64,000 bases of DNA from Verrucomicrobiales bacterium. GTDB taxonomy: Bacteria > Verrucomicrobiota > Verrucomicrobiia > Limisphaerales > UBA11320. Positions 1 through 64,000 of this stretch are shown here, one piece after another. The notes under the pieces are model-generated. The model did no database searches, was not told where the DNA came from, and worked only from the letters and a program-made list of their open reading frames with translations. Within the stretch, counting starts at the first letter, position 1; every line of letters starts with the position of its first letter. The translations under genes and the position numbers were made by a program. The stretch lies in contig JAEUHE010000032.1 of assembly GCA_016793885.1 (NCBI GenBank), positions 62,001 to 126,000 on the forward strand, written 5' to 3'.

Positions 1-478
1 GCGGGTAGGTCCCCTCATACTCCACCGGGTTCTGCGTGGCAAACACGGTAAAATTGGGCGACAGCGCATGAGTGTCGCGATCGATCGTAACCGCCCGTTC
101 TTGCATGGCTTGCAGCAGCGCAGATTGAGTCTTCGCCGGTGCACGATTGATTTCGTCCGCAAGCAAGAACGAGGTGAAAACCGGCCCTTTGATCAGGCTG
201 AACTCGTTTCGCTGCAGGTTGAACACATTCGTGCCCGTGATATCGGAGGGCATGAGATCAGGGGTGAACTGCACGCGGGAAAATGGACATCCCAGCACCT
301 GAGCAAGGGTCCTGACCAGGAGCGTCTTGGCCACCCCGGGCACACCCTCGATCAAAGCATGCTGACCGGCGAAGATCACGATCAGCGCCTGGTCGATCAC
401 GTGGGCTTGGCCGATGATCACCTTCGCGACCTCCTGTCGCGCGCGAGCCATGGTTTCTTTGAGTCGATCAATGGTCAT
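1..478 (-). CDS. MoxR-family AAA+ ATPase (N-terminal part, runs off the left edge)
   Basis: The first 159 residues of a MoxR-type AAA+ ATPase are visible. Walker A is GVPGVAKT at residues 45-52, Walker B is [10 protein letters not shown] at about 104-113, and sensor 1 is FATQNP at about 146-151. MoxR ATPases act as chaperone-like machines that help assemble or activate metal- or VWA-domain proteins, usually with DUF58 and VWA partners encoded downstream. Here the downstream side lies outside the window. The ATG lies inside the last codons of the upstream DUF4350 gene (11-bp overlap), so the two are almost certainly co-transcribed. The family is certain; the exact partner is not known. Confidence 0.93.
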
Positions 479-1730
479 TTGAGGAGAGGGACTGGGGTGG
501 AGTGGGTTTTAGAGCGGGACGCGAGTCCGAGAGAACGGCGGAAATCTCCTGATAGACCCGGACGGGATCCGGACGAGCACCGACGGCCAGGTTCTCACGA
601 TCGATGATTTCTTGAACGCGGACGAGCCGAGCCGAAGGGACGCTTCGTCCGCCAAAACGCGAGTGCCGCCATTCCTTCAGGCAGAGGGCAAGCAATTCGC
701 CCGGAGCGATGTTCCGTCGGAGGAGCCCGACGAAGCCACCGCTCATGCTTCGACCGCGAATGGATGCCTGGGCCTCGCCGGATTCCTCCCGTCGGGGCTC
801 AAAGCTGGACGCGCCTCGCCACACCAAAAGAGCAGCCAGAGCACCGAGCGTGAAGAAGGGCAGCTCGAGCCGATAACGCCGAGCCAAGGAGGCCGTTCCC
901 GGGGCTTCCAGAACCCCCAGGTGTGCCTCATCGAAAACCACGTGGCGGGCGGATCCGATCAGCCAGGCGAGAAAGTCAGACGCCGGACTCGAGCGGAGTC
1001 CTTCATTGCTAAACAGGTATGAATCGGCGCACACCACCACCGTGCCCAAGCCCAGCGGCCGCTCAAGCGCCACCGTGTTGGTGCCCAGCGCCAACACCGG
1101 CGTCCAGTCCGCATGAGTCGAGACGAGCTGGCCCCGACTGCGCCACGCGACAGGGCGGAAGGAGGCATTCGCCACCACGCCAGTAGCTACCAGACTCAGG
1201 CGCAAAGAATTGGTGTTGTCCGCGGCGGCGGCGGCGCGAGCTTCAAACTGCCAGCGACTTCGCAGGTCAAGCAACCCGGCCTCGCCCCTCATTCCCGTCG
1301 TTGGAGGCTGAGCCGACCCCGGTCCACCCGCGGGGATCGCGCTCGAAGCCCCCAGTTGGCTCGAGGGTTCGAAATCACCCGCGTGCAACGCCAGCACGAG
1401 TCGGCCTCCTGACTGAACGAATTTCTCCAAGGCCAAGACTTCCTGGGCATCCGTCCGCAGATCCGCTAGCGGCAAGCCTAGCAGAAACAGCGTGGCGGAG
1501 GCCCCGGAGGGCAACCGCTTTGCGCTCTGCACATGACGTTCCACCTCCAGGTTCGGCAGGTCCTGGAGACTGTCGTGGAGGGCTTTGGCACCCAGCGGAT
1601 CGGATCGGAGGGTCGAATAGGGAGGATACATGTCTCCGACCCCGAATCGCCATTCGAACAGCCGCGCCATCAGGAGAGTGAAGGTTCCTAGAACCAGCAC
1701 CGATAGCAAAACGAGGGGCAGCCGACTCAT
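468..1730 (-). CDS. DUF4350 domain membrane protein of a MoxR cluster
   Basis: This 420-residue protein has one N-terminal membrane segment (about residues 5-23), a long extracytoplasmic part and a second hydrophobic segment near residue 290. The motif [17 protein letters not shown] near the start is typical of DUF4350, whose members sit beside MoxR, DUF58 and DUF4129 genes. A VVFDEAH motif occurs near residue 262. Its ATG overlaps the stop of the preceding gene by 4 bp (ATGA) and its own end overlaps the MoxR start, so it belongs to one operon. Function is unknown; a role in envelope or stress-related MoxR assembly is inferred from context only. Confidence 0.8.
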
Positions 1731-3391
1731 GAATTCGCCCCCCGGAGCGCTTCGCTGCGCTGGGCGAATCCGTTCAGCAACTGAGGATCCACCGGGTGGT
1801 TGCCATACCAGACACGCTCAAAGCTCTCCACCTGTTCGGTCAGCGCTTGATGGAGCATGGGCAGGGCATGCGCCTTCCGCTGCAAATCACGGACATAGTC
1901 GCGATTGGATTTGAAGGCCGCCAGGCTGATCAGGTTGCGATGAGCCAAATGGGCCAGACCGGCGAAGTGGAAAGCCCGCATCGCCAGCCGAAGCTCGCCC
2001 CGGGCCACCAACTCGTGCGCCAACGCCAACCATCCTTCCTGGGGAAGCTGGCTGGCCTGCACCCGCTCATCGGTGAGGTCCACCACCGCGGGACCGGCAT
2101 CGCCGGAAACGGCGGCGCTCGCCGGACGCGACCTGCGCCGCCACACCCGCCAGCCCAACACGCCCAGAACGAGGATCAGGCCCAGCACCGCCACCCAGGC
2201 CAGCAACCGAAACGGTGACAGCCAATCCATCGTGACTCTGGATCCCGCCGGGGCGGCAGGCGGGGTGCCCAAGAACTTCTTGATCGCGGCTTCGATGCGG
2301 TCGGCCAGACCACGAATAGCCTCCCCAAACCGTTTCATGCCCCGCTCGAGGCCAGACCAGAACTGCGCCCAAAACCCTTCCTGCTTCAGGTCCCTCGCCG
2401 GCGCGCCCTCGAAATCGCGAGGCAAGCGCCAGACATATTCTCGTTGGGCGAGCGTCGACTGAATGGCCTGATCCAGCTGCTGCGGATTGATCTGCCGAGC
2501 AGCCTCGGGCGGAGCTGATTGGCCTGCGGCAACCGCTGCCAACGACGCTCCGAAGAACAGCCATCCGGCCAGGCACAGGGTTCGGCCCCGCTGAAACGCG
2601 CGCAGTGCCACCAGCAGATCCTCGCCATTGCGGGTAGACTCCCCATACAGACTCCTCAGCACATAGACCGCCTTGGCTAGCGGATCGAGCAGGAGCAGAG
2701 TCAGGCCAAAGACACTTGCCAGCAGGGTGGAGTTAAGTGAACTCCAGGGACTCCGAGTCAGGGCCGATTCCACTCCCGTCAGCATCTTGAGCAGTTGTGG
2801 CACGGCAAAGCTCAAGGCCAGGAGATTGAAGAAAACCACCAGAGCGAAGAGGGATAACAGCCCGAGTAACGCGTGATTTTGAACCGGCCACAGCAAGGTA
2901 AGCCGCCACGCGCGAGCCAGGGACTGCCGGGGAGTTGAATCCGGGGAGGCCGCCAGCACCGTGAGCGACTGAAAAAATGGCACTACCCATCCCGCCGGCA
3001 GGGTGAGAACCGCGGCGAGTGGAATCAGGAAGAGGCCGAACGGCTGCAGTCCGACGGTGAGCGTGGCGGCCGTCAGGCATCGCCGGAAGGTCCATCCTTG
3101 GGGAGGCAGGCCCCGCGCCAGCGAGCCGAGTTGATCCGCCAGCCGGATCTGGGCCGACTTCGCAACCAGGAACAGCACGAGCATCAGGGCGGCTGACTCC
3201 ACCACGTGATCCCGGGCAAAGGGGCTGGTGCTCAGATCCGACCACACGTACAAAGCGGCCACCAAGAACGGGAGAGTTCCCGAGAGATACCAAAGCCAGC
3301 TGCTCCAACGTAGCTGACGCAATAACATGAACGCCTCCTCGATGAGTCCGAGGGCGGGCTGGCCGTCCGTTACCAGTAAGCGACGTTTCAT
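1727..3391 (-). CDS. Polytopic membrane protein with a DUF4129-like C-terminal domain
   Basis: About 554 residues from the chosen ATG; a TTG further upstream at 3439 would add 16 residues that look unlike a real N-terminus. The N-terminal half holds several membrane spans around LPFLVAALYVW, LMLVLFLVA and LFLIPLAAVLTL. A soluble segment of about 100 residues follows, then one more span (LLAWVAVLGLILVLGVLGW). The C-terminal region with SNRDYVRDLQRK and FERVWYGNHP resembles DUF4129, a family commonly found in MoxR/DUF58 clusters. It overlaps the DUF4350 gene by 4 bp. Function is unknown beyond membership of this membrane module. Confidence 0.75.
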   Translation of the reverse strand: MKRRLLVTDGQPALGLIEEAFMLLRQLRWSSWLWYLSGTLPFLVAALYVWSDLSTSPFARDHVVESAALMLVLFLVAKSAQIRLADQLGSLARGLPPQGWTFRRCLTAATLTVGLQPFGLFLIPLAAVLTLPAGWVVPFFQSLTVLAASPDSTPRQSLARAWRLTLLWPVQNHALLGLLSLFALVVFFNLLALSFAVPQLLKMLTGVESALTRSPWSSLNSTLLASVFGLTLLLLDPLAKAVYVLRSLYGESTRNGEDLLVALRAFQRGRTLCLAGWLFFGASLAAVAAGQSAPPEAARQINPQQLDQAIQSTLAQREYVWRLPRDFEGAPARDLKQEGFWAQFWSGLERGMKRFGEAIRGLADRIEAAIKKFLGTPPAAPAGSRVTMDWLSPFRLLAWVAVLGLILVLGVLGWRVWRRRSRPASAAVSGDAGPAVVDLTDERVQASQLPQEGWLALAHELVARGELRLAMRAFHFAGLAHLAHRNLISLAAFKSNRDYVRDLQRKAHALPMLHQALTEQVESFERVWYGNHPVDPQLLNGFAQRSEALRGANS

Positions 3392-3455
3392 GCCGTGCGC
3401 GCTCCAAGCGCAGGCAAGTGTTCCTGCCTCCGGGGCCAAAGCTCAAACCTAAACT

Positions 3456-4580
3456 TTATGGTCTCAGGTCGGGCGGCGTCGGATCAGCCGCGGGTTCCGC
3501 CGGTTTCTCGGACGCAGGCAACTCGACCGTCTCCCCCAAATCGGTGATGCGAAGCTTGATTCGCTGGTTCAAAGGCACTTGAAGCCGGATGGCCGGGGGC
3601 GCATTCGTATCAACCGAATCCTTCGGACGCGCTCTGCGCTGCGTCACCACCGTCATCAGGTTCAAGTCCGTGATCGCTTGAACTGGAAGGCGCTGGTCCG
3701 GATCGAACCAAATCTTCGAAGTCAGGGTTCCCTTCTCCAGGGCCGATGACCCACGGATAATCCGATTGGAACGCCCTGCCAACCGCCCGGTGGGCGGAAC
3801 CACCTCGCCCGCCATGTCCAGCCGAGCGCATCGCCGGCCCTGATTGTCCTGCCATCCACGAAAGGTGCAGGTCCCCTTGAAAAGTACGCTGCCCACCGTT
3901 CCCGCGTTCAGCAAGCGCTCCACCGGCCAGGATTCGCCAACCCGCACCGAATTGGTCGGAAGGTAGTCCAACTCCAGAAAGGGCCTGAAAAACTGAGGAT
4001 TGAACAACCGCCGAACCAGGCTCACCCCCATGACCTTGCTCCCGCTGTCGAGAGTTTTGCTGCTCGGCGTGTTGGTCTCGATCTCCGCCGCCCCGACCGA
4101 CCCGTCGGGGGCAATCCGATATCGCCAACGGGACCCCACCAGCTTGTCCAAGGCTTCCGTCGTACGCTGATCATCCTCGAGCATCGCGACCTTGCTGCGC
4201 GTGTCATAGTGAATGAGGGGGATATCCTCCCGAATGAGCTGGAACATCAACCCGTTGAGACTCAACGAAAGGGACTGCGGCCTCGCCCCGGGATCCCCCA
4301 GAACCGCCGTATCAAAATCCAGTCGAAAGGTGATGTCTCGATCGAAGTCCTCGTCGGTGTTTCGGTTTCGCACCTGAGTGCTCTGCTCAAGCAACAGCGT
4401 CACATCATAGTGATGCTTCGGCTTCCACTCAGCGCGAAGTTCGACCGCAGCATCGGCAGTGGACCCTGTGATCCTCGGCTCTTTGACCGGCCCCGAAAGA
4501 GGATCCCGCCGATCGCAGCCAGCCAACAGAACGCACAGCAGGGATGCCCGTATCGCCCAAGCCTGAAATGGTGGTTTCAT
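3456..4580 (-). CDS. Exported lipoprotein of unknown function
   Basis: A 374-residue protein with a lipoprotein signal: a positively charged start, a hydrophobic core and a lipobox LLAGC at about residues 18-22, so Cys22 would be lipidated. The mature part looks like a beta-rich soluble domain. It includes LTSKIWFDPDQRLPVQAITD near the C-terminus, a phrase typical of DUF6263-like lipoproteins that process a substrate-independent scaffold, and it ends in a Pro/Ala-rich tail. No catalytic motif is recognised. It lies 65 bp upstream of the DUF4129-like gene on the same strand and may be transcribed with it. Confidence 0.7.
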   Translation of the reverse strand: MKPPFQAWAIRASLLCVLLAGCDRRDPLSGPVKEPRITGSTADAAVELRAEWKPKHHYDVTLLLEQSTQVRNRNTDEDFDRDITFRLDFDTAVLGDPGARPQSLSLSLNGLMFQLIREDIPLIHYDTRSKVAMLEDDQRTTEALDKLVGSRWRYRIAPDGSVGAAEIETNTPSSKTLDSGSKVMGVSLVRRLFNPQFFRPFLELDYLPTNSVRVGESWPVERLLNAGTVGSVLFKGTCTFRGWQDNQGRRCARLDMAGEVVPPTGRLAGRSNRIIRGSSALEKGTLTSKIWFDPDQRLPVQAITDLNLMTVVTQRRARPKDSVDTNAPPAIRLQVPLNQRIKLRITDLGETVELPASEKPAEPAADPTPPDLRP

Positions 4581-4652
4581 GTCAATTCGACCGCTTCCCT
4601 TCCCAAGACACTCACCGAGGGAGACAGGTTACAACCGATCGGGAGAACCCGA

Positions 4653-5144
4653 TCACTTCGACGGGGTCTTGCTGCGCTGCTCAGCAAAGAAACTCTTCAG
4701 CATCTCCCGGCTCTCCTGCTCCCGGATCCCCGGCGTGATTTCACACCGATGATTCAGCGTCGGGAACTGGAGGATGTTCATAGCCCCTCCCGCCGCCCCA
4801 CCTTTGGGATCGCCTAAGCCGAACACGACCCGCTCCAACCGGGCATGCACAATCGCCCCGGCACACATCGGACATGGCTCCTTGCTCACGTACAGGGTGC
4901 AATCCGTGAGCCGCCAGTCGCCCACCGACTGCTGCGCTTGGGTCAACACCAACATCTCCGCGTGAGCGGTGGCATCCTTCAGCAACTCCACCTGATTGTA
5001 GGCCCGGGCGATGATCCTCCCCCCCCGCACGATCACCGCTCCGATCGGGACCTCCTCCTGAGCATAGGCCCGCGCGGCCTGGCGAAGCGCCTCGCCCATG
5101 AAGTAATGGTCGCTCTGTAAATCGATGATCGGTTCGTCAAACAT
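4653..5144 (-). CDS. tadA: tRNA-specific adenosine deaminase TadA
   Basis: A 163-residue zinc-dependent deaminase that would convert A34 to inosine in the tRNA-Arg(ACG) anticodon. The zinc site and catalytic acid are visible as HAEM (His61, Glu63) and PCPMC (Cys91, Cys94), followed by GAIVHARLERVVFG, which is strongly TadA-like rather than a free-nucleoside deaminase. The ATG at 5144 gives the normal length; an in-frame TTG three codons upstream is also possible. It lies about 20 bp downstream of the Nudix gene on the same strand and is likely co-transcribed with it. Confidence 0.93.
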   Translation of the reverse strand: MFDEPIIDLQSDHYFMGEALRQAARAYAQEEVPIGAVIVRGGRIIARAYNQVELLKDATAHAEMLVLTQAQQSVGDWRLTDCTLYVSKEPCPMCAGAIVHARLERVVFGLGDPKGGAAGGAMNILQFPTLNHRCEITPGIREQESREMLKSFFAEQRSKTPSK

Positions 5145-5165
5145 GGCCAACAACGAGATGGCAAC

Positions 5166-5690
5166 CTAGCAGGTCCGGGGTGCTGACGGAAGCAGACTTT
5201 CCTCGATCGTCCAGACCGCTGCGCCAGCCTCCTGACACCGACAATGCGCGGCGAAAAAGCCCCCGCGATGCTTCCAGAACAGCGGCCAGATCTGGTCCCG
5301 GTCAGTATCCGGAACCGCCAGTCCATTCAACTCTGCTCGTGAGAAAAAAGCGAACCGTCCTTCCCGATGCGGCGGGGGAACCCGATCCAGCCGCGCTGTG
5401 ACCTCAAACAAGAACATCAGCCAATGCGCCTGTCCCTGATAGCCCGACTCGCTCACGATCCCCGTCAGCCGCAGCTGGGAAGGCACCACTGACATCCCCA
5501 TCTCTTCCGCCGCTTCCCGGCAGGCACACTGATGCGGAGACTCCCCCACGCCCGTCTTGAGCTTCCCGCCGCACGGACTCCACAGCCCCAAATTCGGCTC
5601 CTGGGCGCGCTCCAAAAGCAGCACCCTATCCTGGGAGTCGAAGACGTATAAAAGCGTGGAGATTTTGTGAGCTAGCGCCCTCTCCACCAC
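5166..5690 (-). CDS. Nudix hydrolase, 8-oxo-dGTPase-like (MutT-like)
   Basis: A Nudix-box protein of about 174 residues. The box reads GGKLKTGVGESPHQCACREA followed directly by AEEMGM. It contains the REXXEE core but has two extra residues between the first Gly and the first Glu compared with the consensus. The N-terminal strand STLLYVFDSQDRVLLLERA is typical of MutT/ADPRase-like members, and the substrate cannot be read from the sequence. No ATG is available at a sensible place. A GTG at 5690, just after the stop of the PQQ-like gene, is chosen; a TTG at about 5711 inside that gene is an alternative. Confidence 0.8.
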   Translation of the reverse strand: MVERALAHKISTLLYVFDSQDRVLLLERAQEPNLGLWSPCGGKLKTGVGESPHQCACREAAEEMGMSVVPSQLRLTGIVSESGYQGQAHWLMFLFEVTARLDRVPPPHREGRFAFFSRAELNGLAVPDTDRDQIWPLFWKHRGGFFAAHCRCQEAGAAVWTIEESLLPSAPRTC

Positions 5691-5706
5691 CTGCCCGCTG
5701 ATCAGC

Positions 5707-7050
5707 TCATTTCCCAAAACAGTAGAGCTGCTGAGTGGTTCGGACCAAGACCTTGCCGTCGACCACCACGATCGAGGATCGCACCTGGTCGTCACCCAGC
5801 TCGGTCTTGCTGAGAATCTTGAATTCGTCCCCGGCCGACAAAACCACCACGGTCCCACGCTCGCTCAGCAGGTAGATCTTGCCATCGGCCCCGGTGGGAG
5901 AGGACCAAACCGTTTCGCTCACGCCCAGGCTGCCGCTCCAATACTTCTCGCCGGTCTTCGGGTTGAAGCAGGCCAAGGTCTTCTTCGCGCCATCGGCCAC
6001 ATACAACCGCCCCTGATATACCAGCGGAGTACTCCAATCGGTATGCCCCTCCTTGGAAGTCCAGGCGACGTGTGTCGCTGTCACATTGCCCTGCCCCCCT
6101 TCCTTGACTCCTACCAACGGCTGACCCTTCGGGCCACTGGCGAAAACCAGCCCCTCAGCCGACACGGCTGACGGCACGATGCGGTACCAATCGTCGCGCT
6201 TCTCGTAGAGTCGGGCACGCCAAAACTCGTCGCCTGTCTTGGGATCGTGTCCGCTCAGATGATCGCCTCCCACCAGGACGATTTCACGACGTGCTGCGCC
6301 TTCGTGCGGGAAGGGCGTCGTGTACGACTCCTGGGATTCCTTGGTGGAGTCCGTGGCTCGGACATGACGCCACAGGTCTTTGCCCGTGGTCGGATCAATG
6401 CACAAGAGATAGGACTCCCGCGCTTCCCGGTCGTCGAGGGCGTGGGTGTAGTCGTTGGGTCGAGGATTGCGCTGAAGCACCTGCACATACAGGCGGCCGT
6501 CATAGAGCAACGGACTCGATCCATAAATCCACATGATGGCGAATTTGCCATAGTCCTTGCCGAGATTGCGGGACCAGAGAGGCTTGCCCTCCACATCAAA
6601 GGCCGCCAGATCCCCGGTCCCGTAAAGCGCGAACACGTGCTTTCCATCCGTTACAGGTGAAGGGGAGGCAGTGTTGTTGCGTTGTCCGGAGAACGAGCCG
6701 ATCCCCGAGGATCGTTCCCACAGTTTTTCGCCGGTCTTTAGGTTCAGACAGAGCAGCATCAAATTGCGGCTGGCATCGAGGCTGGAAACGAACACGCGGT
6801 CTCCCACCACAACGGGGGTCGCGCCACTCACCCCCGGCATCGGGGCTTTCCACACCAGATTGCTATCGAGCTTCAGCTCACTCGGCAGCCCCTTCGCGGA
6901 CGACGCTCCGTTAAAGGAAGGACCGCGCCACTGGGGCCAGTCCGCCGCATTCAGGAGCAGCCCCCCGCAGAGCACCCAGGCGAGGCCCGAGCAGGCTAAA
7001 CCGGTTGGGAAACATCGTCCGATCCAATTGCCGTTCGTGTTCATAGACAT
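5707..7050 (-). CDS. Exported PQQ-like beta-propeller repeat protein
   Basis: A 447-residue protein with a signal-like N-terminus (CSGLAWVLCGGLLLNAADW) followed by QWRGPSFNG. That phrase is characteristic of the PQQ-binding-like beta-propeller proteins abundant in Verrucomicrobiota and Planctomycetota. Blade repeats are visible as NLKTGEKLWER, DPTTGKDLWR, DPKTGDEFWRA and NPKTGEKYWSG. No cytochrome motif or dehydrogenase catalytic signature is seen, so it is more likely a periplasmic scaffold than a quinoprotein enzyme. It begins the minus-strand run that continues with the Nudix gene. Confidence 0.88.
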   Translation of the reverse strand: MSMNTNGNWIGRCFPTGLACSGLAWVLCGGLLLNAADWPQWRGPSFNGASSAKGLPSELKLDSNLVWKAPMPGVSGATPVVVGDRVFVSSLDASRNLMLLCLNLKTGEKLWERSSGIGSFSGQRNNTASPSPVTDGKHVFALYGTGDLAAFDVEGKPLWSRNLGKDYGKFAIMWIYGSSPLLYDGRLYVQVLQRNPRPNDYTHALDDREARESYLLCIDPTTGKDLWRHVRATDSTKESQESYTTPFPHEGAARREIVLVGGDHLSGHDPKTGDEFWRARLYEKRDDWYRIVPSAVSAEGLVFASGPKGQPLVGVKEGGQGNVTATHVAWTSKEGHTDWSTPLVYQGRLYVADGAKKTLACFNPKTGEKYWSGSLGVSETVWSSPTGADGKIYLLSERGTVVVLSAGDEFKILSKTELGDDQVRSSIVVVDGKVLVRTTQQLYCFGK

Positions 7051-7174
7051 AGTATAACGTGGGTCGCCCGATTAAACCGGTCATAGCCGGGAACACAAGG
7101 GGCTTTCTTCTGTCCCGCCAACTCAGCTCAGGTTTTCACTGGCCAGCGGGAACCACATACAGTAAGCCTCTGGA

Positions 7175-7588
7175 ATGTCCACGACCTTCACATCACTTCT
7201 GGCCGCCCTGCTCATGATGTCGCACCTGCCCGCCAGCTGGGCGGCCGACGCGGGAGCATCCGATGCCAAGTCACGCAAAATCCAGACCGAGGAGTTCGAC
7301 CGGCTGCGAACCAAGCCCAACTACCTCATCTTGGACGTACGAACTCCGGAAGAATTCAAAGCCGGTCATGTGAAAGATGCAATCAACCTGAACATCCAGG
7401 ACCCGGCTTTCGCGCAGAAAGTAAGTGTCCTGGATCGCAGCAAAACCTACCTCATCCACTGCGCTCGGGGCGGCCGCAGCGCCAAGGCAACGGATCAACT
7501 GCTGAAAGCAGGACTTACCAATGTCCTGGATTTCACCGGCGGATTTGAAGCCTGGAAAAAGGCCGGCAAACCGGTGACCAAGGAGTAG
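7175..7588 (+). CDS. Exported single-domain rhodanese
   Basis: A 137-residue protein with a signal peptide (hydrophobic core SLLAALLMMSHLPASWA, cleavage expected near residue 23) and one rhodanese domain. The domain includes YLILDVRTPEEF and the active-site loop HCARGGRSAKA with catalytic Cys96. Rhodaneses carry sulfur as a persulfide; an exported one would act in the periplasm. It converges with the DsbD-alpha-like gene only 23 bp away. Together with the second rhodanese at 8115 the context suggests sulfur or thiol chemistry, but no substrate can be named. Confidence 0.92.
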   Translation: MSTTFTSLLAALLMMSHLPASWAADAGASDAKSRKIQTEEFDRLRTKPNYLILDVRTPEEFKAGHVKDAINLNIQDPAFAQKVSVLDRSKTYLIHCARGGRSAKATDQLLKAGLTNVLDFTGGFEAWKKAGKPVTKE

Positions 7589-7611
7589 ACTCCAGTCAAT
7601 GGGAGGGACTG

Positions 7612-8106
7612 CTAGGGCTTTGAACCGAGGGTGACGAGGACCTTCAGCTTTCTGGGCGCAAAGCAGGTGGACCCCTTGCACGCTTGATAGGTCAAAACCC
7701 CCGGCAGGGATACGGGCAGGGTCGCCCCGGCGGTTATCTTGATGGGCACCAGCACTTCGAAAGTGCCTTCGTAAACCTTCATCGGTTTGGGCAGTCCTTC
7801 GATGCGCTCCTCCTTGCCCGCCGGATATTTGGGCGGAGAAACCACCAGGCCCGGCACTGGGTCGAACTTGAGAACCGCCGGAATGAAGTTGGGTTCGGAT
7901 GGAACCGCCGCCTGGGTGTGATAGCCTTCATCCACCACAAACTGAATCACCGCCGTCACTTCCCCGCCCGGCTTTACGTCCCCCTTGATGGCGATAGACT
8001 TCACGCTAACCGCTTCACCGGGACGCTTCTGGGCCTGTGCAGGTATCGAAAGGGACACCCACAGTGCAGTGATCGCCCAAAGTGCCGCTAAAGATCTTTT
8101 CATCAT
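7612..8106 (-). CDS. Exported DsbD N-terminal (alpha) domain-like protein
   Basis: A 164-residue protein with a clear signal peptide (residues 1-25, ending IPAQAQ) and an immunoglobulin-like domain that resembles the periplasmic alpha domain of the disulfide reductase DsbD. The motif LTYQACKGSTCFAPRK carries two cysteines (Cys143, Cys148) in the place of the redox pair of DsbD. The transmembrane and thioredoxin-like domains of DsbD are absent. It could pass electrons to periplasmic thiols, but the electron donor is not in the window. The paired ATG-ATG at 8104-8106 and 8101-8103 leaves a one-codon uncertainty in the start. Confidence 0.78.
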   Translation of the reverse strand: MMKRSLAALWAITALWVSLSIPAQAQKRPGEAVSVKSIAIKGDVKPGGEVTAVIQFVVDEGYHTQAAVPSEPNFIPAVLKFDPVPGLVVSPPKYPAGKEERIEGLPKPMKVYEGTFEVLVPIKITAGATLPVSLPGVLTYQACKGSTCFAPRKLKVLVTLGSKP

Positions 8107-8114
8107 AGTTTGAT

Positions 8115-8483
8115 TTATTTCGCCATCGGCCACTGACCTTGCACCAAGGCTTTGTATCCACCGATCAGCGAGGACACGCGTCGATACCCCATTCGCTGCG
8201 CGACATCGGCAGTTAAAATAGAACGATAACCACCGCCGCAATACATGATGATCTCCGTGTCCGGATCAGGTATCTGCTTTTCGAGGTCTCGCTCCAGAAC
8301 CCCCTTGCCCAGATGCGCCGCCTGCTGTGCATGGCCAGCCAGCCATTCGCCATCTTCCCTCACATCCAAAAGCACCGCCCGAGGATTGGCGGCGAGCATC
8401 AACTTGGCTTGATCTAGCGTGACCTCGCGCACCCGGGGCCGGGCCTCGTTGACCACTTTGAGAAATCCAGGTGAATGATCCAT
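8115..8483 (-). CDS. Cytoplasmic rhodanese-like protein
   Basis: A 122-residue single rhodanese domain without a signal peptide. AVLLDVREDGEWLAGH is the first signature, and MYCGGGYRSILTA holds the catalytic Cys82 in a loop of the right length. The segment SSLIGGYKALVQGQWP is the usual C-terminal end of the fold. It lies 8 bp upstream of the DsbD-alpha-like gene on the same strand and is likely co-transcribed with it. It differs from the exported rhodanese at 7175 in active-site loop and location, so the two are not a recent duplication. Confidence 0.9.
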   Translation of the reverse strand: MDHSPGFLKVVNEARPRVREVTLDQAKLMLAANPRAVLLDVREDGEWLAGHAQQAAHLGKGVLERDLEKQIPDPDTEIIMYCGGGYRSILTADVAQRMGYRRVSSLIGGYKALVQGQWPMAK

Positions 8484-8562
8484 GCACGCAACCTAAGCCG
8501 TCCTTTCAACCCAGGAAAGCGGAATTTGGTCCGCACCAGGATTACCGAGGGCGCAGATACTC

Positions 8563-8592
8563 TTGACACCCACCGACCCCGCATGCGATACA
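8563..8592 (+). promoter_or_regulatory. Sigma-70-like promoter candidate
   Basis: A perfect -35 box TTGACA at 8563-8568 is followed after 17 bp by CGATAC (or after 18 bp by GATACA). The -35 matches the consensus; the -10 is weak. It points to the right, towards a stretch with several hairpins that ends in a strong terminator, and no protein gene lies between. Confidence 0.4.
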
Positions 8593-8597
8593 GCGCA

Positions 8598-8785
8598 CGT
8601 CAAATAACCAAATGACATGAGACACAACGTAACCCATTCGAAAATGCGCCTGCCTCAAGGCGAAGTCCGGCTGATGAGCTGGATTTCCTGCCGGGCAGCA
8701 GCGGCATCCGTGGAGGGCAACCACTAGGTCATCGAAAAAAAGACTTTAGAAAACCCCACGAATGCCGACGCATCGTGGGGTTTTT
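8598..8785 (+). ncRNA. Candidate structured small RNA (unknown family)
   Basis: This stretch has no supported protein gene. It holds three successive hairpins: CGCCT/AGGCG (8647-8662), CCGGC/GCCGG (8667-8694) and GTGG/CCAC (8710-8724). ATGAC at 8612-8616 can pair with GTCAT at 8728-8732 and close them into a multi-branched fold. It begins just after a promoter-like site and ends at a strong intrinsic terminator. No match to 6S, SRP, tmRNA, RNase P or a known riboswitch could be seen by eye. It could instead be a long leader of the next gene. Confidence 0.35.
8754..8785 (+). terminator. Strong intrinsic terminator, possibly bidirectional
   Basis: CCCCACG (8754-8760) pairs with CGTGGGG (8774-8780). 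After a one-base bulge ATGC pairs with GCAT around a CGAC loop, and TTTTT follows directly. On the opposite strand the hairpin is followed by a T-rich stretch too, so it could stop transcription from both sides. Confidence 0.75.
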
Positions 8786-8793
8786 GATTTTAA

Positions 8794-8816
8794 ACCGAAA
8801 GAATGGTCCTTTCGGT
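8794..8816 (+). promoter_or_regulatory. Hairpin in the leader of the 8843 gene
   Basis: ACCGAAAG at 8794-8801 and CTTTCGGT at 8809-8816 form a perfect 8-bp stem with a 7-base loop. It lies between the terminator at 8785 and the Shine-Dalgarno-like AAGGAAAAG just upstream of 8843. With the preceding terminator it could form an attenuator, but no antiterminator pairing is obvious. Confidence 0.35.
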
Positions 8817-8842
8817 CGCGTAAGAAACCAAAGGAAAAGAAA

Positions 8843-9169
8843 ATGAGTGCTAAACGAGATCGCAAGACTCCGGGCCCACGACGCCCAGGAGTGGTGCCAC
8901 TGCCCGAGCGGGCAGAGCAACTGGGTAAGCTAAAGGATCAAATGCTGGGCGGCATGCTGTCCAAAACATCGGATCCCGCCCTGCAGGCCCGTTACCGCTG
9001 GGCGGCTGAGGATGCTGCCGCACTGGCGTTTGTGACGCCTTGGCCGAACTTGTTCTTCCCGGTGCTCTTTGCCGAGAAGGCCACGGAAGCCCAGCTTCGG
9101 GCGAAGCGGCAGAGTCGCATTAAGCTGCAGTGCGATGCCGACCCATCGGACAAGAACGACAGCGGATAG
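8843..9169 (+). CDS. Small basic protein of unknown function
   Basis: A 108-residue protein that starts MSAKRDRKTPGPRRPG after a good ribosome-binding site (AAGGAAAAG, 6-8 bp upstream). A longer reading from 8762 would begin inside the terminator hairpin and is unlikely. The N-terminus is highly basic, the middle is helical (RAEQLGKLKDQMLGGML), and the C-terminal half has a hydrophobic patch WPNLFFPVLFAEKATEAQLRA. No known domain is recognised. Its own terminator follows at 9245, so it is probably a single-gene unit. Confidence 0.65.
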   Translation: MSAKRDRKTPGPRRPGVVPLPERAEQLGKLKDQMLGGMLSKTSDPALQARYRWAAEDAAALAFVTPWPNLFFPVLFAEKATEAQLRAKRQSRIKLQCDADPSDKNDSG

Positions 9170-9244
9170 GCCCGTCTCCCAAGCCTGACGGTCCATTGTG
9201 TCTCACCGCAGCATCGCTCGCCAACAGACACGGTGACCTCAGCA

Positions 9245-9295
9245 CCGGGGACTTCTGCCCTTCCTTCCAGGGGAGGGCCAGGAGTCCCCGGTTTT
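9245..9295 (+). terminator. Intrinsic terminator after the 8843 gene
   Basis: CCGGGGACT at 9245-9253 pairs perfectly with AGTCCCCGG at 9283-9291. The stem continues imperfectly inwards through CTGCCCT and AGGGCCAG, and TTTT follows at once. It separates the small hypothetical gene from the polyprenyl synthase gene. Confidence 0.8.
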
Positions 9296-9395
9296 ATTTG
9301 TACCCGCAAAAGCCGGCTCACCCGAGGGGGTTGGAACGAAAGGTATAGTTCCACGAGGTTGACTTGGTTTTACCCGACACCTAGATTGTCTCCCA

Positions 9396-10460
9396 ATGAT
9401 GGGTGTTCGCACCAAAACACGCCCTGCCGGGTCTGTGGTTCCCAGCTACGATGGTTCCGAGGCCTGGCGGCGAATTGTCGGTCCAGTAGACGGCTTTATC
9501 AAAGCCGCAGTGGATCGCTTAGAGCTTCAAATTCAACAGTTTGAGCCTGAAATAAAGGAATACATTGGCTATGCTCTGAAGGGCCAAGGAAAACATTTGC
9601 GTCCAGTTCTCGTTGCTTTGAGCGGAAATGCCACTCGCGCTGTCAATGATGGGCATATTTCGGCGGCCGTCATCGTGGAAATGGTTCACCTGGCGACGCT
9701 GGTGCACGACGACGTGATGGACGAAGCACAATTAAGACGAGCCAGGCCAACTCTGGCGGCGCAATGGGGGGGACACCTGGCGGTTTTGGTCGGAGATTGC
9801 CTCTTTGCGCATGCCCTCAAGCTGGCCTCCCAATACCCCACCCCGGAAGTCTGCCGCACGGTGGCGGGGTCCACCAACACGGTTTGCTCGGGGGAAATCC
9901 TGCAAGACCGCAACGCGGGCAACCTCAACCTCACTCCGGCCGAGTATTTTCGAGTCCTGAGGATGAAAACCGGCGAGCTATTCGCTCTCTCCGCCGAGTT
10001 AGGGGGGATTCTCAGCGACGCCCCGGTGCATCAACGCGAGGCCCTGCGCCGCTACGGCATGGCCTTGGGCACCGCTTACCAAGTCTACGACGACTGCCTG
10101 GATCTGTTTGGGACCGAGGAAGAGGCAGGAAAGACGCTGGGCAGCGATCTGGCCAAGGGCAAAGTCACTCTCCCGCTCTTGCTCTTGATGGAGCGATCGC
10201 AAGGCAGCGAACTGCAAGAACTCCGCGCCTGCCTCGCGGATTGGGAACCGCAGGACCTGCCCCGGCTGCAACAACTGCTGGATCAATACCAGACCTTCGA
10301 AGGATCGGCCAAGGTCGTGAAAGATCTCCTGGACGAATCTCGGCTCGCCCTGACCGAGCTTCCCGCTTCTCCGAGCAGGGATAGCCTCCACGAGTTAACG
10401 GATTTTCTCGCTGCGCAAATGACGAGCCTGGGTGATTCACCTCGCGCCTCGGCAGTATGA
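9396..10460 (+). CDS. Trans-polyprenyl diphosphate synthase
   Basis: A 354-residue all-trans isoprenyl diphosphate synthase that would extend farnesyl or geranylgeranyl diphosphate with isopentenyl diphosphate to make quinone side chains. The first aspartate-rich motif is HDDVMDEAQLRRARPT (about 104-119) and the second is YDDCLDLFG (about 231-239), with GQGKHLRP near residue 63 and KTGELF near 191. The chain length cannot be read reliably. It overlaps the next gene by 4 bp (ATGA), so it heads an operon with an ECF sigma factor. A second, quite different synthase is encoded at 59984. Confidence 0.93.
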   Translation: MMGVRTKTRPAGSVVPSYDGSEAWRRIVGPVDGFIKAAVDRLELQIQQFEPEIKEYIGYALKGQGKHLRPVLVALSGNATRAVNDGHISAAVIVEMVHLATLVHDDVMDEAQLRRARPTLAAQWGGHLAVLVGDCLFAHALKLASQYPTPEVCRTVAGSTNTVCSGEILQDRNAGNLNLTPAEYFRVLRMKTGELFALSAELGGILSDAPVHQREALRRYGMALGTAYQVYDDCLDLFGTEEEAGKTLGSDLAKGKVTLPLLLLMERSQGSELQELRACLADWEPQDLPRLQQLLDQYQTFEGSAKVVKDLLDESRLALTELPASPSRDSLHELTDFLAAQMTSLGDSPRASAV

Positions 10461-11104
10461 GCACTCTCATTGTGGCTGCCGAACCTGAGCCTTCCAGCCG
10501 GCCCAAATCCGACGAGTCCACGCGCGCCGAGGCGAACCAGGAGGACGCGCTGTTGGTAAAGCAAGTGCTGGCTGGCAAAACCTCCGCCTACGAGGACTTA
10601 GTCCGAAAGCACCAGCAGCGGATCTATGCCACGCTGTATCACATGACGGCCAATCATGAGGATGCTACCGACCTAACCCAGGAAACCTTCATCAAGGCCT
10701 ACCAGGCCCTGGCCTCTTTCAAGGGAGACTCCAGCTTCTACACCTGGGTCTATCGCATCGCTGTCAATAAAACGCTTAACTACCTCAAACAGAGGAAGCA
10801 ACGCACCTTTATGAGCCTGAACGACCTGGATGTACAGGTCGAAAATGATCCCGAGCTGGTGGCCCTGGTTCACGATAAAACCCCGCGACGCGACGCCGGG
10901 CTCAACGAGATCCAAGAAAGATTGAACGAGGCCCTCCTCAAGTTGTCGGATACCCACAGAATGGTGGTGACTCTGCATGATATTCAGGGGCTGCCCCATG
11001 AAGAAATCGCTCGGATGATGGAGTGCAATGTCGGGACGGTTCGCTCGCGCTTGTTTTATGCGCGCCAGCAACTCCAGGCCTGGCTTGCGGATCTGCTCGA
11101 GTAA
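10457..11104 (+). CDS. ECF-type RNA polymerase sigma factor (RpoE-like)
   Basis: A 215-residue sigma-70 family factor with only regions 2 and 4. Region 2 spans the segment from LVRKHQQRIYATLY to FYTWVYRIAVNKTLNYL and includes the DLTQETFIKAYQAL core. Region 4 carries LSDTHRMVVTLHDIQGL and the helix-turn-helix HEEIARMMECNVGTVRSRL. An acidic, low-complexity N-terminal extension of about 35 residues precedes region 2. Its start overlaps the polyprenyl synthase stop, and a likely anti-sigma gene follows 16 bp downstream, the usual arrangement for control by a membrane partner. Confidence 0.93.
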   Translation: MSTLIVAAEPEPSSRPKSDESTRAEANQEDALLVKQVLAGKTSAYEDLVRKHQQRIYATLYHMTANHEDATDLTQETFIKAYQALASFKGDSSFYTWVYRIAVNKTLNYLKQRKQRTFMSLNDLDVQVENDPELVALVHDKTPRRDAGLNEIQERLNEALLKLSDTHRMVVTLHDIQGLPHEEIARMMECNVGTVRSRLFYARQQLQAWLADLLE

Positions 11105-11120
11105 CCAGTAGAGGATTGTT

Positions 11121-11573
11121 GTGAACGATCAATCGAATACCGACCACGTCGAATTGGAGGACCCGGAGTTTGATCCCTTGCGGCGCCTGCTCGCCCTCAA
11201 GCGCCACGAGACACCCCCGCCCGGGTTCTTTGACCAACTTCCCCAGCGAATCATGGCCCAGATCGAGGTGCCCACTCAAAGTCGCTGGGAGCAACTTCTC
11301 GACGACTTGCTGGCGGTCAGGTGGGTGCAACGGGTTGCCGCTTTCGGCATGGCTGCACTCGTAGGTGGACTCTTCGTGACCGCCGTAAGCCACTCGGAAA
11401 CCGGGATTCAGCCCGCCGGCGCTACCCACCTCGGTGGCTCGCTGCCCGCTCGCCTCCCCGCCGGGATGGTCGATCGCACTGGGGTCCCTACCTTCACACC
11501 GGCCAATCTGAATAATTCGCTGGACATGAGCCTGCAGCCCATTCCTACATCGTCCCGAGCGCTGGTGCCCTAG
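11121..11573 (+). CDS. Putative membrane anti-sigma factor
   Basis: A 150-residue protein with a GTG start at 11121. An acidic, cytoplasmic N-terminal half (ELEDPEFDPLRRLLALKRHE, PPPGFFDQLPQRIMAQIE) is followed by one membrane span (VAAFGMAALVGGLFVTAVS, about residues 72-90) and a short exported tail. The layout and position right after an ECF sigma gene are typical of an anti-sigma factor. It lacks the HxxxCxxC zinc motif of ZAS-type anti-sigma factors, so assignment rests on context and topology. Confidence 0.6.
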   Translation: MNDQSNTDHVELEDPEFDPLRRLLALKRHETPPPGFFDQLPQRIMAQIEVPTQSRWEQLLDDLLAVRWVQRVAAFGMAALVGGLFVTAVSHSETGIQPAGATHLGGSLPARLPAGMVDRTGVPTFTPANLNNSLDMSLQPIPTSSRALVP

Positions 11574-11594
11574 TTGGGGTATAGTAGGCGCTAG

Positions 11595-12815
11595 GTGACG
11601 ATGAACATGGACCTCTTGCGCAAATCTGTCTGGATCTGGATTCTTGGCGGCTGCCTCCTGATCTTCCCGCTGCTCTCTTGGGGAGCCAGTTCCTCAACTC
11701 GCCCCGCGGGTGCCACCGGCACTGCGAAATCTTCCTCGCCACCAGGGGTCGAACTCGCTCAAACCCTCTCGACCATCACCGGAATCGCCATCTCACCGCT
11801 GCTGGGGGTGGGAGCCATTGGCTGCTGGCACTATTTTAAATGCCCCTCCGGTCAACGCCACTCGCTCTCCTGGTATGCCCAACCCTGGTTCTGGTTCCCG
11901 GCTCTGATCCTGGTAGGATTGCTCGCTGCCAAAGACGTCGCCGGCACTGCCCTGCCCCCGGGATTGAAGAAACCGGTCGATGTAGCCGAAGCGATCGAGA
12001 ACAAAATTAGCGGCCTGGTCGCGACCGGTGCCATCGTGCCGTTGATGAGCGTCATGCTCGCATCCGCCGCCCCTCAAGCCCAAGGAGTCCTGGCCGGCAC
12101 CGGCCTTGCCTGGATCGATGCCAGCGACCTGCTTCAGATTGTGGCCACTCCTTTCGCCCTGGCAGCCTATGCGGTGGTCTGGATGACCGCTCACGCGATC
12201 CACGTGCTGATTCTGCTCAGTCCTTGGGGCGTCGTGGACGCCATCCTCAAAGGGTTTCGAACCGCCCTCCTCTCGGCACTGGCCGGCATTGCCACCATTA
12301 ATCCCTGGTGGGGGGCTACCTTCTCGGTGATCTTGATCGTCGTCTCCTATTTCCTCGCTGGCTGGTCGTTCCGCCTCACCGTGCAGGGATGGGTCTTCTG
12401 CTGGGACTTCATCACTCTCCGACGCCTTCGCTTCGAACCTCAAGGTCAAGGCAGCGAGGAGTGGGCGTTCGCCGCGAATCGGATCGGATCCACCCCGATC
12501 CGAACCTACGGACGACTCGTCAAACGCCCGGACGGCCAACTGGAATTCCGTTACCGTCCCTGGCTGTTCTTGCCCGAAAAAACTGAACTGCTGGAAGGAC
12601 CGGACCTCAACATCGGTCGCGCATTTATTCACCCGACCCTAGAGTCGTACCAAGATGGGGAGGGTCAAACGATCCTCAACTTTCCTCCACGTTATCGAAG
12701 CCACGAGGATGCCCTGGCTCGCAACTATGGGTTAAATGTGACTGAGATCGGGGTGTTGGGCGGCCTGAAGTGGATAGGTCGCTCTCTCAAACAATTGCTG
12801 GGCCTGGCAACCTAA
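11595..12815 (+). CDS. Polytopic membrane protein of unknown function
   Basis: A 406-residue protein with an N-terminal signal-like segment and about six further membrane spans, for example WFWFPALILVGLLAA, LVATGAIVPLMSVMLAS, FALAAYAVVWMTAHAIHVLIL and ATFSVILIVVSYFLAG. A soluble C-terminal domain of about 130 residues (from about 278) includes YRPWLFLPEKTELL. No known family is recognised. It starts with GTG, with an ATG two codons later that would have an AGGTGA very close by. It lies 21 bp after the putative anti-sigma gene, so it is likely the last gene of that operon and may be part of the sigma-controlled response. Confidence 0.7.
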   Translation: MTMNMDLLRKSVWIWILGGCLLIFPLLSWGASSSTRPAGATGTAKSSSPPGVELAQTLSTITGIAISPLLGVGAIGCWHYFKCPSGQRHSLSWYAQPWFWFPALILVGLLAAKDVAGTALPPGLKKPVDVAEAIENKISGLVATGAIVPLMSVMLASAAPQAQGVLAGTGLAWIDASDLLQIVATPFALAAYAVVWMTAHAIHVLILLSPWGVVDAILKGFRTALLSALAGIATINPWWGATFSVILIVVSYFLAGWSFRLTVQGWVFCWDFITLRRLRFEPQGQGSEEWAFAANRIGSTPIRTYGRLVKRPDGQLEFRYRPWLFLPEKTELLEGPDLNIGRAFIHPTLESYQDGEGQTILNFPPRYRSHEDALARNYGLNVTEIGVLGGLKWIGRSLKQLLGLAT

Positions 12816-12840
12816 AGTCGCGCGGGCTGCGCCCGCTCGC

Positions 12841-13169
12841 ACGCGCGATCTCACATCGGTGCCGCCTCCGCCTGAAGGCGGAACTCCGTTCGGGGGCCGA
12901 GGCCTTGGGGTATGGAGTTCCTGCTTTAGCAGGTCCCCGCGCGCGATCTCATATCGGTGCCGCCTCCGCCTGAAGGCGGAACTCCGTACGGGGACCGAGG
13001 CCTTGGGGTATGGAGTTCCTGCTTTAGCAGGTGCCCGCGCGCGATCTCACTTCGGTGCCCCGTCCGCCTGAAGGCGGAACTCCGTACGGGGGACTGAGGC
13101 CTTGGGGTATGGAGTTCCTGCTTTAGCAGGTCCCCGCGCACGATCTCACTTCGGTGCCCCGTCCGCCCT
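12841..13169. repeat. Tandem repeat of 98-99 bp, three copies plus a partial fourth
   Basis: Units start at about 12843, 12941, 13039 and 13137 with GCGCGATCTCA-like sequence. Each unit holds two hairpins, CCGCCTGAAGGCGG and CCTGCTTTAGCAGG, and a longer inverted pair GGAACTCC...GGAGTTCC that brackets CGTACGGGG. The last partial unit runs up to the stop codon of the CvpA-like gene at 13168. Copies differ by a few substitutions. Open frames through this stretch repeat the same peptide and are not genes. Confidence 0.9.
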
Positions 13170-14367
13170 ACCAGCGCTCGAAAAGAATCGGGTAGTTGTT
13201 GAGGCTTGCAGAGAGCTTACGGCCGTCTATATCCGCGGTGAAGTCCTGCATCTTATCATCCCCAATCGGGTAGTTCAGAGTGTACTTCCCTCCACCTTGA
13301 GACTTCCAAGTTCCTTCCAACCGGGTCTGGGTTCCGCCCGGCGGCAGTCGCAGAACGATCAGCTTTCCATCCGGAGTCGCCATCATCTGCGCGCCCGTGA
13401 CCCGGCTGTTCAGAATTCCCAGCATCTTGTTCACTTCCAATCCGCTCATGCGTCGCAGCTTCTTGTTCTCAGCAACGGTGCCGGCTAAGTTGAAATCCCA
13501 ACGGCCTAAAATTTTCTCGCTGTCGTATTTCTCCGACTTGCCGGTCCGGACATACTCCGTGACATCGGTCAGGTCATACTCCACCGCCGCCAAGGCCCGT
13601 TCCGCAATCGGCCATTCCGTCATGAATTTGTTCAGCTTGGCGTTGTCGTAGATCTCCCCGATGGTCGGAGCTTTGATCAAAAACTCCTGCAACGCCACAT
13701 CCGTACTAATATTCTGAAACTCCGGCCGCTCGGAGAGCGCGATGAAAGCAGGATAGGTGGCCAGGCGGCTTTGAACCAAGGGTTGATGAAACCACTCGGC
13801 GGCCACATCGACGAGACCGTAATACAGGGGCGTCGCCGGGATGTAGTAACCTACCACCTTCGACATGCCTCCGGACTGCAGGGACCGGGCCAAACCATTG
13901 AGAGAATTCTGCACAAACCCGTCCCGCTGAGGCCCGCGAGAAAACTGCACCGAGGCGTAACCAATTCCCAAGCCCGCAATGGAGATGAAAATAAAATAGA
14001 GGAGCGCGTTCACGATCCCCAAGGCCGGCCCGGTCCTCTGGTTGAGTCGCTCAAAGAGCAGCCGCTGGGTGTCGGAGGCATCGTATTTGAAATACTTGTC
14101 CAGCATGGGCTGAATGCCGCGGGCAATAGACTTGCCAACAACTTCAATCAGTAAGAAGGCAAGTAAGGCGCCCAGCACAATCTGCACCCCCGGATGCGAA
14201 ACACCCAGAATCGGGGCCACCTTAGCGCCCAACGCCGTCAGCGGTTTTAAAAAGAAGAGCCCAAGCAGTAGAAAAATGGTGGTGATACCGACCCGGACGG
14301 CCCCGACGTAAAATCCCACCGTGGCGCAACCGGCGATCAAGAGAAGAGCAATGGACCAAGCGAGCAT
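13168..14367 (-). CDS. CvpA-like membrane protein with a soluble C-terminal domain
   Basis: A 399-residue protein. The first 150 residues hold about four membrane spans: IALLLIAGCATVGFYVG, GITTIFLLLGLFFL, VLGALLAFLLIEVVG and LLYFIFISIAGLGIGY. Their order and glycine pattern resemble CvpA/colicin V production proteins. The remaining 250 residues are soluble and novel to me; they end in a small beta-rich domain (LEGTWKSQGGGKYTLNYP, SLNNYPILFERW) resembling a lipocalin-like or DUF-type barrel. Function is unknown. The stop codon abuts the 98-bp tandem repeat. Confidence 0.65.
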   Translation of the reverse strand: MLAWSIALLLIAGCATVGFYVGAVRVGITTIFLLLGLFFLKPLTALGAKVAPILGVSHPGVQIVLGALLAFLLIEVVGKSIARGIQPMLDKYFKYDASDTQRLLFERLNQRTGPALGIVNALLYFIFISIAGLGIGYASVQFSRGPQRDGFVQNSLNGLARSLQSGGMSKVVGYYIPATPLYYGLVDVAAEWFHQPLVQSRLATYPAFIALSERPEFQNISTDVALQEFLIKAPTIGEIYDNAKLNKFMTEWPIAERALAAVEYDLTDVTEYVRTGKSEKYDSEKILGRWDFNLAGTVAENKKLRRMSGLEVNKMLGILNSRVTGAQMMATPDGKLIVLRLPPGGTQTRLEGTWKSQGGGKYTLNYPIGDDKMQDFTADIDGRKLSASLNNYPILFERW

Positions 14368-14673
14368 GGGGGAAGCCTACCGAAAACCCAACGGAGGCTG
14401 CACTAAGAAAATGCAACTGAACTGGGGTGACATCCGTCCCCGAAGGTTCCCCCCCTTGCGCGCAGCGGGCCTGAATGTCTCTCACAAAGGCGCAAAGGTC
14501 ACGAAGCTCCCAAGCCAAACAACACCGACCAGAGCCGGAGAAGAGAGGAAAAGAAATGAACCGGGTCCTTCCGGCTCCTCGGTCCCTGTCGGGAAAGCTT
14601 TGTGAGCTTCGTGCCTTCGTGTAATACGTTCGGCCGTCCCCTGCGCGCGTGCCCGACGAGCCGACATCCCCGC
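14368..14673. repeat. Gene-free stretch with short inverted and dispersed repeats
   Basis: No gene is supported. Two related segments lie in opposite orientation: CACAAAGG and CACGAAGCTC at about 14482-14510, and their counterparts GAGCTTCGTG and CTTTGTG at about 14597-14612. The phrase GACATCCGTCCCCGAAGGTT near 14429 is matched by a related stretch at about 61869 before panB. Both look like members of dispersed repeat families. Confidence 0.5.
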
Positions 14674-15432
14674 TCAACTCACCTCAATCCCGACCGGGCA
14701 ATGATCTGATCCCATCACGTGAGGCAGGATAAAGGCGTTCCGAAGCGCCGGACGCAAACGATGGGAGATGCCAAAGTAGTCAATGCGCCACCCCACGTTC
14801 CTGGCTCGGACTCCCGGCATCATGCTCCACCACGTGTAGTGGCCCGGTCCCTTTTCAAACTCCCGAAACGAGTCCACAAAACCCGCCTCCAGCAAACGAT
14901 CGAACTGGCCCCGCTCCTCCGCCGTAAACCCCGCGTTCCGAGTGTTGGACTTGGGATTCGCCAAATCAATTTCCCGATGCGCCACGTTCAGGTCCCCGCA
15001 GAACATCACCGGCTTCTTCTTTTCCAGTCGAGTCAGATAGCGCCGAAACTCCGGGTCCCATTGCTCCGTCCGATAGGTCAACCGCGTTAACTCTCTCTGG
15101 GAATTCGGAGTGTACACATTCACCAGATAGAAATCAGGATACTCCGCCGTGATGACCCGGCCCTCGCCGTCATGCTCAGGGTTCCGAATCCCGTTCACCA
15201 CCGACAAGGGCTTCGCTTTCGAGAGAATCAACGTGCCGGAATAACCGGGCTTCTCCGCCCAATTCCAGAAAGTGTGATAGCCGGCAGCGAAAAACAAGTC
15301 GGTCACCTGCTCCGGACGCGCCTTGGTCTCCTGGAGGCAGATGACATCGGCCTGGACCTGCTCCACGAACTGAGCAAACCCCTTACCCAACGCCGCCCGA
15401 ATCCCGTTTACATTCCACGAGATCAGCTTCAA
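14674..15432 (-). CDS. xth: Exodeoxyribonuclease III
   Basis: A 252-residue AP endonuclease / 3'-5' exonuclease of the ExoIII family acting in base-excision repair. Key motifs are WNVNGIRA at the N-terminus, LQETK (metal-binding Glu35), CGDLNVAH (catalytic Asp/Asn near 147), WRIDYFGISHRL and the final GSDHCPV (catalytic His near 246). It starts with TTG, which overlaps the TGA of the upstream hydrolase gene (TTGA), and this start gives the family's normal MKLISWN beginning. Translational coupling with the hydrolase is likely. Confidence 0.94.
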   Translation of the reverse strand: MKLISWNVNGIRAALGKGFAQFVEQVQADVICLQETKARPEQVTDLFFAAGYHTFWNWAEKPGYSGTLILSKAKPLSVVNGIRNPEHDGEGRVITAEYPDFYLVNVYTPNSQRELTRLTYRTEQWDPEFRRYLTRLEKKKPVMFCGDLNVAHREIDLANPKSNTRNAGFTAEERGQFDRLLEAGFVDSFREFEKGPGHYTWWSMMPGVRARNVGWRIDYFGISHRLRPALRNAFILPHVMGSDHCPVGIEVS

Positions 15433-16160
15433 GCGTCAAAACGGGCTGAAATCCAATCAGAAACCAGCGTCACCATCGTGCCCAAATGCGTCCCGGCGAA
15501 CACATGATTGGATCCCGGGATCTCCACCATTTTCGTGGTCGTAGCATTCGCTTGCGCGAGGATGTCGCGGCTGTCCTGGATCGGAACCACATCATCCTCG
15601 GTTCCATGAACCAGCAGCCAGGGAACTTGAATCTTCGCACCCCGACCCACCAGTGTGTCGATCTGTGCCAAGTCCTTCATGTAGGCGGACGACAGCGGAC
15701 AGCTAGGTTCATCCCACATGCACCCTTGATCCGGCGTCACGTTGCCGAATTCTCGCTGGGCAAAGGCGGCGGTGTGAACCATGCCGGCCAGGGAGACCAA
15801 GAAGCGAATCCGCGGGTCCTGACTGGCGCGGGCAACTCCGACGGCCCCACCCATGCTGTGCCCCACATAGGCAACCGTCCACGTTGGCAGAGCATCTAGA
15901 ATACTGCCCAAGTCCCCTGTTTCCTTCGTAATGGTGGCATCCACGAAACGCCCGCCCGAGGCACCGTTCCCGGCAAAGCTAAACCGAAGGGTGGGAATTC
16001 CCGCCACCGCCAACCCTTCAGCCAGCGCCTGGATGAAAGGTCGATCCTTGTTGCCGGTGACCCCGTGGCCGATCACCACGATCTTCTTCAGATCGGGACG
16101 GCCCGGATGGAACGTATAATCCAGCTTCTCGCCTTGAGCATTCTTGATCTCGCCAAACAT
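15429..16160 (-). CDS. Alpha/beta hydrolase
   Basis: A 243-residue cytoplasmic serine hydrolase. The oxyanion region is IGHGVTGNKD, the nucleophile elbow is GHSMGG (Ser near residue 107), the acid is likely the Asp of HGTEDDVVP, and the catalytic His lies in PGSNHVF. A family of this type includes dienelactone hydrolase-like and acyl-esterase members, so the substrate is not known. It precedes the exonuclease gene with overlapping stop and start codons. Confidence 0.88.
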   Translation of the reverse strand: MFGEIKNAQGEKLDYTFHPGRPDLKKIVVIGHGVTGNKDRPFIQALAEGLAVAGIPTLRFSFAGNGASGGRFVDATITKETGDLGSILDALPTWTVAYVGHSMGGAVGVARASQDPRIRFLVSLAGMVHTAAFAQREFGNVTPDQGCMWDEPSCPLSSAYMKDLAQIDTLVGRGAKIQVPWLLVHGTEDDVVPIQDSRDILAQANATTTKMVEIPGSNHVFAGTHLGTMVTLVSDWISARFDA

Positions 16161-16220
16161 GGCCGGAAGGGATGCCCGAATGCTGGAAGAGAGTCAATCT
16201 TCAACCGAGAAGCCGCCCCA

Positions 16221-20588
<4,368 letters not shown>

Positions 20589-20715
20589 GATATCCCTCGG
20601 GGGACTCCTAAGCTTCTAGCCTGAAACCCGCGAAAAGCAAGCTGTGGTTCCAGGTCAGGCGTCAGTTCTGAATCGTTTCCCGTAAGAGGTTACCCCCAAT
20701 CTCGTAGAGGAGTGT

Positions 20716-20726
20716 GTAATCGTTAC
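20716..20726. promoter_or_regulatory. Palindrome GTAATCGTTAC upstream of the C39-like gene
   Basis: GTAA and TTAC flank TCG about 65 bp before the ATG. The same 11 bases and about 80 bp around them recur upstream of the decayed copy of this gene at 28403-28413. Conservation with the gene suggests an operator or other control site, but no regulator is known. Confidence 0.35.
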
Positions 20727-20790
20727 GGGATAAGCCCTCTGTTGTGCATGGGGTAGACCCGAAATCACCAGAACCCAAAACATAAATTTT

Positions 20791-22812
20791 ATGCTTCACT
20801 CATCTCGATCTCAGCCCGCCCCCAGCCGGGGAACAGCGCCTGTTTACCCCAGGCAAAGCCATTCGCGCTTCCGACGCTGGCTCAGCGCAATCCTAACCAC
20901 GACCTGCGTGGCGCTCACGGCCCAGGCCGAAACCGTAACCCTGCAGTATGAAATGGCGCCCAGCTTGAACGGACCCTGGAGCAAGGTAGATATGAATGCG
21001 CTGGTCGTCCATCCCGACGGCACCACGACCGTGGATTCGCAGCTGCCCAAGACCTATTTCCGGCTTCAAATCCTTCAGAATGGCCAACAAGGCAGTTTCC
21101 CAATTCTGCCCCTGGCCGATCTGCCGCCTCGCGTGCTGGACTTAGCCAAAGCCCAGCTCGGCCGGATCTCAGGAAACTCGAACCTCTTCAATGGCGAATG
21201 GTCCGAGATTGCCATCTCGCCCTTCGTCTGTCCCGTAGGAGATCCCTCGGGCGGGGCCGGCAGTGGGCTGGTGGAACTGAAACTGATTTCCAAGCCTAAG
21301 AATCCCCGTGCCATCCGAGGATTCCGCCCCAACGCTTCAGATGACGAGTCGTGCGATCGAGGTTTTCTGCTCATGTCACTCGACCGGAGTAACCTACCGC
21401 TTCTGGAATTCAGCACGGAAGGTCTAACCAAGGGTGAGCAATTGCTGAAACGATGCGGCACCCAAACGCCGGCCAAGATTCTGCGGTTCAGCCCGACCTT
21501 CTGGGCAGCGGAAGACGCTAACGGCCGTCTCATTGGCAACCAAGGCACTGAACCCTTCTTCATCCCCCATGCCTACTCCAATATCGTTAACCGACGATTC
21601 ACCGGCGTGATCGACTCCGAAACGGGAGTCAGCAATGTCCCCGCCAAGCCCACCGGCATCCGCAATCAGCCCTATCGTAGCTACGCTGAAATGAAACGGG
21701 ACTTCCAGGTCAACCCCGTCATCGAGACCATGCGGAAACGCCGCGCCGAATATGCCCGGCTTCAGTGGGATCTGGAGGATGGAAAACAGCCGCAAATCCT
21801 TCAGGTGCGCGTCGGCCAGTCCGTTTCGCTACTCCCCGGAAAACAGGTGGACGATGTTACCCTTCATTGGGAGGAACCCCGCAGCCTCGCCGACGTCTCC
21901 CCGATTCCCCGTTTGGGCGGAATCCGGGTCCTCGGCCTCATCCCCGGCAGCGCGCCACTCATTGTTCGAATCGATGAAAAGCTGGAGCAATACGTTCTCC
22001 AGGTCCTGCCGGCCGGGATCGTCGGCGGACTTCAGCCCTCCCTCGCGGGAATCGAAGCCCCTCACTGGGAGACCAAGGTCGAAGCGTATGCGGGCAACTG
22101 GTCCGATCAACGTCATTGGTATCAGTTGCGAGACAGCTCGGACTGGTGCGATTTGGTAGGCTGTGGACCCACCGCGCTGGCCATGTTGTTCGGATGGTGG
22201 GATGCGAAGGGCGTTCCGAGCGCTTTCTACAAGTCTCTGACCAGCTTCGAGTCGATGAGCCAATCGGATGCACCAGCGGATCTCTCCACCAGCGGCCGAA
22301 AAGCCATCGTTCGCGGTGCCTACAAGATGCTGCACGAACAATGTGATGTGATTTGCAATCCCTTCGGCGATGATGGGGCAACGCTGCCGGAAGATCTCAT
22401 CGAGGGTTACTACAGCTATGTCCACCAGGTGAGCAGCGGGATTGGACTCGGCACGATTATGTTCTCGGGTGTTAACAAACCTCTGGTGGGACATAGCTGC
22501 AGCTGGGCCTACGATTTCTGGGGTGATGATTGGGAAACCTCCGGCAGCCGCGTGGCAACCGGAATCAAGAACGGTCGTCCCGGGGTGATCGGTCTCGGAT
22601 GGCTCTGGCACTACGCCGTCGCCTACGGCTACATCCGCGAGGAATTGGTCGCGGACCTGGGCAACGGCGAGATTAATTTGGGCACACGCCGCTGGCTCAA
22701 GTGCAATGAGGGATGGAAGAATAGCAGTCCGTCCTGGTATAGCGCCCACGATGTCTTCCTAGGCCTCACCACCCGGATGTGGCAGAAGAACACGCCCCAC
22801 AACCCGAACTGA
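20791..22812 (+). CDS. Exported C39-like cysteine peptidase family protein
   Basis: A 673-residue protein with an N-terminal signal region (WLSAILTTTCVALTAQAE). About 420 residues of unassigned, partly beta-rich sequence follow, including MLxxL-poor segments and LQVRVGQSVSLLPGKQVDDV. The C-terminal part is C39-like: DLVGCGPTALAMLFGWW places the nucleophile at Cys458, and WLWHYAVAYGY places the catalytic His at about 607. C39-like peptidases in other bacteria process exported peptides or act as toxins; the target here is unknown. A partial, decayed copy lies 6 kb downstream. A strong terminator follows the stop codon. Confidence 0.8.
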   Translation: MLHSSRSQPAPSRGTAPVYPRQSHSRFRRWLSAILTTTCVALTAQAETVTLQYEMAPSLNGPWSKVDMNALVVHPDGTTTVDSQLPKTYFRLQILQNGQQGSFPILPLADLPPRVLDLAKAQLGRISGNSNLFNGEWSEIAISPFVCPVGDPSGGAGSGLVELKLISKPKNPRAIRGFRPNASDDESCDRGFLLMSLDRSNLPLLEFSTEGLTKGEQLLKRCGTQTPAKILRFSPTFWAAEDANGRLIGNQGTEPFFIPHAYSNIVNRRFTGVIDSETGVSNVPAKPTGIRNQPYRSYAEMKRDFQVNPVIETMRKRRAEYARLQWDLEDGKQPQILQVRVGQSVSLLPGKQVDDVTLHWEEPRSLADVSPIPRLGGIRVLGLIPGSAPLIVRIDEKLEQYVLQVLPAGIVGGLQPSLAGIEAPHWETKVEAYAGNWSDQRHWYQLRDSSDWCDLVGCGPTALAMLFGWWDAKGVPSAFYKSLTSFESMSQSDAPADLSTSGRKAIVRGAYKMLHEQCDVICNPFGDDGATLPEDLIEGYYSYVHQVSSGIGLGTIMFSGVNKPLVGHSCSWAYDFWGDDWETSGSRVATGIKNGRPGVIGLGWLWHYAVAYGYIREELVADLGNGEINLGTRRWLKCNEGWKNSSPSWYSAHDVFLGLTTRMWQKNTPHNPN

Positions 22813-22832
22813 AAGTGTCGGGTGATCGGGCC

Positions 22833-22866
22833 AAGCGCGGCGGGACCATCCCGCCGCGCTTTTGTT
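22833..22866 (+). terminator. Intrinsic terminator of the C39-like gene
   Basis: AGCGCGGCGGGA (22834-22845) pairs perfectly with TCCCGCCGCGCT (22849-22860) around a 3-base loop and is followed by TTTGTTTG. The same hairpin, with a changed loop, is retained after the decayed copy at 29454. Confidence 0.9.
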
Positions 22867-23133
22867 TGCACCGGGGAATCGGGACTATCCGCCCGTCGGA
22901 CTTGTCCCCGGTCGGCACTCTAGCATCCAGGATCAGAACCGCTGCCCCCCCGGATGACACTTGCAGGGCGGCAAAATCCGACTAGGCTAGCAGCGTGATC
23001 ACCCTGATGCGTTTGGCCACCGCGAGCCCCATGCCCTTCACGCAGAACGCATGGCGCTACGAGCTCTCTCCGCATCAACAGGTTCCAGAACGCTGGTTCA
23101 ACTGCGGCGAGTCTCTATGACACTCTTCTAACC
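22867..23133. other. Gene-free stretch before the DUF1549/DUF1553 gene
   Basis: No gene is supported here. The phrase GTCGGACTTGTCCCC at 22894 is found again at 31676. A small open frame (GTG at 22995 to TGA at 23120, 41 codons) was considered and not accepted. Confidence 0.5.
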
Positions 23134-26100
23134 ATGCGGAAAGGCCTCCTAGTCTGGTTCCCATCCCGAGCTCCCGGGAATTCACGGCCGAGGATGGTCG
23201 ACGCCCCGTCCCACGAGGTAGGAGCAGGCCCAGGCTGGCCGCCTCCCTCCTGGTGCCAACGGGTTCTGATGGTGGCCGTCCTCGCCAGCACCGTCACCTC
23301 CCTCTCCGCGGTTACCCCGACACCGACGCCCCCATGGTGGACCTCTCGTTCCATCCAGAAACCGCCCGTCCCCAAGCCCCAAGGCACTGAGTGCCGAAAT
23401 GAAATCGACGCGTTCATTCAGGCCACGCTGCGATCTCACCAACTCTCACCCAGTCGGGAAGCCAACCGCGGCACCCTGATCCGGCGTCTCTACTTCGATC
23501 TCTGGGGGCTCCCGCCCACACCCGAGGCGGTGCGGGCCTTCGAGCAGGATCCGGCACCCGATGCCTACGAGCGCCTCGTCAATGACCTACTGAACTCTCC
23601 TCACTACGGCGAGCACTGGGCCAGGCACTGGTTGGATTTGGTTCGCTATGCCGATTCCGATGGCTACCGCATCGATGATTTCCGACCCAACGCATGGCGC
23701 TATCGCGACTATGTCATTCGCTCGCTGAATCAAGACAAGCCCTACAACCGATTCGTGCAGGAACAGCTCGCCGGTGATGAGCTGTGGCCGGAAGACACCG
23801 ACGCCCTCATCGCCACCGGCTTTCTGCGGCACGGCATCTACGAATACAACAACCGCGACGCGGTAGCCCAGTGGAGCACCCTGCTCAACGACATTACCGA
23901 CACCACCGCCGAGGTGTTCCTAGGCGTGGGACTTCAATGCGCCCGGTGCCACGACCACAAATTTGATCCGCTGCCTCAATCGGATTACTATCGATTCCAG
24001 GCCTTCTTCAGCGCCCTTCTCCCCCAGGAAGACACCCCGGTAGCAACGCCCGCGGAACGGGCGGCTTACGTCGCTCGGCTCGATCTCTGGATGGAAAAGA
24101 CCGAGTCCATCCGGTCGCAGATCCGAGAGATTGAGAGCCCACCACGGCAGAGCGCCTCTGATGATCTGCGTAGTAAATTCCCCCCCGAAACTCAAGCGCT
24201 CATGCGCAAGCCGGTGGATCAGCGCACGCCGTACGAACATCAAATCGCTGAACTCGCTTACCGGCAGATTACCTACGCCTATGAGCGTCTCACACCCCGC
24301 CTCAGACCCGAGGAAAAAGAAAAGCTGACGGCGCTCCGGAAGCAGCTCGCCGAGTATGACTCGCTCCTGCCCAGCCCTCTACCCATGGCCATGACAGCGA
24401 AGGACGTTGGGCCAACCCCGCCGCCCACCCGCATCCCACGACACCCGGACACCGTCATCGATCCAGGATTCCTGAGCGTCATCGCGCCCGGACCAGCTCA
24501 GGTGAATCCGCTGCCGCAGTCTCCCCGCTCCACCGGTCGACGGGCCGCCCTGGCAAACTGGATTACCCGCCCCGACCATCCCCTCACCCCTCGCGTGATG
24601 GTAAACCGCGTTTGGCAGTATCACTTTGGAAAGGGACTCGTGGCCACGAGCAGTGACTTCGGCAAACTGGGGGAGCCGCCCACGCATCCCGAGCTGCTGG
24701 ATTGGCTGGCCGCGGAGTTCGTATCCCGAGGATGGAGCCTGAAACATCTTCACCGGCTCATGGTCACCTCTCACACCTATCGTCAGGCGACCGCGCCGAG
24801 TGAGGAAGTTGTCGTCGAATCCGCCTCCTCGCGGACCACTCCCGCTCCCACTAAAGGCCCGGACCAGGCGGAAGCGGATCGTTGGCAACACGGACAAACC
24901 GTGGATCCCGAGAACAGGCTGCTCTGGCACGGCCAGGCCCGCCGGTTGAGCGCCGAGCAACTCCGCGACGCCTTGCTCTTGGCCAGTGGCGAGCTCAAAC
25001 CGGGCAGCCCTGGTCCGTCGGTGGATGCCTCCAAGGCCTATCGCAGCATCTATGGCAAGGTTCTGCGCAACACCCGAGATCCGCTGCAGGACACCTTCGA
25101 CGCGCCGCAAAACTTCACGAGCACCTGCAGCCGTGATGCCACCACCACTCCCATTCAGTCGCTGCTGCTGTTGAACAGCGCTTTCATGCAGGAGAAAGCG
25201 CGGACAATCGCCGCCCGCATCGATGGTCGCTTTCCGAACCAGGCGTCCGATCGAATCCGAGCCGCGTATCAAACACTTCTAGGACGTGCTCCGACCCCCA
25301 GCGAGATTCGCGAGGCTGAGGAATTTCTCGAGTCCCAGGAGCGGTTGGTCGATCCCGAGCTGGCTGTTTCGGCGGCAGCCTCATTTGCATCCGCCAAGAT
25401 ACCCTACCGGGATGGCAGGGCCGCAGTGATCCAGCTCAAAGGGGGCAACGATAACCTCGATGCGCCCCTGACGCGCCCCTACCCCGCCGGTAGCAAGACC
25501 ATCGAGGGCTTCGTTTTGCTCCGCTCTTACGCCGAAGATGCCTCCTCCAGAACCATCTTGGCCGGGCACGATGCCATCTCCGCCAGCCCGGTATGGGCGT
25601 TGGCTGTCACGGGAAAGAAGTTCCGAGGCAAACCACAATCACTGGTGATGGAGATAGCCTCCGCCAACTCAGGGGAGCCCTCCATCGTCGCATCGGAGCT
25701 CGTCATCCGGCTCGACCGTCCCTACTTCGTGGCAGCGGCCTTGGATCCCGTCGGTGGCATGGTCACCTTTCACGCCAAAGACCTATCCAACGAGGATGAA
25801 CCTCTGGCCACCACTCAAGTCACTGTCCCCTCCGGCCTGTCCGATCGGACTCTAACCGCTTTAACGTTTGGAGCCAGCCGGAACGGACTTCAGAGGTGGG
25901 ACGGCTTGATCGACGACGTCCGCATCACCCGCGGGCTCATTGGGGTGGAGGAGCTTCAGCTCCGTCGTCCCGGGACAGGAAAGGACACGCTGGGGTTTTG
26001 GGCTTTCGAGCCGAAACCGAGCTATTTTAAGGACCGGTCGGCCCTGGCCAACGATATCGAGTGGCGAACCGCTCCCCCGTCAACGCGACTCACGGCCCAG

Positions 26101-26166
26101 TTCCTGGCATTCGGAGATTTCTGTCACGCGCTGTTAAACTCGAGCGAATTCCTTTATGTCGAGTAA
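23134..26166 (+). CDS. DUF1549/DUF1553 protein with LamG-like insertion
   Basis: A 1010-residue exported protein of the family abundant in Planctomycetota and Verrucomicrobiota. After a signal-like segment (VLMVAVLASTVTSLSA) comes DUF1549, with RRLYFDLWGLPPTPE, HWARHWLDLVRYADS and a CARCHDHKFDP motif (CxxCH) near 268-278. DUF1553 follows from about 465 (RRAALANWITRPDHP, RVMVNRVWQYHFG, VTSHTYRQ, LLNSAFMQEKA). A LamG/concanavalin A-like domain of about 230 residues is inserted at about 755-985, before the normal DUF1553 ending FGDFCHALLNSSEFLYVE. It overlaps the DUF1501 gene by 11 bp. The pair is thought to act in the periplasm, often in polysaccharide-use clusters; the reaction is not known. 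Confidence 0.9.
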   Translation: MRKGLLVWFPSRAPGNSRPRMVDAPSHEVGAGPGWPPPSWCQRVLMVAVLASTVTSLSAVTPTPTPPWWTSRSIQKPPVPKPQGTECRNEIDAFIQATLRSHQLSPSREANRGTLIRRLYFDLWGLPPTPEAVRAFEQDPAPDAYERLVNDLLNSPHYGEHWARHWLDLVRYADSDGYRIDDFRPNAWRYRDYVIRSLNQDKPYNRFVQEQLAGDELWPEDTDALIATGFLRHGIYEYNNRDAVAQWSTLLNDITDTTAEVFLGVGLQCARCHDHKFDPLPQSDYYRFQAFFSALLPQEDTPVATPAERAAYVARLDLWMEKTESIRSQIREIESPPRQSASDDLRSKFPPETQALMRKPVDQRTPYEHQIAELAYRQITYAYERLTPRLRPEEKEKLTALRKQLAEYDSLLPSPLPMAMTAKDVGPTPPPTRIPRHPDTVIDPGFLSVIAPGPAQVNPLPQSPRSTGRRAALANWITRPDHPLTPRVMVNRVWQYHFGKGLVATSSDFGKLGEPPTHPELLDWLAAEFVSRGWSLKHLHRLMVTSHTYRQATAPSEEVVVESASSRTTPAPTKGPDQAEADRWQHGQTVDPENRLLWHGQARRLSAEQLRDALLLASGELKPGSPGPSVDASKAYRSIYGKVLRNTRDPLQDTFDAPQNFTSTCSRDATTTPIQSLLLLNSAFMQEKARTIAARIDGRFPNQASDRIRAAYQTLLGRAPTPSEIREAEEFLESQERLVDPELAVSAAASFASAKIPYRDGRAAVIQLKGGNDNLDAPLTRPYPAGSKTIEGFVLLRSYAEDASSRTILAGHDAISASPVWALAVTGKKFRGKPQSLVMEIASANSGEPSIVASELVIRLDRPYFVAAALDPVGGMVTFHAKDLSNEDEPLATTQVTVPSGLSDRTLTALTFGASRNGLQRWDGLIDDVRITRGLIGVEELQLRRPGTGKDTLGFWAFEPKPSYFKDRSALANDIEWRTAPPSTRLTAQFLAFGDFCHALLNSSEFLYVE

Positions 26167-27610
26167 CCCTTTGAGCACACCGAAAGGATCTCAGGCAGAT
26201 TCCGTTTTTTTGGGCCGACGCGAATTCCTCCGGCGCTCAGGGGGCGGTTTCGGCGCCTTAGCCCTCGCCCACCTGCTCCAGTCCGACGCGGTGGGCGCCA
26301 TGATGCCAGGGGTGAAAGCTTCTGCCCGTCTCCCGCATCAAAGGCCGCGGGCTAAAAATGTCATCTTCCTGTTCATGGAAGGCGGCCCGAGCCATCTCGA
26401 TACCTTCGATCCAAAACCGCTGCTCAACACGCTGGCCGGCCAGCGGATTCCTCCCAGCTTCAAGCGGGTGATCACTTCGATGGGCGAGTTTCACTCTCCG
26501 ATCCTCGGCAGCAAGCGAGCCTGGAAACAACACGGGAGCGGAGGACTCTGGATTTCCGACTGGCTCCCGGAGATCGCCAGCTGCGCCGATGACTTGGCCG
26601 TGGTGCGTTCCTGCTGGGCGGAGGGTATCAATCACTCCTCGGGCATCTGCCAGATGAACACCGGATCCATCTTGGCCGGCCGGCCATCGCTCGGCAGTTG
26701 GGTGAGCTATGGCCTGGGAACGTTCAACCAAAACCTGCCGAGCTTCGTCGTGATGCAGGATGCGCCGGCTCAGGTCGTCAACGGACCGCGCAACTGGGGA
26801 TCCGGGTTTATGCCCGCCATGTATCAGGGCGTCCGCATGCACATCGATTCGGAACCGATTCCCAACCTGAACGTGCCGGAAGGAACCACCGACGCCCAGC
26901 AGCGCCAGAAGCTCGCCTTCCTCGACCAACTCAACCGCCGCTTCGCCGCCCAACACCCCGACCAGACGGAACTGGAGGCTCGGATCGCGAGCTACGAGTT
27001 AGCGTTCCGAATGCAGAGCGAAGCCCCCGAAGCGGTCAATCTTGCTCAGGAAACCCAAGCTACCCAGATGCTCTACGGCATGGATCGCCCGGAAACGCAG
27101 AGCTTTGGCAAGATGTGCCTCATGGCGCGACGGCTGGTCGAGCGCGGTGTGCGATTCGTTCAACTCTACCATGGGGCTGGCAACCGCTGGGATGCCCACG
27201 AGAAAATCGAAAAGAATCACAGCGAGCAGTGCCGGGCGATGGATAAGCCAGTGGCCGGCTTGCTGAAAGATCTCAAGTCGCGGGGTCTGCTCGATGAAAC
27301 CCTGGTCATCTGGGGCGGTGAGTTTGGTCGTACTCCGATGTCCGAAAAGGGCGACGGTCGTGACCACAACCCCAGCGGGTTCACCATGTGGATGGCCGGT
27401 GGCGGAGTGAAGGGCGGCCAGACGATCGGCAGCACCGACGACTTGGGGCTGCACGCAGTCGAGAACCGCATGCATGTCCACGACCTTCATGCGACCATCC
27501 TCTGGCTCCTGGGAATCGATCACACCCAGCTCACCTACCGATTCAAGGGCCGCCCCGAACGAGCGACGATGAACGAGGGGGAAGTCTTCCAGCCCATCGC
27601 AGCTTCCTAG
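26156..27610 (+). CDS. DUF1501 family Tat-exported protein (sulfatase-like fold)
   Basis: A 484-residue protein with a twin-arginine signal GRREFLRRSGGGFGALALAH at about 20-39. The mature part shows the DUF1501 features KNVIFLFMEGGPSHLDTFDPK, WLPEIASCADDLAVVRSC, NHSSGICQMNTGSI and VIWGGEFGRTPMSE. The family shares the alkaline phosphatase/sulfatase fold and metal-site positions but its substrate is not established. It partners with the upstream DUF1549/DUF1553 protein in nearly every genome that has both, and here the genes overlap by 11 bp. Confidence 0.93.
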   Translation: MSSNPLSTPKGSQADSVFLGRREFLRRSGGGFGALALAHLLQSDAVGAMMPGVKASARLPHQRPRAKNVIFLFMEGGPSHLDTFDPKPLLNTLAGQRIPPSFKRVITSMGEFHSPILGSKRAWKQHGSGGLWISDWLPEIASCADDLAVVRSCWAEGINHSSGICQMNTGSILAGRPSLGSWVSYGLGTFNQNLPSFVVMQDAPAQVVNGPRNWGSGFMPAMYQGVRMHIDSEPIPNLNVPEGTTDAQQRQKLAFLDQLNRRFAAQHPDQTELEARIASYELAFRMQSEAPEAVNLAQETQATQMLYGMDRPETQSFGKMCLMARRLVERGVRFVQLYHGAGNRWDAHEKIEKNHSEQCRAMDKPVAGLLKDLKSRGLLDETLVIWGGEFGRTPMSEKGDGRDHNPSGFTMWMAGGGVKGGQTIGSTDDLGLHAVENRMHVHDLHATILWLLGIDHTQLTYRFKGRPERATMNEGEVFQPIAAS

Positions 27611-27799
27611 TTGCCACCACCGGTGCCGAGAACCCACCGGGTTCAAAGGGATTAGCTGGGGATAGAAGGCTGCTGCATTACATACGGCCCAGCTCGGTCG
27701 CGAAGCGTCTTGGACTGCTGTAGCCCTCTACAGCTTTTCAGTGCCCCCGGAGGGGGATCCCGGCTACGCCGAGGGGACTAAAGCGGTAGAGGTCTCTGA
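27611..27799. repeat. Gene-free stretch with degenerate dispersed-repeat copies
   Basis: GAGAACCCACCGGGTTCAAA at 27628 onward is a diverged copy of the repeat found at 42180, 44780 and 54933. A small hairpin-bearing element with CTGTAGCCCTCTACAG and CCCCCGGAGGGGG follows. No gene is supported. Confidence 0.55.
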
Positions 27800-28088
27800 G
27801 CATTACCCACAACTTCTTCAACCAGATGTTAGAATCCCACAGGGATTCCGCCTCAAAGCCCAGGGTTGGCGCGACTCAGGAGCGCCTACCCTGGGTTAGT
27901 CGTTGTTTTCTGACAACCCCATCGCGGGTTGCGTCTGGATCAGCTAAACGCCCCAAGGGACCGCAACCCACCATGGGGTTGTGAATTCTATTGGCTTTTC
28001 CCAGGGTAGCTCGTTCCTCGCAACCCTGGGCTTTGAGGCGCAATCCCGTTGGGATAGGGAGGAAGCCCTCCGAACTTGTGGGTAATGC
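27800..28088. repeat. Long imperfect palindrome (about 290 bp)
   Basis: The outer arms are GCATTACCCACAA (27800-27812) and TTGTGGGTAATGC (28076-28088), an exact 13-bp match. Further in, 20 bp match perfectly: CGCCTCAAAGCCCAGGGTTG (27849-27868) and its complement at 28021-28040. A third pair sits in the centre around ACAACCCCATCG and ATGGGGTTGT. Each arm also forms its own hairpin through CCCAGGGT and ACCCTGGG. No transposase or other gene lies inside. Confidence 0.9.
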
Positions 28089-28363
28089 TTAGGTCGTGCC
28101 ACCGCGGTCCGTAGGGCGATCGCGCTCTCCGTTACCGTGCGAAGAAGTGTGGCTCTATGGTCTGCGCGTGGCATGCCACCGCTTTTCCTATACGCCTCGG
28201 CAAACCCCATTCGCTCATCTGCCCCCACACACGGTCGCCTGGGGTTTCGGCGAGGCGCGAACGAAAGGCGGAGACATGTCTCCGCAGTCCATAGACTTAC
28301 CTGGCTGCCCCGATTGCGATTGCGACTGCGAAACGAACCCCCACCCCAACTCTTTCTTGCCAT
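28089..28363. repeat. Degenerate dispersed-repeat segment
   Basis: GTGCCACC near 28096 and the 18-base palindrome GCGGAGACATGTCTCCGC at 28268-28285 followed by GTCCATAG are the two ends of the element seen more completely at 54728 and 59630. The middle is unlike those copies. GATTGC repeats follow at about 28313. No gene is supported. Confidence 0.55.
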
Positions 28364-29440
28364 TCCACGTAAGAGGTTCTCGTAAATCTCGTAGAAAGGT
28401 GTGTAATCGTTACGGGATAAGCCCTTTGTTGTGCTTGGGGCAGACCCGAATTCACTTTCCTCGAGTTCAGCACCGAGGGATTAACCAAGGGAGAGCAGCT
28501 GCTCAAGAGATGCGGCACTCAGTCTCCCGACAAGATCCTGCGCGTCAGCCCCACTTTTTGGGCTGCAGAAGACTCCGCCGGCCGCCTCATCGCCAACCAG
28601 GGCACCGAGCCCTTCTTCATCCCTCACGCGTATTCGAACATCGTCAACCGACGATTCACCGGGGAGATTGATTCTGAAACGGGCGTCAGCAATGTCCCAG
28701 CCAAGCCCACCGGTATCCGGAATCAGCCCTATCGCAGCTACGCTGAGATGAAGCGGGACTTTCTGGTCAACCCCATCATCGAGACGATGCGCAAACGACG
28801 TGCCGAATATGCCCGGCTCCAATGGGATCTTGAGGATGGCAAACAACCCACGATCCTCCAGGTGCGCGTCGGCCAGACGGTTTCACTGCTCCCCGGCAAA
28901 CAGGTGGATGACGTCACCCTTCACTGGGAGGAGCCTCGAAGCTTGGCTGAGATCACCCCAGTTTCCCGTCTCGGCGGGATCCGGGTGCTAGGTCGCATCC
29001 CTGGAAGTGCACCGCTGATCGTGCGCATTGATGAAAAACTCGAACAGTATGTCCTGCAGGTCCTCCCTGCAGGTATCGTGGGCGGCCTCCAGCCCTCACT
29101 CGCAGGCATCGAGGCACCGCATTGGGAAACCAAGGTGGAAGCCTACGCCGGCAACTGGTCGGACCAGCGTCATTGGTATCAGCTGCGAGACAGCTCGGAC
29201 TGGTGCGATTTGGTAGGCTGTGGGCCCACCGCGCTGGCCATGTTGCTCGGATGGTGGGATGCAAAGGTCGTTCCGAGCGCTTTCTACAAATCGCTGACCA
29301 GCTTCGAGTCGATGAGCCAGTCGGATGCACCGGCGGATATGGAGACCTCCGCTCGCCGATCGATCGTCCGTGGCGCTTACAAAATGCTTCATGAGCAGTG
29401 CGATAGAAGAACACGCCCCACAACCCGAACTGAGAATCGG
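28364..29440 (+). pseudogene. Decayed partial copy of the C39-like peptidase gene with two internal deletions
   Basis: Positions 28364-28445 match the 80 bp before the ATG of the intact gene, including GTAATCGTTAC. The match then jumps to codon 203 or so (LEFSTEGLTKGEQLLKRCGT) and continues at high similarity to the codons for MLHEQCD (about 29403). It then jumps to the last 10 codons and the terminator. So about 600 bp at the front (including the start codon and signal peptide) and about 440 bp holding the catalytic His are gone. The nucleophile region GCGPTALAMLLGWW remains. The original stop is out of frame. A frame from 28748 runs on into downstream DNA and is not a real protein. Confidence 0.88.
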
Positions 29441-29453
29441 AGCAAATCGAATC

Positions 29454-29486
29454 AAGCGCGGCGGGCTCGTCCCGCCGCGCTTTTTA
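29454..29486 (+). terminator. Terminator hairpin retained after the decayed copy
   Basis: AAGCGCGGCGGG (29454-29465) pairs with CCCGCCGCGCTT (29471-29482), followed by more T residues. The stem is the same as that after the intact gene, while the loop differs (CTCGT here, CCA there). Confidence 0.85.
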
Positions 29487-29583
29487 TTTGCACGAGGAAA
29501 TGGGGACTCGAGACAGATTTCCAAACCCTTTGTCGGAAGCTTCGTCGGAAACTTTGTCGAGTCCGATGCCGGGAACGAGAAGA

Positions 29584-29673
29584 CCACCTACCACCTACCA
29601 CCTACCACCTACCACCTACCACCTACCACCTACCACCTACCACCTACCACCTACCACCTACCACCTACCACCT
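29584..29673. repeat. Heptamer satellite, about 13 copies
   Basis: Perfect 7-bp units CCACCTA fill 29584-29673, and two degenerate units follow (to about 29691). The units lie between the decayed peptidase copy and the 3' end of the TauE gene. Slipped-strand length change is likely. Confidence 0.95.
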
Positions 29674-29688
29674 CTACCACCCACCACC

Positions 29689-30438
29689 TCACGACCCAAA
29701 AATCAACCGAGCCGCAGCTACCACCGCCAACACCAGCACCAAGCTGTCAAACCACTTCTGCGGGAGCCGCGCCACCAAGTGGCGTCCCAGGAAAAGCCCG
29801 CCGATGATGCAGGGTAACAGCAACAGATTGAAGCTAAGCGTCGAACCGCTGATCAACCCCAGCTGCAAGCTAAACGGAACCTTGAGCAGATTCAGTATCA
29901 GAAAGAACCAAGCTCCCGTGCCGATAAACGCGTCCTTGGGCAAGCTCACCGCCAAAAGATAGAGCGCCATCACCGGCCCAGCGGCATTGGCCATCATGGT
30001 GGTCACCCCCGCCAGGAATCCCATAGTCCAGGCAAACGGAATGGAATGCGGAACTTGGTTGAACCAGCCCGGACGCCAGTGCCGTATCAACTGGAGCAAT
30101 GCGAGTGTCAAAACGATGCCGCCGATCAACGGACCGAACTTGGCCCCTGGCAATCGTCCCATGAGATACCATCCAACAGCGACGCCCACCAACGCCGGCG
30201 GCAAGGTGCGAAGGACATACACCCATTGCGCATTTCGACGGAATAGCCACACCGCCCCGATGTCACCCGCAATCAACATCGGCAACACCACACCTGTGGA
30301 AGCCGCTCCCGGGAACAGGGACGCAAACACCACCACATGAAACAGGCTGATGCCGGGCAGACCGCTCTTGGATACACCCACGCCGGTGGCGGCGATCAAA
30401 GCCATCAGCCATTCGGAAGGTGTAAAGACCGGCAACAT
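29689..30438 (-). CDS. TauE/SafE family sulfite exporter-like membrane protein
   Basis: A 249-residue protein with about eight membrane spans and the family pattern GVGVSKSGLPGISLFHV near the start and GFLAGVTTMMANAAGPVMALYLL in the second half. The two halves are related, as in other TauE/SafE anion exporters (sulfite, taurine-derived sulfonate or similar). The ATG at 30438 is chosen; an upstream TTG at 30468 would add ten basic residues. The 3' end lies right beside the heptamer satellite. Substrate is unknown. Confidence 0.88.
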   Translation of the reverse strand: MLPVFTPSEWLMALIAATGVGVSKSGLPGISLFHVVVFASLFPGAASTGVVLPMLIAGDIGAVWLFRRNAQWVYVLRTLPPALVGVAVGWYLMGRLPGAKFGPLIGGIVLTLALLQLIRHWRPGWFNQVPHSIPFAWTMGFLAGVTTMMANAAGPVMALYLLAVSLPKDAFIGTGAWFFLILNLLKVPFSLQLGLISGSTLSFNLLLLPCIIGGLFLGRHLVARLPQKWFDSLVLVLAVVAAARLIFGS

Positions 30439-30660
30439 GTGGCGAGAGAGTCGCAACGCCCGCCTCAAGAGGCAAGGCCGAGAAGCGGGGTTTCACCAGG
30501 GTGCCTCAAGCCCAATCCATGCAGTAGGGCGGCATGGATTGGCCTCAAGGCCAAGATGAGAATGCCGATTCTAACCCCAACGGTCTGCAGACGCTCCCGG
30601 CAAAAGGGGATGGAGAGAAATGCCGCCGAGCCGTCGGTTTCCAACACGAAACACCATCGT

Positions 30661-31668
30661 ATGAAACGCTATTTTTTGGTCACTTCCTCAGGTGCCTCGG
30701 CCGCAGGCTGGCTGGCAGCTAGCCTGAACCAGCACCCCGATATCTGCTGCAGCTGCGGTTCAGCTCCCATCTCGAATTCGATTCACTACCATCACGTCAG
30801 CACTCCAGAATTCCTGGAGCGTCACGCCGCGTTTCTAACCGCCCATTGCGTGGGGCCTCAAGCGACTCCCAGATCCATCGATCAAATGTTTCAGGAGCTC
30901 GAAGGGTTTCGAAGCGTCGGTTTCTATGGCAATGTTCACGCCGAAACAGTGCTGACCTACCACGCGAGCCTTCGGACCTGTCCCCCCCTGCGCCGGTTCA
31001 CCGTTGCCAATCTGGTTCGTCACGCCATACCGCGCGCCGAAGCCCGATACCGATCGATCCATCAGGACTCGGAGGCGAGCCCAGGCATGGCCAAGGTCTG
31101 CGATTTCCAATTCAAGGACCGGATCAACCGGCTGCCGAATGTCGCCGATGCCATACTCGAGCAAATCGGTGACCTCGAAAGCGACCCGAAGAGGCGTCGT
31201 TTCGTAAGCGCGATCCTGGAGACCATCGGCGCCAGCACGGAGTTCTTAACCGAGCCAGGACAGGCAGCTATGGACCACTATCGCATCGAGGATCTGAAAG
31301 GCTGCCGCGAGCACTATCAAGGTTTCGTGAGGAAGATGACCAACGGGAATCTCGACCCGGCTCCCCAGTATCTGGATGCTATTTTTTCAGAGGAAAACCT
31401 CAACTCGGGGAGATGCCGAAACGACAGCCTGGCGAAAGTCCCTCCCCCCAGTCCGGAGGCGCAATGGCGAGCATGGTCAGACTGGCAACGACGGGCATTC
31501 CAAGCGGCCATGGTCTCCTCCCGCTTTCACGAACAGTTCGAAACGGTGGGCTATTCCTTTGAGTTCGTAGGAGCTCCGTCCACCCCGTTGTTCCCCGGCT
31601 GGCGACGGTATTCAGCCCCGCCACCTCCAAGGGTTGCAGCCCCTGCCCTGTTCAACCAAATGCCCTAG
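30661..31668 (+). CDS. Sulfotransferase-like protein
   Basis: A 335-residue protein with MKRYFLVTSSGASAAGWLAASLNQHPDICC at the N-terminus written here in part: the SGASAAGWLAASLNQHPDI segment is where sulfotransferases bind the 5'-phosphosulfate of PAPS. The rest is poorly conserved and includes RFTVANLVRHAIPRAEARY. The acceptor is unknown. A long upstream open extension exists, but the ATG at 30661 starts the fold in the usual way. It stands alone between a TauE exporter (opposite strand) and a gene-free gap. Confidence 0.65.
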   Translation: MKRYFLVTSSGASAAGWLAASLNQHPDICCSCGSAPISNSIHYHHVSTPEFLERHAAFLTAHCVGPQATPRSIDQMFQELEGFRSVGFYGNVHAETVLTYHASLRTCPPLRRFTVANLVRHAIPRAEARYRSIHQDSEASPGMAKVCDFQFKDRINRLPNVADAILEQIGDLESDPKRRRFVSAILETIGASTEFLTEPGQAAMDHYRIEDLKGCREHYQGFVRKMTNGNLDPAPQYLDAIFSEENLNSGRCRNDSLAKVPPPSPEAQWRAWSDWQRRAFQAAMVSSRFHEQFETVGYSFEFVGAPSTPLFPGWRRYSAPPPPRVAAPALFNQMP

Positions 31669-31987
31669 CAGCCTGTCGGACTTGTCCCCACCCGATGTGT
31701 GCTCGGCTTTGAACCTCATTGGTACTAAAGAATGACGTAGGAAGCGCCGCGACACGCTGCTAGATATTTTTCCTACGAAAAAGAGCGGATCCGCTGATGT
31801 TTTGCTTAAAGAAGGAGCAGTGCAACGGCGTCGGAGGGAATTCAGAAGAACGTTACCGTCAGTCGGCTCGGCCCTCGCAAGTCCCTCTGCAGATCCGTGT
31901 GGTCCGCGTGTTCCGTGGGCAATATGTCTCCTCTCCTATTTCCGACGGCCCGCTTTCGAACTTCGTGGACGCTGCTAGTATTACGGC
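31669..31987. other. Gene-free stretch of about 320 bp
   Basis: GTCGGACTTGTCCCC near 31676 is shared with 22894. The phrase ATCCGTGTGGTCCGCGTG near 31893 belongs to the ATCCGTG-type dispersed repeat also seen at 44560 and 55063. No gene, RNA or clear promoter is seen. Confidence 0.5.
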
Positions 31988-34375
31988 TTACTTCAGCTGC
32001 ACCGAGTAGTGATAGCAATCCGCGGTCGCCCAATCCTTCGGATCGGGCTCTTGTCCATAGGTCGTTAGGTATAGCTCCAGGTCGTGAGTTTCACGATTCT
32101 CATAGAGGGAAAAGTTTGAAAACTGAACCGCTGGCCCCTGGAACGCATAGCGATCTTCAATCACGGAAAGGGTCTCCCGACGCAACGCAGCCTGGGTCTC
32201 GTCCACCTCTGCGATCAGCAGGGGATAACGCGGAAGATTCCCATCTGGCGGTTCGAGGCAAATGTTCCCGATCCAATAAAGCTTACCGGTGACGCTATGG
32301 CGGATCATGCGATGGATCGAGGACGGCGAGTAGAAAGAGCCTCCGTCGGCATACTTCCATTCCTGAACGGCAGACAGGCTCCGACCACCATCCACGGAGA
32401 TCGCGAACCACTTGCGTCCCGGTTCCTTCGCGACCGAGCCATCCCATCCCGTGTTAGAACCGCGCCAAACCACCAGCAGACGTCCGTCGGTCAACTCAGC
32501 CACCTCCGGCTCCATCAAACCGCGCGCCGATCGCTCCGGCTCAATCTCGGTTCGGGCGCCCGGTGTCCACTCGTACGCAGCATTCTGCACATTCCAGCGT
32601 CCCAAGAAGAGCACGGCCCCCATCCGCCACGGACGCCGATCGTTGCCGGAGTCGCGGAGAGCATTGGCGTGCGCCAGACAGATTACCAGGCTCCCATCCC
32701 GCCTTACTAAGATCTGATTTCCAGGATACCCATTGTTCCGTTGTAGATAGTCTGACTGCAGGGGGTTCTTGGAATCAAACTCGGGTCCCGACTCATACCG
32801 CAGAACCGATGGCGCGCTCCAGGTCCGACCCTGATCCTCCGAGGTGCGAACGAAACTCGCATTGTAGAAAACCCCCTGGATCTCGATTTGGCGCAGCCAG
32901 GTTTGGACTAGTTTTTTCGAGGCGGGATCGAACACATCGCCCCAACCGATCTCCGTGGCCTTGATGGTGCCATAGTCGACCAAAGATGATGCCGCCTGGG
33001 CCGCCCAAGGCGACCACGTTCGTCCATTATCGATCGACCAGCGGGCTTGCTGACGGTCCGCGACGTCACTCACGCTTTCCCGGGCTCGCCACTCCCTCAG
33101 CTCTAGCTGGGGGCCAACTGAGTGAACCGCAACCATCGCGGCTGTGCGAGGTTGGGGGTGCTTCTCGTAGAGTTGTCGCTTCACTGTAACGAGCGATCGA
33201 TTCGTCTCCCACGGCGGGATGGGGAAGTTCTCCAGCGTCGGCAGCGAACCGAGTTGTTGCATCACTTCGAAGGGCGGCTCGAAGGCTTCGGCCCCATTTT
33301 CGCGAGTCGTGAAGAAATTGAACAGGTAGATCCCATCCGCACCGTCTTTCCACAGATGCCGGGCGGCGCGACGATACTTTGTGGCCGTCAGGTTTTGTTC
33401 CAGCGTCCCACCTTCGGTGCATTCAATGCTCCCATACACTGGCAGGTTGGGCAGACGTTGCTTCCACGGCCGAATCGCCAGGTCATAACGTTCGAACAAA
33501 AACTCGCTGACGGTAAGGAAGTCGATCCAACCTCGCTGGGCCCAGCCAACCGGATCGCACCCGATCTCTCGCGAAGCCGCTTCACTGGGGGGCGTGCGAC
33601 CATAATTCGAAGGAGCGCGCACCCCCAACACCAAACGTCGCCCCCGCTTCTTCCCTTCGTCGTCCAGCAACGCCCTCACCCTCTCCACGAGAGGATTCAT
33701 CTGCGCGATTCGCTCCTCGATGGTGCCGGTCTGGAAGTAAGTGGGAAACCGCTGAAAATCCAGCTCAATGCCATCGCTGTCGTACCGCTGCACGGCCTCA
33801 CGAATGAGCTCAAACACGTAGTCTCGAACCGGCTGCTGCCCAAAATCCAGAGCGCCATTGCCCAATCGAAACTCCGGATGATCCCGCCAGAAGGCGGTCC
33901 GTAAAAAGTCGTTTCCGTGAGCATCGTTCATCCGGAACGTCAGCAGGCCCTCTAAGCCTTTCTTCCGAGCTTCGGCCAAAATGATAGCGTAGGGGTCGAT
34001 TCCTTGATCGAAGAAGCTCTGCAGGTTGCGAAAGCGCTGCCGCTCGCCTTCGGGCCACTTCTCTCGCTCCTCGGGAGTGGAGAGCGTCCCACGCAACGTG
34101 CCCACACGGGTGGGAAAGTACAGCACCTGAGCATTGATGCAGACGAGGAGGGTGTCCACCTGACTCCCCTTCGCCGTCAACTCCTCCACGATCCGGCGCA
34201 GGTCGGCGGTGTCGATGGGACCAGGCCCTTTCCGCCCGGCCTTGAGCGTCATGCAGGAGTCACCGTCCAGGTTGTAAAGAATCCGTCGTTGAGCCGGAGC
34301 CGCGTGAACCTCACTGCACCACACGCCCAGGAGCAACCCCAGCAGCTTGGCGGCGAACCATGATCTCGTGTTCAT
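31988..34375 (-). CDS. Exported glycosidase-like protein with C-terminal sialidase-like Asp-box domain
   Basis: A 795-residue exported protein; the ATG at 34375 gives a good signal peptide (LLGLLLGVWCSEVHA). The N-terminal half looks like a TIM-barrel glycoside-hydrolase-like domain (GH10-like/GHL10 type), with DGIELDFQRFP as a likely active-site strand near residue 217. The C-terminal half is a beta-propeller with Asp boxes SIDNGRTW, SEDQGRTW and SVDGGRSL, typical of sialidase/BNR folds. Other carbohydrate-linked proteins lie upstream, so degradation of a sulfated or sialylated glycan is possible but not shown. The substrate is unknown. Confidence 0.72.
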   Translation of the reverse strand: MNTRSWFAAKLLGLLLGVWCSEVHAAPAQRRILYNLDGDSCMTLKAGRKGPGPIDTADLRRIVEELTAKGSQVDTLLVCINAQVLYFPTRVGTLRGTLSTPEEREKWPEGERQRFRNLQSFFDQGIDPYAIILAEARKKGLEGLLTFRMNDAHGNDFLRTAFWRDHPEFRLGNGALDFGQQPVRDYVFELIREAVQRYDSDGIELDFQRFPTYFQTGTIEERIAQMNPLVERVRALLDDEGKKRGRRLVLGVRAPSNYGRTPPSEAASREIGCDPVGWAQRGWIDFLTVSEFLFERYDLAIRPWKQRLPNLPVYGSIECTEGGTLEQNLTATKYRRAARHLWKDGADGIYLFNFFTTRENGAEAFEPPFEVMQQLGSLPTLENFPIPPWETNRSLVTVKRQLYEKHPQPRTAAMVAVHSVGPQLELREWRARESVSDVADRQQARWSIDNGRTWSPWAAQAASSLVDYGTIKATEIGWGDVFDPASKKLVQTWLRQIEIQGVFYNASFVRTSEDQGRTWSAPSVLRYESGPEFDSKNPLQSDYLQRNNGYPGNQILVRRDGSLVICLAHANALRDSGNDRRPWRMGAVLFLGRWNVQNAAYEWTPGARTEIEPERSARGLMEPEVAELTDGRLLVVWRGSNTGWDGSVAKEPGRKWFAISVDGGRSLSAVQEWKYADGGSFYSPSSIHRMIRHSVTGKLYWIGNICLEPPDGNLPRYPLLIAEVDETQAALRRETLSVIEDRYAFQGPAVQFSNFSLYENRETHDLELYLTTYGQEPDPKDWATADCYHYSVQLK

Positions 34376-34424
34376 GACCGGTTCCTCAGCCCAGGCCCCA
34401 GCCTCCGAGACTGGAGAGGACCGC

Positions 34425-37400
34425 TCACGCACGCAGCTTCATCAAGAGGTCCTTGCTCTCGACGCTTTCACCCACCTGGGCGAAGATCTCGCTGACAACG
34501 CCATCAGCCGCAGCATAAATGGTGGTCTGCATCTTCATGGCTTCCATGGTGAACAGCTTGGCGGACTTGGCCACCTTGTTGCCGACGCTCACGTTCACAC
34601 TGGTGATAATTCCCGGGATCGGTGCACCCACCTGCAACGGATCGGCCGGATCCGCCTTGGCGCGCGTCTTGGCGACCGCCTTGACGGACTTGTCGAGCAC
34701 ATGGGTCTCACGGGTCATGCCGTTGAGTTCGTAAGTGACCGTGCGACGGCCATCTTTGTCCACCGCGCCAACATTGATCAGACGCATGAACAGCGTCTTG
34801 CCTGGCTCGATCTCCACGCTCATCTCTTCTCCGGGCTTGAGGCCGTAGAAGAACGAACCGCTGGGCAGAACGCTCACATCGCCATATTGATGCTGGAACT
34901 TCGCGTACTCCGCGAAGACTTCCGGATACATCAGGTGGCTATACAAATCATCTTCGGTCGCTTCCCGTTTGAGTTTGCTCGTCAGGGCCTTGCGCTCGTC
35001 CTTGAGGTTCAAGGGATCAAGCCCAGCGCCCGGACGGCCCTTCAGCGGCTTTTCCTTCCCTAGGACGACTTTCTGCACGTCCTTAGGCCATCCGTCCATC
35101 GGCTGTCCCAACCCGCCACGCAGCATGTCGATCACGCTGGCTGGGAACGGGGTGACGCCCGGCTCCAAATTCACCACATCCTGCGGCTTGATGCCACGAG
35201 TGAACAGGAACAGCGCCATGTCCCCAACCACCTTGCTGCTGGGCGTGACTTTCACGATGTCGCCCAAGAGCTGATTCACCTCCGCGTAGCATCGGGCGAT
35301 CTCCGGCCACCGATGACCAAGACCCATGCTCGCCGCCTGCTCTTTCAAATTGGTGTACTGACCGCCTGGCATCTCATGCAAATAGACCTCGGCACTGCCG
35401 GTCTTGGGAGCCGTGTCGAAGGGCTTGTACAGCTCGCGAACCTGTTCCCAATAGTCCGAGAACTCATTGAGGGTATCCAGGTTAAGGCCGGTATCGCGCG
35501 GGGTGTTCTGCAACGCCGCGACGATCGAGTTGAGATTCGGCTGGCTGGTGCTGCCGCTCATGCTCGCAATCGCCAGATCCACCACATCCACGCCCGCCTC
35601 CGACGCCTTGATGATACTCGAGGAACTGATGCCGCTGGTATCGTGCGTGTGGAAGTGAATTGGAAGTCCCACTTCCTCCTTCAAGGCCTTCACCAAAGCC
35701 TGCGCCGCATACGGACGGCAGAGGCCGGCCATGTCCTTGATGGCGATCATGTGCGCCCCCATCTTCTCCAACTCGCGCGCCAGCTGGATGTAGTACTTCA
35801 GCGAATACTTCGTGCGCTTGGGATCCAGGATGTCGCCGGTGTAGCACAAGGCAGCCTCACAAATCCCATGCGTCGACTGCACTGCTTCCATCGCCACCTT
35901 GAGATTGGGCAGATAGTTCAGCGAGTCGAAGATCCGGAAGATATCCATCCCGGCCTCCGCGGCATGCTTCACGAAGCCAGCGACGACGTTGTCGGGATAA
36001 TTGCTGTAGCCCACGGCATTGCTGCCACGGAACAGCATCTGGAAACAAATGTTCGGGACCTTCTCGCGCAGCAGGCGCAAGCGCTGCCAGGGATCATCGC
36101 GCAGGAAGCGCATCGAGGTATCGAACGTCGCTCCACCCCACATTTCCAGGGAGAACAGCTCAGGGGTGCGACGCGCGACGGCATCGGCCGCGGCGAGCAT
36201 GTCGTAGCTGCGAACCCGGGTCGCCATCAGGGACTGATGTGCATCGCGAAACGTCGTGTCGGTGATCAGCAGGCGCTTTTGTTTCAACACCCATTGCGCG
36301 AACTTCTTGGGACCCAGCTCGAGGAGCAAATCGCGGCTGCCCTTGGCCGGAGTCGCTTTGTGATCGCAGGTCGGAGGCGTCGGCAGAGGCGTTGGGCCCA
36401 CCTGCTTATACCCTTTGACATGAGGATTGCCGTTCACGATGACATCCCCCAGGAAGTTCAACAGCTTCGTCGCCCGATCCCGCCGCGGTTTAAAAGTAAA
36501 CAGCCCCGGGGTGTTGTCGATCAGGGTGGTGGTCGCCCGCCCTTCGCGGAAGGTGTCGTTGGCGATCAGGTTCTCGAGGAACGGGATGTTGGTCTTCACC
36601 CCGCGGATCCGAAACTCGCGCAAGGCGCGATCCATGCGCTGGAGCGCGATGGAAAAGTTCTGGCCGGAGGCGGTGATCTTCACCAAGAGCGAATCGTAGA
36701 AGGGCGTGATGACCGCTCCGGCGTAGCCCATGCCGCCGTCGAGTCGCACGCCGAATCCGCCGGCGGATCGGTAGGTCAAAATCTTACCATAATCGGGGGT
36801 GAACTTGTTCTCCGGGTCCTCCGTGGTCACACGACTCTGAATCGCGTAGCCCTGACGGGGAACCTTGTCCTGGGCGGGAAGCCCCACCAGATCTCCAAAC
36901 ATGGAATGGCCCTGAGCGATCAGGATCTGCGCGCGAACCAGGTCGATGCCCGTGATCACTTCCGTGACCGTGTGCTCCACCTGAATGCGCGGATTCATCT
37001 CAATGAAGAACCAGTCATTCCGATCCAGGTCGTAGAGGAATTCCACCGTGCCGGCGTTGTCGTAGCCGATCTCCTTGGCAAGCCGGGCGGCGGCCAGGCA
37101 GAGCTCTTGGCGAACATGATCATCCAGGCCCACGCTCGGAGCGATCTCCACCACCTTCTGGTGACGACGCTGCACCGAGCAATCGCGCTCGTGGAGATGC
37201 AGGACATTGCCGTGCTTATCGCCCAGGACCTGCACCTCGATGTGCTTGGCGTGGGGGATGTATTTCTCGAGGAAGACGGCCGAATTGCCGAAGGCGCGAC
37301 CTGCTTCGGCCTGGGCTTCGTCCAACAACGGTGCCAACTCGGAGGGGGTCTTAACCACCCGCATGCCGCGTCCGCCGCCGCCAAACGCCGCCTTGATGAT

Positions 37401-37928
37401 GAGCGGGAAGCCGATATCGCGGGCTGTTTTAATAGCGGCGTCGCGGTCGGTGATAGGGTCTTCGGTGCCCGGGAGAGTGGGGATATTCAGGCGCTGAGCG
37501 AGGGAACGGGCGGTGGTCTTGTCCCCCATCATCTCGAGCAAGTCTGCCTTGGGGCCCACGAACGTGATGCCAGCCGCCGCGCAAGCGCGGGCGAACTCGG
37601 CGTTTTCGCTGAGGAAGCCGTAACCAGGGTGGATCAGATCGACCCCTTTTTCCTGAGCCAGCGCCACAATGCTCGGAATATCCAGATAGGCGGCCACCGG
37701 TCCCTTGCCCTTGCCGACCAAATAGGCTTCGTCCGCCTTAAAGCGATGCACGCTCAACCGGTCCTCTTGGGCGTAGATCGCGACCGTGCGCAGCCCGAGT
37801 TCAGTGGCGGCGCGGAAGACGCGAATCGCGATTTCACTGCGGTTGGCCACCAACAGCTTTTTAGCCGGGGGCAGGACTGCCGACGCGGTGTCGGAAGACG
37901 CGGAAGAATGACGGGTACCTGAGCTCAT
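34425..37928 (-). CDS. pyc: Pyruvate carboxylase
   Basis: A 1167-residue single-chain, biotin-dependent enzyme that carboxylates pyruvate to oxaloacetate with ATP and bicarbonate. The biotin carboxylase domain covers about 25-480 (GGGGRGMR, HERDCSVQRRHQKVVE, NPRIQVEHTVTE). The carboxyltransferase domain begins with DTTFRDAHQSLMATR near 566 and carries HFHTHDTSG. The C-terminal biotinyl domain has EAMKMQ with the biotin Lys at about 1132. Length and domain order are normal. It stands alone, 49 bp upstream of the glycosidase-like gene on the same strand, and faces ubiD across a 340-bp gap. Confidence 0.97.
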   Translation of the reverse strand: MSSGTRHSSASSDTASAVLPPAKKLLVANRSEIAIRVFRAATELGLRTVAIYAQEDRLSVHRFKADEAYLVGKGKGPVAAYLDIPSIVALAQEKGVDLIHPGYGFLSENAEFARACAAAGITFVGPKADLLEMMGDKTTARSLAQRLNIPTLPGTEDPITDRDAAIKTARDIGFPLIIKAAFGGGGRGMRVVKTPSELAPLLDEAQAEAGRAFGNSAVFLEKYIPHAKHIEVQVLGDKHGNVLHLHERDCSVQRRHQKVVEIAPSVGLDDHVRQELCLAAARLAKEIGYDNAGTVEFLYDLDRNDWFFIEMNPRIQVEHTVTEVITGIDLVRAQILIAQGHSMFGDLVGLPAQDKVPRQGYAIQSRVTTEDPENKFTPDYGKILTYRSAGGFGVRLDGGMGYAGAVITPFYDSLLVKITASGQNFSIALQRMDRALREFRIRGVKTNIPFLENLIANDTFREGRATTTLIDNTPGLFTFKPRRDRATKLLNFLGDVIVNGNPHVKGYKQVGPTPLPTPPTCDHKATPAKGSRDLLLELGPKKFAQWVLKQKRLLITDTTFRDAHQSLMATRVRSYDMLAAADAVARRTPELFSLEMWGGATFDTSMRFLRDDPWQRLRLLREKVPNICFQMLFRGSNAVGYSNYPDNVVAGFVKHAAEAGMDIFRIFDSLNYLPNLKVAMEAVQSTHGICEAALCYTGDILDPKRTKYSLKYYIQLARELEKMGAHMIAIKDMAGLCRPYAAQALVKALKEEVGLPIHFHTHDTSGISSSSIIKASEAGVDVVDLAIASMSGSTSQPNLNSIVAALQNTPRDTGLNLDTLNEFSDYWEQVRELYKPFDTAPKTGSAEVYLHEMPGGQYTNLKEQAASMGLGHRWPEIARCYAEVNQLLGDIVKVTPSSKVVGDMALFLFTRGIKPQDVVNLEPGVTPFPASVIDMLRGGLGQPMDGWPKDVQKVVLGKEKPLKGRPGAGLDPLNLKDERKALTSKLKREATEDDLYSHLMYPEVFAEYAKFQHQYGDVSVLPSGSFFYGLKPGEEMSVEIEPGKTLFMRLINVGAVDKDGRRTVTYELNGMTRETHVLDKSVKAVAKTRAKADPADPLQVGAPIPGIITSVNVSVGNKVAKSAKLFTMEAMKMQTTIYAAADGVVSEIFAQVGESVESKDLLMKLRA

Positions 37929-38269
37929 AAGTTAGCCCGGCTGTTATACTTGGCCCGCCATCCGGATGCAAAGGATTGGTGAGGGGAAAATGAGAACCAC
38001 CCACCCGTCGTCACCCGGTAGGGCGAGACTCTGCTCGAGCCCTGACCTGCCCAACGGCTGCGCACTGGAAGTGACCAGCCGCGCCGAGCGCCCATGCACT
38101 CACGAACGGTGATCCCCCCTCCCGGCGGCGCCCTCCTCCCTTCCTGAGCCTGGGGCCAGCGTGGGCTCGACGGAAAACAGAACTACAAGCTCAATCGGAT
38201 CGATCTTCGATCAAGTCCCTCCCTCCCCATTGATCATTGGGGTAACCATTGATAGCTTAACCCCCATCT
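37929..38269. other. Intergenic gap between divergent pyc and ubiD
   Basis: This 341-bp gap must hold the promoters of both genes, but no convincing -35/-10 pair stands out. GGTAGGGCGAGACTCTGCTC near 38017 looks like a dispersed repeat fragment, and CCCCATTGATCATTGGGG at 38226-38243 is an imperfect palindrome just upstream of ubiD that could be an operator. Confidence 0.4.
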
Positions 38270-39805
38270 ATGGCATTTGCCTCATACCGTGAATTCGTTG
38301 ACCGCCTCGCCGACGCCGGGGAGCTGATCCGAATCGCTACCCCCGTCGCCACCGAACTCGAAATCACGGAATGGGCCGATCAAGAGATGAAGAAGCCGGG
38401 GGGCGGCAAAGCCCTGCTCTTTGAGAAACCCACCGTGAATGGCAAGGTTTCCCCGTTTCCGGTCGCCATCAATACCCTCGGCTCCTGGAAGCGGATGGCG
38501 ATGAGCATGGAGGCCGAATCGATCGAGCACGTGGCCGCCGAACTCGGCTCGCTCATGAAGGCGAAGCCGCCCACCAGCCTGCGCGAGGCCTTCAGGCTGC
38601 TCAGCACCGCCGTCGACCTCCGTCACGCCAAACCCAAACGTGTCAAAAGCGGCCCATGCAAGGAGGCCATTCACCACTTCGATCCTCCGACTCAGCGACA
38701 GTCGAGTTGGCCCGAGGCGCCCGGGCTGACAGCTCGATCTGGACCCGAACCTACCCTGCTCGATCTGCCTATTTTGAAATGCTGGCCTCTGGACGGCGGG
38801 CGTTTCGTTACCCTGCCCTGCGTGGTCACTCAGGATCCCGACACCGGCGAGCGAAACGTAGGCATGTACCGGGTTCAAATCTACGACGACAAAACCACCG
38901 GAATGCACTGGCAGCTGCAAAAGGTGGCGGCCCGCCACGGCCGACGTTACTACGAAACCGGCCAGCGCATGCCGGTCGCCATCTTCCTGGGCGGAGATCC
39001 CATGTATCCCTTCGCCGCCACCGCTCCCCTGCCCGATGGCCTCGATGAGTTCCTGCTCGCGGGCTACCTGCGCAAGAAATCGATCGAACTGGTAAAGTGC
39101 GAAACCAACGACTTGGAAGTCCCCGCCAACGCCGATTTTGTGATCGAGGGTTACATCGATCCCCAGGAACCGCTGCGCCTGGAGGGACCCTTCGGGGACC
39201 ATACGGGATTCTACACCCTACCGGAACCCTACCCCGCATTCCACGTCACCTGCATCACCCACCGCAAGGATGCAGTCTACCCAGCCACCATTGTCGGCAT
39301 TCCACCGATGGAGGATTTCTATATCGGGAGTGCATCCCTCAAGCTCTTCCTCCCGATCTTCAAGATGAACTTCCCGGAGATCGTGGACATCGCTCTCCCA
39401 GCCGAAGGGGTCTTCCACAATCTGGTGTTTGTCAGCATCCGAAAGACCTATCCCATGCAGGCCTACAAAATTATGCACGGCCTCTGGGGCATGGGACAGA
39501 TGATGTTCACCAAGTACCTCGTGGTGGTGGACGATGACGTCGATGTCCACAACACGAGTGAGGTCCTCTTCCGGCTATGCGCCAACACCGATCCGCAGCG
39601 GGATAGCATCTTCACGCGTGGGCCGGCGGATGTGCTCGATCATGCCACCAGCCAGATCGGGGCGGGCACCAAACAAGGCATCGACGCCACCCGCAAGATC
39701 GCCGGCGAAGGATTCAACCGGCCGTGGCCCCCGGTGATTCGCATGGACCCAGCGGTGAAGGCGCGGGTCAGCTCTTTCGTTCGGGAGAAAACGCCACCAC
39801 GCTGA
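38270..39805 (+). CDS. UbiD-family prenylated-FMN decarboxylase
   Basis: A 511-residue UbiD-type protein. Typical segments are ERNVGMYRVQIYDDKTTGMHW (partly given), IFLGGDPMYPFAATAPLPDG, EGPFGDHTGFYTLPEPYPAF with the conserved acidic site, and PPMEDFYIGSASLKLFLPIF. UbiD enzymes decarboxylate aromatic acids using prenylated FMN made by UbiX. In quinone pathways this would be a 4-hydroxybenzoate-derived or futalosine-pathway intermediate, but neither is certain from sequence. No ubiX lies nearby. The last 38 bp overlap the convergent branching enzyme gene. Confidence 0.9.
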   Translation: MAFASYREFVDRLADAGELIRIATPVATELEITEWADQEMKKPGGGKALLFEKPTVNGKVSPFPVAINTLGSWKRMAMSMEAESIEHVAAELGSLMKAKPPTSLREAFRLLSTAVDLRHAKPKRVKSGPCKEAIHHFDPPTQRQSSWPEAPGLTARSGPEPTLLDLPILKCWPLDGGRFVTLPCVVTQDPDTGERNVGMYRVQIYDDKTTGMHWQLQKVAARHGRRYYETGQRMPVAIFLGGDPMYPFAATAPLPDGLDEFLLAGYLRKKSIELVKCETNDLEVPANADFVIEGYIDPQEPLRLEGPFGDHTGFYTLPEPYPAFHVTCITHRKDAVYPATIVGIPPMEDFYIGSASLKLFLPIFKMNFPEIVDIALPAEGVFHNLVFVSIRKTYPMQAYKIMHGLWGMGQMMFTKYLVVVDDDVDVHNTSEVLFRLCANTDPQRDSIFTRGPADVLDHATSQIGAGTKQGIDATRKIAGEGFNRPWPPVIRMDPAVKARVSSFVREKTPPR

Positions 39806-41972
39806 GCGGCGGCAGCGTCAGCAACAGCGATTGCTGATGCCCATGCGCCGGAATCGGGTCGGTGTTCATTCCACCCAAGTTACCTTGGTTGGAGCCGCCA
39901 TAGGTTCCGGCGTCGCTATTGATGACCTCCAGCCATTTTCCACCCTCAGGCACACCTAGGCGATAGCCCGTTCTCAGCACTGGAGTCAGATTTAAAACCA
40001 CCAAAACCCGGCTCGAGTGATCGCGAGTCTGGCGCATGAACGACAGCACGCTGTTCTCGTGATCGGAACAGTCCACCCAGAAGAACCCTTCCGGATCATA
40101 ATCACTTTGCCAAAGTGACGCGTGGGCCGAGTAGACACGATTCAGGTCGGCCACGAAGCGCTGCAAACCTGAGTGGAATGGACCCGCATCGAGCAGCCAC
40201 CAATCGAGGCTCGCATTGGCATTCCACTCATCCACCTGACCGAACTCTCCGCCCATGAACATCAGCTTCTTGCCGGGGAATAGCCATTGATAGGCCAGCA
40301 GGGTCCGCAAGTTGGCGAACTTCTGCCAGTCGTCACCCGGCATGCGGCGGTTGAGAGAACCTTTGCCGTGCACCACTTCGTCATGCGAAAGCGGCAGCAC
40401 AAAGTTCTCGTTGCCGTGATACAGCATCGCGAAGGTCAGGTCGTTCTGATGGTATTTGCGATGGATCGGGTCCTTCTTAAAGTAGTTCAACGTGTCGTGC
40501 ATCCAACCCATGTTCCACTTCAGCGAAAAACCGAGACCTCCGAGATAGGGTGGCCGCGACACCATGGGCCAAGCGGTTGATTCCTCGGCGATGGTGACCA
40601 CGCCCGGCTGCTCGGTGTGGACCACGTGATTGAAATGCTTAAGGAAGCTGACCGCCTCGAGATTCTCTCGTCCACCAAACTCGTTCGGAATCCACTCCCC
40701 TTCCTTGCGGGAGTAATCCAGGTAGAGCATGGACGCCACCGCATCCACCCGCAGGCCATCAATGTGGAATCGCTCGCACCAGTAAAGGGCGTTCGCGGTC
40801 AGGAAATTCCGAACCTCGTGTCGGCCGAAGTTGAAGATCAGCGTGCCCCAGTCCTGATGGGCACCCTTGCGCGGATCCTCATGCTCGTACAGCGCGGTTC
40901 CGTCGAAGTTGGCCAGTGCCCAATCGTCCCGCGGGAAATGCGCCGGCACCCAATCCATCAACACGCCAATGCCGGCCTCGTGCATCGCGTTGACGAAGTA
41001 CTGAAAATCATCCGGCGTTCCGTAGCGGGTCGTGGGCGAGAAGAAGCCCGTGACCTGATAGCCCCACGATGGATAAAAGGCATGCTCAGCCACCGGAAGC
41101 AATTCGACATGGGTGAATCCCATTTTCTTCACATACTCCACCAAGGGGCCGGCCAGCTCGCGATAGCTCAACGACTCGAGCGCGTTTTTCTTGCGCCACG
41201 ATCCAATGTGCACCTCGTAGACGCTCATGGGAGACCGCAGCGGATCGCACTTTTTGCGCCGCTCCATCCAGTCGGTATCCGACCAAGTGAACTTGCGGGT
41301 ATCCCAAACGATCGACGAGTTCTTGGGGGCCGCTTCGAAAAAGAATCCGTAGGGATCCGTTTTCAAAACGATCGCGCCGTGGGCGTTGCGGATTTCAAAC
41401 TTGTAGAGTGCGCCTTCGCGAACGCCTGGAATGAAAATTTCCCAAACTCCGGAAACCCCGAGCAGGCGCATCGGATGACACCGTCCATCCCATCCGTTCC
41501 AGTCGCCCACCACACTGACCCGCTGGGCATTGGGCGCCCAAACGGCAAAACTGGTTCCGAGAACTCCATCGATGACCCGCAACTGCGCCCCAAGCTTGTC
41601 ATAGATCCGATTCTCGTTGCCCTGGCCAAACAGGTACAAATCGGTCTCTCCCAAGGTGGGCAGGAAGGAATAGGCATCCCGAAACTGATGCCGTTGACCC
41701 TGGTGGTCAGTCACCACCAGATCATAAGCATAAACCTTTTTGGCAGCCGTGCTTTGTCCCTCGAATACGCCAGCCTCATGGACCCGCTTGAGCGGCACCA
41801 CCGGCATCTTCTTCTCAACCGTCGGATGAATTTCAATCTTCTCCGCCCAGGGCAAAAAAGCGCGCACCACCACGCCAGACCCGTCCCCGAGCGGATGCAT
41901 GCCCAGCAGCTGATGGGGAGATCGATGCAGGACTTGGACCAGACTGTCGAGTTCAGCAGGCGTGAGAATCAT
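39768..41972 (-). CDS. glgB: 1,4-alpha-glucan branching enzyme
   Basis: A 734-residue GH13 enzyme that makes alpha-1,6 branches in glycogen. An N-terminal CBM48-type region (SVVGDWNGWDGRCHPM) precedes the barrel. Catalytic residues are the Asp of DGLRVDAVASMLYLD, the Glu of TIAEESTAW and the Asp of SHDEVVHG. The ATG at 41972 (MILTPAEL) is the normal start; the same frame stays open for 200 codons upstream, but those encode dispersed repeats. The 3' end overlaps ubiD by 38 bp. No other glycogen gene is in the window. Confidence 0.96.
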   Translation of the reverse strand: MILTPAELDSLVQVLHRSPHQLLGMHPLGDGSGVVVRAFLPWAEKIEIHPTVEKKMPVVPLKRVHEAGVFEGQSTAAKKVYAYDLVVTDHQGQRHQFRDAYSFLPTLGETDLYLFGQGNENRIYDKLGAQLRVIDGVLGTSFAVWAPNAQRVSVVGDWNGWDGRCHPMRLLGVSGVWEIFIPGVREGALYKFEIRNAHGAIVLKTDPYGFFFEAAPKNSSIVWDTRKFTWSDTDWMERRKKCDPLRSPMSVYEVHIGSWRKKNALESLSYRELAGPLVEYVKKMGFTHVELLPVAEHAFYPSWGYQVTGFFSPTTRYGTPDDFQYFVNAMHEAGIGVLMDWVPAHFPRDDWALANFDGTALYEHEDPRKGAHQDWGTLIFNFGRHEVRNFLTANALYWCERFHIDGLRVDAVASMLYLDYSRKEGEWIPNEFGGRENLEAVSFLKHFNHVVHTEQPGVVTIAEESTAWPMVSRPPYLGGLGFSLKWNMGWMHDTLNYFKKDPIHRKYHQNDLTFAMLYHGNENFVLPLSHDEVVHGKGSLNRRMPGDDWQKFANLRTLLAYQWLFPGKKLMFMGGEFGQVDEWNANASLDWWLLDAGPFHSGLQRFVADLNRVYSAHASLWQSDYDPEGFFWVDCSDHENSVLSFMRQTRDHSSRVLVVLNLTPVLRTGYRLGVPEGGKWLEVINSDAGTYGGSNQGNLGGMNTDPIPAHGHQQSLLLTLPPLSVVAFSPERKS

Positions 41973-42385
41973 CGACCCCACGCTAGGAGGGAGAGCAGTC
42001 CAAGTCAACACTGCCCCCAGCAGGATGAAACGAGGAGCCACAGAGACGCGGAGGGAGGGGACCGGACTGATGAACTGATTAGGTTCCTTGAGTAGGGTGA
42101 CGCAAGCTTCGGAAGCCGGTGGCATCGCTGCGCGATGCTCCGTACTTTTAAGAGTTCCGGGGGTGACAGCACCCCCGGCTAAATCTCTTTGAACCCTGCG
42201 GGTTCGGGCCCTGCCGACAAAGTGAGAAACGCCGGCGTTGCCCAGCTTGTCTAGTCCCCATTTTTGGAGGTAAAGCTGAGGGCACGACGCCGCACCTTTG
42301 CGTTTTTCCGGCGACAAACAGCCGGATCGATTACGATTACGATTACGATTACGAACGAGAACGAGCAGGCCTGTGCATCCTTGGC
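41973..42385. repeat. Gene-free stretch with dispersed repeats
   Basis: From 42063 to 42208 lies a dispersed repeat: an 84-bp part (CGGACTGATGAACTG to GCGATGCTCCGTAC) matched in reverse at 44614-44696, and a part ending in GAACCCTGCGGGTTC matched in reverse at 54933-55020. (GATTAC)4 follows at about 42329-42353. No gene is supported. Confidence 0.85.
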
Positions 42386-42997
42386 CTAACCTACCCCCAG
42401 AGTCCCCAGAATCTTGAGCCACTGAGCGCGATGTGATTCGAGATCCCCCTCGGTCCAAACCACAAACCGCGAAAGCTCCATCTTCTTCTGGACCGGCCAT
42501 TGCGAGCGGATACGGCGCTTGGATTCCTCGGGTGACCACCCGCGACGCGACAGCCGCTGTTCCTGAGTCACCGCGGAACAAGCGACGCAAACGACCGCTT
42601 CAAAGGCCGCTTCGGCCCGCGTTTCGTAAAGCAATGGGATTACCACCACACCCAGCGGCTCACCGCGTTGTCGCCACAGCAGCACCTCAGCCTCCCATCG
42701 TTCACGAATGCGCGGATGCATGATGGCCTCGAGGTCACGACGACGGGACTCGCTGGCAAACACAATGTGGGCAAGCATGTCTCGCCGCAGGCGTCCGGCC
42801 GGATCGATCACGGAATCGCCGAAGACCTGGCGAATCTCGTTCAACGCAGCCTGTCCTGGCTCAACAATCTCACGCGCCACTTCATCCGTGTCGATCAGCG
42901 GTACGCCCCGCTCTCGGAGCAACGCCGCCGATGTGCTCTTTCCCATGCCCACTCCGCCAGTTAACCCAATCAGCTTCACAGGGCTTCGTCTACTCAT
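42386..42997 (-). CDS. coaE: Dephospho-CoA kinase
   Basis: A 203-residue kinase for the last step of coenzyme A synthesis. The P-loop GLTGGVGMGKSTSAALL, the substrate-binding DTDEVAREI and RRDMLAHIVF follow the CoaE order. The ATG at 42997 (MSRRSPVKLIGL) is preferred; eight more codons upstream are open. PanB, an earlier step in the same route, is encoded at 61947. Confidence 0.94.
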   Translation of the reverse strand: MSRRSPVKLIGLTGGVGMGKSTSAALLRERGVPLIDTDEVAREIVEPGQAALNEIRQVFGDSVIDPAGRLRRDMLAHIVFASESRRRDLEAIMHPRIRERWEAEVLLWRQRGEPLGVVVIPLLYETRAEAAFEAVVCVACSAVTQEQRLSRRGWSPEESKRRIRSQWPVQKKMELSRFVVWTEGDLESHRAQWLKILGTLGVG

Positions 42998-43101
42998 CTG
43001 GAGCCTCCGCCTCAAGCGCAAAAAGCACCCCGTTTTTTCTGGCCTTACCCCGGACTCCGCGCCAGTATCCGCTTAATTAACCTCTGATACCTCATCGCGT
43101 T

Positions 43102-43647
43102 ATGGATATCATTTTTGAATGTCCTCACTGTAAGACCGAACTCTCGATTGATGCGGCTGGCGCGGGGAGTGAAATTGAGTGTCCAAGCTGCAGCCGAACG
43201 GTCACGGTGCCCGCAGCCGGGGACGCCCCGGAGCCAGCGCCTACCGCGCCCCCGCCGGAAACGCCGGCCTCGACACCCGCATCCGCGACGTCCTTCTCTT
43301 CACATAAGGTGATGAACGCCATGGCAAGCTCCGCGGCAGCCAAGGAGTTTAAGCATTTCGTAGTCCCAGTGCACGAGGGGCCCACAGAAATGCTGATCAG
43401 CAAGCCGCTCACCACTCTGGAAGTTGCCGCCAAGGAGAGTGACCGTCAGATGCGCGTGAAGAGCTTCCGCCACTCCGACCACGTTGAGGTGGGCAAGGAT
43501 CACTTTGACGAACACGTCTGCCAATGGTTGGGAAAGGTGGGCGAATCCAATGTCATCAGCATCAGCCCGTTCAGTTACACCCACCAAGATCTGGCCAGTC
43601 GAGCCTGGATTACCGATTACGGTCTGCTCATCGTCTACCGCGGTTAG
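43102..43647 (+). CDS. Zinc-ribbon protein of unknown function
   Basis: A 181-residue protein. The N-terminus is a zinc ribbon with two CxxC pairs: CPHC (residues 7-10) and CPSC (about 27-30). A Pro/Ala/Thr-rich linker of about 30 residues follows (AAGDAPEPAPTAPPPETPAS). The C-terminal domain of about 110 residues includes DHVEVGKDHFDEHVCQWLG and ITDYGLLIVYRG. Such MJ0042-like zinc ribbons are common in membrane or regulatory proteins. It is 83 bp upstream of the AIM24 gene, perhaps in one transcript. Function is not known. Confidence 0.7.
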   Translation: MDIIFECPHCKTELSIDAAGAGSEIECPSCSRTVTVPAAGDAPEPAPTAPPPETPASTPASATSFSSHKVMNAMASSAAAKEFKHFVVPVHEGPTEMLISKPLTTLEVAAKESDRQMRVKSFRHSDHVEVGKDHFDEHVCQWLGKVGESNVISISPFSYTHQDLASRAWITDYGLLIVYRG

Positions 43648-43730
43648 CATGGCATCCGTGGTTCCCCGACCTCTTGGCGGTGAACTGCGGAGCGGGCTCA
43701 AAACGTCAGCGCTCTTAACTCACTCTCATC

Positions 43731-44405
43731 ATGACGAAATTCGAAATCGTAGAACAGGAAGGCGTGCGACTGGTAAAAATCACCCTCGAGAACGACGCCG
43801 TTCGCGCGGAGTCAGGTGCGCTCTACTACATGCGAGGCCAGATCGCCTTGGAGTCCAAGGCACCCTCCCTAGGCGGATTTCTCAAGGCCGTGGCCACCGG
43901 CGAAACCATCTTCCGTCCCACCTACACCGGCTCAGGGGAATTGTTCCTCGAACCTTCCCTGGGCGGTTTTCACATTTTTGAAACGGGCGGAAAGGACTGG
44001 ATTCTCGAGGACGGTGCCTACTGGGCCTCCGACCTGGGCGTCACGGTCGACATACATCGGGAGAGCGCGCTGACGGCCTTCAAAAGCGGCGAAGGCGTGC
44101 TCGACTTCCAGACCAAGGTCGGCGGCCAGGGCAAAGTGGTCCTGAATGCCCAAGGGCCGGTCGAGGTGTTGGAGCTGAATAACGATCGGCTCGTGGTGGA
44201 CGGACGCTACGTGATCGCGCGACAAACATCGCTCCGGTACACCGTTCAAAAGGCCACGAAGAGCCTGCTCAGCAGCGTGACCTCCGGGGAAGGGATGGTT
44301 CGGATCTATGAAGGCTCCGGAACAGTCCTCATGGCCCCTATTCCATTTTGGCGCCAGCGGCTTTACCAAAGCCTCTCGGCGCTGGGTCACAAGTCTGAGT
44401 CCTGA
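43731..44405 (+). CDS. AIM24 family protein
   Basis: A 224-residue AIM24/TIGR00266-type protein, a beta-helical fold found in bacteria and in mitochondria of yeast. Matching segments are AVRAESGALYYMRGQIALES, GGFLKAVATGETIFRPTY and EVLELNNDRLVVDGRYVIAR. In yeast the protein is linked to inner-membrane organisation; the bacterial role is unknown. Confidence 0.88.
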   Translation: MTKFEIVEQEGVRLVKITLENDAVRAESGALYYMRGQIALESKAPSLGGFLKAVATGETIFRPTYTGSGELFLEPSLGGFHIFETGGKDWILEDGAYWASDLGVTVDIHRESALTAFKSGEGVLDFQTKVGGQGKVVLNAQGPVEVLELNNDRLVVDGRYVIARQTSLRYTVQKATKSLLSSVTSGEGMVRIYEGSGTVLMAPIPFWRQRLYQSLSALGHKSES

Positions 44406-44819
44406 GTCGAGTGGTCCAGTCGGGTTCCTAAGCCTAAAAACGGGAATGGATTAACCACGGATTTCTCGGTTGACACGGATCAAAAAGGATTTGTGACATT
44501 CTCTAACGCGAGGTCCCGGTCCCTTTTAGAGTGATGAGGTCCTCCGTTCAATTCCTTGCCCATCCGTTAGATCCGCGCAATCCGTGGTTTCCATTCTCCT
44601 TTTTAGGCTAAAGGTACGGAGCATCGCGCAGCGATGCCACCGGCTTCTGAGACTTGCGTTACCGGACCCAAGGAACCTAAGCAGTTCGTCAGTCCGTTCG
44701 CCGACGGGTGGCACGCCTTTCAGGGTTCTGTTGAATAGGGGGGCCGACAGACCGGGGGTGTCGCTGCGCTTCAGGCCCCGGCTAATCTCTTTAAACCCTG
44801 CGGGTTCTCGGCTTCGGCC
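44406..44819. repeat. Gene-free stretch with inverted and dispersed repeats
   Basis: AACCACGGATT at about 44453-44463 and AATCCGTGGTT at about 44579-44589 form an inverted pair around 115 bp. Next, 44614-44696 is the reverse complement of the repeat at 42063-42146, and 44752-44813 resembles 42155-42210 in direct orientation. Unlike the other copies, the two halves are in opposite orientation. No gene is supported. Confidence 0.85.
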
Positions 44820-45401
44820 CTAAGGCTTCCCCCGCCACCAGACCATCCACTCCAGGCCAGTTCGATTGGGATAGGACCGCGGGACCCACTGCTTCTTCAT
44901 CTCGAAACGGGATTCGAAGCGTCGCGCAATCTCTTCCCGCGTACTGCCAAAGGGTGGACCTTCGGTATCGTCGATGAGGTAATACACCGCCAAGTAATCT
45001 CCTCCGGGCTTGAGCCAGCGGTGCACAGCTTGGACATAATCATCGCGTCGCTCAGGCTGAATCGCGCAGAACAAGGTATGCTCGAAAACCCAATCGAATG
45101 GGCGCAAAGGTGGGTCGGACAGAAAATCCGAACGGTGAAACCCTGCCGAGAGGCCCGCGGCTTGGGTACGCTCATGAGCAAGACTCACGGCCGAAGGTGC
45201 CAAATCCAGGCCCACCGCCTGAAACCCAGCCCCAGCGAAGACCCGCACATCATGCCCGGTCCCGCAGCCCGGCACCAAGACCGACTGCCCCTTGGGCCCC
45301 TGGTAGGCAGCCACGAAATCCACCAACCCTGGGGAAGCCTCACCCTTCTCCCAAGGCATGTCCCCGGTCTGATAGCGCTGCTCCCAGTCTGTCTCGGCCA
45401 T
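44820..45401 (-). CDS. Class I SAM-dependent methyltransferase (TPMT-like)
   Basis: A 193-residue methyltransferase. VLVPGCGTGHDVRVFA is motif I, GFQAVGLDLAPSAV holds the acidic ribose-binding residue, and the start WEQRYQTGDMPWEKGEASPG is typical of thiopurine/thiol methyltransferase-like proteins. The substrate is unknown. It follows htpG by 33 bp on the same strand and may be co-transcribed with it. Confidence 0.85.
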   Translation of the reverse strand: MAETDWEQRYQTGDMPWEKGEASPGLVDFVAAYQGPKGQSVLVPGCGTGHDVRVFAGAGFQAVGLDLAPSAVSLAHERTQAAGLSAGFHRSDFLSDPPLRPFDWVFEHTLFCAIQPERRDDYVQAVHRWLKPGGDYLAVYYLIDDTEGPPFGSTREEIARRFESRFEMKKQWVPRSYPNRTGLEWMVWWRGKP

Positions 45402-45433
45402 GATCGATGGATGGATCGGTTAGACCGAAGATG

Positions 45434-47278
45434 CTACGCCTGCTTGGATTCTAGGAGCTCCGTCAGCAAATCATTCGCCCGACGCAACATCTCCCGAGGA
45501 TCCTCCATCAGGCCGGCGGCCACTCGGGCATTGTCAAACAGCTGCTCGGCCACCTTGCCAGCCAAACCGGCGTTTTTCTGGCGCAGCCCTTCCAGCTGGG
45601 ATACCAGGCGATGCGACGGGTTGATCTCAAAGTCGCACTTGCCAGGACCGGGAGCCGTGTCTCGCTTGGCGGTACGCAGCAGACGGCGCATGGAAGCGGT
45701 CATGAACTTGTCGCTGTCCACCACCACCGCCGGGCTGTCCACCAAACGCTTGGAGACACGCACCTCGTTGACTTTGTCCCCCAGCGACTCCTTGAGCCAT
45801 TTGGAGAGCGCTTCCGCTTGCTCGTCCGTGAGACCGCCCTGCACCTTCTCGGAAAGATCCAGCTCCGCCTTCTCGGCAGGACGCAAGGTTTTGCCTTCGA
45901 ACGATGCCAAGTGCTCGACCACAAACTCATCCCATGGGTCATAGAGGAAAAGCACCTCAAACTTCCGGGAAGCAAACACCTCGTAATAGGGGCTGCTGAG
46001 CGCGGCCTCGCGATTCTGAGCCAGCAGACAGTAGATCTCCTTCTGCTCCGACGGCATGCGCTTCACGTAGTCCGCCAAGGAGGTCTGCTTGCCGGCTTCC
46101 AAGGTCGAGGACTCATAGCGCAGCAGCTTGCCCAAGGCCTCCTTGTGGGTGTAGTCGACGACGACCCCTTCCTTGATGAAGCGGTTGTACTCCGCATAGA
46201 ACTTGGTGTAGAGCTCCGGATCCTTCTCCGAAGTTTCGTCCAAGTGCTTCAGGAACCGCGAGGTCAAAACCTTGTTCAGCTTCTGCATCAAGGCGGTGTC
46301 CTGCATCGTCTCGCGGGAGATATTGAGCGGCAGATCCTCGCTGTCGACGACGCCCTTCAAGAAACGCAGCCATTCAGGAAAAAGGTTCTTGGGCTTGGAC
46401 TGAATGAGCACTTTTTTGCAGTAAAGGTGCACCTCCGACTCGCCGCGGCCAAAGCCCATGCTCTCAAAGTTCGAGGCGGGCACAAATACCAACGACTGAA
46501 TCGCGAGCGGGGCATCCGCCGTGAAGTGCAATCGCAACAAGGGAGCCTGCTGCTCGTGGCTGAGAAACTGGTAGAACTCGGTGTACTCCTCCTCCTTGAT
46601 CTCGCTCCGACTACGGGTCCAGATCGCCTGAACCGTGTTCAGTCGCTTTCCATTCAGCTCGACCGGAAAAGGCACGAAGCTCGAGTACCGCTTGATAATC
46701 CGCTCTACCTCCGACTCTTTGGAGAAGTCTTTGGTGTCGTCCTTCAGCTCCAAGGTAATGGTGGTGCCCCGGGCGGCGGCATCACAGGCTTCAATCTGAT
46801 AGCCCGTTGTACCCTGGCTGACCCATCGCCAGGACGCATCCTCGGCCCGATACGATCGGCTGACCACAGTCACCTGCTTGGCCACCATGAAGGCCGAGTA
46901 AAACCCGACGCCGAATTGTCCGATCAGCTTGGCGTCGCCCTTCTTCTCCTCGGCCAACTGCTTCAGGAAGGACTTCGTGCCCGAGTGAGCGATAGTCCCG
47001 AGATTCTCAACCATCTCCTCGCGGTTCATCCCGATGCCGGCATCGGAGAAGGTGATCGTCCCGGCCGCTTCATCGGTCGTGATGCGTATGCCTGGGGCCA
47101 CACTCGGATCGGCAACCGCCTGCCCAGAGGTTTGCAGAAAGCGAAGCTTCTCGCAGGCATCCGCCGCGTTGGAGATCAACTCGCGAATGAAAATTTCGCG
47201 ATCCGTGTAGAGAGAGTGAATGACGATGTCCAGCAGCTGCTGGATCTCCGCCTGAAATGAATGCGATTCCGTAGCCAT
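45434..47278 (-). CDS. htpG: Chaperone HtpG (Hsp90)
   Basis: A 614-residue Hsp90 homologue. The ATP-binding domain has ELISNAADACEKLRF, SDAGIGMNREEMVENLGTIA and IGQFGVGFYSAFMVA; the middle domain has LPLNISRETMQD. The length is normal. It lies 30 bp downstream of the aceE gene on the same strand. It would help fold a subset of cytoplasmic proteins, especially under heat stress. Confidence 0.97.
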   Translation of the reverse strand: MATESHSFQAEIQQLLDIVIHSLYTDREIFIRELISNAADACEKLRFLQTSGQAVADPSVAPGIRITTDEAAGTITFSDAGIGMNREEMVENLGTIAHSGTKSFLKQLAEEKKGDAKLIGQFGVGFYSAFMVAKQVTVVSRSYRAEDASWRWVSQGTTGYQIEACDAAARGTTITLELKDDTKDFSKESEVERIIKRYSSFVPFPVELNGKRLNTVQAIWTRSRSEIKEEEYTEFYQFLSHEQQAPLLRLHFTADAPLAIQSLVFVPASNFESMGFGRGESEVHLYCKKVLIQSKPKNLFPEWLRFLKGVVDSEDLPLNISRETMQDTALMQKLNKVLTSRFLKHLDETSEKDPELYTKFYAEYNRFIKEGVVVDYTHKEALGKLLRYESSTLEAGKQTSLADYVKRMPSEQKEIYCLLAQNREAALSSPYYEVFASRKFEVLFLYDPWDEFVVEHLASFEGKTLRPAEKAELDLSEKVQGGLTDEQAEALSKWLKESLGDKVNEVRVSKRLVDSPAVVVDSDKFMTASMRRLLRTAKRDTAPGPGKCDFEINPSHRLVSQLEGLRQKNAGLAGKVAEQLFDNARVAAGLMEDPREMLRRANDLLTELLESKQA

Positions 47279-47307
47279 AATGATGTGCTCTTCAGTTCAA
47301 GTGATGA

Positions 47308-50052
47308 TTACAGACAGTACCCGAAAACCTTCTCAGGATTTACACCCAGCTCCTTGATGGCCTTGGCGACCACTTCCCGGCCGATCTCACCCTTGCGGCA
47401 CAGCTGATAAAGGGTGGCAACCACGGTGCACTCGGCGTCCACTTCGAAAAAGCGGCGCAGATTCTGACGCGTCTCGCTGCGTCCAAATCCGTCGGTGCCC
47501 AGAGTCATCAACCCGCCTGGAACCCAGGGAGCGATCTGGTCAGCCACGAGCTTCACGTTATCCGACACCGATACAAAGACGCCCTTCTCCTTCTCCAGCA
47601 CGGTCTCGAGATAGGACTTCTTGGGCTTCTCCGTCGGATGCAGCATGTTCCAGCGCTGGCAACGCAGCGCGTCGTTGCGCAACAAGCGGTAACTCGTCGC
47701 GCTCCACACGTCGGCTGACACGCCGTAGCGCTCCGCCAAAATGGTTTGCGCCTTGAGGGCCGAGCCCATGATTGCCCCGCTGCCAAACAGGTGGGCTTTG
47801 ACCTTGGAGCTGCCGGGTCCGGGCTTGAACTTATACAGGCCTTTCAGAATACCTTCTTGGCAGCCTTCCGGCATCGGCGGCATCACGACGTTCTCGTTGT
47901 GAACCGTCAGGTAGTAAAACAGATCTTCGCCGTCGTGATACATGCGCTTCAGGCCGTCCGCGATGATCACCGCGATCTCGTAGGCAAAGGACGGGTCATA
48001 GGTCATCAGGTTCGGAACCGTGGAAGCGATGAGCTGGCTGTGCCCATCCTGATGCTGCAGTCCTTCGCCGTTCAGCGTGGTTCGGCCGGCGGTAGCGCCC
48101 AACAAGAAGCCCTTGGCGCGGCTGTCGCCCGCCAGCCAGATGGCATCCCCGACCCGTTGAAAACCGAACATCGAGTAGTAGATGAAGAACGGGATGGTGG
48201 GAACGCCCAGGTTTGCGTAGGCGGTTCCGGCGGCCACAAACGAGGCCATGGATCCAGCCTCGGTGATGCCTTCCTCCAGAATCTGGCCGTCCTTGGCCTC
48301 ATGATAGAAATTCAGCGTTTCGCGGTCGACGGGTTCATAAAGCTGCCCCTTCGAACTGTAAATTCCGTATCGGCTGAACATGGACTCCATGCCGAAGGTT
48401 CGGGCCTCGTCCGGAATGATGGGAACGATATACTTCCCAATCTTCTTGTCATCCAAAAGCCGCTTCAGCAAATCGACAAAGGCCATGGTGGTGGAGGCCT
48501 CACGATGACCGCCGCCCTTCAAGGCCGCCTGACCAAAATCCTCGAGCTTGGGGATCTCCAGCTTGGGCTGAACGGCGTTCCGCTTCGGAAGCGATCCGCC
48601 CAGAGCCTTGCGGCGCTCGAGCAGGTACTTCATCTCCGGGCTGTTTGCCGGGGGCTTGTAGAACGGCAGTTCGTTGATGTCTTCATCGCTGATGGGAATA
48701 TTGAATCGGGAACGGAACTCTCGGAGCTCCTTCTCGTTCATCTTTTTCTGCTGATGCGAAATGTTACGCCCCTCGCCCGCCTCGCCCAGGCCATAGCCCT
48801 TAATGGTATGCGCCAGAATCACCGTGGGCTGGCCCTTGTGGTTGACCGCAGCGTGATACGCCGCATAGACCTTCTTGGGATCGTGGCCGCCCCGCAACAT
48901 CTTGCGCAGCTGATCGTCGGTCAGATGGTTCACCAGCTTTTTCAGCTCCGGATACTTGCCAAAGAAGTGCTTTCGGATGTAGCTGCCCGGGCTGACCGAG
49001 TATTTTTGGAAGTCTCCGTCCACACACTCCTCCAACCGCCGAAGGACGAGGCCGTGACGGTCGTTGGCAAAAATGGGGTCCCAGTCGCTGCCCCAAATGA
49101 GCTTGATAACATTCCAGCCAGCACCGCGGAACACACCCTCCAACTCTTGGATGATCTTGCTATTGCCGCGGACCGGACCATCCAAACGTTGCAAGTTGCA
49201 ATTAACCACCCAGACCAGATTGTCCAGATTCTCCCGGGCCGCCATGGCGATGGCCCCCAACGTCTCCGGCTCGTCGCTCTCGCCATCCCCCACGAAGCAC
49301 CACAGCCGAGGCTCGCGCTCCGTCGTGTGGAGTTTCCGGGCCCGCACATAGCGCAGGAAGCGGGCGTGATACAGGCTGTTGATGGGACCCAACCCCATCG
49401 ATACCGTCGGAAATTGCCAGTAATCCGGCATGAGGTAGGGATGCGGATACGAAGAAAGCCCGCCCCCCTCCGCCAGCTCCCGACGGAAGTTCATCAGGTG
49501 GTTGGTCGAAAGCCGGCCTTCCAGAAAACTGCGGGCGTAGTTGCCCGGGGTCGTATGGCCCTGAAAGTAAATCATGTCCGCCGGACCATCATCGCCACCG
49601 CGGAAAAAGTGGTTGAAACCGACTTCATAGAGAGTCGCGCAGGAAGCGTAGCTGCTGATATGCCCGCCGAGGCCATCGGAGATCATGTTGCCATGCACCA
49701 CCATCGCCATCGCGTTCCAGCGAATATAGCTCTTGATGTTGTTCTCCAACTCACGGTCGCCCGGAAAGGGAGGCTCCTCCTCCGGTGGGATAGTGTTGAT
49801 GTAGGGAGTGTTGACTGTGGGCGAGACTTTGATGCCCGAGCCGCGCAGCCGCTGGATCAAGCCATCGAGAAACCCCGGGATCTGATCCCCCCCTTTGGTA
49901 CGGAGGGACACCTCGAGCACGTTCTCGAGAGAGTTAAACCATTGCCGGGTCTCGTCGCCGTCCGACGATCGGACCTCTCGCTCCGAGGCAGGATCAGGAT
50001 TCGACATACTCTGAGAGTTCAACGCTTTCACTTTGTCAGTCACGTTCGTCAT
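47308..50052 (-). CDS. aceE: Pyruvate dehydrogenase E1, homodimeric type
   Basis: A 914-residue thiamine-diphosphate enzyme that decarboxylates pyruvate and passes the acetyl group to lipoyl E2. The TPP site is visible as GDGESDEPE followed by NCNLQRLDGPVRGN; other family segments are GHISSYASCATLYE, GRTTLNGEGLQHQDGHS and TEAGSMASFVAAGTAYA. The E2 and E3 genes are not in the window. A lipoate-ligase-type gene diverges upstream. This homodimeric E1 is the form usual in Gammaproteobacteria. Confidence 0.97.
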   Translation of the reverse strand: MTNVTDKVKALNSQSMSNPDPASEREVRSSDGDETRQWFNSLENVLEVSLRTKGGDQIPGFLDGLIQRLRGSGIKVSPTVNTPYINTIPPEEEPPFPGDRELENNIKSYIRWNAMAMVVHGNMISDGLGGHISSYASCATLYEVGFNHFFRGGDDGPADMIYFQGHTTPGNYARSFLEGRLSTNHLMNFRRELAEGGGLSSYPHPYLMPDYWQFPTVSMGLGPINSLYHARFLRYVRARKLHTTEREPRLWCFVGDGESDEPETLGAIAMAARENLDNLVWVVNCNLQRLDGPVRGNSKIIQELEGVFRGAGWNVIKLIWGSDWDPIFANDRHGLVLRRLEECVDGDFQKYSVSPGSYIRKHFFGKYPELKKLVNHLTDDQLRKMLRGGHDPKKVYAAYHAAVNHKGQPTVILAHTIKGYGLGEAGEGRNISHQQKKMNEKELREFRSRFNIPISDEDINELPFYKPPANSPEMKYLLERRKALGGSLPKRNAVQPKLEIPKLEDFGQAALKGGGHREASTTMAFVDLLKRLLDDKKIGKYIVPIIPDEARTFGMESMFSRYGIYSSKGQLYEPVDRETLNFYHEAKDGQILEEGITEAGSMASFVAAGTAYANLGVPTIPFFIYYSMFGFQRVGDAIWLAGDSRAKGFLLGATAGRTTLNGEGLQHQDGHSQLIASTVPNLMTYDPSFAYEIAVIIADGLKRMYHDGEDLFYYLTVHNENVVMPPMPEGCQEGILKGLYKFKPGPGSSKVKAHLFGSGAIMGSALKAQTILAERYGVSADVWSATSYRLLRNDALRCQRWNMLHPTEKPKKSYLETVLEKEKGVFVSVSDNVKLVADQIAPWVPGGLMTLGTDGFGRSETRQNLRRFFEVDAECTVVATLYQLCRKGEIGREVVAKAIKELGVNPEKVFGYCL

Positions 50053-50216
50053 GATAGGGGCCAGAGGCTCCTTGCCAAGGGTTATGGTGCAGTTTGCGAC
50101 GGGAAAATATCAGGGTTGAAGAGCGGTTTTTCTCATGAACAGGTTCAGTTAACCTTCTAAATCGCCCGTTTTCGCTTAACCTCGGGAGGTATCCGAGGGA
50201 CGATGAGGGTAAGAAT

Positions 50217-50945
50217 ATGATCTCGCTTGTCGACCTGACTCTCCCTACCCCGGCCGAAAACCTGGCTCTGGACGAGGCGTTGCTCGACGACTGCGATACC
50301 GGTTCGGGGGGGCAAACCCTTCGGTTTTGGGAACCCACAGAGGTCTTTGTGGTGGTGGGCTATGGGAACTCGGTGGCTCAAGAGGTGGAAATGGACGCCT
50401 GCGTTTCGGCGGGAATCCCGGTTCTGCGTCGCTGCACGGGCGGTGGAACGGTAGTCCAGATGCCAGGTGTGCTGAACTACAACCTGGTTCTTCAGATTCC
50501 CGAAACCGGACCCCTCAGCACGCTGACCGGCACCAACCAGTTCATCATGGGGCGGTTACGCGAAGCGATCGCCTCCTGTCCAGGCTTGGGAGAACGGCTG
50601 TCCGTGCGAGGCGTGTCCGACCTTTGCTTCGACGAGCGGAAAGTGATGGGCAGCGCCCAACGTCGGAAACGCACTGCCCTGGTGTTCCATGGGAGTTTGC
50701 TCCTCGGGGCCAACCTGAACCTGATCGAGCGTTTCCTACGCTTTCCTTCCAAGCAGCCGGACTATCGCGCCAATCGTACGCATCTGGAGTTCTGCACGAA
50801 TCTCGGCGTGCCGGCGAGTGAGATACGGAATCGTATGACCCAGGTCTGGGGATCCTCACCGCGGCTGGCGAACATTCCCTGGGACCGGGTAAACCAGCTG
50901 GTCCGAGACCGATACGGACGATCTGAATGGAATCACCGCAGTTGA
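50217..50945 (+). CDS. Lipoate--protein ligase family protein
   Basis: A 242-residue biotin/lipoate ligase-fold protein. LRRCTGGGTVVQMPGVLNY carries the RRxxGGGxV motif, and KVMGSAQRRKRTALVFHGSLL holds the conserved lysine and substrate-binding segment. It lacks a C-terminal accessory domain, so it could be a ligase working with a separate activator, or an octanoyltransferase (LipM/LipL-like). Being divergent from aceE suggests it supplies the lipoyl group of the dehydrogenase complex. Start ATG at 50217. Confidence 0.85.
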   Translation: MISLVDLTLPTPAENLALDEALLDDCDTGSGGQTLRFWEPTEVFVVVGYGNSVAQEVEMDACVSAGIPVLRRCTGGGTVVQMPGVLNYNLVLQIPETGPLSTLTGTNQFIMGRLREAIASCPGLGERLSVRGVSDLCFDERKVMGSAQRRKRTALVFHGSLLLGANLNLIERFLRFPSKQPDYRANRTHLEFCTNLGVPASEIRNRMTQVWGSSPRLANIPWDRVNQLVRDRYGRSEWNHRS

Positions 50946-51104
50946 GCGGGAGCGATTCAGGAAACGATCTTTCAAGTGGGTTCATCAGAGTTTCGCGCCA
51001 ACTGGGGATCTGATTCCCTACAGGCCTCGCCCACTTTGAATCAGCCGCGCTAACCACGCCTGTCCATCTCCTCCCTTGAATCTCCCCCGAAAATAGACTA
51101 CGAC

Positions 51105-52790
51105 ATGCCTCCTAAGACCACCACATCCGACACCATGCGCTCGATTCAACGATGGGGAAATGGCCCGGGGAGAGGCTGCTGCTGGCGAAGATTTCTCGTT
51201 TGCCTGCTCGGGCTGTGGATCGGCATCACCTATAGCCCCGCCGCCGATTTGTTCGAGAAGCGGCTCACCCCCGACCTCCGCATTGAGATTTCAGAGGAAG
51301 GAACCGAAGTGCTCCGGGCCTATCAATGGCAGGGCGGCCGAACCGACGAGGAGCGCACCGATGTGCTGGCCACGGTTTACGAAGGCGACCGGGTATACAC
51401 CAATGTGGCTGTGCACTTGAAGGGAGCCGCGGGAAGTTTTCGACCCTTTGACGACCGCCCCGCCCTGACGCTCCACTTTGGAAAAAATGGCAACCGCCAA
51501 CGGTTCCATGACATCGAAAAGCTACACCTGAACAATTCCGTTCAGGATCCGAGCTACCTCTCCGAAATTCTCGCGCGCGAAGTCTGCAACGCCGCCAATA
51601 TCCCCACTCCCCGGGCCACCCACTGCCTGGTCACTCTCAATGGACGCAGGCTCGGCGTGTATGTGCTCGTCGAAGGCTGGACCAAGGCCTTTCTCAAACG
51701 CCATTTCGGGAACTCCAAAGGCAACCTCTATGACAGCGGGTTTGCCCGAGATATCGATCAGAAGCTGACCGTGAACTCAGGCGAGCATCCAGAGGATCAA
51801 TCGGACCTCGCCTCCTTGGTCCGCACCGCCCGCTTCGCCGATCCAAATCAGCGGATGGCAGAGCTTGAAAAGCAGATCGAACTCGACCGGTTCTACAGCC
51901 TGGTCGCCATGGAGGTACTGCTGTCCCACTGGGATGGATACAGCATCGGCCGCAATAATTACCGGATCTACAAAAACCAAAGTTCGGGCCGCCTGGCATT
52001 TCTCCCTCATGGCATGGACCAACTGTTCGGCGTGTATCGCTCCACCCCGGAGTTCACCATCCACCCCAAGTTCAAAGGCTTGGTCGCTGATTCGGTGATC
52101 AGCACGAAAGCAGGGCGGGCGGCGTATTTACAACGCCTCGGGCAGCTTTACACCAATTACTTTACCGAAGGAAAGCTCACCCGACGACTGGACGACCTCG
52201 CCACTCGAACCGCGCCTCTCTTTCAATCCAACACCCGCCGATCCCTCGTTTGGAGCAACGCGGTGGCGGGCCTTCGAAATCGGATCGAGCGTCGGGTTTT
52301 CAGCGTTGGTGATCAACTGGCCAACCCGCGCCAACCCCTGGCTTTCGGCAAAACCGGCAGCGCCACCCTCAAGGCCTGGGGCTTCAAGACCGACAGCTCG
52401 GGTGAAGCCCGAGGCGAGCGATCCCTCCAGGACGGACACTACCAGCTCAAGATCCACGGAGGCCAAAGCCAGGTGCGAACCTGGGCTTCCTGGCGTCACT
52501 CCGAGCTGCTCGACGAAGGAATCTATGAGCTCAGAGCCAGGGTGCGACTGGACGCGGGGGTGACTCCCGACGGAATGCCCACTCCTGAGATCGCCCTACG
52601 ACTCTCCGGTGAGCGAGGCGGCTTTCCTCGCGCGAGCGGGACCGAGTGGCAGGAACTCGTTCATACCTTCCAAGTTAGCGGGCCTACCGAGATCGAGATG
52701 CTTTGCGAACTGCGTGGAATGAACGGGACCGCGCTCATCGATGCGAATTCACTCCGACTGATCAAGCGTCCTAGCAGCCGGTCGAACTAG
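51105..52790 (+). CDS. Exported CotH-type kinase family protein
   Basis: A 561-residue protein with a signal region (FLVCLLGLWIGITYSPAAD) and a CotH kinase-like domain. Matching segments are KLHLNNSVQDPSYLSEILA, LGVYVLVEGWTKAFLKRHF, LDRFYSLVAMEVLLSHWDGY and the metal-binding LPHGMDQLFG. CotH of Bacillus phosphorylates spore coat proteins, but in non-sporulating bacteria the substrate is unknown. A C-terminal beta-rich domain of about 140 residues (from about 420) looks like a carbohydrate-binding module. A second ATG at 51135 is possible. It precedes the TolC-like gene. Confidence 0.85.
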   Translation: MPPKTTTSDTMRSIQRWGNGPGRGCCWRRFLVCLLGLWIGITYSPAADLFEKRLTPDLRIEISEEGTEVLRAYQWQGGRTDEERTDVLATVYEGDRVYTNVAVHLKGAAGSFRPFDDRPALTLHFGKNGNRQRFHDIEKLHLNNSVQDPSYLSEILAREVCNAANIPTPRATHCLVTLNGRRLGVYVLVEGWTKAFLKRHFGNSKGNLYDSGFARDIDQKLTVNSGEHPEDQSDLASLVRTARFADPNQRMAELEKQIELDRFYSLVAMEVLLSHWDGYSIGRNNYRIYKNQSSGRLAFLPHGMDQLFGVYRSTPEFTIHPKFKGLVADSVISTKAGRAAYLQRLGQLYTNYFTEGKLTRRLDDLATRTAPLFQSNTRRSLVWSNAVAGLRNRIERRVFSVGDQLANPRQPLAFGKTGSATLKAWGFKTDSSGEARGERSLQDGHYQLKIHGGQSQVRTWASWRHSELLDEGIYELRARVRLDAGVTPDGMPTPEIALRLSGERGGFPRASGTEWQELVHTFQVSGPTEIEMLCELRGMNGTALIDANSLRLIKRPSSRSN

Positions 52791-53060
52791 TGGAGTGTCC
52801 TCTAAGTCCGTGGCGGCCGGCTCCGTCGATCGCACATCGCCGATTCAACCGGTCTTTTCCGTTGACAGCTCGACGTCGTTTTCCGGAAGGTTACGGCTTA
52901 CTATACCCCTTCAGAGCGGGCCAGGACTCGCCGAGGGCCTGTCGGGCAAATGATGTGCTGGAACCAACAACCGGCAAGTCCCCCAAGCCGGGGTGCCGCT
53001 GTCGCCGCCTGCGAATGGACGCCAAAGGATCGGGGAACCCCCGCTTCGTCACTCGCCAGG

Positions 53061-54719
53061 ATGCTTTCCATGTACCGGATGCTCTTCGGGGTAGAAGGAT
53101 GTCCTGTCCTGGCGACGCGATACTGGAACTGTGCTCCCCTGCTCTGGCTGTGCTCGGGCTTGTGGTTCTCTTCAACGCTTCGGTTGCCTGCCGCCTCCCC
53201 CACGGGGCCGAGTAGCACTCCAGCGGCTTCCCATCGAACTACCCCCCCGACAAATGCTAGCCCGAAGGTGGTGGCCAATCAGACCGACGGCAACCACGGG
53301 ATCCCGGGCCCCCCCTACCACCTGAACCTCGAGACCATCGCCCGACTGGCGTTCCGCAAAAACCCGACTGTGCGCGCTTCCCGCGAAGAAATGCGCGCAT
53401 CCAAACACGGTCTGGAGGAGTTCCGAGCCAACCTCAACCGACTGGAACCTTATGTCGAGATGCGGAATAACCTGACCCGCTTTCCCTTCCAACGAAGCGG
53501 CGTCGGCCATGAGCTAACGTCTGTTCTCGGAGTGCAAAAGGAAACCTTCGAAGGCTCGGTCATGAAGTTGGAGGTAGGCCCTTCTCTCTTCTCACGCTTC
53601 AATGAGGAACAGGATATCAATGGACCCGACCCCAAGGACGGCGAAGCGGGCGCGTTTATCGCCACCCGAATGGAGTTTCCTTTCCTGGGTTCGCGACGCC
53701 GACAGGACCGCATCATCAGCCAGGCGTTTCAGGAGTCTACCGCCCGAAAAGCCCAGTTGGACTACCTCAAGAGCTATCGGGCCCTGGTGGAGAATGCGCT
53801 GAGTTATTACAACCTCGTGATGTACTATCGCCGGCTGGTTGAAGCGTACCAGAACTGGAGCATCGACCTGGACAAACTGCTGAAGGAACCTCGCCTCCGA
53901 GCCGCCGATCGCTCCCGCGTCGAATCCGTGAGGAGCAGTGCGGAATCCTACCGCGGCCAGTACAGCGCTCGGGAAACGGAATACCTGAGTGTCCTGATGG
54001 GCTACCTGGGGCTGGACGTCACCAACGAAGTGACGATCGTGATGACGGAGTACCAGATGAGCCCCTTCGCGGTCTCCGCCAAAACCCCGGAGGGTCTCGA
54101 AACACTCATCGAGAAAGCACGGCAGAACAACCCCGCTTTCGAAGTTCTTGAGAACGCCATCCGCAACACCGAACTCCAACATGACCAGGCCGTGCGCGGC
54201 AAATTCGACGTCACCACTTTTGTCGAGGGCACGCTCTTCCCCTTCGGCTCCCGCGATCTGGACAGCCGTTCCAGCGGCTGGGCGGTTGGCGGTGGCGTGA
54301 ACGTCCGGCTCAACGATCAGAAGGCGAGAACGGCGACGCGGCTGAAGACCGAGGCGCTCATTCGACAATTCCAGGCGGAGATCGAGGCCGAGGAGATCAA
54401 CATTCGAAGAAAAATCCACAGCACCACTAAGGCGATCTGGGATAACGACGCGAACCGCGACCAAATGCTGGATGTGGCCCGACGAAAGGCTGCGGAATAC
54501 AAGGATCGGCTGGATGAGTATTTTGCCGACACCATCAACATTGACCAATTGATGAGCACGCGATCCGACATCGCGTCCAACGCCTCCAGCCTGGCGAACA
54601 TCGTCTACAACAGCGCGGATCGCGAATCCACCTTGATCCTGGCTGTAGGCCAGATCTACGAGATGGTCGGCCTAAAAATAGGCGGCGCGCTCAGCGACAG
54701 CGGCACTTCAGAGAAATAG
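53061..54719 (+). CDS. TolC-family outer membrane efflux-like protein
   Basis: About 552 residues from the chosen ATG; the same frame is open for another 37 codons upstream. A signal-like segment (LLWLCSGLWFSSTL) is followed by long alpha-helical repeats typical of TolC/OEP channels: LNLETIARLAFRKNPTVRASR at the start of repeat one and ETLIEKARQNNPAFEVLENA in repeat two. TolC proteins form trimeric channels across the outer membrane and work with inner-membrane pumps through a membrane fusion protein. No fusion protein is nearby, although an ABC transporter lies 900 bp downstream. Confidence 0.82.
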   Translation: MLSMYRMLFGVEGCPVLATRYWNCAPLLWLCSGLWFSSTLRLPAASPTGPSSTPAASHRTTPPTNASPKVVANQTDGNHGIPGPPYHLNLETIARLAFRKNPTVRASREEMRASKHGLEEFRANLNRLEPYVEMRNNLTRFPFQRSGVGHELTSVLGVQKETFEGSVMKLEVGPSLFSRFNEEQDINGPDPKDGEAGAFIATRMEFPFLGSRRRQDRIISQAFQESTARKAQLDYLKSYRALVENALSYYNLVMYYRRLVEAYQNWSIDLDKLLKEPRLRAADRSRVESVRSSAESYRGQYSARETEYLSVLMGYLGLDVTNEVTIVMTEYQMSPFAVSAKTPEGLETLIEKARQNNPAFEVLENAIRNTELQHDQAVRGKFDVTTFVEGTLFPFGSRDLDSRSSGWAVGGGVNVRLNDQKARTATRLKTEALIRQFQAEIEAEEINIRRKIHSTTKAIWDNDANRDQMLDVARRKAAEYKDRLDEYFADTINIDQLMSTRSDIASNASSLANIVYNSADRESTLILAVGQIYEMVGLKIGGALSDSGTSEK

Positions 54720-54727
54720 CGCGGGGC

Positions 54728-54897
54728 CTATGGAGCTGACCGTGAAGCGGTCCGACGAGGTTTATAGTTCTGATCTCCGGTGGCACGACACCGCTGTTCC
54801 TTCACGCCAGTTATCCTCTGCCGCGCACCCATTCACCTACTCCCCCAGCCAGTCCGTCGCGTGCAGGAAAAGTGGAGACATGTCTCCGCGCTCCATA
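54728..54897 (+). repeat. Left copy of an inverted repeat pair (about 170 bp)
   Basis: The segment from CTATGGAGCTGACCGTGAAG to CGCTGTTCCTTCACGCCA, the variable middle and the end GTGCAGGAAAAGTGGAGACA... to CTCCATA are matched, in reverse, at 59630-59804. About 80 bp at one end and 45 bp at the other are nearly identical between the copies, with a variable middle. The copy contains the palindrome GGAGACATGTCTCC (54874-54887). No gene is supported inside. Confidence 0.9.
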
Positions 54898-54932
54898 ATC
54901 CTCCGCCCTTTCACACTTCGTCGGTATGGCCC

Positions 54933-55020
54933 GAACCCGCAGGGTTCAAAGAGATGTAGCCGGGGGTGCTCGCGCCCCCGGAACTGTTAAAATTACGGAG
55001 CATCGCGCCGCGATGCCATA
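54933..55020 (-). repeat. Dispersed repeat copy
   Basis: This segment, from GAACCCGCAGGGTTCAAAGA to ACGGAGCATCGCG...GATGCCA, is the reverse complement of 42120-42208 at roughly 85% similarity by eye. It contains the hairpins GAACCCGCAGGGTTC and CCGGGGGTG/CGCCCCCGG. It lies between the inverted-repeat element and the promoter of the GntR-type gene. Confidence 0.85.
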
Positions 55021-55113
55021 CTCACGCGAAAACCGTCCCAAGCGCGCCTCCCCATTCTTTTCCATCCGTGTCGTCCGAGAAATCCGCGGTCACAACGCCA
55101 ACACCCTTCCCCC

Positions 55114-55142
55114 TTGACAGCCAAAACAAACTGTCCTACTGT
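55114..55142 (+). promoter_or_regulatory. Promoter of the GntR-ABC operon
   Basis: A perfect TTGACA (55114-55119) is separated by exactly 17 bp from TACTGT (55137-55142). The direct repeat CTGTCCTACTGTCCTA at 55131-55146 covers the -10 region and is a candidate site for autoregulation. Confidence 0.6.
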
Positions 55143-55150
55143 CCTATGCC

Positions 55151-55161
55151 AGTTGTTAACT
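55151..55161. promoter_or_regulatory. Palindrome AGTTGTTAACT abutting the GntR start codon
   Basis: AGTT and AACT flank GTT and end one base before the ATG at 55162. With the predicted transcription start near 55149 the leader would be only about 13 bases long, without a Shine-Dalgarno. The palindrome could be an operator for the encoded regulator. Confidence 0.4.
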
Positions 55162-55581
55162 ATGGTCATCGAGCTCAATTTCAAATCAGGGAAGCCGGTC
55201 TATTTGCAGGTGGTGGATCAGGTGAAGTCCGCGGTAGCTTCCGGCGCTCTCTCGCCGGGCGATCCCCTACCTTCCATTCGACCGCTGGCGGAGGAGCTTC
55301 GGGTCAATCGAAACACGGTTCTGAAGGCCTATCTCGAGCTCGAGAATCAAAACGTGATCGAGTCGTTTCCCGGCAAAGGCTCATTTATCAAGCGCAGCAA
55401 ATCCCCCCTGCGACGCGAAGCCCGCCATGCCCTGCTCAACCAAGAGATCGACCAAGCCGTCGTGGCGGCGCACCACCTCCAGGTAAGCCGGGCCGATTTT
55501 CTCAAACTGGTGAACGAACGGTTCGATGAATTCGAACAACGCCGCGACGCCGCCTCAGCCAGCAAACCCGAAACCGCATGA
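55162..55581 (+). CDS. GntR-family (YtrA-type) transcriptional regulator
   Basis: A 139-residue regulator: a GntR winged helix (VYLQVVDQVKSAVASGAL, PSIRPLAEELRVNRNTVLKAYLELE) and a short C-terminal helical part, as in the YtrA subfamily that controls ABC transporter operons and needs no effector domain. Its stop overlaps the ATP-binding gene by 4 bp. It probably represses its own operon at the palindrome next to its start codon. Confidence 0.9.
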   Translation: MVIELNFKSGKPVYLQVVDQVKSAVASGALSPGDPLPSIRPLAEELRVNRNTVLKAYLELENQNVIESFPGKGSFIKRSKSPLRREARHALLNQEIDQAVVAAHHLQVSRADFLKLVNERFDEFEQRRDAASASKPETA

Positions 55582-56489
55582 ACCCTCCAATGCCCATCAT
55601 CGATATTCGCGACCTCCACTATTCCTATGACCGCGGGGAGGCGGTCACTGGGCTGGACCTGCGGGTGCAAGCGGGAACCTGCCACGGTCTCTTCGGACGC
55701 AACGGTGCCGGCAAGACCACCACCATGAAATGCCTCCTGAACCTGCTTCGACCTCAAGGAGGCTCCGTGAAGTTGTTCGGACTCAATGCCGCCACCGAGG
55801 ACCTCAAGATCAAGCAGCGACTGGCTTATGTCCCGGACGCCCCCGCCTTCTATCCGTGGATGACCGTGCACGAGACCCTCGACTACCTGGCGTCGTTTCG
55901 TAAGACCTGGAATGACGCCAAGGAATCCGAGCTCCTTTCCCGGTTCGACCTCCCGCCCAAACAGAATGTCGCCGGTCTATCGAAGGGCCAACGCACACAA
56001 CTCGCCCTGATCGGGGCGCTCTGCGCGGAACCCGAGCTACTGGTGTTGGATGAACCTACCTCTGGTCTCGATCCTCTAGTCCGACGCGAGTTTATCGAGA
56101 CAGTCATCGGTGCCTTTCAGGATGGCGATCCCGGGGCTCGAACCATCTTGGTCTCCACTCATCTGATCTCCGAATTTGAAGGACTGATCGATGAATTCAC
56201 CATTCTGGACCGCGGGCGGCATGTTCTTCGATCGAACGCCGATCTCGCCCGGCAGCGATACCGACGGATTCGCGCCCGTTTTCGCGATCCCTCGCCAACC
56301 GTCGATCTCAGCGGAGCCCTGTCGGTTCAAACACGCGGTCGCGACTGGGAAGTCATCGTCAACGGAGACGGAGACCGACATTTCGAGGCGCTCCGCGCTC
56401 TACATCCCGAAACCATCGCCTGGGAAGGGTTGAACCTGGAGGAGATCTTCATGGTCACCACCAAACCCGAAAGAACCCTATGCACATGA
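55578..56489 (+). CDS. ABC transporter ATP-binding protein
   Basis: A 303-residue ATPase. Walker A is GRNGAGKTTT, the signature motif is LSKGQRTQL, Walker B is LLVLDEPTSGLDP, and the H-loop follows in LVSTHLISEF. A C-terminal extension of about 80 residues is typical of exporter-type ABC-2 ATPases. It overlaps the permease gene by 10 bp. With the YtrA-type regulator it resembles Gram-positive YtrBC-like or bacitracin-type exporters; the substrate is not known. Confidence 0.95.
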   Translation: MNPPMPIIDIRDLHYSYDRGEAVTGLDLRVQAGTCHGLFGRNGAGKTTTMKCLLNLLRPQGGSVKLFGLNAATEDLKIKQRLAYVPDAPAFYPWMTVHETLDYLASFRKTWNDAKESELLSRFDLPPKQNVAGLSKGQRTQLALIGALCAEPELLVLDEPTSGLDPLVRREFIETVIGAFQDGDPGARTILVSTHLISEFEGLIDEFTILDRGRHVLRSNADLARQRYRRIRARFRDPSPTVDLSGALSVQTRGRDWEVIVNGDGDRHFEALRALHPETIAWEGLNLEEIFMVTTKPERTLCT

Positions 56490-58021
56490 TTGTCTCGCTC
56501 CAGAAGGACATCCAGGCAGGAAAGATGCCCCTGCTCGTAACCGCGGCAGGCTTTCTGGGCATCGCGATCGCTTCCCTACTCCTGCGCATGAAGGATGCAG
56601 CTGGGGCGCTGCCGTTCATTCTCTTCGTCGGAGGCCACTACCTCGGGGCCTTCACCCTGGGCCATGAGTTCGACCATCGCACGTGGAGCCTCCAACTCAC
56701 TCAGCCCAGCCGCCGGTGGCAACTGTGGATCACGAAACTGGCACTCTCCTTTGGAATACTGCTGCTCACCTATCTCCTTACTGTGTTCATTATGGAACTG
56801 ACCCAGCCGGGACGCCCGGAGACGCGTTGGTTCCTAGGAGTGATCGCCCTCGCAGCCTTCAGCGGTCCACCCCTGTTCGTTCAATATACGCGGAGCACAC
56901 TCGGTGCCGCAGCGGTCTCTTTCTTGGCATTGATTCTGATGATCACCGGGTCCGCGATGACTTTGGAACTTCTCTCGCCCCAGTTCTCTCCGATCAGCGG
57001 CTGGGGCCTGGAGCGAACGATGGAGATCTCAGTCTGCCTCTACAGCGTTCTGGCACTCTCCTTGGCCACCTGGAAATGGAGATATCTCGAGCTGCGGGAC
57101 GTAGTGCAGCACCGGCCGCTAACCCCTCGCGGGCTCCGGTTCGCCAGATTCTTGCGCATGAGCCGAGCAACTCCCCTCCGGAATATCTGGGTTCGCGAAC
57201 TGCTGCTGCAGAGTCGGGCGATAGCGTTTGGGATCGTGTTCAGTATCATCCTGTGGATCGACGTCCAACTGCTGAAGTCGCCAATGTGGGCCGCCTACGC
57301 CGCGCCCATGCTACCGTTATTGATACTTCTCCCGTCCTGGGTTGTGCCACTCTTCGTCGGCCTCTCCTGCGGCCATGACCGCTTCGAAGGAACGCAGTTC
57401 TTGTCAACGACCCAGCCCTGCGACTTACGGAAGCAGCTGTTGATTCGTCTGGCCTTGGCACTCATCAGCGTCATTGCGTTTGGCGGCCTAATTTCCTTTT
57501 GGGGGATGTCCGCCGCCCCTTTCTCGTTTTCGCAGGGGGGGCCTGCGCTGGATCGAGAATTGATCGGCTGGTCGGCGCTGATCTGTTTCGCCGCCGGATG
57601 GTTTTCGACCACCATTTCAAAGACCTCCCTCGGCGCGGCGGGAAACGCCGCTTCCATCATCGGAACCGTGCTGGGCGGTCTAATCATGGTTCATCACTGG
57701 GCGGTTCCCTGGCTGGTGGTGTTCTCCGGTCTCATCCATAAACCACTCCACTTGTTGCCCGAGTGGGGCCCCGCCTCCAGCTACTGGAACATAGGCTTCT
57801 TGCTCAACGAACTCCATGACCGCCCCACCAACCACCTGTGGTTCACAGGTTCCCTGTTGGGGTTCATCCTGGCCGTGCTCTCTTGGACAGCCGTGCAAAG
57901 TCGCTACGACCACACCCCTAAGCTTAAGGGGATAAAGCACTTCGGATTCATGCTTGCAGGGCTCTTGCTAGTGCAACTGGCCATGGGAAGCCGACTTTGT
58001 ATCCAGTTTCTTGCCAATTAG
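56480..58021 (+). CDS. ABC transporter permease
   Basis: A 513-residue polytopic membrane protein with about twelve spans, for example LLVTAAGFLGIAIASLLL, LALSFGILLLTYLLTVFIMEL, AAVSFLALILMITGSAMTL and FILAVLSWTAV. It is probably the membrane partner of the ATPase encoded just upstream. Two short repeats of the basic span pattern suggest an ABC-2 type exporter. A second ATG two codons later is possible. Confidence 0.85.
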   Translation: MHMIVSLQKDIQAGKMPLLVTAAGFLGIAIASLLLRMKDAAGALPFILFVGGHYLGAFTLGHEFDHRTWSLQLTQPSRRWQLWITKLALSFGILLLTYLLTVFIMELTQPGRPETRWFLGVIALAAFSGPPLFVQYTRSTLGAAAVSFLALILMITGSAMTLELLSPQFSPISGWGLERTMEISVCLYSVLALSLATWKWRYLELRDVVQHRPLTPRGLRFARFLRMSRATPLRNIWVRELLLQSRAIAFGIVFSIILWIDVQLLKSPMWAAYAAPMLPLLILLPSWVVPLFVGLSCGHDRFEGTQFLSTTQPCDLRKQLLIRLALALISVIAFGGLISFWGMSAAPFSFSQGGPALDRELIGWSALICFAAGWFSTTISKTSLGAAGNAASIIGTVLGGLIMVHHWAVPWLVVFSGLIHKPLHLLPEWGPASSYWNIGFLLNELHDRPTNHLWFTGSLLGFILAVLSWTAVQSRYDHTPKLKGIKHFGFMLAGLLLVQLAMGSRLCIQFLAN

Positions 58022-58063
58022 CCCGCAACCTTTCTGTCGCTTGTTGGTTGGAATGGAGGTAGC

Positions 58064-59467
58064 TTGCCAACGCGTATGGGCTGTGACTGGAACAAAACAC
58101 GGGCTGGGTATCGAGGGGGACTCTATCTCCTGTTGGTAATGATGCTCGGCTGGGCGGTCGGTTGTCCCGCGGCACAGTCCCTGGTGTGGAAGAAGGACAC
58201 CGATAAGGTCAGCGCCAACATCCAGTCTGCTCCGTTGGAGGAGGTGCTCAACCTCATGTCCGAGGCCACCGGGTGGGAGATCTACGTTCAGCCGGAGTCG
58301 GAGCAAGTGGTCAACGTGAAGTTTCAAGACCGTCCCGCCTCCGACGCGCTCAAGCTGCTTCTAGGGGGCCTCAGCTACGCAGTCCTGCCGCAAGCCGAGG
58401 GTCCATCACGACTGCTCGTGTTCCGCACCAACATCAGCCAAGCCACTGAGCTGATCAGCCCCAAACGCGATCCCAAGGATGATACCTCCAAGCCGATCCC
58501 CACCGAACTGGTGGTCACGCTCAAACCGGGAGTCAACATCGATGACATCGCCAAGAAAGTGGATGGCAAAGTCGTTGGCCGGAATGACGAACTGCGCACG
58601 TATCGTCTCCAGTTCGAAACGGCAGAGGCGGCCGAAAAGGCCCGCAAACTCCTTTCCGAAGATCCGGAAGTGACGAAGGTGGAGAGCAATTACAACGTCG
58701 AACGCCCGCCAGAAATCAAGCCGGTCGATCTTAGCTCCGTACCCGAGTTGAGCCTCAAAGCCGAAAGCCCGGCGAACGATTGCGAGAAAGTCATCGTGGG
58801 ATTAATCGACACCTCCGTCCCCAGGACGGGCGGAAGCCTCGACGGATTCCTGCTGCCCCAAATTGACGTGGCGGGGCCTGGTCCCACTTCCTACACCAGC
58901 CCGCCCCATGGGGAATCGATGGCGAGCACCATCGTCCGCGGCGCGGATTTCTCCTCAGGTGGAAAAGCGAAAATCAGCATTCTTCCCGTAAACGTGTACG
59001 GACAAAATGTCCAGGCGAACACCTACGATGTCGCCAACGGAATCCTGCAAGCGATCAAGGCCGGAGCGAAGATCATCAACCTCAGCCTAGGCAGCGAGGG
59101 ACCAAGCCCCTACCTCGCCGAGGTCATTCGCCTGGGACAAGCACAGGACGTCATCTTCATTGCAGCCGCAGGCAATCGCCCCACCACCACTCCCACCTAT
59201 CCCGCAGCCGATCCGAAGGTGGTAGCCGTGACCGCCAGCGATCGGACCGGCAACCTGGCCTCCTATGCGAACCGGGGAGAGTTCGTCGATGTGATCGCCC
59301 CCGGAAGCACCATCTTTCAATTCAACGGCCAGCGGTATTTGTCGAGCGGCACCTCGGTGGCCACCGCCTACGTGAGTGGGCTGGCTGCGTCCATGGCCGA
59401 TCCCTGTAACAAGTCCTACTCCGCCGTCGAGGCCCAGATCCGCAAGGACCTGAGCGTGAGGAAGTGA
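58064..59467 (+). CDS. Exported S8 (subtilisin-like) serine peptidase with secretin-type N-terminal domain
   Basis: A 467-residue protein. The signal region (LYLLLVMMLGWAVGC) contains a Cys near residue 34 that could be lipidated. An STN-like domain (about 47-110; VSANIQSAPLEEVLNLM) and an inhibitor-I9-like prodomain (about 147-210; TELVVTLKPGVNIDDIAKKV) follow. The catalytic triad of the S8 fold is Asp249 (GLIDTSV), His282 (PPHGESMAS) and Ser431 (SGTSVATAYVSG), with Asn371 as the oxyanion residue. The substrate is unknown. The start is a TTG four bases after GGAGG; an ATG four codons later is also possible. Confidence 0.85.
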   Translation: MPTRMGCDWNKTRAGYRGGLYLLLVMMLGWAVGCPAAQSLVWKKDTDKVSANIQSAPLEEVLNLMSEATGWEIYVQPESEQVVNVKFQDRPASDALKLLLGGLSYAVLPQAEGPSRLLVFRTNISQATELISPKRDPKDDTSKPIPTELVVTLKPGVNIDDIAKKVDGKVVGRNDELRTYRLQFETAEAAEKARKLLSEDPEVTKVESNYNVERPPEIKPVDLSSVPELSLKAESPANDCEKVIVGLIDTSVPRTGGSLDGFLLPQIDVAGPGPTSYTSPPHGESMASTIVRGADFSSGGKAKISILPVNVYGQNVQANTYDVANGILQAIKAGAKIINLSLGSEGPSPYLAEVIRLGQAQDVIFIAAAGNRPTTTPTYPAADPKVVAVTASDRTGNLASYANRGEFVDVIAPGSTIFQFNGQRYLSSGTSVATAYVSGLAASMADPCNKSYSAVEAQIRKDLSVRK

Positions 59468-59983
59468 TTCCGCAGAGGTCGACTCGGTCGAAGCGGGGGC
59501 CCATGCAAAGCTCGACGCCGTTGGCTCACTCCCTTTTCAAAGAATCCTGTTTGCGAATCGACTCTCCATGAACCGGTCGCTCGGCTTCGGTGTCCGGAGT
59601 TGTGCAGGCTCACGCGAAGGAACGAGGCGCTATGGAGCGCGGAGACACGTCTCCGCTTTTCCTGCACGCGACGGAGTGGCTGAGGGGGTGTCGTACATGA
59701 AGGCGCGCGTGGGGGGGGGGAGGTGGCGTGAAGGAACAGCGGTGTCGTGCCACCGGAGATCAGAACTATAAACCTCGTCGGACCGCTTCACCGTCAGCTC
59801 CATAGAGCTGCCCCATTCGCTTTCTTGCCACCAGGTTCATGGCCTCAATTTCCGTCCATTTTGGAGATCAAGAGTCGTCCACCTCCCCGCACGCAGTGCC
59901 TTCTCGCAACAACCAACGTCGACGCGATCCCACAGTTTCCGCACCTCACAACAGCCGTCCCTTCGCGTGGGCGGCGGTTGCTG
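59468..59983. other. Gene-free stretch after the S8 peptidase
   Basis: The stretch contains the right-hand copy of the inverted repeat (59630-59804). Between 59468 and 59629 no gene is seen. From 59805 to 59983 there are open frames but no homology or ribosome-binding site supports any of them. Confidence 0.6.
59630..59804 (-). repeat. Right copy of the inverted repeat pair (about 175 bp)
   Basis: This is the reverse complement of the element at 54728-54897. It includes GCGGAGACACGTCTCCGC (59639-59656), a T-to-C change away from the palindrome in the left copy, and ends with the complement of CTATGGAGCTGACGGTGAAG. The middle (a G-rich run near 59711) differs. The pair encloses the GntR, ABC and S8 genes. 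Confidence 0.9.
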
Positions 59984-61741
59984 CTAGGTGGTGACCAGGT
60001 CACGCAGTTCGGCAGGCTGAGTCGAGGCGGCCTGCGCGCCCAGATTCTTAACCTCGAACTCCTTGCACCAACCTTTGATCTCCGTGTCGTTGAAGATCTT
60101 TCCAACCAGACGACGAAGCAATCCCTTCAAGCTGGCATTTTCTAAATCGCGCAGACAACGAATCGCCTCTTCCTTGTAGGTTTCCAAAAGAGTGCGGGCT
60201 CGCTCGTCCGCCTTCAATTCCCGATAGAGTTGCTCCACTTGGGCAATCGTCATCCCAGCCGGCAATTGACGTTTCCACAGCGACTCAGTGACCTGTTTGA
60301 CATCGCCTTTGGCGCGGTCATGCGCAGCGGCGAGCAAGAGGCTCGGCCGGAATCCCGCAATATCATTGGTCTCGCCGGCTTCTCCCAAATCGCTCAGGTC
60401 ATCGCGAATCTGGTATGCGACCCCGATCGCCTCGCTGTAGACGTGCAGGACCTCCTCCACCTCTTCGAACGCGTCGACGTCGGAGTACAGAACGCCCACC
60501 TTCAGAGCGACCTCGAAAGCCGGAGCCGTCTTCTGCCGGAAAATATCGAGGACCTGATTCTGGTTCATCGGCGATGGCTGCCGCATCCAGCAGAGTTCAG
60601 CGCCTTGGCCCCGACAGAGACTGCGCTGGCCTTGGCTGGCCACCTCGAGCATGCGCACTTTCTGAGCATCGCTCACCTTGAGCCCCCCGATCAGCCGATA
60701 GCCTTCTCCGATAAGCAAGTCACCCACGTTCAAGGCCACCGCCAGGCCATGCTCCTCATGGAGCGTTTTCTCTCCGTACCGTGTGGCATCACCGTCCTCG
60801 ATATCATCATGGATCAACGAGGCCTTGTGAAAACATTCCACCGCCACCGCGAGTTTCATGAGGTCCGCCGGAATAGGTTTGCCGGGGGTGTCACTCATCG
60901 CTTGGTAAGCGGCTACCGTCAGCAAAGGTCGCCAGCGTTTGCCGGCACGCATCAACCACTCCCGAGCGATGCGTTCGGTCTCACCGGTGGCCGTGCCGAA
61001 GATCAGTTCCAAGGAGGTCGGGGTGAACGCCGTTTCCACTTCGTCCTTCAAGGCCCCCAGATCCATCCGGCGCGTTCGATCATCACTGGTCAAATGGATG
61101 TAGTCCCACACCCAGTCCAAGTCGACGGTGGTATCGATGCAATCATCCTGGAGCAGAGGCACGGCCACGCCCGGAATGGCCGCCGCTTCCATGAAGGGGA
61201 AGGCCCTTTCCAGGACGCTCAGACAGCTCACCCCCACGATAGCCTCGATTTTGCCGGTCTGGATGAGAGACATGACGATGGCGCTCCCTTCGGCCACCAA
61301 GACGGCATAGCCCAGTTTCTCAGCCTCCGCTTGCAGATCCTGGATGGTGCACAACCCGCATTGCTTGCAGAGCAGCCCGAATTCATCGAAGGGAGCCGGA
61401 CACTTGTTCTCGACGCGCAGACACTTGGGCAGCAGCAATAGGCGTTTTTCGAACGGAACGGATGCCAGCGTCTCGCGCCACATCTCGTTGTTGATCAGCA
61501 CCGCAATGTAATCCCGGTAGATCGGATCACACTGGAGCAGTGCCAGGACTTTGTCGGCGTGCTCGCGCAGCTGCTCGAAAGGCTGCGGAGGAACCGGATT
61601 GAACTCCGCGATGTAGTTACGAATGAAGTGGAGAATGCGATTCCGTTCCGGAACGGTTTGCGGGACGTTCTTCTTCGGCGTCCGAAACCGCTGCTGGATG
61701 CTATGACGCGGGATCGCGAACTGGATCGGCTGAACATTCAT
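59984..61741 (-). CDS. DUF116 - polyprenyl synthase fusion protein
   Basis: A 585-residue protein. Residues about 55-215 look like DUF116, a cysteine-rich domain: KCLRVENKCPAP (Cys107, Cys114) and LLCKQCGLC (Cys125, Cys128, Cys131), then Cys173 and Cys201. From about 240 to 560 it is a trans-polyprenyl synthase with HDDIEDGDATRYG (first motif, about 311) and IRDDLSDLG (second motif, about 445). A link between a metal-cluster-type domain and a prenyl chain-length enzyme is unusual and its role is not known. It is unlike the stand-alone synthase at 9396. It has no obvious operon partner. Confidence 0.85.
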   Translation of the reverse strand: MNVQPIQFAIPRHSIQQRFRTPKKNVPQTVPERNRILHFIRNYIAEFNPVPPQPFEQLREHADKVLALLQCDPIYRDYIAVLINNEMWRETLASVPFEKRLLLLPKCLRVENKCPAPFDEFGLLCKQCGLCTIQDLQAEAEKLGYAVLVAEGSAIVMSLIQTGKIEAIVGVSCLSVLERAFPFMEAAAIPGVAVPLLQDDCIDTTVDLDWVWDYIHLTSDDRTRRMDLGALKDEVETAFTPTSLELIFGTATGETERIAREWLMRAGKRWRPLLTVAAYQAMSDTPGKPIPADLMKLAVAVECFHKASLIHDDIEDGDATRYGEKTLHEEHGLAVALNVGDLLIGEGYRLIGGLKVSDAQKVRMLEVASQGQRSLCRGQGAELCWMRQPSPMNQNQVLDIFRQKTAPAFEVALKVGVLYSDVDAFEEVEEVLHVYSEAIGVAYQIRDDLSDLGEAGETNDIAGFRPSLLLAAAHDRAKGDVKQVTESLWKRQLPAGMTIAQVEQLYRELKADERARTLLETYKEEAIRCLRDLENASLKGLLRRLVGKIFNDTEIKGWCKEFEVKNLGAQAASTQPAELRDLVTT

Positions 61742-61946
61742 ACGCTTTTTGCGCTTTCGTCACCAAGGATTGGTCAGCAAAAGATGCGCCTAACATCCTG
61801 AACTGTCTAGTGTTGAATTGTTCATCAGCCGGTGCATGGGCCGACACGGCCCACACTACAATCGTGGCGACGTCCGTCCCCGGACGTTCCCCTTGGCCGG
61901 AACGATTCCGCTTGTGCTGAGGCCCGGCCAGTGCTGAGTTTGATAC

Positions 61947-62723
61947 GTGCTGGAACATAAAATCACCGCCACAGCCATCCGGACCATGAAGGGCAAGCAG
62001 CCCATCGCTTCCCTCACGGCCTACGACTATCCAATGACTCAGCTCCTGGATGAGCTGGGCGTTCCCCTCATCCTGGTCGGAGACTCACTCGGGATGGTAG
62101 TCCTCGGTTACCCGGACACCACACACGTCACCATGGCCGACATGGAGCATCACGTGCGGGCCGCCGCCCGCGCGAAGCCCAAGGCTCTACTCGTTGCGGA
62201 TCTTCCTTACCACACCTACCACACCGAGTCCGCTGCCCTTGAGAATGCACGCCGACTCGTCACCGCGGGGGCCGATGCCGTCAAAGCCGAAGGGGGCCGC
62301 GCCATCGCCAATCAGGTCCGAGCGATTGTTCAAGCTGGGATCCCCTTCCTGGGTCATTTGGGGATGCTGCCGCAAAGCGTACTCCTCGAGGGGGGCTATC
62401 ACATCAAAGGAAAGATCGAGGCCGAACACCAAAGTCTGCTCGAGGATCTCGCCGCGCTGGTAGAAGCCGGGGCCTTCGCCGTGGTCCTGGAACTCGTGAC
62501 GCCGGCCGTGGCTCACGAGCTGACCCAACGGTTTCCGATCCCCACCATCGGCATCGGCTCCGGCAAACAATGCGACGGACAAATCCTGGTTACCACCGAC
62601 CTCCTCGGCACTTCCCCAAACTACATTCCCAAACACGTCAAGGAACGCGGTGACTTGCGGACGGAGGCAAGGCGTGTCGTTCAAAATTGGCAACAACACC
62701 TCGAGCTCCCGACCCCCGCATGA
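61947..62723 (+). CDS. panB: 3-methyl-2-oxobutanoate hydroxymethyltransferase
   Basis: A 258-residue PanB that makes ketopantoate from 3-methyl-2-oxobutanoate with methylene-tetrahydrofolate, the first step of pantothenate synthesis. The signatures are LTAYDYPMTQLLDELGVPL, VGDSLGMVVLGYPDT and IGIGSGKQCDGQILV. It begins with GTG at 61947, which keeps the usual N-terminal segment; an ATG 13 codons in is less likely. Its stop overlaps moaC by 4 bp (ATGA). No panC is in the window. Confidence 0.93.
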   Translation: MLEHKITATAIRTMKGKQPIASLTAYDYPMTQLLDELGVPLILVGDSLGMVVLGYPDTTHVTMADMEHHVRAAARAKPKALLVADLPYHTYHTESAALENARRLVTAGADAVKAEGGRAIANQVRAIVQAGIPFLGHLGMLPQSVLLEGGYHIKGKIEAEHQSLLEDLAALVEAGAFAVVLELVTPAVAHELTQRFPIPTIGIGSGKQCDGQILVTTDLLGTSPNYIPKHVKERGDLRTEARRVVQNWQQHLELPTPA

Positions 62724-63274
62724 AAAAATTGAGCCACCTCAATCGAGCCGGCGATGCTACCATGGTCGATGTCACTCAGAAGCAGATTCTCTTGCGCGAA
62801 GCACTCGCTGCCGGTGAGATCCGCCTTCAAGCGACGACCCTCGAATTGATCCAAACGGATGGGATTCCCAAGGGAAACGTGTTCGCCACCGCTCGCCTGG
62901 CCGGAATTCAGGCGGCCAAACGCACGGGAGAGCTCATCCCGCTGTGCCACCCCCTCCCAATCACCCACTGTGAAGTTCGTTTTCGAATTCCAGCTGCTCG
63001 CGACCGGATCCTCATCGAAGCGACCGCCAAAATCGCCGCACAAACAGGAGTGGAGATGGAGGCTCTGACCGCCGTTTCTATCGCTGCATTAACTATTTAC
63101 GACATGTGCAAGGCGGTCGACAAGGCCATGGTCATTGGTGAAATCTACTTGGTTAGAAAGACCAAACTACCCTGGACCCAGGCGTCGCCCCATGGGCAAA
63201 AAAGTCCATCCACCTCATCACCGATGCCCAAGAAGACAAAGAAAAATTTCAGGAATACCGTTGACCGTAGCTGA
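62720..63274 (+). CDS. moaC: Cyclic pyranopterin monophosphate synthase MoaC
   Basis: A 184-residue molybdenum cofactor enzyme. Motifs are MKKLSHLNRAGDATMVDV, GELIPLCHPLPITHCEV, GVEMEALTAVSIAALTIYDMCKA (partly given) and AVDKAMVIGEIYLVRKT. The last 30 residues form a Ser/Pro/Lys-rich tail (HGQKSPSTSSPMPKKTKK) that most MoaC proteins lack, making it about 20 residues longer than usual. The ATG overlaps the panB stop, so the two are likely translationally coupled even though their pathways differ. Confidence 0.93.
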   Translation: MKKLSHLNRAGDATMVDVTQKQILLREALAAGEIRLQATTLELIQTDGIPKGNVFATARLAGIQAAKRTGELIPLCHPLPITHCEVRFRIPAARDRILIEATAKIAAQTGVEMEALTAVSIAALTIYDMCKAVDKAMVIGEIYLVRKTKLPWTQASPHGQKSPSTSSPMPKKTKKNFRNTVDRS

Positions 63275-63317
63275 AAGTTTGCTAAATCAACCGCTCGCTA
63301 GCAATCAAACAGCCTAT

Positions 63318-64000
63318 ATGCGCAACACTATCGAATCCAATACGAGCAGTCTTTTGACCTCGCTGACCTTGGCCAGCGTCATGATCCCCGCCACCGCCGC
63401 TCTGGCCGCCGATCCGAATCCCGGATGGGAAACCAGCGCCAACGCCGGTGTGACCGTGACCCGCGGCAACAGCAAAACCCTCCTCTTCACCGCTGGACTT
63501 CTCAGCCAGAAGAAGTGGGACATGAACGAAGTTCGCCTGGGCCTTGATGGGGCCTACGGCAAGAACGACGACGTGAAGAACACCGAGTTCGGCCGCGTTT
63601 TCGGTCAATACAACCGCCTGTTCAATGAGCGTCTCTACGGTTATGCCCGTGGCGAAGTCAGCCACGACGCAATCGCGGACGTGGAATACCGGGTCACCCT
63701 CAGCCCTGGTTTGGGTTACTACCTGATCAAGAATGACCGCCAGACCCTGAGCGTCGAAGTCGGTCCTGGTTTCATCACTGAGAAGCTGGGTAACCACGAC
63801 AAGAACAACTACTTCACCCTGCGTGTTGCGGAACGTTATGAGCTGAAGCTCAACGACAAAACCCGCATCTGGCAATCGGCCGAATGGTTGCCTCAGGTCG
63901 ACGACTTGGACAACTGGCTCTTGAACGCCGAACTCGGCCTCGAGACCCAATTGACCACCAAGCTCAGCTTTTTCACCAAGATCCAGGACACCTACGACAA
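63318..64000 (+). CDS. DUF481 outer membrane beta-barrel protein (N-terminal part, runs off the right edge)
   Basis: The first 227 residues are visible, starting MRNTIESNTSSLLTSL. A signal peptide (about 1-31, ending ALAA) is followed by amphipathic beta strands such as WETSANAGVTVTRGN, LYGYARGEVSH, YRVTLSPGLGYYLIKNDR and TRIWQSAEWLP. The strands and the DADPNPGW-type start of the mature part fit DUF481, an outer-membrane beta-barrel family. It lies 43 bp after moaC, so it may be in the same transcript. Confidence 0.85.
   Translation, partial: MRNTIESNTSSLLTSLTLASVMIPATAALAADPNPGWETSANAGVTVTRGNSKTLLFTAGLLSQKKWDMNEVRLGLDGAYGKNDDVKNTEFGRVFGQYNRLFNERLYGYARGEVSHDAIADVEYRVTLSPGLGYYLIKNDRQTLSVEVGPGFITEKLGNHDKNNYFTLRVAERYELKLNDKTRIWQSAEWLPQVDDLDNWLLNAELGLETQLTTKLSFFTKIQDTYD

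Follow-up and report, generated by a model that had tools for sequence, protein, structure and literature searches.

C39-like cysteine peptidases (PF13529; NF033920) have an upstream Gln followed in order by Cys, His and Asn/Asp. Bacterial pseudogenes that arise by partial deletion of a paralogue lose coding sequence and reading frame while retaining collinear blocks, and intrachromosomal gene conversion between paralogues is recognized as a bounded tract of excess synonymous similarity that constraint does not explain. Within the window (the whole stretch of 64,000 nucleotides analysed here), we compared an intact gene for a predicted C39-like peptidase, A, with a partial copy, B (28363-29508), that lies 7.6 kb away on the same strand. 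Like described pseudogenes of partially deleted paralogues, B has lost its start codon and the 3′ part of its coding region, is frameshifted and retains blocks collinear with A; it differs in that both of its outer ends are kept and in that its decay appears to be very recent relative to the age of the copy. B is very probably a pseudogene, the remains of a second copy of A that had long been maintained, with a history of old separation, probable gene conversion and recent loss in two pieces.

An intact C39-like gene and its truncated copy

The predicted product of A begins with a hydrophobic, signal-peptide-like segment (judged by eye rather than with a predictor), has a long N-terminal region that matches no Pfam family and ends in a C39-like domain carrying Q445, C458 (GCGPT), H607 (WHY) and N639 (NEGW). 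Among 11 homologues, Q445 and C458 are invariant and H607 and N639 nearly so. This Q - GCGPT - WHY - NEGW order fits the catalytic order of a papain-like C39 peptidase and suggests that these four residues are catalytic and that A encodes a secreted C39-like (papain-like) cysteine peptidase. Every profile score for the family lies under the curated cut-offs: NF033920 (NCBIfam, PA2778 family) gives E 0.0033 and 16.9 bits against a cut-off of 150, and PF13529, which leaves A itself unmatched, matches 4 of the 11 homologues at a best E of 0.017, with listed scores of 15.8 and 13.5 bits that fall under its cut-off of 24. Because the assignment comes from motifs and sub-threshold profile matches, A should be named C39-like and not a C39 family member. 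AlphaFold2 models of A, built from a 5-row alignment, and of its C-terminal domain, built from the single sequence, both had a mean pLDDT below 35 and are unusable, and a search of solved structures returned no relevant relative. The leader matched no known RNA element in Rfam, and the literature library searched contained no paper on C39 peptidases in Verrucomicrobia.

BLASTN alignment of 28300-29560 with 20600-22960 resolves B into three blocks that are collinear with A on the same strand (Table 1), as expected from the original prediction of a decayed copy interrupted by two jumps, and not into merely scattered similarity. The predicted extents hold to within a few bases, with the middle block beginning and ending at codons 205 and 519 of A instead of 203 and 518. 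The terminator is kept as proposed, and the coding tail consists of nine codons plus the stop, not ten codons, with similarity ending at about 29508. Block 2 has 92% amino acid identity to A, and block 3 opens with 29 nt, covering the last nine codons and the stop, that match A exactly; the terminator hairpins occupy 22833-22861 in A and 29454-29482 in B.

Table 1 Features of genes A and B, in positions of the window
Feature	Positions	Strand	Details
Leader block of A, common to B	20677-20768	+	86% over 93 columns (BLASTN)
Intact gene A	20791-22812	+	673-aa ORF, ATG at 20791
3′ end and terminator hairpin of A, common to B	22784-22886	+	80% over 104 columns
B block 1, retained leader	28363-28455	+	Versus 20677-20768, 86%, one gap, E 5e-23
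Deletion junction 1	28456-28459	+	About 634 bp gone; 4 bp assignable to neither side
B block 2, codons 205-519 of A	28460-29404	+	Versus 21403-22347, 773/945 (81.8%), free of gaps and stops
Tract of low synonymous divergence, probable gene conversion	29150-29338 (A: 22093-22281)	+	dS 0.31 versus 1.99 outside
Deletion junction 2	29404/29405	+	436 bp gone, frameshift
B block 3, nine terminal codons with stop (out of frame), plus terminator	29405-29508	+	Versus 22784-22886, 80%, 104 bp

Two pieces of A are missing from B: 634 bp at 20769-21402, which include the ATG, and 436 bp at 22348-22783, which include the His (H607) and Asn (N639) motifs. As 436 is not a multiple of 3, the last codons are retained in B out of frame. 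Loss of the start codon and this frameshifting deletion are the disabling changes in B relative to A. The conserved motifs bear out the proposal that B kept the nucleophile Cys (C458) and lost the His, and B has lost N639 as well, so that the Gln-Cys-His-Asn order present in A is incomplete. The earliest in-frame start in B is the ATG at 28748, codon 301 of A, and its open frame continues past junction 2 into unrelated sequence and then a 7-bp satellite array. A full-length copy trimmed twice, as originally proposed, is the best reading of these collinear blocks with retained outer ends; the ends indicate that B was probably full length before the deletions, whose order and number we infer from the alignment.

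Compared with A, junction 2 reads GAT/AGAAG (TGCGAT/AGAAGAAC in fuller context), without microhomology, and neither breakpoint has the convincing short direct repeats that had been suggested as a check. This reading of the breakpoints is weak, as the sequence of A stands in for that of ancestral B, and we therefore claim no deletion mechanism. In its own genome the B leader occurs at B and A only, apart from one 16-base chance match, and the B tail/terminator block occurs elsewhere at A only, so the blocks are not generic repeats; the A leader is absent from all other genomes of the order searched. A mobile element with an internally deleted derivative is ruled out, since leader and tail are found in the genome only at A and B.

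The neighbours of A and B include DUF1549, DUF1553 and DUF1501 genes, which are typical of Planctomycetes and Verrucomicrobia and are among the grounds for a Verrucomicrobia affiliation. The DUF1501 gene at 26156-27607 belongs to a very large family, with 57 matches at E 1e-80 in its own genome and 29-46 per genus relative at the same threshold. A 1455-aa ORF at 16221-20588 (−) contains a long low-complexity Gln/Gly-rich stretch and has no Pfam match, and a 98-bp tandem repeat (3.3 copies, 94% matches) occupies 12842-13167. Before B, a dispersed palindromic repeat of about 300 bp (27796-28114) is present in tens of genomic copies at about 90% identity, several of them at contig ends, with 35-nt arms (27834-27868 and 28021-28055) that are 91% complementary. 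Just 5′ of B, a short dispersed repeat (28255-28305) recurs at several places with 85-97% identity, in several cases close to a copy of the 300-bp repeat. After B, an ACCACCT satellite with about 15 units occupies 29583-29689, and about 20 further sites in the genome carry similar stretches. B thus sits between repeats, and its deletion junctions lie within sequence unique to A and B.

Synonymous divergence and a bounded tract around the Cys motif

Across block 2, A and B mismatch at 23, 12 and 137 first, second and third codon positions, and 133 codons differ synonymously as against 24 that alter the amino acid. This synonymous versus non-synonymous count had been proposed as a check; what it reveals, an old copy with recent decay, had not been foreseen, and follows from near-saturated synonymous divergence combined with 92% amino acid identity. 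In the core alignment dN is 0.047 and dS 1.31 (Nei-Gojobori), rising outside the tract at 29150-29338 to a dS of 1.99, a range in which the estimate is unreliable. At codons for unchanged amino acids 5′ of the tract, A and B share 46% codon identity; the neighbouring DUF1501 gene has 42-46% when species of the genus are compared, and A has 36% against its 52%-identical relative L017. The A-B split therefore appears to be about as old as the species of the genus, or the synonymous sites are near saturation. With synonymous sites so diverged and dN at 0.047, both copies were under strong purifying selection through that time, and these values do not suit a fresh duplicate pair.

A 189-bp tract around the nucleophile Cys motif departs from this pattern. 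Codon identity between A and B is 81% in the tract, versus 46% and 25% beside it, and shuffling matched the observed tract score in about 0.1% of trials with all codons (p 0.001) and about 0.2% with synonymous codons only (p 0.002). Codon-level constraint is an unlikely cause, as relatives have no matching peak: codon identity of A or B to three relatives is 38-50% within the tract, close to the 29-37% found 5′ of it. The excess synonymous similarity is thus bounded and unexplained by constraint, and the tract is best read as probable gene conversion between A and B, in either direction. The tract has since accumulated a dS of 0.31, which would place conversion well before the decay, while both genes were intact. 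As in described intrachromosomal conversion between paralogues, the low-dS tract lies between diverged copies in one genome; A and B differ in now being only about 80% identical in DNA outside it. Genes at an average protein similarity of 96.6% have been treated as becoming too divergent for homologous recombination (PMC3506625). Given this limit, the A-B exchange may have been a short patch or may have taken place when the copies were more alike.

Recent decay of B and origin of the second copy

Polarized with three relatives as outgroup, 12 amino acid differences fall on B, 6 on A and 6 are ambiguous, an excess on B that is not significant. Three of the changes on B alter conserved sites: A228D and F233V replace well-conserved residues, and G474V a glycine that does not vary among 11 homologues. 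In simulations of neutral drift, B acquired about 20 amino acid changes at 0.03 substitutions per site, with 31% of runs keeping the frame free of stops; at 0.05 the figures were 33 changes and 17%. Since neutral drift beyond about 0.03 substitutions per site would yield more amino acid changes than B carries, the fragment has been neutral for at most about that long, a few percent of its history, or is still selected. Neutrality is simpler, as B has lost the start codon, the signal region and both the His and the Asn motif.

In the pseudogene reading, the second copy may have arisen by duplication within this lineage or may have been transferred from a sister species that is not sampled. Acquisition of B (or A) as a xenologue never duplicated in this genome is a tentative alternative that overlaps in confidence with our preferred explanation, since it changes the origin step alone and keeps the decay. 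The synonymous divergence between A and B equals that between species of the genus, and homologues are patchily distributed across the families of the order, as transfer would predict. The shared leader and terminator, the 7.6-kb spacing in one orientation and the failure to find a donor in the genomes searched count against it. GC3 is also alike (0.69 in A, 0.70 in B) and gives B no foreign codon composition, although equal GC3 does not decide between duplication and transfer. At E 1e-20, homologues occur in 21 of 320 genomes of the order, the one carrying A and B included, most with long open frames, an observation that gives no support to the proposal of a duplicated family that is being lost. 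The nearest are full length and 49-51% identical (G287, the same record as L017; G100; G251). Within the genus, G001 and G003 contain matches of 35-40% identity, and none occurs in G002 or G004; in G004 the nearest homologue of the DUF1549/DUF1501 pair is flanked by neither A/B nor other window genes. The full-length second copy that the original prediction would have sought in related genomes was not found, intact or close, in its own genome, the 320 genomes of the order, an even draw of 384 genomes of the class, viral contigs or plasmids.

It is improbable that truncated B still works, either translated from the internal ATG at 28748 or as a sequence donor that converts A. Block 2, 945 bp without stop or gap and with low dN, could also be a fragment that selection still maintains, and the conversion tract itself could be taken as evidence of donation. 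However, translation could begin no earlier than codon 301 of A and would run past the second deletion into unrelated sequence and the satellite, the His and Asn motifs are missing, and conserved sites are altered. Moreover, its dS of 0.31 makes the tract older than the decay bound of about 0.03, so that both genes were intact when conversion took place. The related proposal that fragments are reused has no positive evidence; the tract predates the decay. It is very doubtful that truncated B acts as a silent partner exchanging sequence with A near the active-site Cys, the pair evolving by repeated short conversions. That B or its junctions are a misjoin in a fragmented assembly is highly implausible: the dispersed repeat before B, with copies at contig ends, and the satellite 3′ of B invite such an error, but 82% identity with near-saturated synonymous sites cannot arise by collapsing reads of A, and the junctions lie outside the repeats.

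Probable order of events at the A/B locus

In the pseudogene reading, A and B would have separated long ago, when a promoter-to-terminator unit was duplicated or a copy was acquired from a sister species. Strong purifying selection would have kept both functional for long enough that their synonymous sites diverged almost to saturation. Gene conversion would then have homogenized the stretch around the catalytic-Cys motif while both copies still functioned. Recently, B would have lost about 634 bp holding the start codon, signal region and N-terminal part, and also the 436 bp whose loss shifted the frame and removed the His and Asn motifs. The remaining fragment, whose first in-frame start is at codon 301 of A, is probably not expressed. 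The family of A comprises large, probably secreted C39-like proteins of the order that are poorly described, no Pfam or NCBIfam model reaching its cut-off. B is an unremarkable dead gene whose history is unusually easy to read: it says little on new biology, and its added value is the order of events, a clear small case in which the age of a copy, conversion and the time of decay can be ordered from one genome.

Follow-up and report, generated by a model that had tools for sequence, protein, structure and literature searches.

In the accessible part of their paper, Makarova et al. (2015; PMC5898192) devote one sentence to a fusion protein of Pirellula staleyi, Psta_0175, which has the same DUF116 domain and the same reported fusion architecture as the protein presented here. 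For DUF116 (COG1852, arCOG02078) the same text predicts a flavodoxin-like fold and a role in electron transfer, and it lists at least six conserved cysteines including a CxxCxxC motif. Archaeal DUF116 proteins are described there with N-terminal membrane segments, whereas inspection of the window protein by eye reveals no such segment. In the open-licence literature we found no role for DUF116 in print beyond this prediction, as worded in the accessible text; nor did titles and beginnings of abstracts contain a gene association at the level of a pathway. The fusion as such is already known yet uncharacterised. New with respect to the accessible part of PMC5898192 are its genomic context, i.e., the gene set and the co-occurrence, and further the cysteine survey and the structure model.

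Other described systems share parts with the fusion and its surroundings. The trans-isoprenyl diphosphate synthases (FPPS, GGPPS and long-chain enzymes) have in common with it the fold, both DDxxD motifs, a conserved Lys-Thr and a conserved Gln. The fusion differs from them by Y322 where an RRG motif has its second Arg, by the extra N-terminal DUF116 domain and by forming a clade of its own. The sHdr-LbpA system of sulphur oxidation comprises a GcvH-like lipoate protein and heterodisulfide-reductase-type Fe-S proteins (PMC6067878, accessible part). A GcvH-like protein and a ferredoxin-like protein, here called HDR, are encoded near some fusions; unlike the sulphur-oxidation set, as far as that text describes it, the set around the fusion includes prenyl synthase, terpene cyclase and radical SAM genes. 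With the squalene-hopene cyclase (hpn) pathway it shares a class II cyclase with a DxDD motif and a radical SAM enzyme. However, the cyclase (CYC) scores 102.2 bits against a hopene cyclase cut-off of 431.1, and the radical SAM protein 36.5 bits against an HpnH cut-off of 225.05.

The window, i.e., the whole stretch of 64,000 nucleotides analysed here, contains the following gene and domains:

59984..61741, minus strand: DUF116-polyprenyl synthase fusion gene, 585 aa (ORF, Pfam, 22-row alignment A1)
61100..61546, minus strand: DUF116 domain, residues 66-214, predicted alpha/beta flavodoxin-like fold (Pfam, models, fold search)
60269..60973, minus strand: trans-polyprenyl synthase domain, residues 257-491 (Pfam; structure match 6kd7)

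The ORF starts with ATG and runs for 585 codons inside a stop-free frame of 591 codons. Both domains score far above their Pfam cut-offs, DUF116 (PF01976) with E 1.7e-36 and 125.5 bits (cut-off 25) and polyprenyl_synt (PF00348) with E 1.9e-40 and 139.1 bits (cut-off 27). The protein is a member of both families, and an earlier note on this DNA correctly read it as DUF116 joined to a full prenyl synthase. Modelled together, as that note had proposed, the two domains form one confident AlphaFold2 model (mean pLDDT 91.3, pTM 0.88). Since in addition 21 full-length or nearly full-length fusions from related genomes align with the window protein from end to end (46-83% identity), the frameshift or mis-set start that the note had named as a possible refutation is ruled out. 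At 58064-59467 on the plus strand the window also has an ORF which by eye resembles a secretin-type N-terminal domain plus a subtilisin-like protease.

The fusion is widely distributed. It was present in 23 of 40 genomes of a set of relatives, the window's own genome included, and missing from the other 17, three of which are of the same genus. Genomes with DUF116 numbered 37 of 194 in the window's phylum and 70 of 199 in that of a Rhodopirellula (G238, locus L068), with many open frames of fusion length. A pattern derived from the synthase half retrieved at least 116 loci, at least 65 in Planctomycetota, at least 30 in Verrucomicrobiota and at least 10 in Bacteroidota; among the matches listed four further loci are from Acidobacteriota, two each from Lentisphaerota and Kiritimatiellota, and three are without assignment. 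The cysteine cluster is located in the same ORF at 102 of the 116 loci among the matches listed, which is no frequency among all synthases because the pattern was written from the synthase half of fusions. Nine of the other 14 loci are cut by a sequence edge, among them L095, whose N-terminal part can still be read; L081, L132, L143, L170 and L174 make up the rest. In L174 (Kiritimatiellae, 439 aa), which has the synthase signature, no recognisable cysteine cluster was found upstream in any frame. The architecture is not rare: it occurs in many genomes, mostly of Planctomycetota and Verrucomicrobiota, and as one clade among the sequences compared. Of the other refuting condition named in the note, a common and characterised architecture, the first half holds and the second does not, the Pirellula staleyi case being the one-sentence mention in the accessible part of PMC5898192.

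The conserved cysteines of the DUF116 domain are:

61349..61423, minus strand: cysteine cluster C107, C114, C125, C128, C131 (C-x6-C ... CxxCxxC; sequence, conservation)
61223..61225, minus strand: sixth conserved cysteine, C173, in GVSC directly after a strand of the model (conservation, model)
61139..61141, minus strand: seventh conserved cysteine, C201 (conservation)

The five cysteines first noticed (107, 114, 125, 128, 131) are real, and C173 and C201 belong to the same set. Of the 62 fusions in alignment A2, 58 retain the complete set of seven; A2 combines 55 of 66 representatives (drawn from 87 complete fusions among the matches listed), six relatives and the window protein. With seven cysteines this protein has the six or more, including CxxCxxC, of the DUF116 family. 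When fusions are aligned with three stand-alone DUF116 proteins of 22-26% identity, the cysteine-poor rows being left out, the seven are invariant. The conserved multi-cysteine centre is probably an Fe-S centre, as predicted for the family.

The remaining four of the 62 rows (L081, L132, L143, L170) all lack C114, C125 and C173. They constitute one clade nested among planctomycete fusions in which the DUF116 domain and the synthase motifs are kept. The cluster is also missing in L095, a partial sequence and for this reason absent from A2. Genomes G233 and G237 possess, besides a cysteine-poor copy, a second fusion whose operon includes genes for GcvH, a CobW GTPase and HDR, in G233 also radical SAM and CYC. 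Because of this second fusion the cysteine-poor copy is a paralogue there, and a coupling of cysteine loss to HDR loss, which we had considered, is rejected.

In the synthase half the features are:

60794..60808, minus strand: first aspartate motif DDIED, residues 312-316 (sequence, alignment)
60389..60403, minus strand: second aspartate motif DDLSD, residues 447-451 (sequence, alignment)
60776..60781, minus strand: R321-Y322, Tyr at the second Arg of RRG (alignment, FPPS-type comparison)
9396..10460, plus strand: stand-alone long-chain-type synthase outside the fusion family (Pfam, NCBIfam, tree)

Both aspartate motifs are thus present as first read. D312, D313 and D316 of the first motif are found in 62/62 fusions. 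In the second, D448 is likewise found in 62/62, position 447 is D in 41 and N in 21, and position 451 is D in 60 and E in 2. G267, R271, P272, Q379, K404 and T405 are invariant in the 62 fusions. After the first motif the fusions have R-Y-G instead of RRG, a typical yet not strictly defining feature of trans-polyprenyl synthases; Y322 occurs in 62/62, whereas all eight FPPS-type loci compared have RR at this place. The second Arg, we assume, is a ligand of the IPP diphosphate in known enzymes. Superfamily membership stands in spite of R-Y-G; the use of substrates may differ. A307 at -5 and F304 at -8 before the first motif are both invariant in A2, and by the chain-length rules, as we take them to be, Ala at -5 with Phe at -8 would fit a chain longer than C15.

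In a quick tree with SH-aLRT values and no bootstrap, from which one FPPS row (L031) had been dropped and which has a long branch to the synthase at 9396, the 62 fusions form one clade against eight other synthases (SH-aLRT 100). The synthase at 9396-10460 has its best NCBIfam match, below the cut-off, in TIGR02748 (heptaprenyl synthase component II); it is indeed of a different type, as had been claimed, being long-chain-type and outside the fusion clade. A synthase with an FPPS-type first motif, DDxxxxD, is encoded on another contig (C159) of the same genome. With an FPPS-type and a long-chain-type enzyme already present, the fusion is an extra, third synthase. An assignment to the family 2 encapsulin cargo polyprenyl transferases (NF041169, NCBIfam) was rejected at 118.5 bits with a cut-off of 450.

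In the predicted structure the synthase half matches GGPP/FPP synthases of the all-alpha isoprenoid synthase fold (6kd7, Z 33.7, rmsd 2.3, 313 aligned). The DUF116 domain modelled alone (pLDDT 92.7) is predicted to have three helices followed by an alpha/beta fold. For this model Foldseek returned no known fold below E 0.1 (best E 0.11). With VIA-align the best match was a type II dehydroquinase (Z 8.1, rmsd 3.5, 106 aligned); residues 11-141 of 8rvy_A, a chain of an Hdr complex, followed with Z 7.6, rmsd 3.8 and 105 aligned, a match tied with dehydroquinases and in a Z range which VIA-align calls common. Its length suggests that 8rvy_A is HdrA; in that Hdr complex two cubane clusters sit in the N terminus of HdrA (PMC12350162, accessible part). 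The alpha/beta model is in line with the 2015 prediction of a flavodoxin-like fold (PMC5898192, accessible part), an agreement which does not prove a function.

To survey the gene neighbourhood, ORFs around the fusion were predicted with a simple longest-ORF rule and clustered, with cluster labels of our own, and cluster X7 (19 loci), consisting of antisense ORFs of the fusion, was left out. So counted among the 116 loci listed, CYC is encountered 59 times, HDR 35, radical SAM 32, a second cyclase-like protein (CYC2) 29, CHL 19 (Planctomycetota only), a CobW GTPase 12, a GcvH-like protein 9 and a second radical SAM type 6. One or more of these eight recurrent families occur at 90 of the 116 loci among the matches listed; at the other 26 no pathway gene lies within the sequence stretch. 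The usual order is GcvH-GTPase-HDR-radical SAM-fusion-CYC2-CYC; in many planctomycetes it is CYC-fusion-CHL.

Motifs were counted in near-full-length members of these families. CYC is squalene-hopene-cyclase-like (SQHop_cyclase), and 46 of 47 sequences carry DxDD; CYC2 resembles the Prenyltrans toroid weakly, and none of 27 sequences carries DxDD. In HDR, a ferredoxin-like 2[4Fe-4S] protein to which a second part is usually joined, the ferredoxin motif occurs in 29/29. Since a profile search of the PDB with its N-terminal domain found no Hdr, the likeness of HDR to HdrA is one seen by eye. The radical SAM protein has CxxxCxxC in 26/26 and is closest to the NirJ/Ahb models, far below every cut-off shown. 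The GTPase matches cobW, the GcvH-like protein GCV_H. CHL is a conserved protein of about 188 aa encoded after the fusion (L073:3207-3764, with homologues at 18 other planctomycete loci). A suspected identity as a chorismate lyase was not confirmed, no Pfam family being found at E 1e-3. Weak DUF4388 and UTRA hits were all that appeared, and a PDB search gave nothing convincing.

In the 40 related genomes the same genes accompany the fusion. Where it is present (n=23), HDR is found in 22, radical SAM in 21, CYC in 21 and CYC2 in 20; where it is missing (n=17), the numbers are 0, 0, 3 and 1. Fisher tests, which ignore shared ancestry while the 40 genomes span 36 families, give p values of 2e-10 (HDR), 2e-9 (radical SAM) and 3e-6 (CYC). 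Thresholds for presence (about E<1e-40 for HDR, CYC and CYC2, <1e-60 for radical SAM) were chosen after a wide gap had been seen, and an HDR match at 4e-4 in G038 was scored absent. G006, G015 and G038 have a CYC-type cyclase without the fusion and without a strong HDR or radical SAM match, G006 also CYC2. In the window's genome two HDR genes and the radical SAM gene are together on contig C212, CYC is on C145, flanked by genes which by eye are thiC-like and DAHP-synthase-like, and CYC2 is on C256. As all these contigs differ from that of the fusion, the set is kept though scattered. Conserved neighbours and co-occurrence strongly favour the earlier suggestion that the fusion is part of a specific lipid pathway.

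What is observed, i.e., the fusion, the conservation of cysteines and aspartates, the single clade, the gene neighbourhood and the co-occurrence, leads us to propose, with about an even chance of being correct, an undescribed pathway to a cyclised isoprenoid for which this protein is the dedicated prenyl synthase, its DUF116 domain serving as an Fe-S module for electron transfer. From the sequences we infer the Fe-S binding, the electron flow, the order of steps and the substrate as follows. The C-terminal half would condense isoprenyl diphosphates, and the chain would be passed to the squalene-hopene-cyclase-like CYC, with the second toroid protein, CYC2, as a probable partner. The seven conserved cysteines of DUF116 would hold one or two iron-sulphur clusters and take up electrons from the 2[4Fe-4S] ferredoxin-like HDR; perhaps the lipoyl (GcvH-like) protein serves as a dithiol carrier in this supply. 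The electrons would be used in a reductive or radical reaction of the chain, the simplest acceptor being the pathway's radical SAM enzyme. Against the proposal stand the cysteine-poor planctomycete paralogues and the 26 of 116 listed loci devoid of pathway genes, further CYC in 3/17 and CYC2 in 1/17 relatives lacking the fusion, the position of many planctomycete stand-alone DUF116 genes between fmt-like and rsmB-like genes, where an isoprenoid function would not be expected, the PDB profile search with the HDR N-terminal domain that found no Hdr, and, as to the predicted structure, the tie of the 8rvy match with dehydroquinases and the Foldseek search with no match below E 0.1.

A regulatory role off the electron path appears rather unlikely. 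In this case the DUF116 cluster would report the oxygen or iron state and switch the synthase. It would then be understandable that the domain is covalently joined to a non-redox enzyme and that a paralogue can lose cysteines while its synthase motifs remain. Yet no ligand or regulatory partner was found, and an electron supply accounts better than sensing alone for how closely the fusion co-occurs with the 2[4Fe-4S] ferredoxin-like HDR and the radical SAM enzyme. The related idea of the earlier note, chain elongation coupled to redox state, is unsupported: no test links the cysteine centre to prenyl transfer, and the paralogue clade without most cysteines still keeps the synthase motifs.

The domain could also be structural, a docking part that brings the synthase into contact with the cyclase or the radical SAM enzyme in one complex, any metal being structural as well. 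The persistence of the domain without most cysteines in the clade of L081, L132, L143 and L170 and in L095 speaks for such a role. We nevertheless rate it as improbable, for seven cysteines in 58/62 fusions and in distant stand-alone DUF116 proteins exceed what a docking surface needs.

We see a slim chance that the fusion is bifunctional: it would make an allylic prenyl diphosphate, and the DUF116 Fe-S centre would then carry out or feed an IspH-like reaction in which the diphosphate end is reductively removed or coupled, yielding a hydrocarbon for the class II cyclase. This is suggested because stand-alone DUF116 genes adjoin ispH-like genes (L044, L210) and because Y322 replaces the Arg presumed to bind IPP. 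It would mean a squalene-synthase-free route to cyclised isoprenoids. Both aspartate motifs and the matches to GGPP/FPP synthases (Z up to 33.7) would also allow an ordinary synthase that sets the chain length of quinones, undecaprenyl or hopanoids and to which another domain happens to be fused. This reading is very doubtful: synthases of FPPS type and of long-chain type are already encoded in the genome, the identified neighbours are not quinone or hpn genes, and an enzyme missing from 17 of 40 relatives, three of them in the same genus, is not housekeeping.

If the dedicated synthase with an electron-transferring DUF116 module is the right reading, many Planctomycetota and Verrucomicrobiota and some Bacteroidota and Acidobacteriota possess an undescribed isoprenoid pathway, and a defined set of genes becomes available in which the role of DUF116 can be tested. 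Should these phyla make a new polycyclic lipid, this would be important for membrane biology and for the interpretation of lipid biomarkers in sediments.

A general isoprenoid role for stand-alone DUF116 is unsupported because many planctomycete copies (L204, L207, L209, L214, L215, L218, L224) sit between genes which by eye are fmt-like and rsmB-like. Other surroundings were also seen, all by eye. At L044:503-1956 a stand-alone DUF116 gene is adjacent to an ispH-like gene that runs in the opposite direction. At L210:1296-2567 on the minus strand (G288, of the same phylum as G238) an IspH-like C-terminal part extends into a long membrane region resembling UbiA-type prenyltransferases, and a DUF116 gene with a hydrophobic N-terminus comes after it on the same strand. 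In L038 and L049, near 1460-3429, a stand-alone DUF116 gene adjoins phytoene-desaturase-like and aldehyde-dehydrogenase-like genes.
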